Shown here in pieces: positions 1 to 47,359 of a stretch of DNA of 47,359 nt (the stretch's first letter is position 1; each line of letters begins with the position of its first letter). The position numbers and the translations under genes were made by a program. This stretch comes from a virus, in IMG/VR virus record IMGVR_UViG_3300019124_000088, positions 1 through 47,359 of that record; one strand, given 5' to 3'. Under the pieces are notes generated by a model, which searched no databases, was not told the DNA's origin, and saw nothing but the letters and a program-made list of their open reading frames with translations.

Positions 1-549
1 TCAAGCCGCCATCAGGTTGTCGACGGCGGCGCGAAGGTCGTCAAGGGTTCCGTCGTTCTGGAGAATCAGATCCGCCTGCGCCGGTGGCTTCTCCGAGGGA
101 TGATCCGACAGCGGGCCGACCCCCGAGCGCCGGACCTCGATCAGCATCGCGCCACGGGCGCGAAGCGCCTCGGCTTCATTGGGGTACCGCACGCTCTCCT
201 GCGCAACCCTCCCTCCCCCCGCGATGATCCTGTCCGCCTTGGCGAGCCAGAGCGAAAGCCACAGATCCGGCCGGATGCAGACCCTCCCCCACTCGGTTCC
301 GAGCGTCTGCTGCGCCCAGGTCGAGGTGACCCCAAGTTCCGGGATGACCTCCCGCTTCAGATCTCCGTCCACATACCGGGCGATGGTTTCCTCATCGTGC
401 CCGATTTCCCGCAGAAGAGTGCCCAGCATGGCCTTGAGCGGCTGGACGATATGGAACGACTGATAACCGTGACGCTCCCGCAGGAGGCGGGCCACCTCGC
501 TCTTGCCGGCGCCGGCATAGCCCATGAGGCCGATGAGGCGAGGTTTCAC
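1..549 (-). CDS. Deoxynucleoside monophosphate kinase-like P-loop protein
   Basis: A 182-residue protein read from a GTG start at 549 that overlaps the stop of the upstream gene (GTGA). An ORF is open further upstream, but that part lies antisense-like inside the neighbouring gene. The N-terminus carries a Walker A loop, GYAGAGKS, at residues 10-17, with LIGLMG as the preceding beta strand. Length and fold pattern fit phage dNMP kinases, which phosphorylate dNMPs to supply dNTPs for phage replication in the cytoplasm. It is the last minus-strand gene visible, and its stop is the first codon of the window. Family is fairly clear; substrate is inferred. Confidence 0.8.
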   Translation of the reverse strand: MKPRLIGLMGYAGAGKSEVARLLRERHGYQSFHIVQPLKAMLGTLLREIGHDEETIARYVDGDLKREVIPELGVTSTWAQQTLGTEWGRVCIRPDLWLSLWLAKADRIIAGGGRVAQESVRYPNEAEALRARGAMLIEVRRSGVGPLSDHPSEKPPAQADLILQNDGTLDDLRAAVDNLMAA

Positions 550-2207
550 GCCCGCCACTTGCCGTCCTGAAACGTCACCAGCGTGCGCTTGCCGTTCGGA
601 TAAGTGAGCGTGTGCGCCTGCATCCATGAGGAAGGTCCCGTGTTGTAGCCATGGTCCAGCCGAGCCGACACGCCGGCGATGTAAACCCCTTCCAGGATCG
701 TCGGCGTGTGGGTGTGGCCGATGTTCATTTTGCGGGCCACGCGGCTCAAGGAAGCCGCCGAGCCGCGGGAGCCGTTCGGCCCTTGGTGGCCGTGCTGGCC
801 GCATTCGATGGCGCCGACGCCTTGGCAGATCTCGAAAGAGCCGCCTTCCGGCACGAAGGCAATGCCCGCAAGCCCCTTCGGGTCGCGGGTGGCGAGCGCG
901 TGCCTGAACAGGGAGAACCGCTCGGCACCGTCGTCAAGCGGGTCGCGGGTGGCCTCGACGCGGCGGGCGGCGAAGCGGGCTCGCTCCATCTCAAGGAAGA
1001 ACTCGGCATTGACCGGATCATGCCGGTAGCCGCCGCCACCGAGGGAATCGAGCCAGCGGTCGAGGAAACGGTCATGGTTGGATTCCACCACCACAGACTT
1101 GCACCAGTCTCGCTCGGCCTGGCGCAGGAAGCGCGCCGCCTCCCGGATCTCATCCTCGACGCTGTCGCGGCCCGCCACATGCGTCTCGAAGACGTGGAGC
1201 GGGTCCTTCTTCAACTCGTGCGGGTTGCGGGCCTCGAAATCGAGCAGGTCGTGGAAGAACTGGAAGCGCGGCCGCAGCACGTCGACGAGAGAATCGCCGG
1301 CCTCAGTCCGGCCGGTCGCCGGATCGTAGCCCCACGTGGCTCGGGCGACCAGCGGGTCGAGCTTGCGCACATGGATGTCGCCCCAGGTCGCCGCCTCAAT
1401 GCGGTGGCCGCGGGTAACGATGCCGTTTGCCACCACGGCGTCCAGGTCCTGGAAGGAGCCGTCGGGCGCCGCGTTGATCTGGCGACAGAAGATCCGGCCA
1501 CGTTCGTCGATTTCGACGATGGTGGCGCCGATGACGTGATGGAAGGCCGCCTTCACGCCAGCCTTGCGCTCGGTGTAGTTCGGTACCGTAGCGCAGCCGG
1601 TAGTCATGATTTGGGACGCATGGCCGTTGCGCACCCCAGCCACCGACAGAAGCTGCAGCTTGGCGTGGGGCACTAGCGCCCATTGCCCGCGCGCATGGGT
1701 GACCAAGTCCGAGATCGGCCGCGCGGCGGTCGGTAGGGTGTTCATGTCAGCCAGGAAGACCAGCGGCCCCAGATCCTCGCGGCGGCGCGAGAGGAACGGC
1801 ACCAAGTCGGCGGCGAACATCTCCGGCCGAGGGCCGTGCTCGTCGAAAAGCCCGAGCTGGTAGGTGAAGGGCCCCACCTTCACCTCGGCGCCGAGTGCAA
1901 CCGCATAGGCGTTGAGGTTCGTCCAGAATCCCCGATGGATCTCGGTGGCGTTCTGGGCCGCCGTCACCAGATAACGGCGCACACACGGCAGTACAACGAT
2001 GCCGGAGCGCGGGGCAACCGGCGACCCCTTCGCCGCGACCTCCTCCGCTGCGATCTTGTCGCGGATGCGCCAAGCGGAACGTTTGCCAACGCCGACCGCC
2101 TTTGCAGCATGGGTCGGTACCTCGCCGGCGCGGATTCGCCGTTCCAGTTCTGCCGCCTGCTCAGGGGCGATGTGCTGCCCTTTGACGGGCTTGTGTGCGG
2201 TTGTCAT
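546..2207 (-). CDS. Metallophosphoesterase with N-terminal HTH, T5 A1-like
   Basis: 553 residues. Residues about 12-55 look like a helix-turn-helix segment (repeated short helices, GVGKRSAWRIRDKI). The rest carries the calcineurin-type metallophosphoesterase signature in order: GDIH (276-279), NHD (377-379, in VVVESNHDRFL) and GHTH (497-500). These residues normally bind two metal ions. Related phage proteins are often annotated as DNA transfer protein A1 after phage T5, where A1 acts in host takeover and DNA transfer; that function is inference here. The gene sits downstream of the lysis cassette and overlaps the kinase gene by 4 bp, so it is probably transcribed late. Confidence 0.75.
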   Translation of the reverse strand: MTTAHKPVKGQHIAPEQAAELERRIRAGEVPTHAAKAVGVGKRSAWRIRDKIAAEEVAAKGSPVAPRSGIVVLPCVRRYLVTAAQNATEIHRGFWTNLNAYAVALGAEVKVGPFTYQLGLFDEHGPRPEMFAADLVPFLSRRREDLGPLVFLADMNTLPTAARPISDLVTHARGQWALVPHAKLQLLSVAGVRNGHASQIMTTGCATVPNYTERKAGVKAAFHHVIGATIVEIDERGRIFCRQINAAPDGSFQDLDAVVANGIVTRGHRIEAATWGDIHVRKLDPLVARATWGYDPATGRTEAGDSLVDVLRPRFQFFHDLLDFEARNPHELKKDPLHVFETHVAGRDSVEDEIREAARFLRQAERDWCKSVVVESNHDRFLDRWLDSLGGGGYRHDPVNAEFFLEMERARFAARRVEATRDPLDDGAERFSLFRHALATRDPKGLAGIAFVPEGGSFEICQGVGAIECGQHGHQGPNGSRGSAASLSRVARKMNIGHTHTPTILEGVYIAGVSARLDHGYNTGPSSWMQAHTLTYPNGKRTLVTFQDGKWRA

Positions 2208-2219
2208 GCCGGAACGGCC

Positions 2220-2438
2220 TCACCGTGGCGTCAGGGGATAGGGCAGATACTTGGCCAGCATGCCGGCCGAGAAGCTGCCGATGGCGATCAGGATGCCGAG
2301 AAGCCACCGGGCGCCCTTGGCCTGCAGGAGCAGGTCCCGCAGCTCGGTGACCACCAGGGTGTTGCGCTGCTGCATCTCGGTCAGATGCTCGACCTTGACC
2401 TCCAACGCGGCGAGGCGCTCACGGGTATCGTCGCTCAT
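2220..2438 (-). CDS. XhlA-like coiled-coil/membrane protein
   Basis: 72 residues: an N-terminal coiled coil (about 5-40, heptad-like ERLAALEVKVEHLTEM) followed by one hydrophobic segment (about 45-65, WLLGILIAIGSFSAGML). This is the plan of XhlA/hemolysin-type accessory lysis proteins, which anchor in the inner membrane. Its start overlaps the stop of the outer spanin gene (ATGA), so the two are translationally coupled. A holin-accessory role is inferred from architecture and location. Confidence 0.6.
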   Translation of the reverse strand: MSDDTRERLAALEVKVEHLTEMQQRNTLVVTELRDLLLQAKGARWLLGILIAIGSFSAGMLAKYLPYPLTPR

Positions 2439-2716
2439 TTCGCGAGCCCTTTCCTCAGATCGTCATAGAAGGCGAGCGCCCGGCGCCCGCATTGCGCCTT
2501 CTCCAGCTCGGAGCGGCGCAGGCGGGCGATGAGGCCGAAGACCTGGCTCTTGGTCAGCGCGCCCGGGCCTGGCTCCGGCACGAGGCGGGCGAAGCAGGAG
2601 GGTAGGTCTGCCGGCGAGGCCGGCAGTTCAGCGCGCGGTGCGGAAGTGCTGACGCAGGCTGTGAGTGTCAGCAGGATCGAAGCAGACGCGATCCCCGTCT
2701 TGAAGGTTCTGGGCAT
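2435..2716 (-). CDS. Rz1-like outer-membrane spanin lipoprotein
   Basis: 93 residues from the ATG at 2716. The start region is a signal sequence ending in a lipobox (LLTLTAC), with Cys as the expected lipidated residue, followed by a Pro/Ala/Ser-rich stretch typical of o-spanins. It begins inside the i-spanin gene in another frame and overlaps it by 89 bp, the classical Rz/Rz1 arrangement. Rz1 joins Rz across the periplasm to fuse inner and outer membranes at lysis. The frame is open to 2779, but the shorter start places the basic residues and lipobox correctly. Confidence 0.75.
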   Translation of the reverse strand: MPRTFKTGIASASILLTLTACVSTSAPRAELPASPADLPSCFARLVPEPGPGALTKSQVFGLIARLRRSELEKAQCGRRALAFYDDLRKGLAK

Positions 2717-2960
2717 CGGCCTCGGCTTTCTGCTGAAGGTCGCGCAGGAGGGTTTCGTTTTCGGCGTAGCGCGTGGCATCGGCCGTGCGCGCTGCCTGCT
2801 CGGCGGTCCAGAGCTGGCGCAGATTGTCCCGCTCCTCGGTCACCTGCTGCAGCTCCGCCCGGCGGTCGGCATCGGCATAGCCTTTCAGGTAGCCGACGCC
2901 GCCGGTAGCGATGATGGCGGCAAAGCCGCCGGCGATCATCCAGGGGTTCAGGTTCAGCAT
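2628..2960 (-). CDS. Rz-like inner-membrane spanin (i-spanin)
   Basis: 110 residues. An N-terminal transmembrane segment (about 7-27, MIAGGFAAIIATGGVGYLKG) is followed by a periplasmic coiled coil rich in Glu, Gln, Arg and Ala (about 30-85). The gene overlaps the lipoprotein gene downstream and begins 3 bp after the endolysin stop. The i-spanin pairs with the Rz1-like lipoprotein to complete lysis. The open frame extends to 3161, but the upstream part is antisense-like low-complexity sequence inside the endolysin gene. The C-terminus, which is overlapped by rz1, is poorly conserved in such families. Confidence 0.75.
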   Translation of the reverse strand: MLNLNPWMIAGGFAAIIATGGVGYLKGYADADRRAELQQVTEERDNLRQLWTAEQAARTADATRYAENETLLRDLQQKAEADAQNLQDGDRVCFDPADTHSLRQHFRTAR

Positions 2961-2962
2961 GG

Positions 2963-3433
2963 TCAGAGATCCGCTAGGCAGAGTTCCCGCTCCGCCGTGC
3001 GGCGGCGAACGAGGCCCCGGAACTTGATCTTGTTGGCGTAGACGAACTCCATGAGCTTGTCGCACGCCGCCCGGATGTTGCCGGCATTGACGAGGGGAGC
3101 GATGCTCCTGCAGTACCGGCCCGTGCCGAGATTCCAGGCAAACGACGTGAAGGCCACCCACTGCCGGTCGGTGATCGCGACCTTGGTGCAGGCGTCGACC
3201 GCCGCGCCGTAGCGCTCCTCAATGCCCTTGCGCAGGCCTTCCTTGCACTGCTCGATCGTGCGCCTGTCGCCTTTCTTGACTCCGTCGGTTTCCCCGTAAC
3301 AGATCGTCCAGGGGTGCCCCTTCGTGGCGGGATCGGGATAGGCGAAGGTCTGAACGCCCTCCCAGCCCCCCGTGAACGCCATGCAGAGCGCGACAGCCGC
3401 CGCCGACCGTCGTTTCGTGATCACACGGCCCAT
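2963..3433 (-). CDS. Lysozyme-type endolysin, probable SAR endolysin
   Basis: 156 residues with the T4/P21 lysozyme (GH24) catalytic triad Glu25, Asp34 and Thr43 in GWEG...YPD...WTICYGET. It cleaves the glycan strands of peptidoglycan. The N-terminus (residues 9-22, SAAAVALCMAFTGG) is a weakly hydrophobic, Ala/Gly-rich segment directly before the catalytic Glu, as in signal-anchor-release endolysins that are exported by Sec and released on depolarisation. It overlaps the holin-like gene by 13 bp upstream. Confidence 0.85.
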   Translation of the reverse strand: MGRVITKRRSAAAVALCMAFTGGWEGVQTFAYPDPATKGHPWTICYGETDGVKKGDRRTIEQCKEGLRKGIEERYGAAVDACTKVAITDRQWVAFTSFAWNLGTGRYCRSIAPLVNAGNIRAACDKLMEFVYANKIKFRGLVRRRTAERELCLADL

Positions 3434-3654
3434 GGGTCAGTCTCCGTCTGCTCGGACGCTCCGCCGGAGACGGAGTCCTGCTTGATCACGCGGGCGACCA
3501 GGACGGCGCCGAGCAGGACCAGGACGGCCCAGGTGGGCAGTCCGCCGACCTGAAGCACGTATTCGAGGACGATCTCGGCGAGCGCCCCCAGGTAGACCAC
3601 CTGCGCGCTGAGGCCTTTCGTCAGCACGGTCTTGACGTTGTCGATGAGCTTCAT
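3421..3654 (-). CDS. Holin-like small membrane protein
   Basis: 77 residues from the ATG at 3654. There are two hydrophobic stretches (about 17-36, AQVVYLGALAEIVLEYVL, and 41-57, WAVLVLLGAVLVARVI) and a short charged C-terminal tail. No family is recognised with certainty. Its position as first gene of the lysis cassette, overlapping the endolysin gene, and its topology make it the holin or pinholin candidate. The frame extends to 3720, but that part includes a terminator hairpin, so the start at 3654 is preferred. Confidence 0.6.
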   Translation of the reverse strand: MKLIDNVKTVLTKGLSAQVVYLGALAEIVLEYVLQVGGLPTWAVLVLLGAVLVARVIKQDSVSGGASEQTETDPWAV

Positions 3655-3664
3655 GCTTGCCCCC

Positions 3665-3690
3665 AAAGAAAAAGCCGCCCGAAGGCGGCT
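3665..3690 (-). terminator. Rho-independent terminator between fibre genes and lysis cassette
   Basis: A perfect 7-bp stem (AGCCGCC at 3673-3679, GGCGGCT at 3684-3690) with a CGAA tetraloop. On the minus strand it is followed by TTTTTCTTT. It lies after the last tail gene and immediately before the holin-like gene, so it should partly separate tail and lysis transcription. Confidence 0.8.
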
Positions 3691-3716
3691 GTGCTGCAGC
3701 TGACGGTCAGCCGGGA

Positions 3717-4244
3717 TCACAGATCGGCAAAGGCCGAGACGATCTGCTCTGTCGTGGCGATCTCGCCCCGATCAATCTTCGCGAGCACCTCGGCCCGGCG
3801 GTCAAAGGTCGCTTGCACGAACGCCCCGACGGCGGCTGCGAAGGCAATCCCTTCTGCAGCGCTCATCTGAATCGGGCCAGCCGCCGTGTCGAAGTTGAAG
3901 ACGCGCTCGGGCTCGAGCTGCGCCAGGTTCGCCATGCCGTTGATCAGGGTCAGGCTGTCAGGGTCGGTCTGGACATACAGGCCATTATAGCCGAACCCGC
4001 CCGTGCGCTTCTCCCAGCTGACCTTGCGGGCATAGGCCTTCAGATCCTCAGTGCTCACCCGGTCTGCTTCCGCCAGAGCTTTGAGCAGCTCCTGCTCCGT
4101 CGGCAGTTCCCTGCCGTAGCGTTCCCGGATGCCATCCGCGTCCGCTGTCTCCACGAACGCCTCGTAAGACGAGACATCCCGGTAGCCATCGAGGATGCCG
4201 AGATGTGTCAGCGCACGCCGGATTGCGATTTCATCGAGTGTCAT
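3717..4244 (-). CDS. DUF4376 phage tail-associated protein
   Basis: 175 residues. The C-terminal half (about 80-170) has the DUF4376 pattern: a small beta-rich segment (GGFGYNGLYVQTDPDSLTLI), then FDTAAGPIQMSAAEGIAFAAAVGAFVQATFDRRAEVLAKI. Such proteins usually occur next to tail fibre genes and may assist fibre assembly or form part of the fibre tip. The gene follows the putative fibre gene with a 2-bp gap and precedes the terminator. Exact function is unknown. Confidence 0.7.
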   Translation of the reverse strand: MTLDEIAIRRALTHLGILDGYRDVSSYEAFVETADADGIRERYGRELPTEQELLKALAEADRVSTEDLKAYARKVSWEKRTGGFGYNGLYVQTDPDSLTLINGMANLAQLEPERVFNFDTAAGPIQMSAAEGIAFAAAVGAFVQATFDRRAEVLAKIDRGEIATTEQIVSAFADL

Positions 4245-4246
4245 GA

Positions 4247-4942
4247 TCAGCCGACCTTCTGGATGGTGATAAGGGTATATCGGTTTGGAGCGCCAAAGGT
4301 ATTCGACAGACCAAGCCCGTAGGTCTGCCCTGCCAGCCCAACCTGATCGACGCGCTGTTCAATGCGGAATGTCTTGGTTGATGCTATGTTGATCTCGGTG
4401 AAGATGATCGCATAGGAATTCACAAGGTCAGCCGATCCGGCGTCGTTCGCGTTCGCGGTCGTGCTGTAGTCCACCACGACGGCATCGGAGACGTTGTAGA
4501 GCCGCGCCATGTGGCGCTGGACGGCCTCACCGAGTACATAGGCTTGGAAGAGATATCGCCCCGCTTGCAGGGTGAACTGATCGGACGACAGGGTCACGAT
4601 GCCCTTCGGGTCCGCGATAATTGCATTGGTCTTTCGCGTGAACCAGGTGTTGGCGGCCGGCGCATTCCCAGCATTCGTTCCGGACGGCTCCGTGTGCGCG
4701 AGCACGGCATAGGACGACGCCTGGGCCGAGATCAAAGCTCTGATGGCCTTGAGGAGCTGGGTCGTGTCGCTTTCGCTCGGCGTCAGCACCTCCTTGATGA
4801 CGTTGACAATTTCGCGCTGCGGATGCTCGACGGCCCGTGGCGGGATGCGCGAGCCCTGCGTGCCGGCGGCGAGATTGCGGCCGACATAGCCGACGCTTTC
4901 GTTGAAGGGATCCGGCGTACCGGTGGGCGCAACATAGCGCAT
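4247..4942 (-). CDS. Putative tail fibre / receptor-binding protein
   Basis: 231 residues. The N-terminus (1-70) is like virion-attachment regions of short tail fibres. The C-terminal half (about 95-231) is beta-rich with repeated short hydrophobic strands (TLSSDQFTLQAGRYLFQAYVLG, YAIIFTEINI), resembling a C1q/TNF-like trimeric head. No enzyme motif is visible. It lies between the gp48-fibre fusion and DUF4376, where fibres are expected. Host recognition is inferred from position and composition. Confidence 0.55.
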   Translation of the reverse strand: MRYVAPTGTPDPFNESVGYVGRNLAAGTQGSRIPPRAVEHPQREIVNVIKEVLTPSESDTTQLLKAIRALISAQASSYAVLAHTEPSGTNAGNAPAANTWFTRKTNAIIADPKGIVTLSSDQFTLQAGRYLFQAYVLGEAVQRHMARLYNVSDAVVVDYSTTANANDAGSADLVNSYAIIFTEINIASTKTFRIEQRVDQVGLAGQTYGLGLSNTFGAPNRYTLITIQKVG

Positions 4943-4990
4943 CAGGAAACTCCCGAAGTTACGGAGGCGGAATGGAAGGGGGATGGAGCC

Positions 4991-6916
4991 TCAGGCGGTC
5001 AGGGCCTGAAGCTCGGTGTTGGAGAGGCGCTCGGGGAAGTAGGTGACGCGGCGGATGTAGCCGTTGAGAGGAACCGTACCTCCCGGCCGGGTTCCGAGAC
5101 GCAAGGTCGACACGACCGGGATAGCGGCCGCCCCAGTCGCGACGGTCGAGCCGCCGCTTGAGACGCCGCAATCGGCCGCCTTGTATGCGCCCGCGATGCG
5201 CGACACGCTGCCGTCGGCGATTGCTGAGCCTGGGGCCACATCGAACCCTGTGACACCGCCGCTCGTTACCACAAACCCGCCGATGTTCGGGATATTGCGC
5301 GTGATCATCATGCGGTTTGACGCAGTGCCGTCGTCGGTGTGCAGGAGGGTATCGGACGCAAGCCCAGCCGTCCCGGGGTTATGAAGCGCCTCGGCATAGA
5401 AGGTACCCTCGACCGGATTGAACTCCGCCCCGAGCGTTCGCGTGATCTGATCAGCCTGGCGCGTCGCCGCAGAGCCCGTCGTGCGGATCGGAGATGTGGC
5501 AAAGGCACCCTGCTCAATCTGTGGCGAGCCAATGCGCTCCTGACAGGTCATGCTCACACCGCTGACGTGCGTAACCAGCAGGCGAAACAGCACAAAAGCG
5601 GTATTGGCCGGAAGATTGGCAAAGGTCACTTCATGCCTCTTCCAACTCAGTCGATCTGCATAGATGTTCTTGACAGCCGGTGACCCGACCTGAGCACTTG
5701 AGGAATTGAGAGCATAGATTAGCAGCTCAATCTTCGTGATGTCCGGATCATCGACGAGCATCTGGTAGAACAGCGAAGCGGTCCAAGTCTCACCAGCGTT
5801 TGCTGGAGCGGATCCGATGGGTTGCATAAAATCGATGTAGCGACTGGCGCTTCCTGTCGTTCCACTCCACGCAATATCGACAGTATTGATAGCGCTAGCG
5901 GCGTCCACAGCGACAAGGGTCCGCGTCAGCCCTGCCGCCGAGTAGCCCCATCCTGTCGGCGAGCCGTTTACTCCGGCTACGGCACCCACCATCCCGCTGT
6001 TCTTCACTTGGTTCGTCCGCGCCTCCTCGACCAGCAGCCCCTTGTCGGTGATGCGCGGCTCGTTCGCCCCAAACGACACCCAGGTGCCGTCGGCCTTCTG
6101 CGCCATGCCGGGAGAGTTCCGGGTGCAGGTGAAGGCCGCAGCCCGTTCGACCGTCGTGCGGTCGATGGCATAGACATCGTTCACGAAGTCGAAGTCGAGG
6201 CTGCTGCCTTCCATCGACCAGAACGCCGCCGTATAATCGAACACGACAGTGGTGTGCAGCGGAGCCAGGCGCCGGAACACGCATTCGAGGTCAGCGGCGA
6301 CCGCGAAGCCCTCGAGGGGCGTGTCGTCGCACTCGCCCTCGTCGCAGTAGAACCAGGTATCGCCGAGCCCGTTGAGTCGCACCACCCATTCATGGTGGCC
6401 GTTGACGTTCACCACCGTGTCGTCGCCGTCACATTCCGAGACGTCGCAGATGAAGTCCGAGGGCTCGGTGATGCTGACCTCGTACCCGATGGAGGCAGCC
6501 AGGCACACGAAGTAGGCCGGGCTCGATCCTCCTTGGGCCCCGAAGCGCGCCCGCACGGCATTGATGCGGCCCTGTACGCCGGAGTCAGGCGAGGTGCAGG
6601 GATCGGGCAAGCCATATTCCGCCTCCCAGTCCTCGAGAGAGAACGTGATGCCGGAGGGAAAGCACTGCACGGCCGTGTCGAAGGCGGCCTTGTAGAGGTC
6701 CGCCATCCAGCCGGCCATGGCCGTCCAGACCTTGCGCATCACCGGCGAGGCGCCCGTGCCGTCGCTGGCCTCGTCCGTGCCCCAGATCACCCCGCGCGGG
6801 GCGGTGGCAATCACCTGCGGCAGCAGATCCTCCTGCGCCGGCGCGCTCAGCCGGTCGCCCACGGAGGGCGGCGAGGCAGGCAGCAGCGCGCAAGGCCAGC
6901 CGGGCTGAACCGCCAT
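4991..6916 (-). CDS. Mu gp48-like baseplate protein fused to a tail fibre/lectin region
   Basis: 641 residues, with AAGGAG well placed before the ATG at 6916. Residues about 25-230 match the YmfQ/DUF2313 (Mu gp48) baseplate family: LPPVIATAPRG-like start, a middle with EDWEAEYGLPDPC, and acidic Cys-containing loops. From about 235 the protein changes to a fibre architecture. A motif around 255-300 (FTCTRNSPGMAQ...GLLVEEARTNQ) is typical of phage head-spike/fibre proteins, followed by a concanavalin-like beta-rich C-terminus (about 480-641). The fusion would attach a receptor-binding fibre directly to the baseplate. Joining two normally separate genes is somewhat unusual. Confidence 0.75.
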   Translation of the reverse strand: MAVQPGWPCALLPASPPSVGDRLSAPAQEDLLPQVIATAPRGVIWGTDEASDGTGASPVMRKVWTAMAGWMADLYKAAFDTAVQCFPSGITFSLEDWEAEYGLPDPCTSPDSGVQGRINAVRARFGAQGGSSPAYFVCLAASIGYEVSITEPSDFICDVSECDGDDTVVNVNGHHEWVVRLNGLGDTWFYCDEGECDDTPLEGFAVAADLECVFRRLAPLHTTVVFDYTAAFWSMEGSSLDFDFVNDVYAIDRTTVERAAAFTCTRNSPGMAQKADGTWVSFGANEPRITDKGLLVEEARTNQVKNSGMVGAVAGVNGSPTGWGYSAAGLTRTLVAVDAASAINTVDIAWSGTTGSASRYIDFMQPIGSAPANAGETWTASLFYQMLVDDPDITKIELLIYALNSSSAQVGSPAVKNIYADRLSWKRHEVTFANLPANTAFVLFRLLVTHVSGVSMTCQERIGSPQIEQGAFATSPIRTTGSAATRQADQITRTLGAEFNPVEGTFYAEALHNPGTAGLASDTLLHTDDGTASNRMMITRNIPNIGGFVVTSGGVTGFDVAPGSAIADGSVSRIAGAYKAADCGVSSGGSTVATGAAAIPVVSTLRLGTRPGGTVPLNGYIRRVTYFPERLSNTELQALTA

Positions 6917-6928
6917 GAGAGGAACTCC

Positions 6929-8023
6929 TTAGACCGTGGTGTAGGAAACCGTGCCGAGCACCGGATAGTGCGCCGGCGTGGAATAGGTGAGGTATTCGGG
7001 CAGCCCCGGCAGGGAGTGGCTTTCCTCGCCCGTGGCGCGCGAGATCGCCTCCGAGATCCAGGCGCGCGGCAACTGGAAGCTCTTGGAGGGGGTTGCCGGC
7101 GCGGCCCGGTCGGCGAACATCGCCCTCAGCTCCGCCTCCACCGCCGCCCGGATGGCCAGGGTGTCGTGGCTGAGGTTCGCGATGGTGAGGTTCACCGCTT
7201 GCGGCACCGGCGCCACGACCGTGACACGGGCCGTCACCGGGCGGCGGATCGGGTCCTGCACATAGGCCTGCACCGCCGCCACATCGGCTCCGCTCGGGAT
7301 GCCGTTGGTGCGGTCGGAGCGCAGGAAGCAGATCCAGACCTCGCGCGCATCGCCGATGAAGCTGTCGACGAAGACACGCGAGACCGCGCCCGAGCTTTCC
7401 TTGACCCAGCGGATCCAGTCCGTGGCCGATCCGCCCTGGGGCGGGTTGCGCTTGCGATCGAGGACGCGCTGGCGGAAGCTCTCGACCGGCTCGACATCGG
7501 CGCCGCCGCCCAAGCCGCCCGATGCGACAGTGGCCGTCGTGCCAAGGCCGGGCACGACGCCGGTATCGACGAGCGTCAGGACCGCCCCAGCCGGTGTGTT
7601 GCCGGCGGCTCCGGCGCCGAGCGCCTCCAGCTGAATTGTGGTCGAAGCCCCTGCCCCGACGGCGCTGGCGCGGGTGCGGAACAGCGCCCCATCTCCCCGG
7701 CGGAAGGTCAGCCCGAAGGGGATCACCGTGCCGGAGGGGCATGAAATCATCGCCGTGCCGGTCGCTGCCGTGGCCGGAATGCGGGTGATGCCGAGTTCGA
7801 AGCCGTGACGGGTCAGCCAGACCTCGTCGGCCGTGGACGCAAAGAGCTGCCGGTAGAGGAAACCCAGCCGCAGGTGCCATTCCTTGGCGTGAAGGGCGAG
7901 CACCTTGGCCAGGATGGGAAACAGGTTTGGCCACAGGTCGATGGTTGCCCCTTCCGTCGCATTGGCGATGATCAGGCGCGCGCGCTGCGACAGCTCGGAG
8001 AGCTTGGGAACGACGAAGGTCAT
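6929..8023 (-). CDS. Baseplate J-like protein (Mu gp47 family)
   Basis: 364 residues with the baseplate J architecture: N-terminal helices with WHLRLGFLYRQLFASTADEVWLTRHGFELGI (about 48-80), a beta domain with VIPFGLTFRRGDG, and the conserved segment VEPVESFRQRVLDRKRNPPQGGSATDWIRWVKE (about 177-210). Such proteins form the outer ring of the contractile-tail baseplate. It overlaps the gp46 gene by 4 bp upstream and is followed by the gp48-fibre gene. Confidence 0.9.
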   Translation of the reverse strand: MTFVVPKLSELSQRARLIIANATEGATIDLWPNLFPILAKVLALHAKEWHLRLGFLYRQLFASTADEVWLTRHGFELGITRIPATAATGTAMISCPSGTVIPFGLTFRRGDGALFRTRASAVGAGASTTIQLEALGAGAAGNTPAGAVLTLVDTGVVPGLGTTATVASGGLGGGADVEPVESFRQRVLDRKRNPPQGGSATDWIRWVKESSGAVSRVFVDSFIGDAREVWICFLRSDRTNGIPSGADVAAVQAYVQDPIRRPVTARVTVVAPVPQAVNLTIANLSHDTLAIRAAVEAELRAMFADRAAPATPSKSFQLPRAWISEAISRATGEESHSLPGLPEYLTYSTPAHYPVLGTVSYTTV

Positions 8024-8529
8024 TGAACCAGTTTCCAGAGAGGATCGAAACGGACGTTCGTGGTGGTGCGGCCGTCCCGGCCGATCACCGCCACCTCGAG
8101 AGCGATGCGCCCTTCCGCTTTCTGCACCGTCGCCTTCACGTCGATGCGGGTGGCGGCCCCTTGGCGGATGAGCGGCTGCAGGGCGCGACGGGCCTCATCC
8201 TCGACCGCCCTTCCCGTCTCGTCGGTCAGCTCGTGCCGCCGGTAGAGCCAGAGCTTGGAGCCCAGCTCCGTCTCTCCGCGGGAGGCGTCGATGTCGAAGC
8301 CGTCGCCGGGCCAGCCGCGGGGGTCGCCGGCATGCTCGTGCCGCAGCTCGTCGGCGGACGCCCGGGCATCGGTCAGCAGGCAGAGCACGATCGCGGTGGC
8401 AATCGGGTTCTTTGCGAGGAGGCCGGTGCGCTCGTCGAGCACGAAATCCCCGGTGGTGCCATCGACGATCACGACATCGGGCGGCAGGACCGTGCGGTCG
8501 GCCCTGGAGAGAGGCTTGATGGTGAGCAT
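8020..8529 (-). CDS. Mu gp46-like baseplate protein
   Basis: 169 residues from the ATG at 8529, preceded by AAAGGG. The sequence matches the phage GP46 family: TGDFVLDERTGLLAKNPIATAIVLCLLTDARA near residue 25-55 and the pattern GDPRGWPGDGF soon after. The family is the baseplate wedge subunit corresponding to T4 gp25-type proteins. It lies between the PAAR gene and gp47, the order seen in Mu-like tails. Confidence 0.85.
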   Translation of the reverse strand: MLTIKPLSRADRTVLPPDVVIVDGTTGDFVLDERTGLLAKNPIATAIVLCLLTDARASADELRHEHAGDPRGWPGDGFDIDASRGETELGSKLWLYRRHELTDETGRAVEDEARRALQPLIRQGAATRIDVKATVQKAEGRIALEVAVIGRDGRTTTNVRFDPLWKLVQ

Positions 8530-8540
8530 GGAGAGCCCTT

Positions 8541-8804
8541 TCAGGAGCACTCGAAGGTGGGCGAGCCATTCGAGATCACTGCGCCGCAGCCGCAGACCGA
8601 GCCGACACGGGCGGCGGGCTTGCCCTCGATCTCAAGGTTCGGCGAGCCGGTGAGGATGGGCGTCACCCCATGACCGGGGATCGGGCAATCGTGGAGATCG
8701 CCGACCCGGGCGATGAGGATGCCGTCGGCATACGTGCGCGCGGAGGACGAGATGATGACCCCGCCGTGATCGGAGGGGTCGCCGAGGCGAGCGACTTTTG
8801 GCAT
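8541..8804 (-). CDS. PAAR-domain tail spike tip protein
   Basis: 87 residues, all of it a PAAR-like domain: repeated short strands with Gly, His and Cys (LGDPSDHGG, GDLHDCPIPGHG, GSVCGCGAVISNGS). PAAR proteins form the sharp metal-bound tip on the central spike of contractile tails. The neighbour gp45-like spike is separated from it by the inserted plus-strand gene at 8831. Its 5' end abuts the promoter of that gene. Confidence 0.85.
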   Translation of the reverse strand: MPKVARLGDPSDHGGVIISSSARTYADGILIARVGDLHDCPIPGHGVTPILTGSPNLEIEGKPAARVGSVCGCGAVISNGSPTFECS

Positions 8805-8824
8805 TCATAAACTCTTGCTATAAT
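8796..8824 (+). promoter_or_regulatory. Promoter of the first embedded plus-strand gene
   Basis: A perfect TATAAT at 8819-8824 with a weak -35-like TTTTGG at 8796-8801 (17-bp spacing). The predicted transcription start falls on or next to the ATG at 8831, so the mRNA would be leaderless. It points against the late operon. Confidence 0.6.
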
Positions 8825-8830
8825 GCCGCC

Positions 8831-9238
8831 ATGGAGAACCAACCGCTCAACTCAATGGACACCGCGCCCACTGATGGCACTTACATCTACGTCTTCAGCG
8901 AGAATGGCGAAGGTCTCGATGTAGCCCTCGCGCGCTATTACCTTTTCGGCTTCTGCGATGGGAACATCACTGACGTGAGCGGAGCCAACGACGGTGCCAT
9001 AGCGTACCCTCTCGGATGGTGGCCGCATTGCGAGCCGCAGCCGATGCTCACAGCGCCTAAGGATATGCCGATTGTAATCCTCAAGAAGGATGGCAATCGC
9101 ATCTATGGCTGGACATCGCGCTGGATTGAGGCTGAAGCGATGTTCGCTCCCGACTGGCTTCCAAACGATTTGGCCCGCCCCGGCAACAATCCGCTCAATG
9201 ACGCCATTGGTTGGCTTCCGGCTCCGCTCACGAATTGA
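8831..9238 (+). CDS. Embedded plus-strand 'moron', DUF551-like
   Basis: 135 residues from the ATG at 8831. The start SMDTAPTDGTYIYVFS and the later GWWP and WLPAPL elements resemble the DUF551-type phage proteins (a pattern of APxDGxxI followed by Trp-Pro motifs). Function is unknown for the family. It lies between the PAAR tip and gp45 genes, on the opposite strand, with its own TATAAT and no Shine-Dalgarno sequence, and looks less GC-rich than its neighbours. This suggests a later insertion expressed in the lysogen. It ends 11 bp inside the 3' end of the gp45 gene. Confidence 0.75.
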   Translation: MENQPLNSMDTAPTDGTYIYVFSENGEGLDVALARYYLFGFCDGNITDVSGANDGAIAYPLGWWPHCEPQPMLTAPKDMPIVILKKDGNRIYGWTSRWIEAEAMFAPDWLPNDLARPGNNPLNDAIGWLPAPLTN

Positions 9239-9623
9239 TCTTCACTTTGCCGTCGGCGGTCATCACCATGGTGGCGGCGCCGCAGACATGCTCGATCTTC
9301 TGGGCATGGACGATGCGCATGTTGCTCTGCACGAGCGACACCGCCGAGCCGTGCATGTCGTAGAGCACCGTGCCGCCGAGCTGGGTGGCCTTGGGCCGGT
9401 ACTGCGGATGCTCCAGGCCGAGGACCGCAACGAGATCCCGCTGCCCGTGCAGGGCCACCCCGATGCCGTGGGAGCCGGCGGGCGGATGGGAGGAGAGGCC
9501 GAACGGCTGCACCCGGTGCACCCGGGTCAGCTCCTCGCCGCCGACGCCGAAGAGGGTGACCGTCTGCTGGTCGCCATCGTCCTGCGTCTCGAGCAGCTCG
9601 GTGCGGAAGATGTCGTAGTTCAT
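9228..9623 (-). CDS. Mu gp45-like baseplate spike protein
   Basis: 131 residues in the Mu gp45/baseplate assembly protein V family: OB-like N-terminal region (TELLETQDDGDQQTVTLFGVGGEELTRVHRVQPFGLSSHPPAGS), and a C-terminal repetitive beta segment ending in GKVKI as in trimeric spike helices. The spike pierces the outer membrane. Start overlaps the gp44-like stop (ATGA). The spike is usually followed directly by its PAAR tip; here a plus-strand gene has been inserted between them. Confidence 0.85.
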   Translation of the reverse strand: MNYDIFRTELLETQDDGDQQTVTLFGVGGEELTRVHRVQPFGLSSHPPAGSHGIGVALHGQRDLVAVLGLEHPQYRPKATQLGGTVLYDMHGSAVSLVQSNMRIVHAQKIEHVCGAATMVMTADGKVKINS

Positions 9624-10678
9624 TCCAACAGCCCCTTGCCGGCGTCATAGGCTTTGTCGGACTTGCCCTTCGGCTTCTTGCCGCCATGGCTGCGCGGGTC
9701 GACGAAGGTGAGTGCCGCAATCGTGCCCTGATGGTTCTGGGTGAAGGTGACGCTGGACAGGGTCATGTCCTGGTCCACCCTCTCGCTTGGCAGCCTGATC
9801 GCCATCAGGCGGCCGGGCTCCCAGAGCAGGCCGTCCGCGTCGCGCCAGGTTGTGGCCGTGATCTGGATCGAGGTGCTCGTGCCCTGCCGCCGCAGGCGCT
9901 CCCATTGCGCCCGGGTCTTCAGGTCCTCCTCTGTGCCGTCCCCTTCCAGGAACACGACCAAGGGACGGTATCGGCCGACCTCCGGGTCGTACTCCTTGAC
10001 TTCTTGCCGCAGATCCTTGGCGCTGGTGCCGAGCGCGCGCTGCGCCTTTGCCGTCACCTCCGAGAACTTGCCCTCGGCCGAGAAGCTCACCCCAAAGCGC
10101 TTGATCGGCGGCTGCCCCTCGACCAGCGCCCCGGCATGGCGCTTCGATCCGGCCCGGGTGATGAGCACGCCGCCGTCGGGCTTGCCCATCAGCATCAGGC
10201 CCTGCGCGCGTGCCTCCCGCTCCAGGGTCTCGTGCACGCTGTCGGTAGGATAGCGCTGCACCTTCGGGATGGGCTTGAGCGGCACGTCGGCCTCGTAGCC
10301 GATGCCGAATTCGTCGAACTCCTTGGCCACGTCCAGGAGGGTCTTGCCCTCGACCCGTCCGGTCTTGTGCCTGGCCGGCGGACAGTCGATGGCATCCGCC
10401 GCTTTCGAGCGGCCGGAGACCCGCACCTCGTGCTGCCCGCCTTCGCCATGATCAGCCTCGTAGCGGTCGATGTAGCCGCGGCACAGAAGCGTGCTGTTGG
10501 CATAGAGCTCCACCAAGGCGCCAAGCCGCAGCTCCCAGGCGCCCTCGTGCCAGGATGGGTTCGTGGCCTTGAGGCCGAAGGTGATCGCCGCCTGCTCCAT
10601 CGAGCGGGTGACGTTCACCTCCTGGAAGCCGGCGAGCTTCTTGCCGCCGACCACCAGGGTCACGATCTCTTCGGTCAT
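9620..10678 (-). CDS. Mu gp44-like baseplate hub protein
   Basis: 352 residues, resembling the Mu gpP/gp44 baseplate hub family (T4 gp27-like): VTLVVGGKKLAGFQEVNVTRSMEQAAITFGL at the start, the segment GKTLLDVAKEFDEFGI near 108-123, and a C-terminal region with DMTLSSVTFTQNHQGTIAALTFVDPR. The hub joins the tail tube to the spike. ATGA overlaps with both neighbours indicate tight translational coupling. Confidence 0.85.
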   Translation of the reverse strand: MTEEIVTLVVGGKKLAGFQEVNVTRSMEQAAITFGLKATNPSWHEGAWELRLGALVELYANSTLLCRGYIDRYEADHGEGGQHEVRVSGRSKAADAIDCPPARHKTGRVEGKTLLDVAKEFDEFGIGYEADVPLKPIPKVQRYPTDSVHETLEREARAQGLMLMGKPDGGVLITRAGSKRHAGALVEGQPPIKRFGVSFSAEGKFSEVTAKAQRALGTSAKDLRQEVKEYDPEVGRYRPLVVFLEGDGTEEDLKTRAQWERLRRQGTSTSIQITATTWRDADGLLWEPGRLMAIRLPSERVDQDMTLSSVTFTQNHQGTIAALTFVDPRSHGGKKPKGKSDKAYDAGKGLLE

Positions 10679-11145
10679 GAGGCCAGCGCCTCCAGGGAGG
10701 TCGGCATGAAGAGCGAGGTCGTCACCCCATTGCGCGAAACCAGCTCCTCGGCCCGCTCCGGATCGCCGTAGAGACGCCAGGCGAGCACCGTCGACGGGAA
10801 GGAGCGCATGCTCTCGACCAGCACCACGGGCTTCAGGTCGAGGGACGTGCGCGACAGATGCTCGATGGCGTGCTGCACTGCGTCTGAGGCGGCACGCCAG
10901 ACCTCCTCGTTGGTGTGCTCCGCAATCCGCTCCAGCGCCGGCTCGGCCGTCGCCGCGAGTTCCTGAATGGCAGCCTGCGCCTGCTGCCGGTCGGCATACT
11001 CGATGCTGGCGTAAGCGACGGCGGCTTCGGCGAGCAGGGCCGCTTCAAGGCACGCCGCCGCGGCCCGCGCCAGGCGCGATTGCGCCTGCAGCGCCGGCGA
11101 GGACGTGCTCATCAGCGCCAAGGCGTCGTCGTAGAGCGTGGTCAT
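10675..11145 (-). CDS. C-terminal half of a split Mu gp43-like (DNA circularisation) protein
   Basis: 156 residues from the ATG at 11145. The end (SFPSTVLAWRLYGDPERAEELVSRNGV) corresponds to the C-terminal tail of gp43/N-type proteins (pattern of LPxLVLxxRLYGDxxRxxEIxxRNxV). The first part is Ala-rich helix. In the relatives I know of, this segment is fused to the DNA-circularisation N domain; here it is a separate frame whose ATG overlaps the upstream stop as TGATG. It may be a natural split, a frameshift mutation or a sequencing error. Confidence 0.7.
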   Translation of the reverse strand: MTTLYDDALALMSTSSPALQAQSRLARAAAACLEAALLAEAAVAYASIEYADRQQAQAAIQELAATAEPALERIAEHTNEEVWRAASDAVQHAIEHLSRTSLDLKPVVLVESMRSFPSTVLAWRLYGDPERAEELVSRNGVTTSLFMPTSLEALAS

Positions 11146-11918
11146 CACAGTCCCTTCACGAACGCGCCCGCCTGTCGGGAAGCGGCGAGCATCATCGGTG
11201 CGGCCTGGAGCGGATTGGCAGCCCCGCCGATCTCGCGCACCACACCGGAGAGCGTGCCCACGGCAGTGCCGAGATTGGCTGCCGAGGTGAGGCCTGAGGC
11301 CAGCACGCCAGCGCCTGCCACCTTCGAAGCGAGCGAGGCGCCGAGGTCCACCGGCAGCGGCAGGGACGAGGCGAGATTGCCCACCACGCCGCCGAGGGCC
11401 TGAGTGACGGTGCCGGCCATCGAAAGGCTGGCGCCGCCGAGCAGGGAGCCGGCCACACCCGAAAGCATGGAGCTCGCCGCGCCGCCGATCAGCCCGGCCG
11501 CGGCTCCAGCGAGCCGGTCGCCGAGCGCAAGGCTGGGGAAAGCCGAACCGGCGCCCGCCTCGACGGCCTCGAAATCGAATCCGACATAGCCGAGCCGATC
11601 CTTGGAATGGTTCGTGCTGACGTCGCCCGAGATCCGGACCTCGACAGGCCCAAGCATCGGCAGCATCAGCATGCCAGGGCCCGGGGCGGTCAGGGCGGCG
11701 ACGAGCGCCGCGCCCTGCACGTCGGCCATGTCGTTGGCGATGTAGGCCGTGATCCGGTAGCGCTTGGCCTTGCGGCCCATGTCCTCCGTCTGGATCTCCT
11801 CCGAGCGGACATATTCGTGCACGGCCACGTGGCGGCCCGCGACGATCCCCTCGGTCTCGACGTGGAACGGCACCCCACGGAACGACGCCGGCCGCAGGGT
11901 CCTGGTCCAATCACGCAT
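11145..11918 (-). CDS. N-terminal half of a split Mu gp43-like (DNA circularisation) protein
   Basis: 257 residues. Residues 1-110 form the DNA circularisation N-terminal domain: DWTRTLRPASFRGVPFHVE, then a GRxxxxHEY-like segment (GRHVAVHEYVRSEEIQTEDMGRKAKRY) and PGPGMLMLPMLGPVEVRI. The rest is Gly/Ala-rich, hydrophobic and low in complexity. Mu gpN family proteins sit between tape measure and hub and probably close the distal tail tube; the old name circularisation reflects an early genetic assignment. The protein ends abruptly and the missing C-terminal tail is encoded by the next ORF. Confidence 0.8.
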   Translation of the reverse strand: MRDWTRTLRPASFRGVPFHVETEGIVAGRHVAVHEYVRSEEIQTEDMGRKAKRYRITAYIANDMADVQGAALVAALTAPGPGMLMLPMLGPVEVRISGDVSTNHSKDRLGYVGFDFEAVEAGAGSAFPSLALGDRLAGAAAGLIGGAASSMLSGVAGSLLGGASLSMAGTVTQALGGVVGNLASSLPLPVDLGASLASKVAGAGVLASGLTSAANLGTAVGTLSGVVREIGGAANPLQAAPMMLAASRQAGAFVKGL

Positions 11919-11927
11919 GATGGTATC

Positions 11928-13886
11928 CTATCGCGGTCCGGCCTTAATGTGCGGCATGGAGGTGCCGACATTGGCCTGAATGTTGCCGGAAGACTGAGCG
12001 GACATCCCGGTGATCTGGCCGCCGTCGACTTTCACCATCACTTGGACCGTGGCTTTCGACGACGGGTCGAGTTCCACCTTGCCGGTCACATCCACGGGCC
12101 GCGGCGGCGGCAGAGGAACGCTGCCGATACGCGGCGTGGGAACGCCTCGGGCATCGCTGTCGTCGCCAGCCCACGAATACGTCGTCTGCCCTGCGGAGTA
12201 CCGCGATTGGTTTCCGCGGCGCATGACTTCGAGATCATGGTCGGCAAAGAACAGCTTGCGCTCGGTATCCTTCAAGCCGAACCCACCGCCGGCACGCTGA
12301 CGGTCGGCAAGCTCCCTGAGGTCTGCGGCTCTCGTGAGAGCCGACACCTCATTCGCGCTCCGCTCGGCGACGAACCTGCTGCGCTGCTGCTCCAGAAAGC
12401 GCCGGGACGCTTCGCGGCGGATTTCCTCGTTGTCGCTCTTCATCAACTCGTTGAAGTTGAGCGTCTGGTTCTTCAGGAGATGGCTGCCGCGCCCGATGCC
12501 GATGTTGTCGACAATCGGCTTGTTGGCCTTTAGATCCTCAAGCGTTCTCCGATCCTTCTCAGCCTGCGGCACCTGCTCCGGCGTCGGCAGCCAGTTCAGG
12601 GGATTGAGGGGCGATTTCGGACCAAGCTCTTTCTCCCGCTCCTGCTGAGCGAGCTTTCGGATCCGGTCAGCCTCCTCCATCGCCCGGCTGGTCTTCTCGA
12701 TGCCGTCGACGAAGCGGTTGACACCCTCCGCGAGGTCGCCCGCCACCAGCTTGAATCCGTTGCCGGCGCGGGTGGACAGCACGTCGATGGCCTGAGTGGC
12801 ACGCTCGATCCGCCCCACATCGGTGTCGATGGACGTCTGGAAGTTCCTCATCACGGAACCGGCATAAGACCCCTTGTTGGCCACGAGGCCAAGGGCCCTT
12901 TGCACGCCATCGATATTGCCGGCGAGAATCGCGATGTTGTCCTGGTACTCCTTGCCGAACATGTCGGTCAGGATCTCGGCCCGTTTAATCGGATCCTTGA
13001 CCTTGTTGATACGCTCCAGCAGTTTGACCGTGGTCTCCAGCGGCTTCTTCGCAAACTCCTTCTGCACCTTGGCTGCATCAAGGCCGAGTGCCTTGAAGCC
13101 GCGACCGCTGCTCTTCAAGAACCCATCGCCTAAGGCCATGGCGTTCATGAGGGTGTTGTAGGTATTCGCCGCCACCTCGGTGTTGACGCCCACCTCCTTC
13201 ATCGCCGCGCCGATGGCGATGGTCTGCTCGGCCGTCATTCCCGCTTGAGCGCCCACGGCGCCGGAGCGGCGCAGGAACTCGATCAGATCGGGCTCGCTCG
13301 CGGCCGCGTTGTCCGCTACATGGTTGATGGCGTCGCCGATCTCTTCGAGGCGACCCTGGTCGGCCTTGTAGATGTTGCCGAGCTCGGCAAGGGCCTGACC
13401 GGTCTCCTTCGCAGAGGTGCCCCAGGCCCCCGTCGCCTTGGTGGCATACTCGGTGTAGCGCAGGAGCTCGTGCGCGGGACGTCCTGCGAAGGCCGCCGCG
13501 GCGAGAACGTCGCCTACCTCTTCCTTCGACTTGCCCGTCGCCCGTGCCAGATCGAGGATGGCGGTCTCATAGCCTTTCAAGTTCGAGCCGGAGGCGTTGG
13601 TTGCCTTCCCGACCTTGATCATCGTGCGCTCGAGCGACAGCGCCTCGTCGGTCACATGCTTGATGCCGAGCGCTACAGCACCCGCCCCCAGCACGGACGG
13701 GTTGAGCACCGGAGCCAGAGCGCGGGCGGAGGTCGCCATCATCGCGTTGGAGCGCGAGACGGTCGTGCCGACGGCGCGGGCCTGCTGGTTGAGGGCCTTC
13801 ATCTTGCCCGCAACCTGCTGGAACACCCGCCCGGTCTTGTCGGCGGCCGTGATGACCGCGCGGGCTTCCATGGTCCGCGTGCTCAT
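11928..13886 (-). CDS. Tail tape measure protein (TP901 core family)
   Basis: 652 residues. Start at 13886 gives an ATGA overlap with the frameshift extension of the chaperone gene. The central part (about 100-330) has the TP901 core: GKSKEEVGDVLAAAAFAGRPAHELLRY, ALAELGNIYKA, MKEVGVNTEVAANTYNTLMNAMA, FKALGLDA and MFGKEYQDNIAILAGN. A long helical region follows (330-520), with a C-terminal Pro-rich tail. Tape measures set tail length and are injected with DNA. The preceding chaperone pair and following gp43-like gene fit the Mu-type order. Confidence 0.9.
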   Translation of the reverse strand: MSTRTMEARAVITAADKTGRVFQQVAGKMKALNQQARAVGTTVSRSNAMMATSARALAPVLNPSVLGAGAVALGIKHVTDEALSLERTMIKVGKATNASGSNLKGYETAILDLARATGKSKEEVGDVLAAAAFAGRPAHELLRYTEYATKATGAWGTSAKETGQALAELGNIYKADQGRLEEIGDAINHVADNAAASEPDLIEFLRRSGAVGAQAGMTAEQTIAIGAAMKEVGVNTEVAANTYNTLMNAMALGDGFLKSSGRGFKALGLDAAKVQKEFAKKPLETTVKLLERINKVKDPIKRAEILTDMFGKEYQDNIAILAGNIDGVQRALGLVANKGSYAGSVMRNFQTSIDTDVGRIERATQAIDVLSTRAGNGFKLVAGDLAEGVNRFVDGIEKTSRAMEEADRIRKLAQQEREKELGPKSPLNPLNWLPTPEQVPQAEKDRRTLEDLKANKPIVDNIGIGRGSHLLKNQTLNFNELMKSDNEEIRREASRRFLEQQRSRFVAERSANEVSALTRAADLRELADRQRAGGGFGLKDTERKLFFADHDLEVMRRGNQSRYSAGQTTYSWAGDDSDARGVPTPRIGSVPLPPPRPVDVTGKVELDPSSKATVQVMVKVDGGQITGMSAQSSGNIQANVGTSMPHIKAGPR

Positions 13887-14050
13887 CGGTAGCGCCTCCA
13901 CATCGGGTGCTTGGGATTGTTCCAGACGGCAACGCCGCGCTCATGCCAATAGGCAATCTGGGAAAGCGTCAGTTGGCCGACGCTGCCGGCGTCCCATCCG
14001 AGGGTGAAGACGAGGTCGTCTGCTCGCTCGCGGATGGCGCCGGCTGCTCG
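13883..14050 (-). CDS. Frameshift extension of tail assembly chaperone (GT-like)
   Basis: The 55 codons read after a -1 slip at 14050-14056, ending at 13885-13883. No independent start or Shine-Dalgarno sequence is needed: the fusion would be 92 residues of the upstream chaperone plus these 55, giving 147. The segment LTLSQIAYWHERGVAVW resembles the small GpE-type proteins encoded before tape measure genes. In lambda (G/GT) and P2 (E/E+E') the fusion binds the tape measure and recruits tube subunits. The stop overlaps the tape measure ATG. Confidence 0.8.
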   Translation of the reverse strand, partial: RAAGAIRERADDLVFTLGWDAGSVGQLTLSQIAYWHERGVAVWNNPKHPMWRRYR

Positions 14051-14325
14051 AAAAAACTCCGAATCGCATCCACGACCCGGAAACTGTCCTTGACGTTGAG
14101 CTGCCCCAGGAGGGCTGCGTTCCACGGCGACTGCACGAGGCGCTCCGCATAGGAGCGAACCGCCTCGTAATTGACGTTGTGGATATAGACCCCATCGGCC
14201 ATCAGGCCTTTGGCTATGGGCTCGCCGAACTCCATGACGTCGTTGAAGACCGGTTCACGAAAGGACACTTTGTCCGAACTCCCCTCGTGCGTCATGTAGG
14301 ACTGGCTCAAGGTAACTGTCTTCAT
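13969..14325 (-). CDS. Tail assembly chaperone (Mu gp41/P2 E-like), short form
   Basis: 118 residues from the ATG at 14325, preceded by GAGGAC at good spacing. The pattern KTVTLSQSYMTHEGSSDKVSFREPVFNDVMEF and the later LLGQLNVKDSFRVVDAIRSFF match phage tail assembly chaperones of the Mu gp41/TAC type. The tail beyond residue 93 is Ser/Thr/Ala-rich and low in complexity, as in unshifted forms. At Ser90-Phe91-Phe92 the codons AGT TTT TTC contain a slippery heptamer that gives access to the extension frame. Confidence 0.85.
   Translation of the reverse strand: MKTVTLSQSYMTHEGSSDKVSFREPVFNDVMEFGEPIAKGLMADGVYIHNVNYEAVRSYAERLVQSPWNAALLGQLNVKDSFRVVDAIRSFFEQPAPSASEQTTSSSPSDGTPAASAN
14050..14056 (-). 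other. Programmed -1 ribosomal frameshift site
   Basis: Minus-strand T TTT TTC, exactly in the X XXY YYZ phase of the chaperone frame. Slippage re-reads the last C as the first base of CGA and opens the GpE-like extension. A small inverted pair, GACGA/TCGTC, occurs about 35 nt downstream and might assist pausing. Confidence 0.8.
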
Positions 14326-14456
14326 CGATTGTCCTCGCGTCACGCTCGACCATCGCACCCCATTGCGCTGCGGGGGATGGTTACGAACGAAACCTGATTG
14401 CGCGGGCTCGCGCGTTCTGGCAGCTTTGCGGTTCTCAACTGCCAGTTGGAGGCACC

Positions 14457-14972
14457 ATGCGCATCGTTGTTCTTCTGATAGGCCTGATGCTGACGACATC
14501 GGCCCTTTCCCAAACGGTCGATCCGAAGAAGATCGAACCGACCTGCAAGAAGAATTGGCCCGTCGAACTCCAGCAATGGTGCATCGAGTGGCTCAAGAAC
14601 GCCGCCGAAACCAAGGACTGGAAGATCATCGACGCCGAAGACGTCGCGGTCAGCCCTCGGAAGTACGACGGACAGAAGGTCAAGCTGCTTGGCCTTCAGT
14701 GCTACTATGCCGATGTCGATGACTTCCGCTGCGTCACTTCAACCCCTGCAGTGATATTCGCCCAGAAAGTGGAGCCCGTCCCCGCGCGGCTATGGCTTCA
14801 AGACAACTGTCACCAAATCCGAACGGCTCTGAGCTCCGACAAGTGCCGGATGTCAGTGCGCTTCGTGCTCGACGTCGAGGACATCAAGGAGGACATCGTC
14901 TCTGGCTATAAGAAGCGCGTCATCCTCCAGCCACCGATGATCGAGGCCATTCCGACCAGACCGAAGGGCTGA
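14457..14972 (+). CDS. Second embedded plus-strand gene: exported Cys-rich protein
   Basis: 171 residues with GGAGG placed before the ATG. A Sec signal peptide (1-19, MRIVVLLIGLMLTTSALSQ, small residues before the predicted cleavage) is followed by a soluble domain with six cysteines (30, 42, 82, 92, 118, 130) that could form three disulfides in the periplasm. The middle (SPRKYDGQKVKLLGLQCYYADVDDF...RLWLQDNC) resembles a small OB-type beta barrel. No family is assigned. It lies against the late operon between tube and chaperone genes. A moron acting at the lysogen's envelope is inferred. Confidence 0.75.
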   Translation: MRIVVLLIGLMLTTSALSQTVDPKKIEPTCKKNWPVELQQWCIEWLKNAAETKDWKIIDAEDVAVSPRKYDGQKVKLLGLQCYYADVDDFRCVTSTPAVIFAQKVEPVPARLWLQDNCHQIRTALSSDKCRMSVRFVLDVEDIKEDIVSGYKKRVILQPPMIEAIPTRPKG

Positions 14973-14980
14973 GGCGCTGA

Positions 14981-15349
14981 TCACGCCCTGATCTGCTGAT
15001 AGCTGTCGGTCTCGATGGTGAGCCCGGACACCTCGCCGGTCTGGCTGTCGATCTCCGGCTCGCCAGCCCAGCGGCCGCGGGTGTAGAGATGGGTCACGCC
15101 CGCATCGTCCTCGACGAAGGTGACGTTGATCCGTTCGAGCAGCATCGTCTCGTCCCACCGCAAGCCGACGCCTCGGTCGAAGGTGAGTTCGAGCGAGGCA
15201 AGCTTGGGCTCCACCGTGCTGTAGCCGGTGCCGTCCATGTTGACCCCGTTGGTCGGCACGGCGCGGGCCGGCTTGATTTTGGCTGCGCCGCGCCCGGAGA
15301 CGGTGCGGCCGTTGATGTCGAGGGTGAAGCGACCGCCCTTGGTATCCAT
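14981..15349 (-). CDS. Phage tail tube protein (Mu gp40-like)
   Basis: 122 residues with AGGAGA before the start. It has the Mu-like tail tube pattern: a compact beta-rich protein with FTLDINGRTVSGRGAAKIKPARA near the start, SLELTFDRGVGLRWDETMLL in the middle and EPEIDSQTGEVSGLTIE near the end. Tube subunits stack inside the sheath. It directly follows the sheath gene in the minus operon. The chaperone pair follows after the inserted plus-strand gene. Confidence 0.85.
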   Translation of the reverse strand: MDTKGGRFTLDINGRTVSGRGAAKIKPARAVPTNGVNMDGTGYSTVEPKLASLELTFDRGVGLRWDETMLLERINVTFVEDDAGVTHLYTRGRWAGEPEIDSQTGEVSGLTIETDSYQQIRA

Positions 15350-15388
15350 GGCGTGTGTCTCCTATCGGACAAGAGGAAGGAGCGGCGC

Positions 15389-16921
15389 TTACTGAAGCGC
15401 CGCGATCTGGCTGTTGAGCTCAGGGAAGATCGTGACGTTGGCCGCGAACACCCGGAGCTGGTTCGCCACATCGAAGGGGATGTAGGCGTTGACCCGGTTC
15501 GGATCGCCTGAGCGCTCCACGATCACGAACTGCGCGAACAGCTCCGGCTTCTCGGCTAAGCCTGCCTCGAACAGTTCGCGGTAGGCATGGATGAGCGTCG
15601 CCTTGATCTGCTGCGGTGTGACGATGCCCTGCACCTTGCGCGGGTTCTCGTCCTTCAGCACGTGGCGCGGATAGGTCGAGAGGATGCGCTGCTTGAAGTA
15701 GCGCGCCGCGTACATGGCGATGTAGAGGGTCTCGACATCGAGATAGGTGATGTCGGGCTGCCCCCAGGCATTGGTGCGGTAGGTGGTCACCACCCGGTCG
15801 ATGGCAGCCTGTCCGTCGGCGCGGAAGATCACCGCCGAGATGCCGTTCGAGTAGAGCGACTGCCGGTCGGCCTGTTTCCACTGATCGGACGCTGCCTTCG
15901 GAGCACGGATGCCCTGCAGCACAAGGGTGTGCAGCGGCGCGGCGATTTCCGTCGCCTCGGTGATCGAGCGCCCGAGATCCTTCGAGAGGCCGACCAAGCC
16001 GACGATGGCGGCGACGAACGACCACAGGGGCTGCGGATAATTGTTCGTGCCGAAGATTGACACGTGCTGGTCGTTGCGTCCTTGGCCGAGGGCCGTCTGC
16101 GCCGCCAGGTTGCCGTTGAAGGCCGTGAAATAGTGCCCCATCAGTCCGACGGTCGGCGCCCAGCGCCCCGTGCCGGAATCAGACAGGAAGTCGCGCACCG
16201 CATTGAGCTGGCTCGCCGAAACGTAGGGCGATCCGATGTGATCGAACGGTGCGTCGCCAAGCGCGGCGAGGGCTGTGGCGAGGTCCACGTCGCCGGTCCC
16301 GCCCGACATGGGCGTGATGGTGACGGTCAGGCCTGCCGGATCGATCTCGTCGCCGTCGAGGCCCGCCTCGATGCGGATGCCGTTGCCCTCCGTGCCCACA
16401 TGCCGGGCCGTGAGTGTCACGGTGCCGGCGGAGACTGCCGTGGTGACGGGCGCGCTCATGGCCCGGTTGAACTTGGTATAGCCGCGGTCGATGGCAGCCT
16501 TCAGGGCCGTGGCCACCGTTGCGGCGGTATCGCCCACCGCAACGCCGACTGAATAGCGCTCGCCCGCGACGTAGCGCACCAGGGTGCCTGCGGCGGTGGC
16601 TGTGCCGGTGATGGCGATGGAGCCCGCGGCGGCGGTGCCGCTCGGATCCGTGACCGGCAGCAGCCAGATCTCGCCGATGGGATTGTGCTGGCGGGCATAG
16701 AGGCACTGGTCGGCCAGCATGGAGCCGGGGCCGAACAGGGCGTTGGGATCGCCCGCGCCGAGGTTCACAGCCTTGCCGATCTCCGCCGAGCCCGCCGATG
16801 TCTTGCGGCCGATCAGCAGGGTCCGGGACAATCCGGAATAGGGCGGGACGCCCGCATTCACCTCGAAATAGGCACCGGGCACCCGGATGTTGCCCGGCAT
16901 GTTGTTGAAGGCGACAGCCAT
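15389..16921 (-). CDS. Contractile tail sheath protein (Mu gpL-like)
   Basis: 510 residues with GAGGAG upstream. It has the sheath family features: IRVPGAYFEVNAG near the N-terminus, PPYSGLSRTLLIGRKTSAG, a long variable beta insertion (about 100-220), and the C-terminal core with IFRADGQAAIDRVVTTYRTNAWGQPDITYLDVETLYIAMYAARYFKQRI. Its presence shows the phage is a myovirus. It is followed by the tube gene and preceded by DUF2635 and a hairpin. Confidence 0.92.
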   Translation of the reverse strand: MAVAFNNMPGNIRVPGAYFEVNAGVPPYSGLSRTLLIGRKTSAGSAEIGKAVNLGAGDPNALFGPGSMLADQCLYARQHNPIGEIWLLPVTDPSGTAAAGSIAITGTATAAGTLVRYVAGERYSVGVAVGDTAATVATALKAAIDRGYTKFNRAMSAPVTTAVSAGTVTLTARHVGTEGNGIRIEAGLDGDEIDPAGLTVTITPMSGGTGDVDLATALAALGDAPFDHIGSPYVSASQLNAVRDFLSDSGTGRWAPTVGLMGHYFTAFNGNLAAQTALGQGRNDQHVSIFGTNNYPQPLWSFVAAIVGLVGLSKDLGRSITEATEIAAPLHTLVLQGIRAPKAASDQWKQADRQSLYSNGISAVIFRADGQAAIDRVVTTYRTNAWGQPDITYLDVETLYIAMYAARYFKQRILSTYPRHVLKDENPRKVQGIVTPQQIKATLIHAYRELFEAGLAEKPELFAQFVIVERSGDPNRVNAYIPFDVANQLRVFAANVTIFPELNSQIAALQ

Positions 16922-16946
16922 GGACGGCTCTCCTCGAAAATGAAGA

Positions 16947-16965
16947 GGGCCGCATGATGCGGCCC
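16947..16965 (-). terminator. Hairpin between DUF2635 gene and sheath gene
   Basis: GGGCCGC (16947-16953) pairs with GCGGCCC (16959-16965) around a 5-nt loop. On the minus strand it is followed by TCTTCATTTTC, only a weak U tract. It may be a partial terminator or a stabilising 5' structure for the abundant sheath mRNA. Confidence 0.45.
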
Positions 16966-16975
16966 GGGTGGGGGT

Positions 16976-17179
16976 TTAGGATTTCGGGGCGACGGGCGCC
17001 GGTTCCGGCGCGGGCTCCTTGGGAGGCTTGACCTCCACCAGGTCGGCCCGGACCAGAAGTCCGGACCAGTACGGGTCGCGGGGCACGAAGGCGCCATCCT
17101 GCGGCACATTGCAACCCCGGATGGGGTCGAAGATCTGCGCGCCGGTCACGGCGGGTTTGACGTAGATGCGCTCTGACAT
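16976..17179 (-). CDS. DUF2635 protein (Mu gp38-like)
   Basis: 67 residues: RIYVKPAVTGAQIFDPIRGCNVPQDGAFVPRDPYWSGLLVRADLVEV, then a Pro/Ala/Lys tail. This is the DUF2635 pattern, found immediately before the sheath gene in Mu-like phages. Its role is not known; its conserved position suggests tail assembly. Confidence 0.85.
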   Translation of the reverse strand: MSERIYVKPAVTGAQIFDPIRGCNVPQDGAFVPRDPYWSGLLVRADLVEVKPPKEPAPEPAPVAPKS

Positions 17180-17186
17180 GGGAGCC

Positions 17187-17945
17187 TCACGGACGGATGG
17201 CCTGCAGCTGAACCAGCGGGGCGTGTTGTTCGCCCTCCCCTGGCTGCGGCCGCGGCTGGGATGGATCGGGGCGCAGGGTAAGGTCGGCGCCCGTGTAGAG
17301 CTCCACCTCCAGAGGAGGCAGGGCGTCGTGAATCATCTGGCACGTGGCCAGTGCCGAGGAATCGGCCGGCATCGCCTGGCATACCGTGCGCAGGGGATCC
17401 GGCAGGCGGGCGAAGGGACCCGTGGGGATATCCGCCGCATGCCGGTCTTCGCCCTTGAGATTCGCCGTCAGCGTCACGAGGCGGATTGCCAGCTTCTCGC
17501 CCACCTCGTCGGTGACGAAGCGGGTGGATTTCAGGCGCGGCACCGTGCGGGTGACCTTGCGGACAAGGGCGGCCGCAGGCCCTTCACCCACCGTGAGGGC
17601 CTCGACCGCCCGCTCCTCGATCAAGTCGAGGGTGGCCTCAAGCTCCCGGTCGGTCGCCAGCGACCCGATGGTGACGGTGTTCGTCGCATCGTCCCTCGAG
17701 ACCACACGCACCGCGATTTCCAGGTTGATCTCGACCGTGCGGAGGAAGGGCGCATCGCCGTTGCCGGAGACCCCCTCGCCCTGATCGTCGTCGGTGGTGA
17801 CGATGATGATCGGAACGGGCTCTTTCCTGTCGAAATCCTCCATCCGTGAGTCGTACACACGCCCTTCACAGAGGGCCGCGATCACAGGATCGGCATTCAA
17901 TGCCTCGATGGCGGCGAGACGCAGGGCCGTTCGAGCGAGACTCAT
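17187..17945 (-). CDS. Probable tail terminator/completion protein
   Basis: 252 residues. The first 130 follow the pattern of tail terminator proteins: N-terminal helix with ARTALRLAAIEALNADP, then RVYDSRMEDFDRKEPVPIIIVTTDDD and an alternating beta region EINLEIAVRV. The remainder carries helices and a Pro-rich C-terminus. The position between a neck-like protein and DUF2635/sheath fits the protein that caps the tail tube. No specific Mu homologue can be named with certainty. It overlaps the preceding gene by 4 bp. Confidence 0.55.
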   Translation of the reverse strand: MSLARTALRLAAIEALNADPVIAALCEGRVYDSRMEDFDRKEPVPIIIVTTDDDQGEGVSGNGDAPFLRTVEINLEIAVRVVSRDDATNTVTIGSLATDRELEATLDLIEERAVEALTVGEGPAAALVRKVTRTVPRLKSTRFVTDEVGEKLAIRLVTLTANLKGEDRHAADIPTGPFARLPDPLRTVCQAMPADSSALATCQMIHDALPPLEVELYTGADLTLRPDPSQPRPQPGEGEQHAPLVQLQAIRP

Positions 17946-18334
17946 TGCTGCCTCGTGAGAGCAAGGATGAGCCGCCCGCCCTCCCGGTCCTTCACCTCGG
18001 CGATCCTGAACAGTTCGCCGGTCCCGGCGCGCGTGACGTGCCAGCCCGGCTGGGGCCGTTCAGGAAACGCGGAGGCAAAGGCATCCACGAAGGGCGGGGC
18101 GGCGATCAGCGCGGTGGTGTCGGTGTCCTCCACCCGCCCGCGCGTCTTGGCGTTCATGGCCTGCCCGTCGCACGAGTAGATTCCCTCGAACGGGACGGCG
18201 GTGCCGACATTGCCGGCCCGGGCGTTCACGTCGCCCCCGGCCTTCGCCCGAGGCTGAAGGAGGAAGGCCTCGGCGAAGACGGAATCGACGGTCTCACCCG
18301 CCGCCCGTTCAAGGGATGCAAACAGCGAGGGCAT
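17942..18334 (-). CDS. Probable head-tail connector/neck protein
   Basis: 130 residues, beta-rich after an N-terminal helix (FASLERAAGETVDSVFAEAFLLQPRA), with HVTRAGTGELFRIAEVKDREGGRLILALTR at the end, reminiscent of small head-tail joining proteins with an SH3-like fold. It lies between the DUF2190 decoration gene and the tail terminator candidate, where stopper proteins occur. The function is inferred from position. Confidence 0.5.
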   Translation of the reverse strand: MPSLFASLERAAGETVDSVFAEAFLLQPRAKAGGDVNARAGNVGTAVPFEGIYSCDGQAMNAKTRGRVEDTDTTALIAAPPFVDAFASAFPERPQPGWHVTRAGTGELFRIAEVKDREGGRLILALTRQQ

Positions 18335-18340
18335 GGCCGA

Positions 18341-18676
18341 TTACGACGTGAAGGCGCCGTTGAGACGAACTTTGCCGGTTGCCGACGGATTGGCAGCGGC
18401 GGCAATGGCCGCTCCGATGAGCTTGTTGTTCGTGGCGGTCGTCGTCGCTTCCTTGGCAGTGTTGTCCCAATAGATCAGGGCGCCGAGAGCCCAGGCCTGG
18501 GCCGAGGTCTTCTTGAGATTGAAGACCTCCGTCGTCTTGATCTCGACATCCTCGCCCTGAGCAGCACTGGTGACGGCAACTCCGAAGATGGAGCCGACCA
18601 GTACGCCGTCGCCCGAGGCAACGGCATAAGGAGCGGGCACGGTGAGCGTGTCGCCCTTCTTGACATGGTTTTTCAT
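18341..18676 (-). CDS. DUF2190 capsid decoration-like protein
   Basis: 111 residues: MKNHVKKGDTLTVPAPYAVASGDGVLVGSIFGVAVTSAAQGEDVEI then GVFNL-like strand, ALGALIYWDNTAKEATTT and a C-terminal IGAAIAAAANPSATGKVRLNG. This is the DUF2190 (COG5471) pattern, encoded next to capsid genes and thought to be a capsid-stabilising decoration protein. Old databases mislabel the family as RecA/RadA-related. It follows the major capsid gene after an intervening hairpin. Confidence 0.85.
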   Translation of the reverse strand: MKNHVKKGDTLTVPAPYAVASGDGVLVGSIFGVAVTSAAQGEDVEIKTTEVFNLKKTSAQAWALGALIYWDNTAKEATTTATNNKLIGAAIAAAANPSATGKVRLNGAFTS

Positions 18677-18706
18677 GAGAACAGTCTCGCGATGGTATGA
18701 ACAGGC

Positions 18707-18728
18707 GGCGGCCGGGGATCCGGCCGCC
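18707..18728 (-). terminator. Strong hairpin between capsid and decoration protein genes
   Basis: Perfect 9-bp stem: GGCGGCCGG (18707-18715) and CCGGCCGCC (18720-18728), loop GGAT. No U tract follows on the minus strand, so rather than a canonical terminator it may set the ratio or stability of capsid and decoration mRNAs. It is located in the 73-bp gap after the capsid stop when read on the plus strand. Confidence 0.45.
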
Positions 18729-18749
18729 GGGCGATCAGGTCAGACCGGC

Positions 18750-20387
18750 TCAGTTGCCGGGATTCTTGTAGAAGGCCTTGTGATCGATCGCCTTCGCTGC
18801 GAAATCGAGGCGTCCTTTGATCTGGATCCCATCGACCTCGAAGCCCATGCGCTCCTCGGTGTAGAGGCCTTCCTCGCCTTCGAGATAGGCGTACTCGATG
18901 GTGTCCCACTGCGCCGGATCGCCGATGATGAACCAGGGGCAGGCGCCGCCGGCGTTATAGAGGCGATCCTCGACGATGAGATCCATCGTGTTCTGGTAGA
19001 CGTTCACATCGCCGGTCTTGGACGCCGTGACGGCCGTCAACAGCTTCTGGGCGCCGACCTTGTGCTTGCGCGACACGGCGAGGAAGCGGGGCGCCAGATT
19101 GAGCGGCTTGCCCGCAGCGTCCTTCTGGGCGCCGATGGCGATTTCCGCCGCCTCGACGGTGGCTTCGCTCGGAGCGCCGCCCGAAGCCGCGAGGTTGCCG
19201 TGGTCCTCATGGAAGAGGTCCACGTTGTCGCCCATCTTCGGGTTGTTGAGGAGGACGCCCCAGACCAGGTCGCTCTCCAGCTCCGCCGCGGCCCGGCCGA
19301 ACAAGGTCGGCAGGCGGTCGAAGGCGCCGAGATCGTCGTTGATCAGGGTCTGGCGCGTGATCGAGATGATGCGGCCGTAGGTGGCCAGCGCATACTTCTC
19401 GACGCTCTCTCCGAGGAAGGCGCTCTGGTATTCGCCGCCTTCCTTCACCTTCAGGAACTCCGGCATGCCGGAGAGCTGAACGATCGCCCGCTCCTTGAAG
19501 TCCGGGGCATTGGACTGGCGGGAGAACGGTCGCCAGGTCTGGCGGGCGGAGCCATAGCCGTCGCGCAGGCGCTTGGAGGCGACATTGGCGAGGAGTTGCG
19601 GGAAGTCGGAGGTCGACATCATGCCCGAGCGGCGGTCGAGGCCGAGCAGCACGCCAGCCAGCTCACGCTTGCCGAGGCCGCGCAGCTTCACGCCCTGCGT
19701 TTCTTCCACGAACACGCGCCCCATCTCGAGGAGCGACATGCCCCGCCATGAGCGTGCCGCGTCATCGAGCCTGACGGCGGCCGGGTTGGCACGGTGGAGG
19801 ATCGCGGTCTCCACGGCGGTGCGGATAGTGTCGCCCTCGTCGGTGAGGACCGTCGCCCTGGGGGAGATGCGGCTCTGCTCCGCGCGCTTGGCCACCTCGT
19901 CGAGAACGATCTTGCGGACGTCCTCTACGGAGGTGCCGTCCGCGATGTGCTTGGCGGCAAAGTCAGCCGGCATGTTGTGGCGCTGGGCCAGAGTGGTGAT
20001 CTCGGCGGAACGGGCCCGCTCGGCAGCGACGGCAGCCGGATTGGAGCGTTCCTCCTGCTCGGCTTTGCGGATATCTTCCTTCACTCCCTCGATCTCGCGG
20101 ACGAGGGTGGCATGCTCGTCTTCGATCCGCTTAACGTCCTCAGGCGACATGCCGTCCTTGATCTCCGCCTGCTTGGCCTGGGCGCGGGACACAAGGTCGT
20201 CGTGCTTGGAGCGCAGGGCCGCGAGAGCGATGCCGGCTTCGGACATCAGCTGCATCACGGACGAGTGGTCGATGAGCGACGCCTTGACCGGCAAGGTGGC
20301 AGCGAACGCTTCCGGGGAGAGCATCACAAAGGCGGCGCACAGCGCAAAAGCGACGGCCGCCAACTTCAGGCTATGGGCCTTCAACAT
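18750..20387 (-). CDS. Major capsid protein with helical N-terminal region and signal-like leader
   Basis: 545 residues from the ATG at 20387, which has GAGGA 7 nt upstream. Residues about 270-545 have the phage major capsid pattern: STSDFPQLLANVASKRLRDGY, GRIISITRQTLINDDLGAFDRLPTLFGRAAAELESDLVW, LFHEDHGNLA and the C-terminal LEGEEGLYTEERMGFEVDGIQIKGRLDFAAKAIDHKAFYKN. Residues 30-200 are charged helices, like a scaffold/delta domain removed by the prohead protease. The first 29 residues look like a Sec signal peptide: Lys residues, LAAVAFALCAAFVML, then AFA before ATLP. This is unexpected for a capsid protein. Confidence 0.85.
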   Translation of the reverse strand: MLKAHSLKLAAVAFALCAAFVMLSPEAFAATLPVKASLIDHSSVMQLMSEAGIALAALRSKHDDLVSRAQAKQAEIKDGMSPEDVKRIEDEHATLVREIEGVKEDIRKAEQEERSNPAAVAAERARSAEITTLAQRHNMPADFAAKHIADGTSVEDVRKIVLDEVAKRAEQSRISPRATVLTDEGDTIRTAVETAILHRANPAAVRLDDAARSWRGMSLLEMGRVFVEETQGVKLRGLGKRELAGVLLGLDRRSGMMSTSDFPQLLANVASKRLRDGYGSARQTWRPFSRQSNAPDFKERAIVQLSGMPEFLKVKEGGEYQSAFLGESVEKYALATYGRIISITRQTLINDDLGAFDRLPTLFGRAAAELESDLVWGVLLNNPKMGDNVDLFHEDHGNLAASGGAPSEATVEAAEIAIGAQKDAAGKPLNLAPRFLAVSRKHKVGAQKLLTAVTASKTGDVNVYQNTMDLIVEDRLYNAGGACPWFIIGDPAQWDTIEYAYLEGEEGLYTEERMGFEVDGIQIKGRLDFAAKAIDHKAFYKNPGN

Positions 20388-20472
20388 CGTTGGTTCCTCA
20401 TGGATCATCCGGGGCTGTCGACCGTTTTCCTGCGGCCCCGGCGGGCGCAGGCGGCAATTGTGAAGGGTTCGA

Positions 20473-21144
20473 TCACCGTGCCGAGGCGAGGGCCTCGCGC
20501 ATGCGCATGCGGGCGATGGTGGAGTGAGACAGAGGGTCGGGCGCCGCGACGATGCGGCCGATGATCTCGACCGGGTACATCGCCGCATTGTCTTGACCGC
20601 GGACTTGGGCACCGGGATCGGCCGGTATGGTCACAAAGGAGATCTCGTGCGGCGTCCACCGCTCCGCGATCCGCTTCTCGACCTCACCGGCTTTTTCAGG
20701 CTGGACCACCCGCACCTTGTCGATGGAGTAGCCAACCGAGATGTTTCGGAGGATCCCCTCAGACACAAGAGCGAAGATGCGGTCCGCGTTCTCGTCCGTT
20801 CCCTTGGAAGGAAAGCGGACAACGGCGCGGCCCTCGCCACCTTCAATCCACGCCCGCTCGACGACGCCGACCTGTGAGAAGGTTGACCACATCGAGTGAC
20901 TGTCGAGAACCGGGGCACCGGCGTTGAGGCGCTCCAGGTTCACCGCATCGCGGCTCACCGTGAGGATCTCGTCGAAGGGAACGACGGTGTCCCATCCCAC
21001 CCAGCGGCGGCGGCGTACCGCGGCGCCTGTAGTCCAAGTCACCTCGACAGTGCGCTTTTCCGCATCCACCGTGGTGACTGGGGCAGCGCGGGTCTGCAGC
21101 GGCAGAGCCGACGGCAATGCCCTTTGATCGATCGGCTTATTCAT
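20473..21144 (-). CDS. Prohead serine protease (S78, HK97-type)
   Basis: 223 residues from the ATG at 21144, which overlaps the portal stop by 8 bp. The sequence has the S78 layout: N-terminal VEVTWTTGAAVRRRRW, GAPVLDSHS with the candidate catalytic His, and GILRNISVGYSI with the candidate catalytic Ser (about residues 80-150). The protease cleaves the capsid N-terminal region and itself during head maturation. It directly precedes the capsid gene, with an 85-bp gap. Confidence 0.88.
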   Translation of the reverse strand: MNKPIDQRALPSALPLQTRAAPVTTVDAEKRTVEVTWTTGAAVRRRRWVGWDTVVPFDEILTVSRDAVNLERLNAGAPVLDSHSMWSTFSQVGVVERAWIEGGEGRAVVRFPSKGTDENADRIFALVSEGILRNISVGYSIDKVRVVQPEKAGEVEKRIAERWTPHEISFVTIPADPGAQVRGQDNAAMYPVEIIGRIVAAPDPLSHSTIARMRMREALASAR

Positions 21145-22654
21145 CCGGCGGATCCTTCGAAGTTGAGGAGCCCGGCTCGCTGACATCGTCCTGCGGTGCA
21201 CCCTTGACGCCCTTGAGCGCCCGGCGCGGATCGGCATCGAGCACGATTCCCCGCTTGTCGATGTCTTTCTGCCAGCGCTCGATTTCATCGAGTTGCTCCT
21301 CGGGCTCGAAGCCCCAGGCAGCCACGAACTGCGGCCAGGTCATGCGACCGGCGCGCACGGCCAGGATGTCGGCCTGCAGGTCCTTCAGCGGGTCGATAGG
21401 CTCCACCGCCGGCATGATCCACTCGACCGGGTAGCCGCCGGCCCGACGCGGCAAGGCGCCCGAGTCTTGGGCAGCCTCGGTGAAGGCCCGCCAGAGCGGA
21501 TCGAGCAGCATCGGCACCAGCGTGAGCCACTGGAACTGCTCCACCAGGCGGCGGAACTCGATCTTCCCAGCCCGCAGGCTGGAATAGTTCGCCTGGCGCA
21601 GATCGCCGGTGAGCTGGTCGTAAGTGAGCCCGGCTCCCGCCGCGAGCGCCATCCAGGTGTTGATGAGCACCGCGTCGAAGGCCAGCGAGGAGGAGGGGTT
21701 CACCGAACCCATCTCCTCGCCCTGCTCGAGGTAGGTGACCATGGCAGGGGAAAGACGCTCGATTCGGCGGTTCTTGCCGCCGCCGCGCTGCTCGGTATGC
21801 GCTTGCCCGATGGTGCGAGCCGGATCATTGGTCTTGACGTAGGCCGCGAAGCAGGCCTCGACCTTCGCCTTGACGATGATCGCATCCTCAAGGTCCGCCA
21901 GATCGCGTCCTTTGAGCGCCACCGGCGAGAGCCACGGCACTCCGCGCCCCTGCCCAACACGGTCCTTTCGGTAAAGATGAAAGATGTCGGAGGCGGCGAT
22001 GCGCTGCGAGGCGTTGCGCGATTGGACGATCTGCGAACCTGGGTGTTCCGGCAGCAGCCAATAGGCCGTGCGCTTGCCGTTTCTGCCGTACTCAATCCCT
22101 TGATCGATGACCACTTCGGCATCAGCTCGGTCGCGGCTGCCGTCCAGATGGTCGGGCTCCAGCAGCATGATCTCGAGCGGCACCTTCCGGCTGCCATCGA
22201 GCGGCATGGGGATCCTCCGCGTCAGTACCTCGCCCGATTCGATTGTGGTGCGGCAGGCTAGAGCGAGGAGGCCGTTGATGTCGAGTTGGCCCTCGGCGTC
22301 GCAGGTCTTGCCCCACTCGCGCCAAAGGTTCGCAGCCTTGCGGTCGAGGGTTCGGTTGCCGGTCTTGCTCACCGGGATCGGGCCGGTGCCAACCGCATGG
22401 GCGGTGAACACCGACACGATCCGTGGCCCCCACCAGGTGTTGCGCACCAGCTCGCGAGAGCGCGCCCGGATCAAGGGCAGCTTGCCCTTGGTCAAGGAAT
22501 TGGCGGAGCCTTTGGAGGCCTGCCACCCTTCCGTGCGCCGGCCGATGCGGGCCGATTCGTAGGAGCGGACCTGATCGAGCACGAAGCGCGCCTCGGCCCG
22601 GCGCAACCCGGCGCGGGGCGCAAAGAACTCGATTGCGCGATCGAGAATGTTCAT
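21137..22654 (-). CDS. Portal protein, lambda family
   Basis: 505 residues. It matches lambda gpB-like portals: YESARIGRRTEGW near 31-43, LVRNTWWGPRIVSVFTAHAVGTGPIPVSK, LALACRTTIESGEVLTRR, LEPDHLDGSRD, YWLLPEHPG, FHLYRKDRVGQGRGVPWLSPVALKGRDLADLEDAI, and QLTGDLRQANYSSLRAGKIEFRRLVE. Portals form the dodecameric DNA channel at the capsid vertex. It lies between gpW and the prohead protease as in lambda-like head modules. Confidence 0.92.
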   Translation of the reverse strand: MNILDRAIEFFAPRAGLRRAEARFVLDQVRSYESARIGRRTEGWQASKGSANSLTKGKLPLIRARSRELVRNTWWGPRIVSVFTAHAVGTGPIPVSKTGNRTLDRKAANLWREWGKTCDAEGQLDINGLLALACRTTIESGEVLTRRIPMPLDGSRKVPLEIMLLEPDHLDGSRDRADAEVVIDQGIEYGRNGKRTAYWLLPEHPGSQIVQSRNASQRIAASDIFHLYRKDRVGQGRGVPWLSPVALKGRDLADLEDAIIVKAKVEACFAAYVKTNDPARTIGQAHTEQRGGGKNRRIERLSPAMVTYLEQGEEMGSVNPSSSLAFDAVLINTWMALAAGAGLTYDQLTGDLRQANYSSLRAGKIEFRRLVEQFQWLTLVPMLLDPLWRAFTEAAQDSGALPRRAGGYPVEWIMPAVEPIDPLKDLQADILAVRAGRMTWPQFVAAWGFEPEEQLDEIERWQKDIDKRGIVLDADPRRALKGVKGAPQDDVSEPGSSTSKDPPDE

Positions 22655-22661
22655 GATGTCC

Positions 22662-22859
22662 TCAATCGCGTTCGAAGGAGGCGAAGGACGTGCGGATCCT
22701 CGCCTCGCCTCTCACCTCGGTTTCCATCATCTCCAGGGTTTCCCGCATCTCCTTCAGGGAACGGAAGGTGGTCTCGCGCCCGTCAGCATAACGGACCTTG
22801 AGCGCGCCCGTGGCGATGGCCCTCTTCAGGGTTTCGATGTCGTTCTGCGAGAAAGCCAT
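22662..22859 (-). CDS. gpW-like head-tail joining protein
   Basis: 65 residues, the length of lambda gpW. Pattern: DIETLKRAIATGALKVRYADGRETTFRSLKEMRETLEMMETEV, with an amphipathic helix, beta hairpin and second helix. gpW family proteins stabilise the filled head and form the connector for tail attachment. The gene lies between large terminase (2-bp gap) and portal, the lambda order. Confidence 0.88.
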   Translation of the reverse strand: MAFSQNDIETLKRAIATGALKVRYADGRETTFRSLKEMRETLEMMETEVRGEARIRTSFASFERD

Positions 22860-22861
22860 CG

Positions 22862-24910
22862 TTAGCGGCGTCCCATCCAGTCGTCGGTGCGGTCGCCGAA
22901 CCAGGAGGATTCCTGTTCGGCTGGAGGAGGCCCATCAGCCGGCGGCAGCGCGGGCGCACCGGACGGCTCCTGTTCGGTCGCGACGCTCTGCGTAGGCGTG
23001 AAGAGGTCGACCTTCAGAAGCTCGTCCGGCAGCCCCCGTGCCCGCGCCAGCGCGGCCCATTCCTCAGGTGTCATGGTCGACAGCCCAAGGTATTCGGCGA
23101 GTGCGTCGTTGTAGACAGCGCAATCGAAGAAGTGATTGTCCGGGCGCAGCGGCACCCATCGGCGTCCAGTGACCCGGCCCTTGACGATGATGTCCTCAAG
23201 CCCCTCGGCCGTGAGCTGCTTGAAGAACTCCTCGTCCTGCCACGTTCCGAAATGGCAGTAGCCATCCGGGTCCGTGAGTTTGCCGGACTTGACGCCCTCC
23301 TTGTGCAGGTCGGCGTAGTAGCTGCCCTTGAGCGGCCACGTGCCGACACCCCACTTCTTGCACCCCTGCTTGACCTTGCGGCCGTCGAGGTCGATGTCGA
23401 CAAGCACCGGCTGACCGATGGCCGGTTTGCCCCAACCCTCGTCGCCCTTCAGCGCGAGAATGAGATCTCGGCCAGTGGCCGGGTGCGGTCGCTGAGTATT
23501 GCGCACCCAGGCGTAGACCACATGGGTGCGATAGCCGGAATCGATGCCGAGCGCGTCGATGGTCCGCATGCGCCCGAAGGCGTCCGGGTATTTCCGCTCC
23601 AGCACCTGCTGACGCAGCTTCTGGAACGCCTCACCGTCGGGGGTTGACGTATCGCCGTCGAGATAGAGGGCCTCCACCACCCACCGCTCCCGATTGGAAG
23701 CATAGGCAGTAACCATCACCCAGATGCCGCGCATCTGCACGTCGGCGGATGCCACCAGGATGAGACCGCGCGGGGGCACATGCCCGCGTTTCATCCCCTC
23801 CTCGCGGCGCTCCATCAGCTTGACGTGATCGGGCGCGTTGCCGGTGAACTTGAACGGCAAGCCGAGATTGAGGTTGTAAAAATCCTTCTTGGCGCTTTCC
23901 GACTTCTGCGCCTTGATCCAGTCCTCGGCGATGGCCTCGTAACTCATCATCAGCGAGATGAAGGCATCGATGTGAAACCCAGGGTGACGATCGGGATCGT
24001 CGAGCATCGGGATCCACCGGCCGGCCTTCACGCCCGCGACCCGCTCGGCCTCGGAAATTTCGTGGCCGCAGGAGTGCACGTAGACACTTTTGTGCGGCTG
24101 CTTCTCGTTGACCTTGAAGCGCTCGAAGGAATGCACGAACAGCCGCTGGCATTCCGGGCAGGTCAGATTCCAGTAGCGCTGATCGGAGCGCTTGAAACTC
24201 CGGTCGATGCGGCAATGGCCGGGCATCTCGCCGAGCTCGTCGCCGGTGTCGATTTCCGGCGTCGAGATCTCAAGGATCTTGTAGCTCTTGGTCCGGCGGA
24301 AGGCGGTGAAGCGCCCGAAAAACAGTGTCTCCGGATCGCCGAAGCCGGGGATGTCCTGCCACTTCGACAGTTCGTCCTTGACCCCTTTCTTCGCCGTCTT
24401 CGACGAGAGGTCCATGACGGTATTGGCGTTGGCGAGCCAGATGCGTCCGCCCGGGAAGACTTTTTCATAGGTAGTCGACCCGGTGCCGGAGCGCGAGGTC
24501 TGCGGCACGATCACCTGACGGTTCGTTCGCTTCTGCCAGGCGTCTATCAGCGGCTGAAGCTTGCCACTGTTGAGGTCGCGCAGCGCGTCGATGCCCGGAA
24601 CTCCGTAGAGCAGGTTCGCCGGTTCGCGCTCTGACACGTAGAGGGTCCAGCCCAGCGCCAGGATTGAAGCGCCGGTCTGCTGCGACTTGCGCACCGTGAC
24701 CAGATTGCACGGGTGATCTTCCGACAGGCAGTCGGCGATCTCGACTAGGTACGGCGCTCCGGCCGGATCCCACAACTCGCCGGCGAGAGGGCCGTCGACA
24801 AGCTCCAGGTTCTCCGCCAGCCACTGTGATAATGGCATCGGACGCGGCGGCCGGATGCTCTCAGCGAGCCGCTCGGCCAGAAGCCGCAGGGCAGAAGGAT
24901 GTCCGCTCAT
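22862..24910 (-). CDS. Large terminase subunit, lambda GpA family
   Basis: 682 residues. The N-terminal ATPase domain begins with LSQWLAENLELVDGPLAGELWDPAGAPYLVEIADCL and has a GpA-type Walker-like motif VRKSQQTGAS (near 74-83). The Cys-rich insertion (CPECQRLFVH ... HSCGHEI, about 265-295) is typical of GpA. The C-terminal nuclease has the acidic strand ASADVQMRG and IDALGIDSGYRTHVVYAW. The family packages DNA and cuts cos sites, so packaging is expected to be cos-type. It overlaps the small subunit by 4 bp. Confidence 0.92.
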   Translation of the reverse strand: MSGHPSALRLLAERLAESIRPPRPMPLSQWLAENLELVDGPLAGELWDPAGAPYLVEIADCLSEDHPCNLVTVRKSQQTGASILALGWTLYVSEREPANLLYGVPGIDALRDLNSGKLQPLIDAWQKRTNRQVIVPQTSRSGTGSTTYEKVFPGGRIWLANANTVMDLSSKTAKKGVKDELSKWQDIPGFGDPETLFFGRFTAFRRTKSYKILEISTPEIDTGDELGEMPGHCRIDRSFKRSDQRYWNLTCPECQRLFVHSFERFKVNEKQPHKSVYVHSCGHEISEAERVAGVKAGRWIPMLDDPDRHPGFHIDAFISLMMSYEAIAEDWIKAQKSESAKKDFYNLNLGLPFKFTGNAPDHVKLMERREEGMKRGHVPPRGLILVASADVQMRGIWVMVTAYASNRERWVVEALYLDGDTSTPDGEAFQKLRQQVLERKYPDAFGRMRTIDALGIDSGYRTHVVYAWVRNTQRPHPATGRDLILALKGDEGWGKPAIGQPVLVDIDLDGRKVKQGCKKWGVGTWPLKGSYYADLHKEGVKSGKLTDPDGYCHFGTWQDEEFFKQLTAEGLEDIIVKGRVTGRRWVPLRPDNHFFDCAVYNDALAEYLGLSTMTPEEWAALARARGLPDELLKVDLFTPTQSVATEQEPSGAPALPPADGPPPAEQESSWFGDRTDDWMGRR

Positions 24911-25524
24911 GGGGCATGTTCCGGCGCCGACGGCGCTTCATCGGTGGCGGGCGCGCTCTCGGCCAGAGCGGCGAGAGCCTGCGCCACATCCTGCCGCATC
25001 CTCGCCGCCACGTTCTTGAGCCCGACGCGGAGGCCATGTGCGCCCTCGCGGGCGACGGCCGCGGCGAGATCGTCGGTGGCGTTGGGCAGGCGATCGATCA
25101 CCCGCACGATGTCCTCGCCCACGCGGGCAATAGCATCGAGCAGGGCATCGACCCGCACCAGCCTTTTCTTGAGTTCGTCAAGTTCGATGCGTCGGCGCTC
25201 GGCCTCATGCCAGGTCTTCTGGCGCAGCGCCTCGTCATAGGATTCGCTTTTAGGCAGGTCCTGCGCTTCGTTCTTGCGCGGCGCCTGTGCCTTCGAGGGA
25301 TCGCCATAACGACCACTCAGGTGATCGTATTCGGCGACGTTCACGGCCTGAATACGCCCCTGCCCGTCCCGCTCGACCGTGAGGCCGTGACGCTCCACGA
25401 GCGTTTTTACTTTCTTAGAGACCGCTTGTCTCGAGACGCCGTCGCGCTCCGCGATCTGGGACACAGACCACATGACGGTGCGCGGTGCGTCAACCGCAGT
25501 TGTCACCGTCGTCAACGTCGTCAA
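24907..25524 (-). CDS. Small terminase-like protein with HTH
   Basis: 205 residues. Residues about 18-50 are a winged-HTH-like element (WSVSQIAERDGVSRQAVSKKVKTLVERHGL), and the central part (95-175) is helical and charged. This is the pattern of phage small terminase subunits (gpNu1/DUF1441-like), which recognise the packaging site and recruit the large subunit. The start could also be at the internal ATG around residue 18, since the first 17 residues are Thr-rich and unlike the family. Confidence 0.75.
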   Translation of the reverse strand: MTTLTTVTTAVDAPRTVMWSVSQIAERDGVSRQAVSKKVKTLVERHGLTVERDGQGRIQAVNVAEYDHLSGRYGDPSKAQAPRKNEAQDLPKSESYDEALRQKTWHEAERRRIELDELKKRLVRVDALLDAIARVGEDIVRVIDRLPNATDDLAAAVAREGAHGLRVGLKNVAARMRQDVAQALAALAESAPATDEAPSAPEHAP

Positions 25525-25576
25525 CCCTGAATTTGGAGGTGGATTACTGGCAGAATTTCGGGAGCGATCTCGCCCG

Positions 25577-25614
25577 CGAGGGGGTGGGGCCCGGGAAGGA
25601 CCCGCACCCCCTCG
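25577..25614. repeat. Large G/C inverted repeat next to small terminase
   Basis: CGAGGGGGTG (25577-25586) and CACCCCCTCG (25605-25614) form a perfect 10-bp stem. GGG/CCC extends it past a single bulge. It lies in the 117-bp gap between the small terminase start and the Z-like gene stop. No U tract follows. Possible roles: terminator of the upstream gene, or part of a cos/packaging recognition region. Confidence 0.5.
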
Positions 25615-25641
25615 GGGCGCATGAGGTAGGCGTGGCCTCGG

Positions 25642-26250
25642 TCAAAGCAGACCCTCGATCTGCATAAGGATATCCATTTCATGCTCGAGCCTCTTGGGCA
25701 GATCGCTCTGCACGACTTGGAAGAACGCCGCCTCTGTTGCACCCTGCACCATCTCCTCAGGGATAGTGAGGTTGGACTTAACCTTCTCGATCTTACCCCG
25801 CCACTTGCCACCCTCCACGTTGCGGAACACATGTCCGCCGAGCTTGGAGATGCCGACCCGGTTGGGGTGAAGGCCGCCACGAATAAACGTGCCCGGGTAC
25901 AACCGGCGTTTGCCCCATGGTTTGGCTGAAACACCTTTTCGCACCTCACGTGCATCAAAGTACTTCAGCGAAATGTTGCCGCCGCGAGATTCGATGATGT
26001 AGGAGGAGCGCGCATCCAGCCGCCCGATTTTGGGATTCCCGTACTTGACCGGGTTCACCTTCAGAGCCCGAACGATAACTTTGCGCTTGAGCCCCGTCTG
26101 CTTGGTCAGGCTGCGGATCATCGCCGTGCGAGCCTTCGCCCCGGTATGGTTCAGCGCGCGGCCGATAGCCAGCGGCGCATTTTCTCCCAGAGCTTCGAGC
26201 TTGTTGGCAAACCGTGTGAGATCCACCGTATCGACCTTGATCTCGATCAC
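25642..26250 (-). CDS. Minor tail protein Z-like (GPZ) protein
   Basis: 202 residues: N-terminal IEIKVDTVDLTRFANKLEALGENAPLAIGRALNHTGAKARTAMIRSLTKQTGLKRKVIVRAL resembles prophage minor tail protein Z/HK97 gp10-like proteins, which have an ALNxT motif and basic helices. The middle is a basic beta segment (RGGNISLKYFDAREVRKG). It sits before the terminase genes instead of with tail genes, which is unusual. Tail completion is inferred from family resemblance. Confidence 0.65.
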   Translation of the reverse strand: MIEIKVDTVDLTRFANKLEALGENAPLAIGRALNHTGAKARTAMIRSLTKQTGLKRKVIVRALKVNPVKYGNPKIGRLDARSSYIIESRGGNISLKYFDAREVRKGVSAKPWGKRRLYPGTFIRGGLHPNRVGISKLGGHVFRNVEGGKWRGKIEKVKSNLTIPEEMVQGATEAAFFQVVQSDLPKRLEHEMDILMQIEGLL

Positions 26251-26270
26251 ATGACCCGCCCCCGAAACGC

Positions 26271-26297
26271 AAAACCCCGGCGCGGAGCCGGGGTTTT
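26271..26297 (-). terminator. Strong, probably bidirectional terminator
   Basis: An 11-bp perfect inverted repeat: A4C4GGC at 26271-26281 and GCCG4T4 at 26287-26297, loop GCGGA. With A and T tracts at the stem base it can work on both strands. It separates the early left operon (ending 26344) from the Z-like/head module. Confidence 0.88.
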
Positions 26298-26343
26298 CTT
26301 GACCTGATTGACTGTGACCAGAATAGCGTCAAGGGGGCATCTG

Positions 26344-27105
26344 TCAAATCGCCTTTTTCCTTCGCTTCTCCAAGAGTTTAGCATGGGTAGCCTCGCACAT
26401 CGGGCCGATGTCGATGATCTTTTTTTCGCGCTGTTCCTCCCACCAGGGCGCCGCCGGGGCGCGCGGGCCGGTGACAGTGAAGAGCTCCAGCTCGCCTGCG
26501 AGTTCCTCCGCCAGGGCCGCCAGCGCGGCGCGCCACACGTGGTAGCGCGCCCGCGCCACGCTCACCTCCTGCGCAGAAATCTCGGCAGCCTCGTGATCCG
26601 GCACGTGCCGCCCGCGCGCATCGATGCGCATCGGTTGCCCCGGTCGCCAGCCCTCGTATACGTCGGGCCTGTCGCCCCGCTTGGCATGCAGCACGACGAG
26701 GGCCGATGTCACGGCCCGCTCCACCGGGCGGGCGGGACCATCCGCCTGCCGCACCTCGAAGCCGCGCGCCGTCTTGCGGATGGAAAAGCCCAGCGCCTCC
26801 TCCTCCGCCCGGTCCCAGACCTGCGCATGATCGTCGCCTGCCTCGATGAACATCTCTTCCAGGCGCAGCACCGCCGCGTGCACCCGGTCGGCATCCTCGT
26901 GCGCTGTCGAGCCCGGCGCGTCCATGCCGGCGCCCGTAGTCGGGATGAGCAGCCCGAGCTCGGCGATCATCTTCAACGCCCCGAAGCCCGGAGACCACGC
27001 CGGCGGCGGCTCACGGTCCTCCCGCAGCAGCGTGGTCCGGTCGATCACCATGTCCCTATAGGCCCAGATCAGCAGATCCTCGATATCGATTGTCGCCTTT
27101 TCCAT
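26344..27105 (-). CDS. Unassigned phage protein at the early/late boundary
   Basis: 253 residues from the ATG at 27105; the open frame extends to 27195, but the extra codons are read from the iteron array. Acidic N-terminal half (KATIDIEDLLIWAYRDMVID...), internal LRLEEMFIEAGDDHAQVWDRAEEEALGFSIRKTARGFEV, and a C-terminal helical region ending in basic KLLEKRRKKAI. I do not recognise a family. It is the last gene before a strong terminator and lies between replication and head genes. That is where a late-gene regulator would fit, but no sequence evidence supports that role. Confidence 0.7.
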   Translation of the reverse strand: MEKATIDIEDLLIWAYRDMVIDRTTLLREDREPPPAWSPGFGALKMIAELGLLIPTTGAGMDAPGSTAHEDADRVHAAVLRLEEMFIEAGDDHAQVWDRAEEEALGFSIRKTARGFEVRQADGPARPVERAVTSALVVLHAKRGDRPDVYEGWRPGQPMRIDARGRHVPDHEAAEISAQEVSVARARYHVWRAALAALAEELAGELELFTVTGPRAPAAPWWEEQREKKIIDIGPMCEATHAKLLEKRRKKAI

Positions 27106-27121
27106 AGCCCCTAATCCTGTT

Positions 27122-27433
27122 GCGAGAGTTGCGAGGGTTGATCGAGGGTTTTCAAAAACCCTCGCAACCTCATTTTCTTCAACACCTTCATACATTTAGT
27201 TACTTTTCTACGAGGGTTGCGAGGGTTTGTCCCATATACATGAGAATTTTCATCGTCTTAGAAACCGTCCCCCGTAGCCCCAAAACATATACATACGCGA
27301 GGCGAAACCCTCGCAACCCTCGCAGAACACGCGCAACCCTTTGATCATGCTCACTTATGTGGTTTGCGAGGGTTTCGTATAACCCTCGCAAACCCTCTCA
27401 ACCCTCGAAAGAATACACGCGTACGCGAGGGTT
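27122..27433. repeat. Iteron array, probable phage origin of replication
   Basis: This 340-bp gene-free stretch holds 13 copies of GCGAGGGTT or its complement. Perfect copies start at 27131, 27157(-), 27219, 27306(-), 27315(-), 27366, 27381(-) and 27425; one-mismatch copies start at 27122, 27142, 27210, 27391(-) and 27400(-). Several are in tandem at 9-bp steps. Two inverted pairs occur (27143-27164 and 27366-27389). AT-rich DNA at about 27170-27209 could be the unwinding element. It lies directly behind the primase-helicase gene. Confidence 0.8.
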
Positions 27434-27445
27434 TCGGCCATCGGC

Positions 27446-30247
27446 TCAGTCGTCATAGGGGCTGCGGGGTTGCGCATCCGGGCGCGGTGGCACGTCGTGC
27501 AGCCGGCAATCAACGTACTGGCGGATGCGGCTCTTGTCGTCGCGGGCGAACTTGGTCTTCATCACCCGGCCGAACTTGGTCTCGAACACCGGCTTCTTCG
27601 CGTTCGCAATGCACCACGACACGTAGGAATCGTACATCACCCGTGCCGGCACATTCTCGCCGGGCGCCTTCTCCACGCAATCCGCCGCGAACTGCCCGAT
27701 CGGGTCCATCTCGTCGCGGTACTCCTGCGTGGCGGCCCTCACCTCGTCGGGCAGCACGAGTCCTTCCCTGAGGTAGGTAATGGCCCCTTCGACAAGCCAG
27801 TTGAGGATGCCGGACTGCTCGTCGGCAAAGCCGCTCACCACATCCTCGAAGTTGCCCTGCCGGCTTTCCTCCAGCGTCACCGGCCAGTGGATCACCGCGA
27901 TCCGGCGCCAGATGCCATTGTCGGTGCCGTCGATGCGCGGGAAGCCGTTGCCGGACATGTGCGCCTTGAACACGGGCTGGAACTCGAAGAAGCCCTTGAA
28001 CAGCGATCGCACCGGGATCTTCTCGCCGCCCGTGAGCTTCTTCACCAGGTCTTCCTGCACGGGCTTGTCCGCCGGCAACTCGAGCACGCGCACCACGCGC
28101 CGGCCGTAGAGCCGCGCAAGATCCGGGCTGGCGCCGGCGCCGGAGCGTTCCGAGGAGCCGACGATGGACTCCGACGGCAGGCCCACGGCGAGAGGCCCGA
28201 AGAGGCGCATCAGCACCTCCATGAAAACCGACTTGCCGTTGGCGCCGAGCCCATAGTGAAACAACAGCTTCTGAATCGGCAGCCCCAGCAGCCCGAGCCC
28301 GGAGAACACCTGCACGCAGCGGCGCACGCTCTCCACAGGCAGGAATTCCTCCAGGAACGCGGTCCATTTCGGGCACGTGGCCTGCGGATCGTAGATCACC
28401 GGCACGATATGGGTGATGTAATCCTCGCGCCGGTGTCCTTCGATCACCTCCACCCTGCCGGTCATGCGCGGCTCGTCGGAATTGGCGTTCTCGTCGTCGA
28501 CCATGCGCACGAAGCGCAGGGTATGCGCCTTGGTGGCGACGAGCATAGGGTCAGCGTTGAAGGCGTCCGGCCGGCGGGTGAGATGCGGCGCGGCGCAGGC
28601 GAGCATGGCCTCCAGCCTCGCCTTGTTCTTGGACGAGACGGCGAACTGCCGGCGCGCCTTCTTGCGCTTGTCCAGGGCCGCCCGGGCTTCCTTGCCGGCG
28701 GAAATCGATCGCTCCAGGTCGCGCACCTTCGCCTTGTCGGCATCGTTCCACTCGGACCGCCGGGTCTCCATTGCCGCAAGTTCCACCGCGGCTCGCTCCG
28801 CATCCGCCAGAAGACGCTTCTCATGCGGCAGGAAGGTGAGGAAATCGGCCTCCAGGGCAATGCGGCCGCCTATCTTCTGAGCGACCCGCAGGGCGGCGTC
28901 GTTGCCGCTGACGATGTCCCAATGCGTTCCGGTCCAGGCGAGGAAATCGAGATTGCGCGCGCCTTCCTGCTCCATCACGCACAGATCCTGCCCGAAATGC
29001 GCGATCAGTCGGCGACCGTTGTCGGTGTCGGAGTGATCGAGGGCCGCGCAGCGCTCCAGCACCTCGGGATCGACACCCGTGGCATCGGCATCCGATGGCC
29101 CGGCATCGCCATCCTCGTCGAAACGGTCACCGGAAGCGCCGCCGTCATCGAAGGTTCCCTCAGGCTCTTGAGACGGCGGCGCTGCGGGGCGCGCCTCAGA
29201 TCGAGGCGGCGCCAGACGCGCGCCCTGCTTGGAGCCGAATCGCTCGGCCCGTTCGCGGGCCTTGGCGGCCACGTCAGTGAGATCGCGCGGCTGCATCAGG
29301 CCTGCCTGGAAACCGGACTGAATCGTGTCGCGCACGGATTTCCAGCCATCATCCTTCACCAAGCCGCTGCGGTTGGCGGCATCCTCCAGCGAGGCCCGCA
29401 CCACGCTCTCGGTGAGCACGCCCGCCGCGACGAGCTGCGCGAGCGCGAAGGCCGCCCGGTTGAGCGCGTGGTTGCGCTGGCCGGATCCGGCGCGGGCCAC
29501 CTCCTGGATTTCCTTGTCCATGGCGGCAATGGCATAGCGGCGCACGCTGTCATCCGCCAGGTCGCCGGGTGACGGCGGCGGAGCGGGCACCCGCTCCCGC
29601 TGCCGGTCGCGGGAGAACTCCCCGCGTCGCAGGATCACGTCGAGCAGCCGCGGCGGCAGCGCGGGTGGGGGCTCGTCGTCGGGTTCCGCTTCCCAGGCGT
29701 ATGCGAGGCCGTCGACCATCACGGACGGCGGCACGATCACGTAGCCTCCCTCGCCACGAATATCCACATGCTCGCGGATCGCCTCGTCGATGCCATCCAC
29801 ATGCTTGAACAAGGCCGCACGGTTTCCGAGCTTCTCGCTCTCCGTCAGATCGGGATAGGCAAACCACAGGTGCAGCCCACCCGATTGCGTGCGCACCACC
29901 GGGCAGGGCGGCAGAACACCGCCGCAGAAATCTGTCACTGCCCGCAGCATCGTGTCGGCGGGAAACGTCTCAGGGTCGAGATCGAGCACCACGATGCCGG
30001 AGCGGGCACCCGTCGGCAGACCGATCAGAGCCTTGGGCCACCGCCGCCACCACTCGCGGATCTGCGCCCCATCCGTGGTGGCGAGGTACAGGCCTCCATC
30101 CTTCGCGCCGGGCTGCGTCTCCTTCGGAGTGAGCGGCCGCTTCGAGACGCCCTTCTCCTGGCTGGGCGAGCATGGGAACACAGGCCATCCGCGCGCCGCA
30201 TAGGTCAGCGCCATGCCAAGGAGAGGCGATTCCACGGGCGCGTTCAT
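27446..30247 (-). CDS. Primase-polymerase / SF3 helicase replication protein
   Basis: 933 residues. N-terminal prim-pol domain (about 5-200): RGWPVFPC, IVVLDLDPE with the metal-binding DLD (89-91), GGLHLWF (about 123-129), and DIRGEGGYVIVPPS. Residues about 450-560 are a charged helical/coiled segment. The C-terminal D5/P4 alpha-type SF3 helicase has Walker A GLGANGKS (about 663-671), then LPADKPVQEDLVKKLTGGEKIPVRSLFKG and GNGFPRIDGTDNGIWRRIAVIHWP. It should melt the origin and prime replication. The iteron array follows its stop; it overlaps the helicase-methyltransferase gene by 4 bp. Confidence 0.92.
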   Translation of the reverse strand: MNAPVESPLLGMALTYAARGWPVFPCSPSQEKGVSKRPLTPKETQPGAKDGGLYLATTDGAQIREWWRRWPKALIGLPTGARSGIVVLDLDPETFPADTMLRAVTDFCGGVLPPCPVVRTQSGGLHLWFAYPDLTESEKLGNRAALFKHVDGIDEAIREHVDIRGEGGYVIVPPSVMVDGLAYAWEAEPDDEPPPALPPRLLDVILRRGEFSRDRQRERVPAPPPSPGDLADDSVRRYAIAAMDKEIQEVARAGSGQRNHALNRAAFALAQLVAAGVLTESVVRASLEDAANRSGLVKDDGWKSVRDTIQSGFQAGLMQPRDLTDVAAKARERAERFGSKQGARLAPPRSEARPAAPPSQEPEGTFDDGGASGDRFDEDGDAGPSDADATGVDPEVLERCAALDHSDTDNGRRLIAHFGQDLCVMEQEGARNLDFLAWTGTHWDIVSGNDAALRVAQKIGGRIALEADFLTFLPHEKRLLADAERAAVELAAMETRRSEWNDADKAKVRDLERSISAGKEARAALDKRKKARRQFAVSSKNKARLEAMLACAAPHLTRRPDAFNADPMLVATKAHTLRFVRMVDDENANSDEPRMTGRVEVIEGHRREDYITHIVPVIYDPQATCPKWTAFLEEFLPVESVRRCVQVFSGLGLLGLPIQKLLFHYGLGANGKSVFMEVLMRLFGPLAVGLPSESIVGSSERSGAGASPDLARLYGRRVVRVLELPADKPVQEDLVKKLTGGEKIPVRSLFKGFFEFQPVFKAHMSGNGFPRIDGTDNGIWRRIAVIHWPVTLEESRQGNFEDVVSGFADEQSGILNWLVEGAITYLREGLVLPDEVRAATQEYRDEMDPIGQFAADCVEKAPGENVPARVMYDSYVSWCIANAKKPVFETKFGRVMKTKFARDDKSRIRQYVDCRLHDVPPRPDAQPRSPYDD

Positions 30248-32757
30248 TCTGCGGCTTCCAGAGAGGGCGGCGCGAAATCGAAGAGCGACGGCATCGCCAT
30301 TTGGCGCTCCTTCGCCTCAAGGTACTTGACCCCATCGAAGAAATAGCCGGTGTTGAGTTCCGCAGCGCGGCCCCTGCGACCCAGATGCAGCGCCCGGTAG
30401 GGCACCGTGAACAATCCGCCGAAGGGATCGAAGACGAGTTCACCCTTGTTGGAATAACGCTCGATGCAGCGGTCGACGATATCGAACTGCAAGGGACAGA
30501 CATGCTTCTCGCGGCCCTTCGCCGACTGGTTCGTGTTCAGGGTCAGCATGCGGTTGACATCGTCCCATACGAAGGCGCTGGACGCCCCCGGCATCAGGGC
30601 CATGAAGGTCGAGGGCAGCGCATGGCGGGTCTGGAGCGCTTCGCCGATCCGGACGTGGTGCTCGTAGTCGTAAATGCTCTGCAGGCTGTAGGCCCTAAAC
30701 ACCTTGGCGAGAACATCAGGTGGCAACGCCGCCATCTCGTCCGGTGACAGAAGACGATCTCCGCTGGAACGCCAGCGGGCATGGGCATCGATCTGCCAGC
30801 GCGCGAGGCTGTAATCCTCGATCCTCTTGACGACCGGATCGTCGGCATAGGCCCGGCTGCGGTCGGTGGGCAGCTTGCGCATCAGGAGCAGATACTCGGG
30901 CGAGCCCACGCCCATCTTGGTCCCGTCCTTGCGCATTTCCGTGTAGCCGAGACGATAGGTCTGGTTGTTCTCCCGCACCACGTCGGTGTCGATCTGGATC
31001 ATGCCCATATAGGCAAACCCATGCGACATGCAGTGAAAGAGCGTCTTGGCATGGAAGGGGTTGACCGTCGGCGTTCCGTAGCCGGTCACCGAACCGAACA
31101 GGATCCGGTCCTTGACATGAATACAGGCAAGCCGACCGGGCTTGAGGATCCTGAGCAGCTCCGGCGTCAGAAAGTCCATCTGGGCGAAGAAATGGTCGTC
31201 GCCGTCCGTATGCCCGAAATCGTTGTAGCTCGGCGTGTACTCGTAGTGGTTCGAGAAGGGAATCGACGTGACGATCAGGTCGATGCTGTTGTCCTCGATC
31301 AGTCGGCATTCCTCGACGCAATCGTTGTTGGCGACCAGCCACCCCTCACCGCTGGCCTCGATCCGCTCTACTCCGATGGACCGCGTCAGGACCTCGGCCA
31401 TGGCCAGATGATTGAGGCCGTGCTCCCTGATGATCTCAGTCATAGTTTCAACCATCTCGTTGTGCCGCGCCCACTTGGCCTGGAGCGTGCGGAGAACCTC
31501 GCGCTCGCTCTCGGCGTAGATGATGTGGATCTCCACCGGATGCGCCTGCATGAAGCGCTGGATGCGGTGAATCGCCTGGATGAAGTCGTTGAACTTGAAG
31601 CCGATGCCGAGGAAAATTGCCTTGTGGCAGTGGCGCTGGAAGTTGCAGCCCGATCCGGCGATCACGGGCTTTGCGGCTAGGTACTGAAACCGACCCTCGC
31701 TGAAGTCGACGATGGCGCGCTCGCGCTCCTCCAGGTCCTGCGCCCCATAGACGCTCACGGCCCTCGGCACGGCGGCCTCGATGGCCCGGCGCTCATCCTC
31801 AAGGTCGTGCCAGAGGAGGTAGTGACTTTCGGGATCCGCCTGCAGAATCGCCTGCATGGCGGCGATGCGCGCCGGCAGGCTGTCGCGCTTCTCCTTGGCC
31901 GTGTCGGTCAGGTTCAGGGCGGCATCGCGGAAAAGGATGCCCTGGCCGTCCCGGTCAGGGCCTGCTGCCGCCAGATCGATTTGAACCTCGTGGTAGACCG
32001 CCGTCAGCGGCGGAAGCTCGTAGCCATCATCCGGGAAGCCGAGATCGGACGGCCGTTGCAGGAAGATGGCCCAGGAGTTGAGCCAGAGCCAGAACTCCTT
32101 TTCCTTGTGCGGATAGAGTGTGAGGTTGTTGGCCTTGGAGCTGTCGCGCTGGAAGAACCGGGTCAGCGCCTGGCCCGTATCCATGACGCCAAGGAAGCCA
32201 GCATAGTGAATCAGCTCCTTGTAGCGGTTTGGGCTCGGGGTCGCGGTCGCCACGAACCGATAGCGCACATGGTCGAAGAGCGAGAGAAAGGTCTGGTAGG
32301 TCTTGGAGCCGAACGACCGCAGGACGGAGGCCTCGTCGAGGCTCGCCACGTCGAACAGATTGGGATCCAGCTTTCCGTCCCGCACGGTCTCGTAGTTCGT
32401 CATGTAGAGGCCCGGCCCGTCGATCTCCTCAGGCCTGCGGATGAACCGGATCGTCAGGCCGAGCATGGCCGCATCCCGGGTGAACTCCTGACGGACGCCG
32501 AGCGGGATCACGAGGAGCCCCCGTCCGCTGTCACCCACACCCTTCAGGACCAGCCGCATCGCCTCGAGCTGCATGACCGATTTGCCGAGACCGAACGCGG
32601 CGAAGATGGCACGACGACCGCCACGAACCGCCCATTGCACGATGGCCTTCTGGTGGGGTTTCAGGAGCGGGTTGATCTCGTCGAGATCCACATGGAATCC
32701 GATCGAGGGCGCCATCCGCACCTTCTGTTCGAGAAACGTGCGATAGGAGGCACTCAC
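30244..32757 (-). CDS. SF2 helicase fused to a beta-class DNA methyltransferase
   Basis: 837 residues. Helicase half (about 30-430): LKPHQKAIVQWAVRGGRRAIFAAFGLGKS (Walker A about 53-60), DEAS (141-144), TATPSPN (171-177) and QAIHRIQR (motif VI, about 394-401). Methyltransferase half (about 475-810): NNDCVE, the catalytic-type motif TSIPF (497-501) with NHYEYTPSYNDFGH, and DPFGG (about 776-780) near the end; motif IV before motif I marks the beta class. TSIPF differs from the usual TSPPY/DPPY. It likely modifies phage DNA against host restriction. A nuclease domain is not visible. Confidence 0.85.
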   Translation of the reverse strand: MSASYRTFLEQKVRMAPSIGFHVDLDEINPLLKPHQKAIVQWAVRGGRRAIFAAFGLGKSVMQLEAMRLVLKGVGDSGRGLLVIPLGVRQEFTRDAAMLGLTIRFIRRPEEIDGPGLYMTNYETVRDGKLDPNLFDVASLDEASVLRSFGSKTYQTFLSLFDHVRYRFVATATPSPNRYKELIHYAGFLGVMDTGQALTRFFQRDSSKANNLTLYPHKEKEFWLWLNSWAIFLQRPSDLGFPDDGYELPPLTAVYHEVQIDLAAAGPDRDGQGILFRDAALNLTDTAKEKRDSLPARIAAMQAILQADPESHYLLWHDLEDERRAIEAAVPRAVSVYGAQDLEERERAIVDFSEGRFQYLAAKPVIAGSGCNFQRHCHKAIFLGIGFKFNDFIQAIHRIQRFMQAHPVEIHIIYAESEREVLRTLQAKWARHNEMVETMTEIIREHGLNHLAMAEVLTRSIGVERIEASGEGWLVANNDCVEECRLIEDNSIDLIVTSIPFSNHYEYTPSYNDFGHTDGDDHFFAQMDFLTPELLRILKPGRLACIHVKDRILFGSVTGYGTPTVNPFHAKTLFHCMSHGFAYMGMIQIDTDVVRENNQTYRLGYTEMRKDGTKMGVGSPEYLLLMRKLPTDRSRAYADDPVVKRIEDYSLARWQIDAHARWRSSGDRLLSPDEMAALPPDVLAKVFRAYSLQSIYDYEHHVRIGEALQTRHALPSTFMALMPGASSAFVWDDVNRMLTLNTNQSAKGREKHVCPLQFDIVDRCIERYSNKGELVFDPFGGLFTVPYRALHLGRRGRAAELNTGYFFDGVKYLEAKERQMAMPSLFDFAPPSLEAAE

Positions 32758-32972
32758 GACACCAACCTCAGTTCGGCAGGCTGGCGCACCAGGAGGTCGC
32801 CGCGCAGGTGGCGCATCTGGTCGAGGGCCAGGCGCAGCTGCGCCTTCACCCGCTCCAGCTGCGCGATGTCCTCCGCCGAACCGCCGTATAGGCGCGCGGC
32901 TTCGAGGTCGCGGGTGATGTCGAGCGAAATCTTCGACATCTCGCGGATGGCCCGGTTGAGCGGCGTGGTCAT
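32754..32972 (-). CDS. Small helical phage protein, unknown
   Basis: 72 residues starting at the ATG 32972 and overlapping the helicase-methyltransferase start (ATGA). The protein is mostly amphipathic helix, MTTPLNRAIREMSKISLDITRDLEAARLYGGSAEDIAQLERVKAQLRLALDQM, with a basic C-terminus. It could be a coiled-coil partner of a replication protein. No family is recognised. Confidence 0.65.
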   Translation of the reverse strand: MTTPLNRAIREMSKISLDITRDLEAARLYGGSAEDIAQLERVKAQLRLALDQMRHLRGDLLVRQPAELRLVS

Positions 32973-33151
32973 CCGCGCCTCCCGAGCCTCTGGCAGACCG
33001 CGTCCACGAGGCGGTCGCACCAGTGGATGGCGAGCAGCAGGAGCACTGTCGAGACGATGAAGGGAACCGACACCACCGCGAGGCCGAGCGCGCCGTGCGC
33101 CCTTTTGGCGAGGGTGAGATAGTAGAGATATTCGATCCACAGCTGCATCAT
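32969..33151 (-). CDS. Small membrane protein, unknown
   Basis: 60 residues from tandem Met codons at 33151/33148, overlapping both neighbours. One transmembrane segment (about 24-41, GLAVVSVPFIVSTVLLLLAI) is followed by a short basic tail. It could act in superinfection exclusion or DNA entry, but there is no specific evidence. Confidence 0.6.
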   Translation of the reverse strand: MMQLWIEYLYYLTLAKRAHGALGLAVVSVPFIVSTVLLLLAIHWCDRLVDAVCQRLGRRG

Positions 33152-33390
33152 GGCAGGACTCGCACGGGTTCGGTGACGGGGGACGGCGCGGCGAGCGCCG
33201 CCCGGATGAGATCCCAGGCCCGTTGATCCCACAGGCCCCGCGCGGCGAGGATGGCGGGCAAGCGCCTGGGCGAGAGGTGCAGGGCGCGGCAGATCGCGGA
33301 ATGCGGGTAGCCTGCGCGCGCCATGCGCCGCGCGGCGGCATGCGCCCGGCGGCGATTGACCCGCACGATCTGAAAGCCGCGCCGTGCCAT
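33148..33390 (-). CDS. Small basic HTH-like protein
   Basis: 80 residues, very Arg-rich N-terminus. GYPHSAICRALHLSPRRLPAILAARGLWD (about 27-55) looks like a helix-turn-helix. It is in the early left operon (overlap with the membrane protein gene; 2-bp gap to the next gene upstream). A regulator or DNA-binding accessory role is inferred. Confidence 0.6.
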   Translation of the reverse strand: MARRGFQIVRVNRRRAHAAARRMARAGYPHSAICRALHLSPRRLPAILAARGLWDQRAWDLIRAALAAPSPVTEPVRVLP

Positions 33391-33392
33391 GG

Positions 33393-33851
33393 TCAGACGG
33401 CCCTTTGCGCCAGGGCCGAGCGGTGCGCGGGGGGATCGCCGAAGACGAGGGCCGTCACATCGGCGGGCGGATCCAGGCGGAGCGGCCGGCGCTCATAGGC
33501 GCTTTCGCTCACCTCGCACAGCGAAGGGCTGTTGGCCGGATGGCCATAGGCGCCGACGAGATCGCGCAGCACCAGGTCATTGACCGCGACGAGCTGCTCA
33601 TAGGCGATCTCGTCGTCGGTCTCGTGCTGCATGATCTCGTCGAGCGTCGGATCCTCCGGGGTCCTGCGCTTGCTGTGCGCACCGCCGACATCGTTCAGCA
33701 AGGCGTGCACCCGCCGCACCCAGGAAAAGGGCGCTCCGGTCTCGGCGACGGTCTTGCGGAGAGAAAGCCCCTGCCTCAGGCAGGCGGCGATGGCCTTGCG
33801 CGTGGCCGGCGGAATCGCACCGGCCTGCGGCAGGTCTGCATGCTTCTGCAT
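33393..33851 (-). CDS. Early phage protein with HTH-like N-terminus
   Basis: 152 residues. Residues about 14-55 (PPATRKAIAACLRQGLSLRKTVAETGAPFSWVRRVHALL) resemble a homeodomain-like HTH, followed by a linker and an acidic region (PTLDEIMQHETDDEIAYEQLVAVNDLVLRDLVGAYG). No family is assigned. It follows the CII-like gene in the early operon after a strong hairpin. Confidence 0.65.
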   Translation of the reverse strand: MQKHADLPQAGAIPPATRKAIAACLRQGLSLRKTVAETGAPFSWVRRVHALLNDVGGAHSKRRTPEDPTLDEIMQHETDDEIAYEQLVAVNDLVLRDLVGAYGHPANSPSLCEVSESAYERRPLRLDPPADVTALVFGDPPAHRSALAQRAV

Positions 33852-33931
33852 TGGTTGCCCCTACACTCGAATTACGCAACACCGGGCCTCGTGGCCTCTT
33901 GGTCTTGGGCGGCAGGTGTTCCCGCTCGCCG

Positions 33932-33967
33932 GGATGGTGCCGCGTCAGCCCCCGCGCGGCACCATCC
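33932..33967 (-). promoter_or_regulatory. 13-bp perfect hairpin across the stop of the CII-like gene
   Basis: GGATGGTGCCGCG (33932-33944) pairs with CGCGGCACCATCC (33955-33967). The stop codon of the CII-like gene lies in the 10-nt loop. There is no U tract on the minus strand. It could stabilise or process the early mRNA or be a binding site for the adjacent regulator. Confidence 0.55.
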
Positions 33968-34457
33968 GCAGCGGCGTGGGCTGCGTCGCCTCCCCTGCCT
34001 TCACCGCCGCCAGGCGCTGACGCTGCTCGGTGGCCTTGTCGATCAGATCGGCCAGTTGCCGGTCGACGATGTCCGCCTCCACCGGGGTCATCGTGAGATC
34101 GGAGAGCGCGTCCGCCGCCGCAGCGCCGACCTCTGCGCTGGAGCGCATGACCTCCGCATGGCCGCGGGCGACGCACGCGACGGTCGCGCCCTGCGCAGCA
34201 TCGGGATCGTTGAGCCGCCGCCCGTTCAGCTCCGCCATCACGGCGGTGATGTACGGAATGCCGCATTCGGCCTCGAGGGCGAGCGCCGCGGGCAGCGGGA
34301 TGATGTCCGGGTCGGTGGAGGACTGGTAGCGCCCGATCGTGCTCTTGCCGAGACTGGCGACTTCGCCGGACCGGTCGAGCCCGCCGCAGGCTTTCACGAG
34401 ATCGCGGGTGGCGGCCTTGATGCGGTGGAACCAGGCATCGGAGATCGGGCGGTTCAT
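33945..34457 (-). CDS. CII-like early regulatory protein
   Basis: 170 residues, with GAGGTG before the ATG. Residues about 10-70 (IKAATRDLVKACGGLDRSGEVASLGKSTIGRYQSSTDPDIIPLPAALALEAECG) resemble the phage CII-like regulatory proteins of alphaproteobacterial prophages, with a HTH-like element GKSTIGRYQS. The C-terminal half is helical (SDLTMTPVEADIVDRQLADLIDKATEQRQRL), suitable for oligomerisation. It lies downstream of the Cro-like gene, as in lambda. A role in the lysogeny decision is inferred. Confidence 0.65.
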   Translation of the reverse strand: MNRPISDAWFHRIKAATRDLVKACGGLDRSGEVASLGKSTIGRYQSSTDPDIIPLPAALALEAECGIPYITAVMAELNGRRLNDPDAAQGATVACVARGHAEVMRSSAEVGAAAADALSDLTMTPVEADIVDRQLADLIDKATEQRQRLAAVKAGEATQPTPLRMVPRGG

Positions 34458-34478
34458 GGAGACACCTCGGGCGTCAAC

Positions 34479-34501
34479 GGGAAAAAGCGAAGGCTTTTCC
34501 C
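34479..34501 (-). terminator. Hairpin terminator between Cro-like and CII-like genes
   Basis: GGGAAAA(A)GC pairs with GCTTTTCCC, loop GAAG, one bulged A. On the minus strand the 3' arm carries five consecutive T residues, so this is terminator-like. Its place between cro and cII is that of lambda tR1. Confidence 0.55.
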
Positions 34502-34564
34502 AGAGCGGGAACGGTTAAGGTTTGCGATGGTGGCGGCGTTACGACATCACGGAGGACCCCGCAC

Positions 34565-34864
34565 ATGAACGCCCTGCCCCATCGCACCGGCCCGGCCCGC
34601 GCCCACCTGAAGGAGGCGCTGCGCAGCCTCGCGCTCGCTCAACGCGAGGGCGGACTCAATCTGCCGAAGCAAATACTCGGCTGTCCTGACAAGGCAGGGC
34701 TTGGGAAGACGGGCGACCACGAACGCCTCAGGCCTCACTTCATCGGCCAAGAGAGAGCAACCGTCGTGTTGCAGCCGAGGGCTCATGCGACTTCCTCCGA
34801 GGAAGAGGGAGAGACCGGAGGGCGCGGGACATCGCGCGGCCAGACAGCATCGTCGGGCCAATGA
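34565..34864 (+). CDS. Possible small plus-strand gene, uncertain
   Basis: A 99-codon frame opposite the early operon, with a strong Shine-Dalgarno sequence (CACGGAGGA) 8 nt before the ATG. The first 40 residues (helical, RAHLKEALRSLALAQREGGLNLPKQIL) look protein-like, but the rest is low in complexity and antisense to the Cro-like gene. It may be an intact small gene or a decayed one. It covers most of the 325-bp stretch 34458-34782; apart from the hairpin at 34479, I see nothing else there. Confidence 0.35.
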   Translation: MNALPHRTGPARAHLKEALRSLALAQREGGLNLPKQILGCPDKAGLGKTGDHERLRPHFIGQERATVVLQPRAHATSSEEEGETGGRGTSRGQTASSGQ

Positions 34865-35040
34865 TCGGACATCCACTGGAAAGCATCGCTCAAATGCCGC
34901 GAACCGACATCACCGCCGCTCCGGATCGTCCGGATGCGCTTGCCGTCATTGAACAAGAGCGTCGAGAGACGGGACTCGGAGATCTTCCGTGCTTTGCAGA
35001 ACGGTTCGAAAAGCTTGATGAGGTCGTCGACGGTCAGCAT
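34783..35040 (-). CDS. Cro-like early regulator
   Basis: 85 residues from the ATG at 35040, starting LTVDDLIKLFEPFCKARKISESRLSTLLFNDGKRIRTIRSGGDVGSRHLSDAFQWMSDHWPDD. It resembles small HTH regulators found divergent from prophage repressors in Rhizobiales (ISESRLSTLLFNDGKRI as recognition region). It diverges from the repressor gene with an 87-bp shared control region. There is no Shine-Dalgarno sequence; a -10-like CATCAT ends 6 nt upstream, so the mRNA may be leaderless. The Cro role is inferred from position. Confidence 0.75.
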   Translation of the reverse strand: MLTVDDLIKLFEPFCKARKISESRLSTLLFNDGKRIRTIRSGGDVGSRHLSDAFQWMSDHWPDDAVWPRDVPRPPVSPSSSEEVA

Positions 35041-35046
35041 AGGCCC

Positions 35047-35076
35047 ATGATGCGGGAAATGAACCGCAAGTGTCAA
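35047..35076 (-). promoter_or_regulatory. Leftward early promoter with embedded operator
   Basis: TTGACA at 35071-35076 (minus) and CATCAT at 35047-35052, separated by 18 bp. The spacer contains the 18-bp element ATGCGGGAAATGAACCGC (35050-35067, plus-strand reading), which is repeated perfectly in inverted orientation at 36882-36899. Repressor bound here would block the cro operon. Confidence 0.75.
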
Positions 35077-35082
35077 GGGACT

Positions 35083-35120
35083 ATTTCCCGCTCATTCAAA
35101 AATCTTCGTGCGGGTAATAT
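35083..35120 (+). promoter_or_regulatory. Repressor operators and repressor promoter
   Basis: Two further copies of the operator core TGCGGGWAAT: 35083-35092 (inverted, ATTTCCCGCT) and 35109-35118 (TGCGGGTAAT). The second overlaps a -10-like TAATAT (35115-35120) that ends 7 nt before the repressor ATG. No good -35 is visible, so the promoter may need activation, for example by repressor bound at the first site. Confidence 0.6.
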
Positions 35121-35127
35121 ACCGCGC

Positions 35128-35931
35128 ATGGACACTGAGCAGATCAAAGATCGCATTCGGCTGCGCCTGGACCAGATCGGGAAATCGGCAAGGGCGGCTT
35201 CGCGGGATGCTGGCATGAGCGCCGACGCGATCAGGGATATGTTCCGGAAGCCAGATAGCTCACCGACGATTGAAACGCTCAGGAAGCTCGCGAAGGGGCT
35301 TGAGACCACTCCGGAGTGGCTGATCTTCGGGACCGAGAGCCTTGGCACCTTCGGCTGGAATCCCGATAGGCTGAAGCCTCAGGACAGCATTGGATCGCAA
35401 GGTGCGGCAGATCAGAGCGAAGCCTCGACAGCAACTCTCAGTGCCGAAACCCTCCTGCCGATCCCGGTGATTGGCCAGGTCGAAGCAGGCTCCTTTCGCG
35501 AAGCGCCGGAATACGAGCCCGACGAGATCCGCTACGTCGCCGCACCGCCAGACCGGGAATTCCCCCACGCGCGCCGGGTCTGCCTCGATGTCCGCGGCGA
35601 TTCCATGAACGATCTGAAGCCCCGCCCGCTCCTCGAAGGCGACCAGGCCTTCGGCCTCGACTTCTCCGATATCGACCACCTCATCGTGCTGCGCGATGGC
35701 TTGGTCGTGGTCGTCGAGCAGACCCGGGACGGCGGCCATACTCGCGAATGGTCCATCAAGCAGCTCGAAATTCACGAGGACCGCTACGAGTTTTGCCCAC
35801 GGTCCACCAACAAGAAGCACAAGCCTATCGTGATCGAGAAAAAGGTCTTTCACGACCCGAGCGAGGACGACGGACGCCATGTGCGCATCCTCGCTCTGAT
35901 CAGGGGCTCCATCACACCCATCACCTACTGA
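35128..35931 (+). CDS. LexA/CI-type prophage repressor (XRE HTH + S24 peptidase fold)
   Basis: 267 residues. HTH region about 10-70 (IGKSARAASRDAGMSADAIRDMFRKPDSSPTIETLRKLAKGLETTPEWLIFG). C-terminal LexA-like domain: PIPVIGQVEAGSFREA with Ala120-Gly121 as the probable self-cleavage site, RGDSMND with catalytic Ser159, and Lys211 in WSIKQLEI as the likely general base. The frame is open back to 34861, but the control region lies there and ATG 35128 follows a -10. It should maintain lysogeny and be cleaved on RecA activation, allowing SOS induction. Confidence 0.88.
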   Translation: MDTEQIKDRIRLRLDQIGKSARAASRDAGMSADAIRDMFRKPDSSPTIETLRKLAKGLETTPEWLIFGTESLGTFGWNPDRLKPQDSIGSQGAADQSEASTATLSAETLLPIPVIGQVEAGSFREAPEYEPDEIRYVAAPPDREFPHARRVCLDVRGDSMNDLKPRPLLEGDQAFGLDFSDIDHLIVLRDGLVVVVEQTRDGGHTREWSIKQLEIHEDRYEFCPRSTNKKHKPIVIEKKVFHDPSEDDGRHVRILALIRGSITPITY

Positions 35932-36475
35932 CCCCGGCATTGCTCCGCATGGGCCAGGCCGCGCATTCAGGCGGCACCTGCCCATAGCGGGCGAGGACCG
36001 CAGGCGGGAGGTGACGGCCTCCCTTCATGATTGCCGACCATTCGAAGGCAATGACGCCTGCTTTGCAGTCCCTGAATGCCGAGGCCAGGGTAAGCGCCTC
36101 GGACACCCCGTCGACGTCAAGCGGCGGATCGGGAATAAGCTGCCGTTTCTTCCGGGTGAATGTCTGCACCACGAAGTGCGGCAAACCTCCATGTCGGACC
36201 CGCTCGCGTACAACCCGAGCCCGCGCAGGGTGAACGGCCGGGGGCCTGTCGAGGCCTATCTCGCCGGATTTCAGCCACACCGGGTCCCAGCCCGCCAGTT
36301 GGAGGGCCCGGAAAGCGAGATCGTCCGGTTCATCCCAGCCTTCGGCCATGGCTTCCTTGATGTGGACGGCAAAGAGCGCATCCTCAAGGAATGTCAGCTC
36401 CCGGCCGGACATCCGGAACGCCCCTTCCACAAGCTGAAACGCCACTCCTTCAGGCGAACGGGCCGTCACCTGCAT
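35921..36475 (-). CDS. Unassigned phage protein
   Basis: 184 residues, AGGGAG before the ATG at 36475. It contains MSGRELTFLEDALFAVHIKEAMAEGWDEPDDLAFRALQLAGWDPVWL near the N-terminus and a basic segment near 110-125 (VQTFTRKKRQLIPDPPL). No family is assigned. It converges with the repressor (11-bp overlap of 3' ends) and shares a likely operon with the TTG-start gene upstream. Expression from the lysogen would not need the early promoters. Confidence 0.6.
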   Translation of the reverse strand: MQVTARSPEGVAFQLVEGAFRMSGRELTFLEDALFAVHIKEAMAEGWDEPDDLAFRALQLAGWDPVWLKSGEIGLDRPPAVHPARARVVRERVRHGGLPHFVVQTFTRKKRQLIPDPPLDVDGVSEALTLASAFRDCKAGVIAFEWSAIMKGGRHLPPAVLARYGQVPPECAAWPMRSNAGVSR

Positions 36476-36740
36476 CGTCCGAGTCTCCCTGGTTAGTTTT
36501 CAAAGAGAAGAAGCTCACGAGGCGGGCTTCCAGCGAGCCGCAATGGTGGCACGGCCTCTCCAACCGCTCTGCCATGGCGATCACCGCCCGGCTGGCCTGA
36601 ACCTGTGTCAGGCGCTTCGTGCCGAGGCAGACCACAGGGTACGTATCCGTCAGACAGTTCCGGCAGCGCCGATGAAGCTTGTATCGATGCTCCTGCGGGA
36701 GCGGGGTCGGCGGCGCCGGCGGAATGAAATGCCCCTGCAA
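36450..36740 (-). CDS. Small zinc-ribbon-like protein with TTG start
   Basis: 96 residues beginning at a TTG codon; AGGAGG lies 5 nt upstream and no ATG is suitably placed. Cys pairs (CRNC near 27-30, CHHC near 64-67) suggest a zinc ribbon or two-finger structure with a central helix. The 3' end overlaps the next gene by 26 bp. Function is unknown; DNA or RNA binding is possible. Confidence 0.55.
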   Translation of the reverse strand: MQGHFIPPAPPTPLPQEHRYKLHRRCRNCLTDTYPVVCLGTKRLTQVQASRAVIAMAERLERPCHHCGSLEARLVSFFSLKTNQGDSDDAGDGPFA

Positions 36741-36858
36741 TGTTGCCTCCTGGCTTCTTTGTTCTCATTCTGTTCACGGTATTTCGAAGAGTCGAGTCTC
36801 GAAACCTGTGGATAGTGGGGAGTACGCGAAAGTCCCCCGATCCTGACGCTCGCGGTAC

Positions 36859-36905
36859 ACTTCCCGTAATTTGCGCTTGACGCGGTTCATTTCCCGCATT
36901 AGCGT
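36859..36905 (+). promoter_or_regulatory. Rightward early promoter with operator identical to that of cro
   Basis: TTGACG at 36877-36882, weak -10 TAGCGT at 36900-36905 (17-bp spacing). Between them is GCGGTTCATTTCCCGCAT (36882-36899), the exact reverse complement of 35050-35067. A second diverged half-site is at 36859-36868 (ACTTCCCGTA). It would place the plus-strand early operon under the same repressor. Confidence 0.7.
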
Positions 36906-36936
36906 TCCCTCATCAACACACCGATGGGGGCATTCC

Positions 36937-37317
36937 ATGGGGCACGAGCGTAACGAGGCGAAGACCGCCACGCATGACGGCTGGATTTGGCCGGTTCCAC
37001 GACACGAGATGCGGATTCACGAATGCATCCGGCAGCGGATGGTCGAGGACCTGCGCCGGCTGAAGGCCGAGGCCGGTGAGGAGCCGGTGAACCTGTGCGA
37101 GGCCGGATGGACCGAGCACCAGGTGGCAATCCACGGCCTGGCGGCGAAGAACCGCCTTGAGCGGAGCGAGCGCGACGAAGCGCACCGCACTGCGCCCTCC
37201 GCGCAAGGCTTCGCTCGGGTCCAGCGTTTCGCTACCGGCGCCGCCGAGATCGCGAGCCTCGCCATGTTCTTCGGCGCCGTCGCGATCTGGGCCGCGCACT
37301 TCACCGGCAACCTGTGA
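36937..37317 (+). CDS. First gene of the right early operon, membrane protein
   Basis: 126 residues from the ATG at 36937; the frame begins further upstream but covers the promoter. The middle is helical (RIHECIRQRMVEDLRRLKAEAGEEPVNLCEAGW ... LAAKNRLERSERDEAHRT), with one hydrophobic segment at the C-terminus (ASLAMFFGAVAIWAAHF). No family is assigned. A C-terminally anchored inner-membrane protein is inferred. Confidence 0.6.
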   Translation: MGHERNEAKTATHDGWIWPVPRHEMRIHECIRQRMVEDLRRLKAEAGEEPVNLCEAGWTEHQVAIHGLAAKNRLERSERDEAHRTAPSAQGFARVQRFATGAAEIASLAMFFGAVAIWAAHFTGNL

Positions 37318-37325
37318 GGCGCACC

Positions 37326-37553
37326 ATGGCCAAGGGCAAATCCCCCTATAAGCGTTACGGCAAGACCCCGCACCGCTATTCCGACCTCTACCAGCGCTGG
37401 CGCTCCGCGCGCCTGCGCGGCGACGATGCCGAGGCCCGGGCGTTGGCCCGCCAGCACGAGGCCCGGTTCTTCGGCACCGGCGAGAGCATTTCCGAGGTGC
37501 TGGGCATCGACTTCAACCGGTTCACCATCCTGCGCATTCAAGAGGCCGCGTGA
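37326..37553 (+). CDS. Small basic early protein
   Basis: 75 residues from the ATG at 37326, 8 bp after the previous stop. Basic N-terminus (AKGKSPYKRYGKTPHRYSDLYQRWRSARLRGDDAEARALARQHEARFF), helical and Arg-rich; possibly nucleic-acid binding. No known family. The end overlaps the next ATG by one base. Confidence 0.6.
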   Translation: MAKGKSPYKRYGKTPHRYSDLYQRWRSARLRGDDAEARALARQHEARFFGTGESISEVLGIDFNRFTILRIQEAA

Positions 37554-37726
37554 TGTCGGATTCCCAGCGTAATGCACTCATCGAGATGATGCGAGCGATC
37601 CTCGCCTGCAGCTGCTGCGACAAGGCCATGCGCTTCCGCGCCACCGTCCTGCTCAGCATGTTGACGGGCGACACAGGCTTGTTCGCTGATCTAATTTTCG
37701 ATCCCGTCCGGAGGGCTGCCGCATGA
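37553..37726 (+). CDS. Short early protein (57 residues)
   Basis: Starts at ATG 37553 (TGATG overlap with the previous stop) and ends at 37726, where the next gene's ATG overlaps (ATGA). Sequence begins MSDSQRNALIEMMRAIL and has a CSCC cluster (about 19-22). It has no recognised family. The couplings at both ends make it a likely real gene although it is very short. Confidence 0.6.
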   Translation: MSDSQRNALIEMMRAILACSCCDKAMRFRATVLLSMLTGDTGLFADLIFDPVRRAAA

Positions 37727-38382
37727 CCTGGATGCAGACCGCTTCGGGCCAAGCCTTCGATTTGGTCAACCCGTCCGCCGATGACGTAAACTTCGATCTT
37801 GACGTCATCCCGGCGCTGGCGCGCATCCCGCGCTTCACGGGGCATGTGGCGGCAGGGCCCTACTCGGTGGCGCAGCATTGTGTGGAAGGGGCGCATGCCA
37901 TCATGCGCGAGACCCGGCGCCGCGACATCGCCGCCGCCTTCCTCCTGCACGACGCGCACGAGGCCTATACCGGCGACATCGCCACGCCGATGGCGGAGGC
38001 CATCGCCGCCTGCAGCGGGCTCGTCGCGCTGCAGCGGACCGGCAGCGCTGATGTGGCCGCCACTTTCAACAAAACGGTCGAAGCCGCGCTCAAGCTGTTG
38101 AAACGCCGCATCGACGGAGCGGTGCACGAGGCAGCCGGCCTCACCTACCCCCTGCCTGACGACGTGCGCGAGGCGGTGAAGCTGTGGGACCTCCGCATGC
38201 TCGCCACAGAACGGCGCCAGCTCCTCGCCAAGGGACCCAAGCCCTGGCATTCGGCGATCGAGCAGGCCGAGCCCGTGCGCCTCGAGGGCCGCCTGAAGCC
38301 CTGGCCGTGGACCTACGCGGCGGACGCCTACCGCGCCGCCCTCGACCTCTACTGCCCCACCGCGCTGCGGCGGGCGGCGTGA
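37723..38382 (+). CDS. HD-domain phosphohydrolase
   Basis: 219 residues with the HD metal-binding pattern: a first His in [13 protein letters not shown] (about 50-58), HD in [21 protein letters not shown] (about 73-83) and a later Asp in [14 protein letters not shown]. Resembles YfbR-type dNMP 5'-nucleotidases and phage HD hydrolases. It may adjust nucleotide pools, or remove nucleotide signals; the substrate is unproven. It is coupled to the upstream 57-residue gene. Confidence 0.8.
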
Positions 38383-38396
38383 CGGAAGATCCTGCC

Positions 38397-39050
38397 ATGT
38401 CAGACACATTCTACGAGCAAGCGGTCAAAACCGTCGTTGACTATGGCAAGGCCTCGCCGAGCTTGATCCAGCGCAAGCTCCAAATCGGCTACAACCGTGC
38501 GGCGTCGATCATTGAACGGATGGAGCAAGAGGGCATCGTCGGCCCGGCCAACCATGCAGGTCAGCGCACCGTCTTGAGGAAGACGGCAGACGTGCAGACC
38601 ACTGTCACCCTGAACGTGCCAGGTCGGCCGAGCGTCACAACAGACCTCAAGACGCTGGAGCGGGCTGCAAAGCTTGTGAGGAAGGGCGATGGCCCTGGCC
38701 CCGTTCGTGCGTTGCACAGTGCCGTCGGCCGTCTCAACGATCCGGGCCAGACGTCCCTCGATGAACACCCGGAGTTTCAAAAAGCTGCAGCGGAATCCAC
38801 CGACATGTTCCGGACTGAGGCAGTGGCCGCCGACCAGCTGAAAGCCTTTATCGAGCGCATCGAGCGCCTCGAGGAGGAAAAGGCCGGAATCGCGGGCGAC
38901 ATCAAGGACGTCTATGCCGAAGCCAAGGGCAACGGCTTCGACACCAAGGTGATCCGCAAGATCATCTCCCTGCGCAAGCGCGACTACGCCGAGCGTCAGG
39001 AGGAGGAGGCAATCCTCGAACTCTACATGCAAGCGCTGGGGATGGACTAA
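38397..39050 (+). CDS. FtsK gamma domain fused to GapR (DUF2312)
   Basis: 217 residues from the ATG at 38397. Residues about 5-60 ([20 protein letters not shown] ... [20 protein letters not shown]) match the FtsK gamma winged helix, which in FtsK reads KOPS polarity sequences. Residues about 140-217 ([20 protein letters not shown] ... [20 protein letters not shown]) match GapR, a nucleoid protein that binds overtwisted DNA and aids topoisomerases ahead of forks. The linker (61-139) is basic and Pro/Gly-containing. It abuts the clamp gene (ATG overlap), so a phage replication or DNA-topology role is likely. I know of no characterised protein with this combination. Confidence 0.85.
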
Positions 39051-40171
39051 TGCTTAAGATCGTTGTCGAACGCGCAGCCCTCCTCAGGAGCCTCGCGGCC
39101 CTCAACCGGGTGGCGGAAAAGCGCACCACCATTCCGATCCTCTCCAGCGTTCTCCTGGATGCTGCCGGCGAAGCCCTGAGCCTCAAGGCGTCGGATCTCG
39201 ATATCGAGATGACCGGCCGCATTGCCTGCCAAGTGGAGACGGCGGGCGCCATCACAGTGCAGGCCCATCTGTTGCACGACATCGTGCGCAAGATGCCGGA
39301 CGGGGCGCAGATCGCCATCGAAGCCATCGACAGCGGAGGGCGCGTGGCCGTAAAGGCGGGCCGCTCGCGCTTCACCCTGCAGGCCTTGCCCGCATCCGAT
39401 TTTCCGGATCTCGCCGCCGGCAAGTTCCCGCATTCCTTCACCCTGCCGGGCGTGGCATTGGCCAAGATGATCGCGCGCTCCAGCTTCGCGATCTCGACGG
39501 AGGAGACGCGCTTCTACCTCAACGGCATCTATCTCCATGTCCAGGGCAGCCACCTCTATGCCGTCGCCACCGACGGCCACCGCCTGGCACGCGCCCATGT
39601 GGATATGCCGGCCGGCCTGGAGGGGATGGACGGCATGCCAGGCGTGATCGTCCCACGCAAGACCGTGGCCGAGCTCGCCCGCCTCGCCGAGGAAGCCGGC
39701 AAGGACGATCTGCGCATCGGCCTGTCGCCGCACAAGATCCGCGCCGCCTTTGGTGACACGGTGCTGACCTCCAAGCTGATCGACGGCACCTTCCCGGATT
39801 ACCAGCGGGTCATTCCGACGGCCAACGACAAGGTCGCCACTGTGGAGATCACGGCCCTCAAAGCCGCCATCGACCGCGTTTCGAGCGTCTCGACAGAGCG
39901 CGGCCGGGCCGTGAAGCTCGCCTTCGACGACGGCCGGCTAACGCTCACCGTCGAGAATCCCGATGCCGGCACCGCCACAGATGAGATCGAGATCGACTAT
40001 GACGCCGAGGCGATCTCGATCGGCTTCAATGCCAGGTACGCCCTCGACATCGCCGGCGCGCTCGGCACCGACACGGCCGTGATCAGGCTCGCCGACAACG
40101 GCTCCCCGACGATCTTCCAACCCGCCGCAGACGACACACTGCTCTGCGTGCTGATGCCCATGAGGGTGTGA
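39050..40171 (+). CDS. dnaN: Phage-encoded DNA polymerase III sliding clamp (beta)
   Basis: 373 residues, the full length of bacterial beta clamps, with all three clamp domains. Hallmarks: LNRVAEKRTTIPILSSVLLDA near 17-38, RSSFAISTEETRFYLNGI (about 143-160), YAVATDGHRLA, TSKLIDGTFPDYQRVIP, FNARYALDIAGAL and the C-terminal VLMPMRV. It should tether the host Pol III or phage polymerases to phage DNA. The gene overlaps the FtsK gamma/GapR stop. It is a separate copy from the host's own dnaN and could differ in protein-protein contacts. Confidence 0.95.
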   Translation: MLKIVVERAALLRSLAALNRVAEKRTTIPILSSVLLDAAGEALSLKASDLDIEMTGRIACQVETAGAITVQAHLLHDIVRKMPDGAQIAIEAIDSGGRVAVKAGRSRFTLQALPASDFPDLAAGKFPHSFTLPGVALAKMIARSSFAISTEETRFYLNGIYLHVQGSHLYAVATDGHRLARAHVDMPAGLEGMDGMPGVIVPRKTVAELARLAEEAGKDDLRIGLSPHKIRAAFGDTVLTSKLIDGTFPDYQRVIPTANDKVATVEITALKAAIDRVSSVSTERGRAVKLAFDDGRLTLTVENPDAGTATDEIEIDYDAEAISIGFNARYALDIAGALGTDTAVIRLADNGSPTIFQPAADDTLLCVLMPMRV

Positions 40172-40174
40172 GCC

Positions 40175-40420
40175 ATGAGTACCTTCAACTGTCGAGGCTG
40201 CCTGTTCTGGAAACCCAATTACGAACCGAACGCCGAGCGGCAGGCACCTTATGGAGAATGCAGGCGCCATGCGCCTCGCATCAAGTTCGACCGGTTCGAT
40301 AACGACGCGCGTTCATCAGTCTGGCCGCCGACAGATGCAGGCGACTGGTGCGGCGAGCACCGCCCGAAGACGCTGCCGCTGCCTTTCGATGCATCGCAGG
40401 ACAGGAGCTTGATGCCATGA
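40175..40420 (+). CDS. Small Cys-rich protein, unknown
   Basis: 81 residues with CRGC near 6-9 and two later Cys (GECRRHAP and DWCGEH), a pattern expected for one zinc-bound site. The start is 3 bp after the clamp stop. Similar short Cys-containing proteins are common in phage early regions; function is unknown. Confidence 0.65.
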   Translation: MSTFNCRGCLFWKPNYEPNAERQAPYGECRRHAPRIKFDRFDNDARSSVWPPTDAGDWCGEHRPKTLPLPFDASQDRSLMP

Positions 40421-40785
40421 CTGTCTACATCGACAGCCTGCGCCTGCCCTATCGCGGCATGCTGATGTGCCACATGTTCGCGGATACTCTTGAAGAGCTG
40501 CACGCCATGGCCGACCGCATCGGCGTCGCCCGCAAGCACTTCCAGAAGCCGCCCAAGGCCAAGTGGCACCACTACGACATCTGCTTGACCAAGCGCGCCA
40601 AAGCCGTGCGCTGCGGCGCCGTCTCCACCGACCGTTATGGCGCCGCCGAGTTCGTGGCGCGGAAGAACGGCGACCAAGCGACGCTCGAACGCATCAAGCG
40701 GCTGCGCGAAAGGAAGCCTACACCAAAGCGCGCACCGGACGTGCCGATGGCGGACCTGTTTACGCAGGGAGCGGCCCATGCGTGA
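40417..40785 (+). CDS. DUF4031 protein
   Basis: 122 residues from the ATG at 40417 (ATGA overlap). The pattern TVYIDSLRLPYRGMLMCHMFADTLEELHAMADRIGVARKHFQ ... HHYDICLTKRAKAVRCGAV is characteristic of DUF4031, found in many actinobacterial and proteobacterial phages. Function is not established. A basic C-terminal tail (RIKRLRERKPTPKRAP) suggests nucleic-acid contact. Confidence 0.85.
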   Translation: MTVYIDSLRLPYRGMLMCHMFADTLEELHAMADRIGVARKHFQKPPKAKWHHYDICLTKRAKAVRCGAVSTDRYGAAEFVARKNGDQATLERIKRLRERKPTPKRAPDVPMADLFTQGAAHA

Positions 40786-40933
40786 GGCCCTCCGCATTGT
40801 CTCTGTTCTCTCCGTCGACGCGGTCGAGACCCTCGTCGGCTACCTGCTCGGCGGCGGCCTCACCGTGCTCGCCGCCGCCGGGCTTCTTTTCTGGCTCTAC
40901 CCGAACAAGACGACGGAGAACTCCGATGGCTGA
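40778..40933 (+). CDS. Small single-pass membrane protein
   Basis: 51 residues overlapping the DUF4031 stop by 8 bp. One strong transmembrane segment (about 21-41, [21 protein letters not shown]) and a short charged C-terminus. Unknown function. The following gap 40934-41007 contains only very short reading frames. Confidence 0.55.
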
Positions 40934-41007
40934 TCGTCCGCTTGGGTTGTGGCCTTCAACTTCACCGTCCACAACAGCAACATCAATTACCTGAAAGAGG
41001 CCGCGTA

Positions 41008-41511
41008 ATGGCTGGTTCCGTCAATAAGGTCATTCTCGTCGGCAACCTGGGGCGTGATCCTGAGGTGCGCCGTCTCGGCAACGGCGAGCCTGTCGTCAAT
41101 CTTCGCATCGCCACCTCCGAGACCTGGAAGGATAAGGCGACCGGCGAGCGCAAGGAGAAGACCGAGTGGCATTCGGTCGTGATCTTCAACGAGCACATCG
41201 CCCGGGTGGCCGAGCAGTACCTGAAGAAGGGCGCCAAGGTCTATGTCGAGGGCAAGCTGCAGACGCGCAAATGGACCGACCAGCAGGGCATCGAGAAGTG
41301 GACGACCGAGGTGGTGCTGCAGCGCTTCGACGGCGACCTGACCATCCTCGACAGCCGCCGCGACGGCGCCGGCCGTGACGATCAATACACCGAGCAGCAG
41401 AACGAACGCTGGGGCGGCAGCACAGGCTACGGCGATGCCAAGAACGGCAATCCACCCAGCAGCGGTGCCAGCTTCAACCGGTCTGATATCGACGACGACA
41501 TACCGTTCTAG
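41008..41511 (+). CDS. ssb: Single-stranded DNA-binding protein
   Basis: 167 residues. OB fold (about 4-110): [39 protein letters not shown]...[39 protein letters not shown]. The C-terminal acidic tip ends DDDIPF, the motif through which SSB recruits replication proteins. It coats single-stranded phage DNA. It is in the same operon as the clamp and GapR fusion. Confidence 0.95.
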
Positions 41512-41548
41512 GGCATCAGTCACGGCCGCCGTTCAAGGAATCCCATTC

Positions 41549-41752
41549 ATGACCCCGACGTATGTGCCCGCAACCAAGGAACAGCAGGATGCCTGCAACG
41601 CTCATTGGGCCCGCATCAGGAAGGGGCTTCCTCCTCTCCGTTTCCCGCCTCTGCCTCCCGGGATTTCCATCGAAGTAACTGCGGACGAAGCCGCCGACGT
41701 TGAACGATTCAAAACCCGTCGTCGCGAGGCACTGTCTCAGAAGGCTTCCTAA
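41549..41752 (+). CDS. Small early protein, unknown
   Basis: 67 residues from the ATG at 41549, AAGGAA upstream. Starts MTPTYVPATKEQQDACNAHWARIRKGLPPL; Pro-rich middle and helical C-terminus (DEAADVERFKTRRREALSQ). No known family. Probably co-transcribed with the following gene, 1 bp away. Confidence 0.6.
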   Translation: MTPTYVPATKEQQDACNAHWARIRKGLPPLRFPPLPPGISIEVTADEAADVERFKTRRREALSQKAS

Positions 41753-41753
41753 G

Positions 41754-42248
41754 ATGACCACCACGGAAAACACGGCGAAGATGACGACCGAAGGGAGGAA
41801 GGATGTCACAAAAACCCCTCCCTCAGAGGCAGACCATGCGGAGCTGGTGGAGTACCTGACCGCCTATGCCGACGATGAGAATAAAACGGCGCAAGCGAGG
41901 AAGCGAATTCGCCAAGCTATGTTGCTGATCTCATCTGCCGGCGAGCGCGAAGCCGCCCTCACCCACAGGGTGAAGGAACTGGAGGAGGAGATAGAGTGGC
42001 GTGTCCGTGATTGGCGCCATCAAGCCGAGAACAATTATCGAGCATGGCAAGCCACCTCTGCCCAGAACCAGCAGATGAGAACGGCGCTGGCTGACCTTGC
42101 GGTTGCTGAGCAAGACTATCGCCAGAAGCACGACCTTTACGGCGACGACGACATGCGAACCGGACGTGCCTGGGATCTGCTGCGACGTGCCGGTAACGCT
42201 GCTCGCTCTGTCCTCTCCGCCCTCTCCCTCACGGAGGAGAGCCGATGA
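41754..42248 (+). CDS. Coiled-coil early protein
   Basis: 164 residues. A long charged helix/coiled coil spans about 55-125 (REAALTHRVKELEEEIEWRVRDWRHQAENNYRAWQATSAQNQQMRTALADLAVAEQDYRQK). No enzymatic motif. The C-terminus overlaps the next short gene (ATGA-type). Function is unknown. Confidence 0.65.
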   Translation: MTTTENTAKMTTEGRKDVTKTPPSEADHAELVEYLTAYADDENKTAQARKRIRQAMLLISSAGEREAALTHRVKELEEEIEWRVRDWRHQAENNYRAWQATSAQNQQMRTALADLAVAEQDYRQKHDLYGDDDMRTGRAWDLLRRAGNAARSVLSALSLTEESR

Positions 42249-42361
42249 TCGAGGTCGGACCCAATGCCAAGGAAGTTCTCGAAACCCTGCTTATCGTGAG
42301 CGGTGTTTTGGGGGTCTTCTGGGCTATCGCGTACAGCAACAGGAAATCGCCCCATGACTGA
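42245..42361 (+). CDS. Very short membrane peptide (38 residues)
   Basis: Begins at ATG 42245, overlapping the preceding stop by 4 bp, and ends at 42361 inside the start of the next gene (8-bp overlap). Contains a hydrophobic stretch TLLIVSGVLGVFWAIAY. The tight couplings on both sides support translation. Confidence 0.5.
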   Translation: MIEVGPNAKEVLETLLIVSGVLGVFWAIAYSNRKSPHD

Positions 42362-42689
42362 CCTCAAGACGAAGCTGGAACAGGCGAGCGAACTCAACGA
42401 CACGCTATTCCAAGAAGTGCTGGATACCCTTCAGCCGGACATGACCCACGGCATCCGCGCCTTTTGGGAGGCAGGAGCCTGGGAGAACGCAGCCCTCGCT
42501 CTCGTGGAAAGGATGCTGCCGGGGTGGACTTGGTTGATCGACGCGACGGCTCCGAAGGCTGGCGTTGTTGCCTCGCTGTTAGACCCCGTCGATCCTGACG
42601 AATGGGTTGGCACAGGCGCAACCCCCGCCCTTGCCCTGCTCATCGCTCTCCTCACCGCTCTGACCACTGATGGAGGCCGGAATGGCTGA
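42354..42689 (+). CDS. Early protein with hydrophobic C-terminus
   Basis: 111 residues from the ATG at 42354. Helical N-terminus (TDLKTKLEQASELNDTLFQEVLDTLQ), a Trp-rich middle (FWEAGAWENAALALVERMLPGWTWLID) and a C-terminal TPALALLIALLTALTTD typical of a group of unassigned alphaproteobacterial phage proteins. Function is unknown. Overlaps the next gene. Confidence 0.6.
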   Translation: MTDLKTKLEQASELNDTLFQEVLDTLQPDMTHGIRAFWEAGAWENAALALVERMLPGWTWLIDATAPKAGVVASLLDPVDPDEWVGTGATPALALLIALLTALTTDGGRNG

Positions 42690-42900
42690 TGTAAGGATGA
42701 AGGTTGCGACGATCCTCCAAGGCTATTTCGACATGGAGACGCCGAAGCAGCTCATTGATGACCTGACGGCGATCCTCTCGGCAGACACCGCCCCTCCACC
42801 AGCGGAGGGGGATATGTGCCCTCCTTCGGCTTCGCCTCATCGGGAAAGCTCAATGGCTGGCGCAGCAAGCCGCTATGTCGCGCCGCCCAAAGGAGAATAA
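42682..42900 (+). CDS. Small early protein, unknown
   Basis: 72 residues from the ATG at 42682, overlapping the preceding stop by 8 bp. N-terminal helix DVRMKVATILQGYFDMETPKQLIDDLTAIL, Pro-rich end. No known family. Confidence 0.55.
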   Translation: MADVRMKVATILQGYFDMETPKQLIDDLTAILSADTAPPPAEGDMCPPSASPHRESSMAGAASRYVAPPKGE

Positions 42901-42903
42901 CAG

Positions 42904-43443
42904 ATGGCTAACCATTGCATTGATTGCGATTACTGCGGCGAGGACATGCGGGGCACAACCATGCCCATGTGCAAGAGCCTTGAGCGGGCGAAGGACTGCT
43001 ACCTCTATAGGCAGGCTTTCGTGGAGGCTGAGCGGGCGGCTCTGACTGAAGATTATGGGAACAACGAAGAGTTCCTGACTGACGAAGACAAGAAGTGGCA
43101 TCAATCAGTCGTTGAAACCGCCAACCAACTGGACGCGTTTCGGTATCTCCGCCCCGAGGTCCTTGCCTTTGCTCACCTGATGGAGCAGCAGCTTCGCGCC
43201 AACGACCACAAGGGCGGATGGGACGAGGATCATCCCCGCGCCTTGTTATCCCGGCTGCGAGAGGAGACTGATGAACTCGATGCAGAAGTGCCCGTTCGTT
43301 ATGTCGATGTGATCGGTGCCTGCAGAGAGCGGATCGCCAAGGAAGCCGCCGACGTGGCGAACTTCGCCATGATGATCGCTGACGTGTGCGGAGCCCTCTC
43401 CACCCCTGCCCCTGCAAGCGGGGACATGGGAGACAGGGCATGA
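42904..43443 (+). CDS. MazG-like nucleotide pyrophosphohydrolase with Cys-rich N-terminus
   Basis: 179 residues. N-terminus has CDYCGEDM, a possible zinc knuckle (7-14). The C-terminal part (about 80-165) has the all-alpha MazG-type motif: FAHLMEQQLRANDHKGGWDEDHPRALLSRLREETDELDAE, then KEAADVANFAMMIAD, with the Glu/Asp residues for Mg binding. Such enzymes hydrolyse dNTPs or alarmones and can influence host stress responses. The joined Cys-rich head is uncommon for the family. Confidence 0.75.
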   Translation: MANHCIDCDYCGEDMRGTTMPMCKSLERAKDCYLYRQAFVEAERAALTEDYGNNEEFLTDEDKKWHQSVVETANQLDAFRYLRPEVLAFAHLMEQQLRANDHKGGWDEDHPRALLSRLREETDELDAEVPVRYVDVIGACRERIAKEAADVANFAMMIADVCGALSTPAPASGDMGDRA

Positions 43444-43718
43444 GCAAGCTGTCCGACCTTGACCCGACCTTTGTGCCTGACAATCATCTTTATGGAACGA
43501 CCGGACAGCTTCGTTTCCTCTGCCCTGCCTGCCGCCGCCACCCGATCAGCGTCAATGTCATCGAGGGGCCTCCGAACGGTCCATACCACGGCATGGATGG
43601 CACCCCGCCTGATTGGGATAGGATCTCGATCCATCCGAGCATTGACGCCAGCAACGCAAAGGGCATCGGCAAGCATTGCGGCTGGCATGGCTTCATCACG
43701 AACGGAGAAGCGAAATGA
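43440..43718 (+). CDS. DUF6527-like zinc-ribbon phage protein
   Basis: 92 residues from ATG 43440 (ATGA overlap). Contains LRFLCPACRRHPISV with CPAC, GPPNGPYHG, and ISIHPSIDASNAKGIGKHCGWHGFI, close to the pattern of DUF6527-type phage proteins (CPxC, PS, GCxxHGFI). Function is unknown; metal binding is expected. Confidence 0.65.
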   Translation: MSKLSDLDPTFVPDNHLYGTTGQLRFLCPACRRHPISVNVIEGPPNGPYHGMDGTPPDWDRISIHPSIDASNAKGIGKHCGWHGFITNGEAK

Positions 43719-44071
43719 GCCAGCCGAAAAACACCCCAGACACCGGGGGAGAGTATGTGAGGGTGCCGAGGGAGGACTTGGAAAAACTCAAGATCAAGAT
43801 CAGCGGCGGCCTCTGCTATTTCACGGCCGATGCAAAACACGCGCAGCTTTCGGATGCAATGAAGGCTGTCGAAGCCATGCTCGCCCTCTCCTCCATCCCA
43901 TCCCCTGCCAGGGATGCCGACACCGTTCAGATCCCGATGAAGCCGACGCCAGACCATTTGGACGCGCTGCGCGAAGGGCTCGTGGACAATTGGCGGCTAG
44001 AGTTCCATCCCGAGAAAGCCTACGCGGCCCTCGTGAAACTCACCTCCCCCAAGGAGACAAGCCATGGGTGA
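43715..44071 (+). CDS. Unassigned early protein
   Basis: 118 residues from the ATG at 43715, overlapping the previous stop. Mixed helix/strand (YVRVPREDLEKLKIKISGGLCYFTADAKHAQLSDAMKAVEAML). No known family. The end overlaps the DUF551-like gene by 8 bp. Confidence 0.6.
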   Translation: MSQPKNTPDTGGEYVRVPREDLEKLKIKISGGLCYFTADAKHAQLSDAMKAVEAMLALSSIPSPARDADTVQIPMKPTPDHLDALREGLVDNWRLEFHPEKAYAALVKLTSPKETSHG

Positions 44072-44330
44072 AGGGAATATGAATTGCCCTCCGTCCTCAC
44101 TGCGTTCGTCCTCGGGAAAGATCGATCAGCCAGAGCAGCAAGCCGCTATGTGGCAGCCGATCGGGACGGCGCCGAACGACCGTTACATCCTTGTCTACGA
44201 GCCAGAGTTGAACCTCGTCAGCATCGCGACGCAAGGCAAGGACGGACGGTGGTGGGATGACGGTAATCTGTGCCATCCCACCCACTGGATGCCCCTCCCT
44301 CCCCCTCCAACTCCACGGGGGAACGAATGA
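44064..44330 (+). CDS. DUF551-like phage protein
   Basis: 88 residues. The C-terminal half (MWQPIGTAPNDRYILVYEPELNLVSIATQGKDGRWWDDGNLCHPTHWMPLPPPP) has the DUF551 hallmark THWMPLPxPP preceded by an IGTAP element. The family's function is unknown. The embedded gene at 8831-9238 shares the APxDG/Trp-Pro style, so this phage carries two related elements. The start may be at the ATG before WQPIG. Confidence 0.75.
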   Translation: MGEGNMNCPPSSLRSSSGKIDQPEQQAAMWQPIGTAPNDRYILVYEPELNLVSIATQGKDGRWWDDGNLCHPTHWMPLPPPPTPRGNE

Positions 44331-44380
44331 GACAGGCAGAGACCTCACGGCTGCTGACCCGCGAAGAGGCTGCCGAGTAA
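44327..44380 (+). pseudogene. Truncated start of a HTH/excisionase-like gene
   Basis: ATG at 44327 gives MRQAETSRLLTREEAAE and then TAA. LLTREEAAEY is the usual beginning of HTH_17/excisionase-type genes. Reading one base out of frame after the stop continues YRQSPLSSHVL, a fit to the expected continuation. A one-base change in GAGTAA has probably broken the gene. Its position just before the serine integrase is that of a recombination directionality factor. Confidence 0.5.
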
Positions 44381-44403
44381 CCGCCAGAGCCCGCTTTCCA
44401 GCC

Positions 44404-44559
44404 ATGTCCTCCACCCGCCCCGCCATCAAGCCGCCCGAGCGGCCTCTCGATCCGGACCTCGTCCGGCTCATAGAGGCTCTTGCGGAAGCGAACGCGCTCC
44501 GCGATCATCGCGCGGCAATTGCGGCTCGCGAGGCTGCGGGGAAGGCAAAAGGACCATGA
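44404..44559 (+). CDS. Small protein coupled to the serine integrase
   Basis: 51 residues: Pro-rich start (STRPAIKPPERPLDPDL), then a helix VRLIEALAEANALRDHRAAIAAREAAG. The stop overlaps the integrase start as ATGA. Short proteins like this commonly precede large serine recombinases in Rhizobiales. Function is unknown; a regulator of integration is possible but unproven. Confidence 0.6.
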   Translation: MSSTRPAIKPPERPLDPDLVRLIEALAEANALRDHRAAIAAREAAGKAKGP

Positions 44560-46175
44560 AGCGCGCCGCGATCTACGCCCGGTACTCGACAGACCTGCAG
44601 AACGAGCGCTCCGTCGAAGATCAGGTCGCCCTCTGCCGCGCCTATGCCGAGCGCGAAAGGCTCCAGGTCGTAGCAACCTTTGACGACCGGGCCCGCTCGG
44701 GCGGCTCCATGCTGGGACGCGACGGCCTGATCCAGATGCTCGCCCAGGCCAATTCCGGCGCCTTCGACGTGATCGTCGTCGAGGCCCTCGACCGCCTGTC
44801 CCGCGACATGGCGGATCTGGCGACCATCCATAAGCAGCTGAAGTTCAAGGGGATCGAGCTACGGGCCGTCCATGACGGTCGCGCCGATACGGTCCTCATC
44901 GGCCTTCGCGGCTTGGTTGGACAGCTCTTCCGGGAGGACGGAGCCAAGAAGGTCCGGCGGGGCATGCAGGGGGTCGTGAGGGACGGGCGGCATGCCGGCG
45001 GCAAGCCCTATGGCTACCGCACCAGCGCGACGAGGGGCCTCCTCGAGATCGATCCTGCGCAGGCCGCCGTGGTGCGGCGGATCCTGACCGAATATGCCGA
45101 CGGCCGTCCGCCGCGGGAGATCGCGGGCGACCTGAATCGGGAGGGTATCGCTCCCCCAAGGGGGCGCACCTGGAATGCCTCCACGATCAACGGCAGCAGC
45201 CAGCGGGGGAATGGGATCGTTCGCAACGAGATCTATATCGGCCGGATCGTCTGGGGGAAGGTCCGCATGGACACCAACCCCGAGACCGGCCGTCGAATCT
45301 CACGGCCGGCGGATGGTTCAGAGGTCATGACGGCGGAGGCCCCGGAGCTGCGCCTGGTCGATGACGCGCTCTGGCAGAGGGTGCAGGCCGTCAACGAAAC
45401 CAAGGCTGCGCTCAAGTCCCACCAGAAGCGCCGGCCACCGCACCTGCTCTCCGGCCTGCTGCGCTGCGGATGCTGCGGTGCGGGAATGTCCGTCCATGAT
45501 CGGGACAAGACCGGAAAGACCCGCGTCCGCTGCTCGGCCGTGCGCGAGAGCGGCGTCTGCACGAATCGACGGATCATCTACCTGCCAGCGATCGAGCGGG
45601 CCGTGGTCGATGGCATGAGGGAGCAGCTGCGAGATCCTCGCTATATCGAGATCTACGTCGGGCGCTACAACAGCGAGCGGCAGCGTCTCGCCTCCGCCGC
45701 CGTGAGGAACCGTGCCAGCCTCGAGGCGAGGCTCGCCGAGCGGCAACGCGAGTTCGACCGGGTGATGAACGCCTATGTCAAAGGGTTCATCACGGAGGCC
45801 GAGGCGGAGCAGAAGATCCCGGAGTTGCGCAGGGAACGCGACCAGATCGCCGCCGAACTCGCGGCGGCCGGAGAGGACCCGAAGGTGCTGACCCTGCACC
45901 CCGGCGCGATCAACGACTATCTGAAGCAGGTCGATGAGCTTGCCGCGACGCTGGCTGACCATGCACACCAGGGCATGGACAAGCTAACTCAGATGTTCCG
46001 CTCACTCGTTCACAGCGTGACGGTGTATCCGAACGGACCACGCGAGGGATTTGAGGTGGAAGTAAAGGGCCGCCTGGCCGAATTGGTTGGCGGCGATTCC
46101 TTTCCCACAGGCCGTTTTAGTGGGGTGAACGTGGTAGCGGAGGAGGGATTTGAACCCCCGACACAAGGATTATGA
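44556..46175 (+). CDS. Large serine integrase (recombinase)
   Basis: 539 residues. Resolvase catalytic domain (1-150) with nucleophile Ser11 in YARYSTDLQNERSVEDQ. The recombinase domain (about 155-285) includes GGKPYGYR, DLNREGIAPPRGRTWNASTI and IYIGRIVWGK. A zinc ribbon (about 300-340) has CGCC, RCSAVRESGVC, followed by a coiled coil (about 365-440). It integrates and excises the prophage. The last 14 codons, VVAEEGFEPPTQGL, are read from the antisense strand of the tRNA-Met 3' half, so the end of the gene lies across the attachment site. Confidence 0.93.
   Translation: MKRAAIYARYSTDLQNERSVEDQVALCRAYAERERLQVVATFDDRARSGGSMLGRDGLIQMLAQANSGAFDVIVVEALDRLSRDMADLATIHKQLKFKGIELRAVHDGRADTVLIGLRGLVGQLFREDGAKKVRRGMQGVVRDGRHAGGKPYGYRTSATRGLLEIDPAQAAVVRRILTEYADGRPPREIAGDLNREGIAPPRGRTWNASTINGSSQRGNGIVRNEIYIGRIVWGKVRMDTNPETGRRISRPADGSEVMTAEAPELRLVDDALWQRVQAVNETKAALKSHQKRRPPHLLSGLLRCGCCGAGMSVHDRDKTGKTRVRCSAVRESGVCTNRRIIYLPAIERAVVDGMREQLRDPRYIEIYVGRYNSERQRLASAAVRNRASLEARLAERQREFDRVMNAYVKGFITEAEAEQKIPELRRERDQIAAELAAAGEDPKVLTLHPGAINDYLKQVDELAATLADHAHQGMDKLTQMFRSLVHSVTVYPNGPREGFEVEVKGRLAELVGGDSFPTGRFSGVNVVAEEGFEPPTQGL
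46132..46175. other. Candidate right prophage attachment junction (att)
   Basis: The 3' part of tRNA-Met overlaps the end of the integrase gene. The exact crossover cannot be placed without the other junction. Large serine integrases usually need only a very short identical core. Confidence 0.5.
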
Positions 46176-46208
46176 TTCCTCTGCTCTGACCAACTGAGCT
46201 ACTCCGCC
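46132..46208 (-). tRNA. tRNA-Met (anticodon CAT)
   Basis: 77 nt, CCA encoded. Acceptor GGCGGAG pairs with CTCCGCT (one G-U), D stem GCTC/GAGC, anticodon loop ATCATAA with CAT, T arm GGGGG-TTCAAAT-CCCTC. The structure is complete, so integration at its 3' end preserves a functional host gene. The A-box-like D arm AGCTCAGTTGG fits an elongator-type tRNA; elongator versus initiator is judged by the lack of three G-C pairs in the anticodon stem. Confidence 0.95.
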
Positions 46209-46403
46209 CCAGGCAGCGGGGCTTAGCCCCGCGTCAGGCAAGCGCGATATAGGGAAGATTGCCCCCGGGTGTCAAGGAAGACGCGCGGTCGAGCTGCGGA
46301 TTTGTGGCAACCCGGTCAGCCGCGCGAAGCAGGAGCAGGAGGCGATCTGCCTTGAACCGGAACAGAGGATCCGCCGGGGTCTCAAGCAAGCCTCGGAGGC
46401 CGA

Positions 46404-46622
46404 TCAGCCTTTGGCCTTCATCCGCCAGAGCTGGAAGCCATCGTTCGAGACCGCCTGCTCGATCACCTTGCGGGAGAACTTGTGCGGCGGCGCCTCGCGC
46501 GAATTGAGCGTGCCGGTCAGGCCCCAGGGCGCATACTTGGCCGGCAGCTTCGTGCCGGATTCGTCCGCTGCAAAAGCGTGGAGATCATCCTTGGCCTGGG
46601 AGGTGAACATGAAAAGGCGCAT
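46404..46622 (-). CDS. Conserved small host protein, unknown
   Basis: 72 residues: MRLFMFTSQAKDDLHAFAADESGTKLPAKYAPWGLTGTLNSREAPPHKFSRKVIEQAVSNDGFQLWRMK. It appears in rhizobial genomes as an unassigned family. The host intergenic stretch 46209-46403 on its left holds only the tRNA upstream region with a short 7-bp GCGGGGC/GCCCCGC hairpin (46216-46232). Confidence 0.65.
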   Translation of the reverse strand: MRLFMFTSQAKDDLHAFAADESGTKLPAKYAPWGLTGTLNSREAPPHKFSRKVIEQAVSNDGFQLWRMKAKG

Positions 46623-46717
46623 CGGAAGTGCTTTCGTGATTTGGAGGGCCCCTGTCCTCTAGATAGGGTCCGGACCGGAAAAGTCACCCCGACGGAATCG
46701 AGGCGCCGGGAGGTCTC

Positions 46718-47359
46718 TCAAGATTTCTTCTTGATTCTCATCAGCTTGAAGAAACCAGCCGGAAACAGGGACCTGAGCTCCACAACCTCCATGCGCCCCG
46801 TCCGGCGGGCCCAGTCCTCGACTCGGGCGGCCTTGAAGGAGGAGCTCCAGCCGATGGCCTTGGCCACGGGAGCGACCATCTCCTCCACCGCTGCGATGGG
46901 GCCGGAGGGCTGGCCCCAATGATTGGCCAGCACGATCTCCCCGCCTGGCTTGAGCACCCGCATGAACTCGTCGAGGGCCATCTCCGGCTCGGGAACCAGG
47001 GTGATGATGAACTGGGCCGTCACCGCATCGAAGGTTTCATTGGAAAAGCCGAGACGGGTGACGTCCATCACCTGCAGGCTCTTCACATGGGTGAGGCCCC
47101 GCTTCTCGACCTTCTCCTGGGCGCGGCGGAGCATGTCCTCGGACAGATCGACCCCATAGACCTCGGCGTGCTTCGGATAGTACCCGAGGGACAGCCCGGT
47201 GCCGACGCCCGCCTCCAGCACCTTGGGGCCGCAGGCGACGGCGGCGTTCACGGCGGCGCGGGCAGCCGGCTCGGTCAGCTTGTCGTAGACCAGGTCGTAG
47301 ATCGGTGCCCAACGCGCATAAGCCTTGCGCATCAGGACGGTGGTCGCTCCATCCGTCAT
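46718..47359 (-). CDS. pmtA: Class I SAM-dependent methyltransferase, PmtA-like
   Basis: 213 residues visible; its ATG is the last codon of the window, so a longer start is possible. Motif I VLEAGVGTGLSLGYYP (about 46-61), motif II VYGVDLSEDML, ILVPEPEMALDEFMRVLKPGGEIVLANHW (motif III, about 125-153), and an N-terminal ARWAPIYDLVYDKL typical of phosphatidylethanolamine N-methyltransferases of rhizobia (PmtA). These make phosphatidylcholine in the membrane. The family is clear; assignment to PmtA over other lipid methyltransferases is by pattern only. Confidence 0.75.
   Translation of the reverse strand: MTDGATTVLMRKAYARWAPIYDLVYDKLTEPAARAAVNAAVACGPKVLEAGVGTGLSLGYYPKHAEVYGVDLSEDMLRRAQEKVEKRGLTHVKSLQVMDVTRLGFSNETFDAVTAQFIITLVPEPEMALDEFMRVLKPGGEIVLANHWGQPSGPIAAVEEMVAPVAKAIGWSSSFKAARVEDWARRTGRMEVVELRSLFPAGFFKLMRIKKKS

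Follow-up and report, generated by a model that had tools for sequence, protein, structure and literature searches.

The window, the whole stretch of 47,359 bases that was analysed, carries a gene for a 933-aa putative PrimPol-SF3 initiator, identified by domain matches and a structure model, and beyond its stop codon a non-coding gap with an AT content of 51%, compared with 35% for the record. Thirteen copies of GCGAGGGTT occupy 312 bp of this gap (27122-27433), eight of them exact (starts at 27131+, 27157-, 27219+, 27306-, 27315-, 27366+, 27381- and 27425+) and five with one mismatch (27122+, 27142+, 27210+, 27391- and 27400-). The renewed search thus returns the thirteen-copy array of eight perfect and five near-perfect repeats in the same numbers and the same place as the original prediction. 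The features of the locus are the following:

27106-27445, no strand: non-coding gap holding the array, from the SF3 gene stop to the ATG of the next gene
27122-27139, plus strand: distal outer cluster, GCGAGAGTT (one mismatch) and GCGAGGGTT at a 9-bp period
27142-27150, plus strand: distal outer cluster copy TCGAGGGTT (one mismatch)
27157-27165, minus strand: inverted copy of the distal outer cluster, with its counterpart at 27366-27374
27166-27209, no strand: AT-rich spacer, 70% AT, candidate melting region
27210-27227, plus strand: distal inner tandem pair, ACGAGGGTT and GCGAGGGTT at a 9-bp period
27228-27305, no strand: centre separating the inner pairs, 78 bp, 54% AT
27269-27281, minus strand: G-box GGGGCTACGGGGG, 24 bp from the gene-proximal inner pair
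27306-27323, minus strand: gene-proximal inner tandem pair, both exact, at a 9-bp period
27366-27374, plus strand: inverted copy of the proximal outer cluster
27381-27408, minus strand: proximal outer cluster of three copies, one exact and two with one mismatch
27425-27433, plus strand: extra exact copy adjoining the SF3 stop codon, present too in several relatives
27446-30247, minus strand: gene for the 933-aa PrimPol-SF3 putative initiator

All eight exact copies in the record are confined to the array, and the reversed control pattern of the word gives 0 matches over the whole record. Shuffled sequence yields 16.6 matches per record when one mismatch is permitted, which corresponds to ~0.1 expected per 312 bp against the 13 seen. 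A literature search with the exact word gave nothing relevant among the matches listed. Cumulative GC skew shows no clear turning point at the array and is confounded by gene strand, and a promoter and terminator scan of the array found nothing. A hairpin acting as terminator was considered and set aside, as the outer inverted copies do fold but the scan found no T-run.

The record looks like a myovirus-type prophage of Microvirga because it encodes a tail sheath protein (15389-16921, minus strand) and a large serine recombinase (44556-46175, plus strand), and because its neighbouring genes are found at 88-99% identity on a Microvirga arsenatis contig (L141). A complete DNA polymerase III beta sliding clamp with three Pfam domains is encoded as well (39050-40171, plus strand). 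The product of the gene upstream of the initiator (30244-32757, minus strand) resembles phage DNA helicase families along most of its length and matches an N6/N4 DNA methylase domain towards its C-terminus.

Mirror-image layout and the G-box

The repeats had been described as a set of tandem and inverted pairs, and both orientations are indeed present, but the set forms a dyad rather than a mixture, running from outer cluster and inner pair through the centre to the second inner pair and outer cluster with a spacing that is constant across diverged phages. Superposition of 37 non-redundant arrays, with the SF3 gene taken as upstream, places the gene-side outer copies at ~-86, -77 and -66, an inverted copy at -51 and the inner pair at 0 and 9, followed on the far side by the inverted inner pair, an inverted copy at ~+60 and outer copies at ~+76, +86 and +95. 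The centre measures 63-127 bp over these arrays, with a median of 76. The AT-rich segment noted earlier between the repeats is confirmed in the window at 27166-27209. The distal spacer averages 64% AT over 36 arrays, and the distal third of the centre 60%, compared with 36-43% outside.

An element absent from the original prediction is the G-box (GGGG-N-GGGG), which breaks the mirror symmetry. Among arrays whose proteins are less than 75% identical, GGGG-N1-6-GGGG lies in the centre of 22 of the 31 GCGAGGGTT arrays (shuffled mean 0.7) and of 9 of the 16 arrays built on other words (shuffled mean 0.25). It is always on the SF3 coding strand, with 0/47 on the opposite strand, and its distance to the gene-proximal inner pair is mostly 24 bp (IQR 24-26). 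Since this GC-rich record contains the motif no more often than expected (4 occurrences against 4.3), the evidence for the G-box lies in its fixed place and strand. A function as priming or entry site is a guess. Dozens of diverged phages, and a few plasmids as well, show both the mirror layout and the G-rich box.

Association of the array with SF3 genes

Arrays were sought by DNA alone with the tandem pair GCGAGGGTTGCGAGGGTT, in viral contigs as well as in genomes represented once per species, a full array being defined by at least 6 copies on both strands and an association by an SF3 3' end facing the array within 900 bp. Conservation of the repeat in relatives, proposed as a check in the original prediction, is borne out by the 53 viral arrays found in this way. 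A related SF3 (D5-type) gene faces the array with its 3' end at 47 of these loci, while five of the remaining six arrays are no more than 70 bp from the locus edge and the last no more than 560 bp; where the repeat occurs bare, without an array, the SF3 gene is found in 3/45 loci. In genomes, the gene is present at 14 of 21 arrays, with L099 as an overlapping case, and 3 of the rest are near an edge. The SF3 proteins at arrays are often just 35-60% identical to the 933-aa protein. The array thus adjoins the primase/helicase gene as first proposed, with the correction that it stands at the 3' end of the gene and not upstream. A few arrays have no adjacent SF3 gene, and a de novo repeat search returned no clear array at the SF3 relatives L014, L015, L159 and L164.

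Two loci depart from the common arrangement. In Acuticoccus kalidii, a 19.4-kb contig (L177:8892-9213) holds a 15-copy array together with a ParA-like gene and a plasmid initiator of the RPA type, and has no SF3 gene; the sole SF3 match of that genome is on another contig, beside its own array, and the L177 array may represent a decoy or a satellite origin. In Xanthobacter aminoxidans (L116:4362-4931), the array-adjacent gene encodes a 190-aa protein with a Pox_D5-like (winged-helix) match only and no helicase domain, which might be a competitor for the repeats.

The gene on the other side of the array varies between phages while the SF3 gene stays, which bears on the possibility that the array is an operator controlling the SF3 operon or that next gene. 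Initiators often double as transcription regulators, and ~17 bp separate the array from the next gene's start. The array is situated behind the SF3 gene, however, and no sigma-70-like promoter was found in it, and an operator would leave the constant neighbour, the end of the helicase gene, unexplained; this explanation is very unlikely. Still less probable is a packaging site, cos or pac, as might be suggested by terminase genes that are ~1.6 kb away and follow in many loci and by the cohesive end of RcapNL near the equivalent place. Relatives of the terminase are missing or diverged at arrays where the SF3 gene stays, and in Sfi21 the origin and cos are annotated separately. Furthermore, a 46-kb Methylobacterium currus plasmid (L168:4554-6560) has the SF3 gene with a weaker array and neither an annotated phage structural gene nor a GpA terminase match; this plasmid also carries a type I-E CRISPR-Cas locus. 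Short-repeat arrays can also be centromeres, and two plasmid-like array records carry ParA-like genes. The constant neighbour is nevertheless the helicase gene and not ParA/ParB, and annotated phage origins have this same mirror layout, so that a centromere-like partition site is about as improbable as a packaging site.

The putative initiator protein and the repeat words

The 933-aa protein matches PrimPol (PF09250, E 4.8e-36) and D5_N (PF08706), retains an intact Walker A motif (GLGANGKS at residue 666), and gives weak Pox_D5/RFX winged-helix matches at its C-terminus, where the winged helix spans approximately residues 835-925. A structure model of residues 370-933, built from 40 relatives, has a mean pLDDT of 91.8, and its best structural matches are the ASFV PrimPol, the SaPI5 primase-helicase and poxvirus D5/E5. 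The SaPI5 structure 7om0 aligns with model residues 21-554 (Z 26.9, rmsd 4.2, 397 aligned), the SaPI5 chain 7ola is also matched by sequence (E 8.5e-16), and one of the poxvirus D5/E5 matches (9im3) has a solved structure in which two hexamers meet head to head.

In relatives found by protein, GCGAGGGTT is often missing, and other words occupy the same place in the same inward-facing order. A repeat search without preset motif yields GCGATAGTT, TTTGCACCA(GTT), GCGACAGTT, TGACCAGTT, CTGACGGGT and GCGAGGACT, and among named phages GGGGAAGAT in Pan4, GGGAGGCAA in AmM-1, AGGGAGGAT in Sc-Yong805-1 and ACGGGAGGA in A2. On sequence comparison, the repeat word tracks the C-terminal winged helix of the initiator more than its helicase domain. 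Over 77 gene/array pairs, word similarity and identity of residues 835-925 show a helicase-corrected partial rank correlation of 0.52 (0/999 permutations), and the reverse test of word against helicase domain gives -0.19. When the protein is divided into 70-residue slices, values of 0.03-0.28 are obtained up to residue 870 and of 0.44-0.56 between residue 820 and the end. Restricted to the 25 protein-found loci, the comparison gives a weak winged-helix effect (partial r 0.16, 39/999) because everything there follows descent and phylogeny confounds it. The GAGGGTT and xxAGTT groups are told apart by residues 881-883, 889 and 909, of which 889 begins a predicted helix (model 520-530).

Known origins and the proposed mechanism

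Two related phages carry an annotated origin at the equivalent place. In the Streptococcus phage Sfi21, positions 34487-34784 directly 3' of the primase are annotated as 'origin of replication, 302 bp non-coding region, phage inhibitory sequence', and pairs of TTAGTTACT face inward there across ~70 bp of AT-rich DNA. The Lactobacillus phage A2 has a rep_origin annotated at the 3' end of its primase homologue (32208-32717), and copies of ACGGGAGGA face inward in it. Both resemble the array in having inward copies across ~65-75 bp of AT-rich DNA, outer copies and a place 3' of a primase/helicase gene, and the 78-bp centre of the array falls within the 60-80 bp that characterise this type; they differ in their words (TTAGTTACT and ACGGGAGGA, respectively), fewer copies, and the lack of a G-box and of extra inverted outer copies. 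According to published work on the SaPI/PICI elements, the origin is immediately 3' of rep, two iteron sets flank AT-rich DNA, rep and ori together replicate a plasmid, and the C-terminal domain recognises the iterons (PMC6092414, PMC7581432). The window shares the origin position 3' of an SF3 gene, the mirror halves facing inward, the AT-rich distal centre and spacer, and a D5-type SF3 helicase fold (PF08706, 7ola, 7om0) with a C-terminal DNA-binding domain, a likeness judged from the published description and the protein. PICIs are satellites, whereas the window encodes terminase, portal, capsid and tail sheath. Classical Rep_3/RepA iteron origins likewise have several short repeats by the initiator gene and an AT-rich part, but their repeats are direct and their initiator is not a helicase, while the array has mirror-image repeats in both orientations next to a PrimPol-SF3 gene. 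The iteron-origin reading of the original prediction is therefore upheld by comparison as regards the origin, though not as the classical direct-repeat plasmid type.

The most serious alternative mechanism is that the origin is recognised as a cruciform or stem-loop, as in the pRN1 model, and not via repeat words. Proteins with PrimPol-SF3-winged-helix order have been proposed to use a stem-loop instead of iterons, and pRN1 requires an element with a 21-nt stem and a 58-nt loop (PMC4234260). The 933-aa protein has the same domain order, and the array likewise presents a ~100-bp inverted repeat with a long loop of similar length 3' of the gene. Its inner pairs can form a stem with arms at 27206-27228 and 27305-27327 (23 nt, 96% complementary) and a 76-nt loop, and the array strand folds far better than shuffles (z -8), although inverted repeats fold well by construction. 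The pRN1-family element, published as a stem-loop, has no outer clusters, and a stem-loop would not explain the outer copies in both orientations, the constant 9-bp period or the covariation of word and winged helix. The pRN1 arms are themselves periodic: in bases 5080-5185 (L178) they consist of tandem TGTCCA at a 9-bp period, and pRN2 and pHEN7 (L179, L180) have other tandem words at this period (shuffle P 0.003, 0.036 and 0.0045 for pRN1, pRN2 and pHEN7), though the stem arms of pDL10 and pSSVx show no 9-bp tandem period. Recognition as a stem-loop is thus improbable, and the pRN1 element may itself be a 2+2 iteron core, for which these periods are suggestive only. The Bordetella phage BIP-1 (L167) has no array directly at the end of its replication gene; two TTTGCCTCG face two inverted copies across ~70 bp at ~465-570 bp 3' of the gene, a possible origin core unreported by the repeat search of the pRN1 paper.

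Taken together, the array is most probably a phage replication origin recognised by the adjacent PrimPol/SF3 protein (probability of about 0.92), because conservation, position, layout, the covariation of word and winged helix, and the annotated Sfi21 and A2 origins agree. Sequence shows the array, its mirror layout and fixed spacing, its place 3' of the gene, the predicted fold and the covariation. In the proposed mechanism, the C-terminal winged helix of the 933-aa protein would read GCGAGGGTT, and two helicase hexamers, facing one another over the centre, would form on the two mirror halves. The AT-rich DNA on the distal side of the centre and in the distal spacer would then open, the fused PrimPol domain would prime at the opened DNA, and forks would depart in both directions.

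What is new here is that the plan of the SaPI/PICI, Sfi21 and A2 origins occurs in a Microvirga-type prophage that encodes a tail sheath, where it has a new word, a mirror layout of two tiers and a G-box, and that a putative initiator of PrimPol-SF3-winged-helix order is combined with an iteron array, in contrast to the stem-loop proposed in place of iterons for such proteins (PMC4234260). A more tentative and rather doubtful proposal is that SF3 phage origins share an iteron-independent, strand-specific G-box setting the first priming or entry strand and, jointly, that the pRN1 stem-loop is a minimal 2+2 iteron core of the same architecture; if true, one origin design would extend from archaeal plasmids to bacterial phages. 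The origin reading would make the origin readable in a large group of phages, most of them alphaproteobacterial, and add a conserved G-box to the described origin elements, and the linkage of each word to the winged helix that probably reads it would amount to a testable specificity code.
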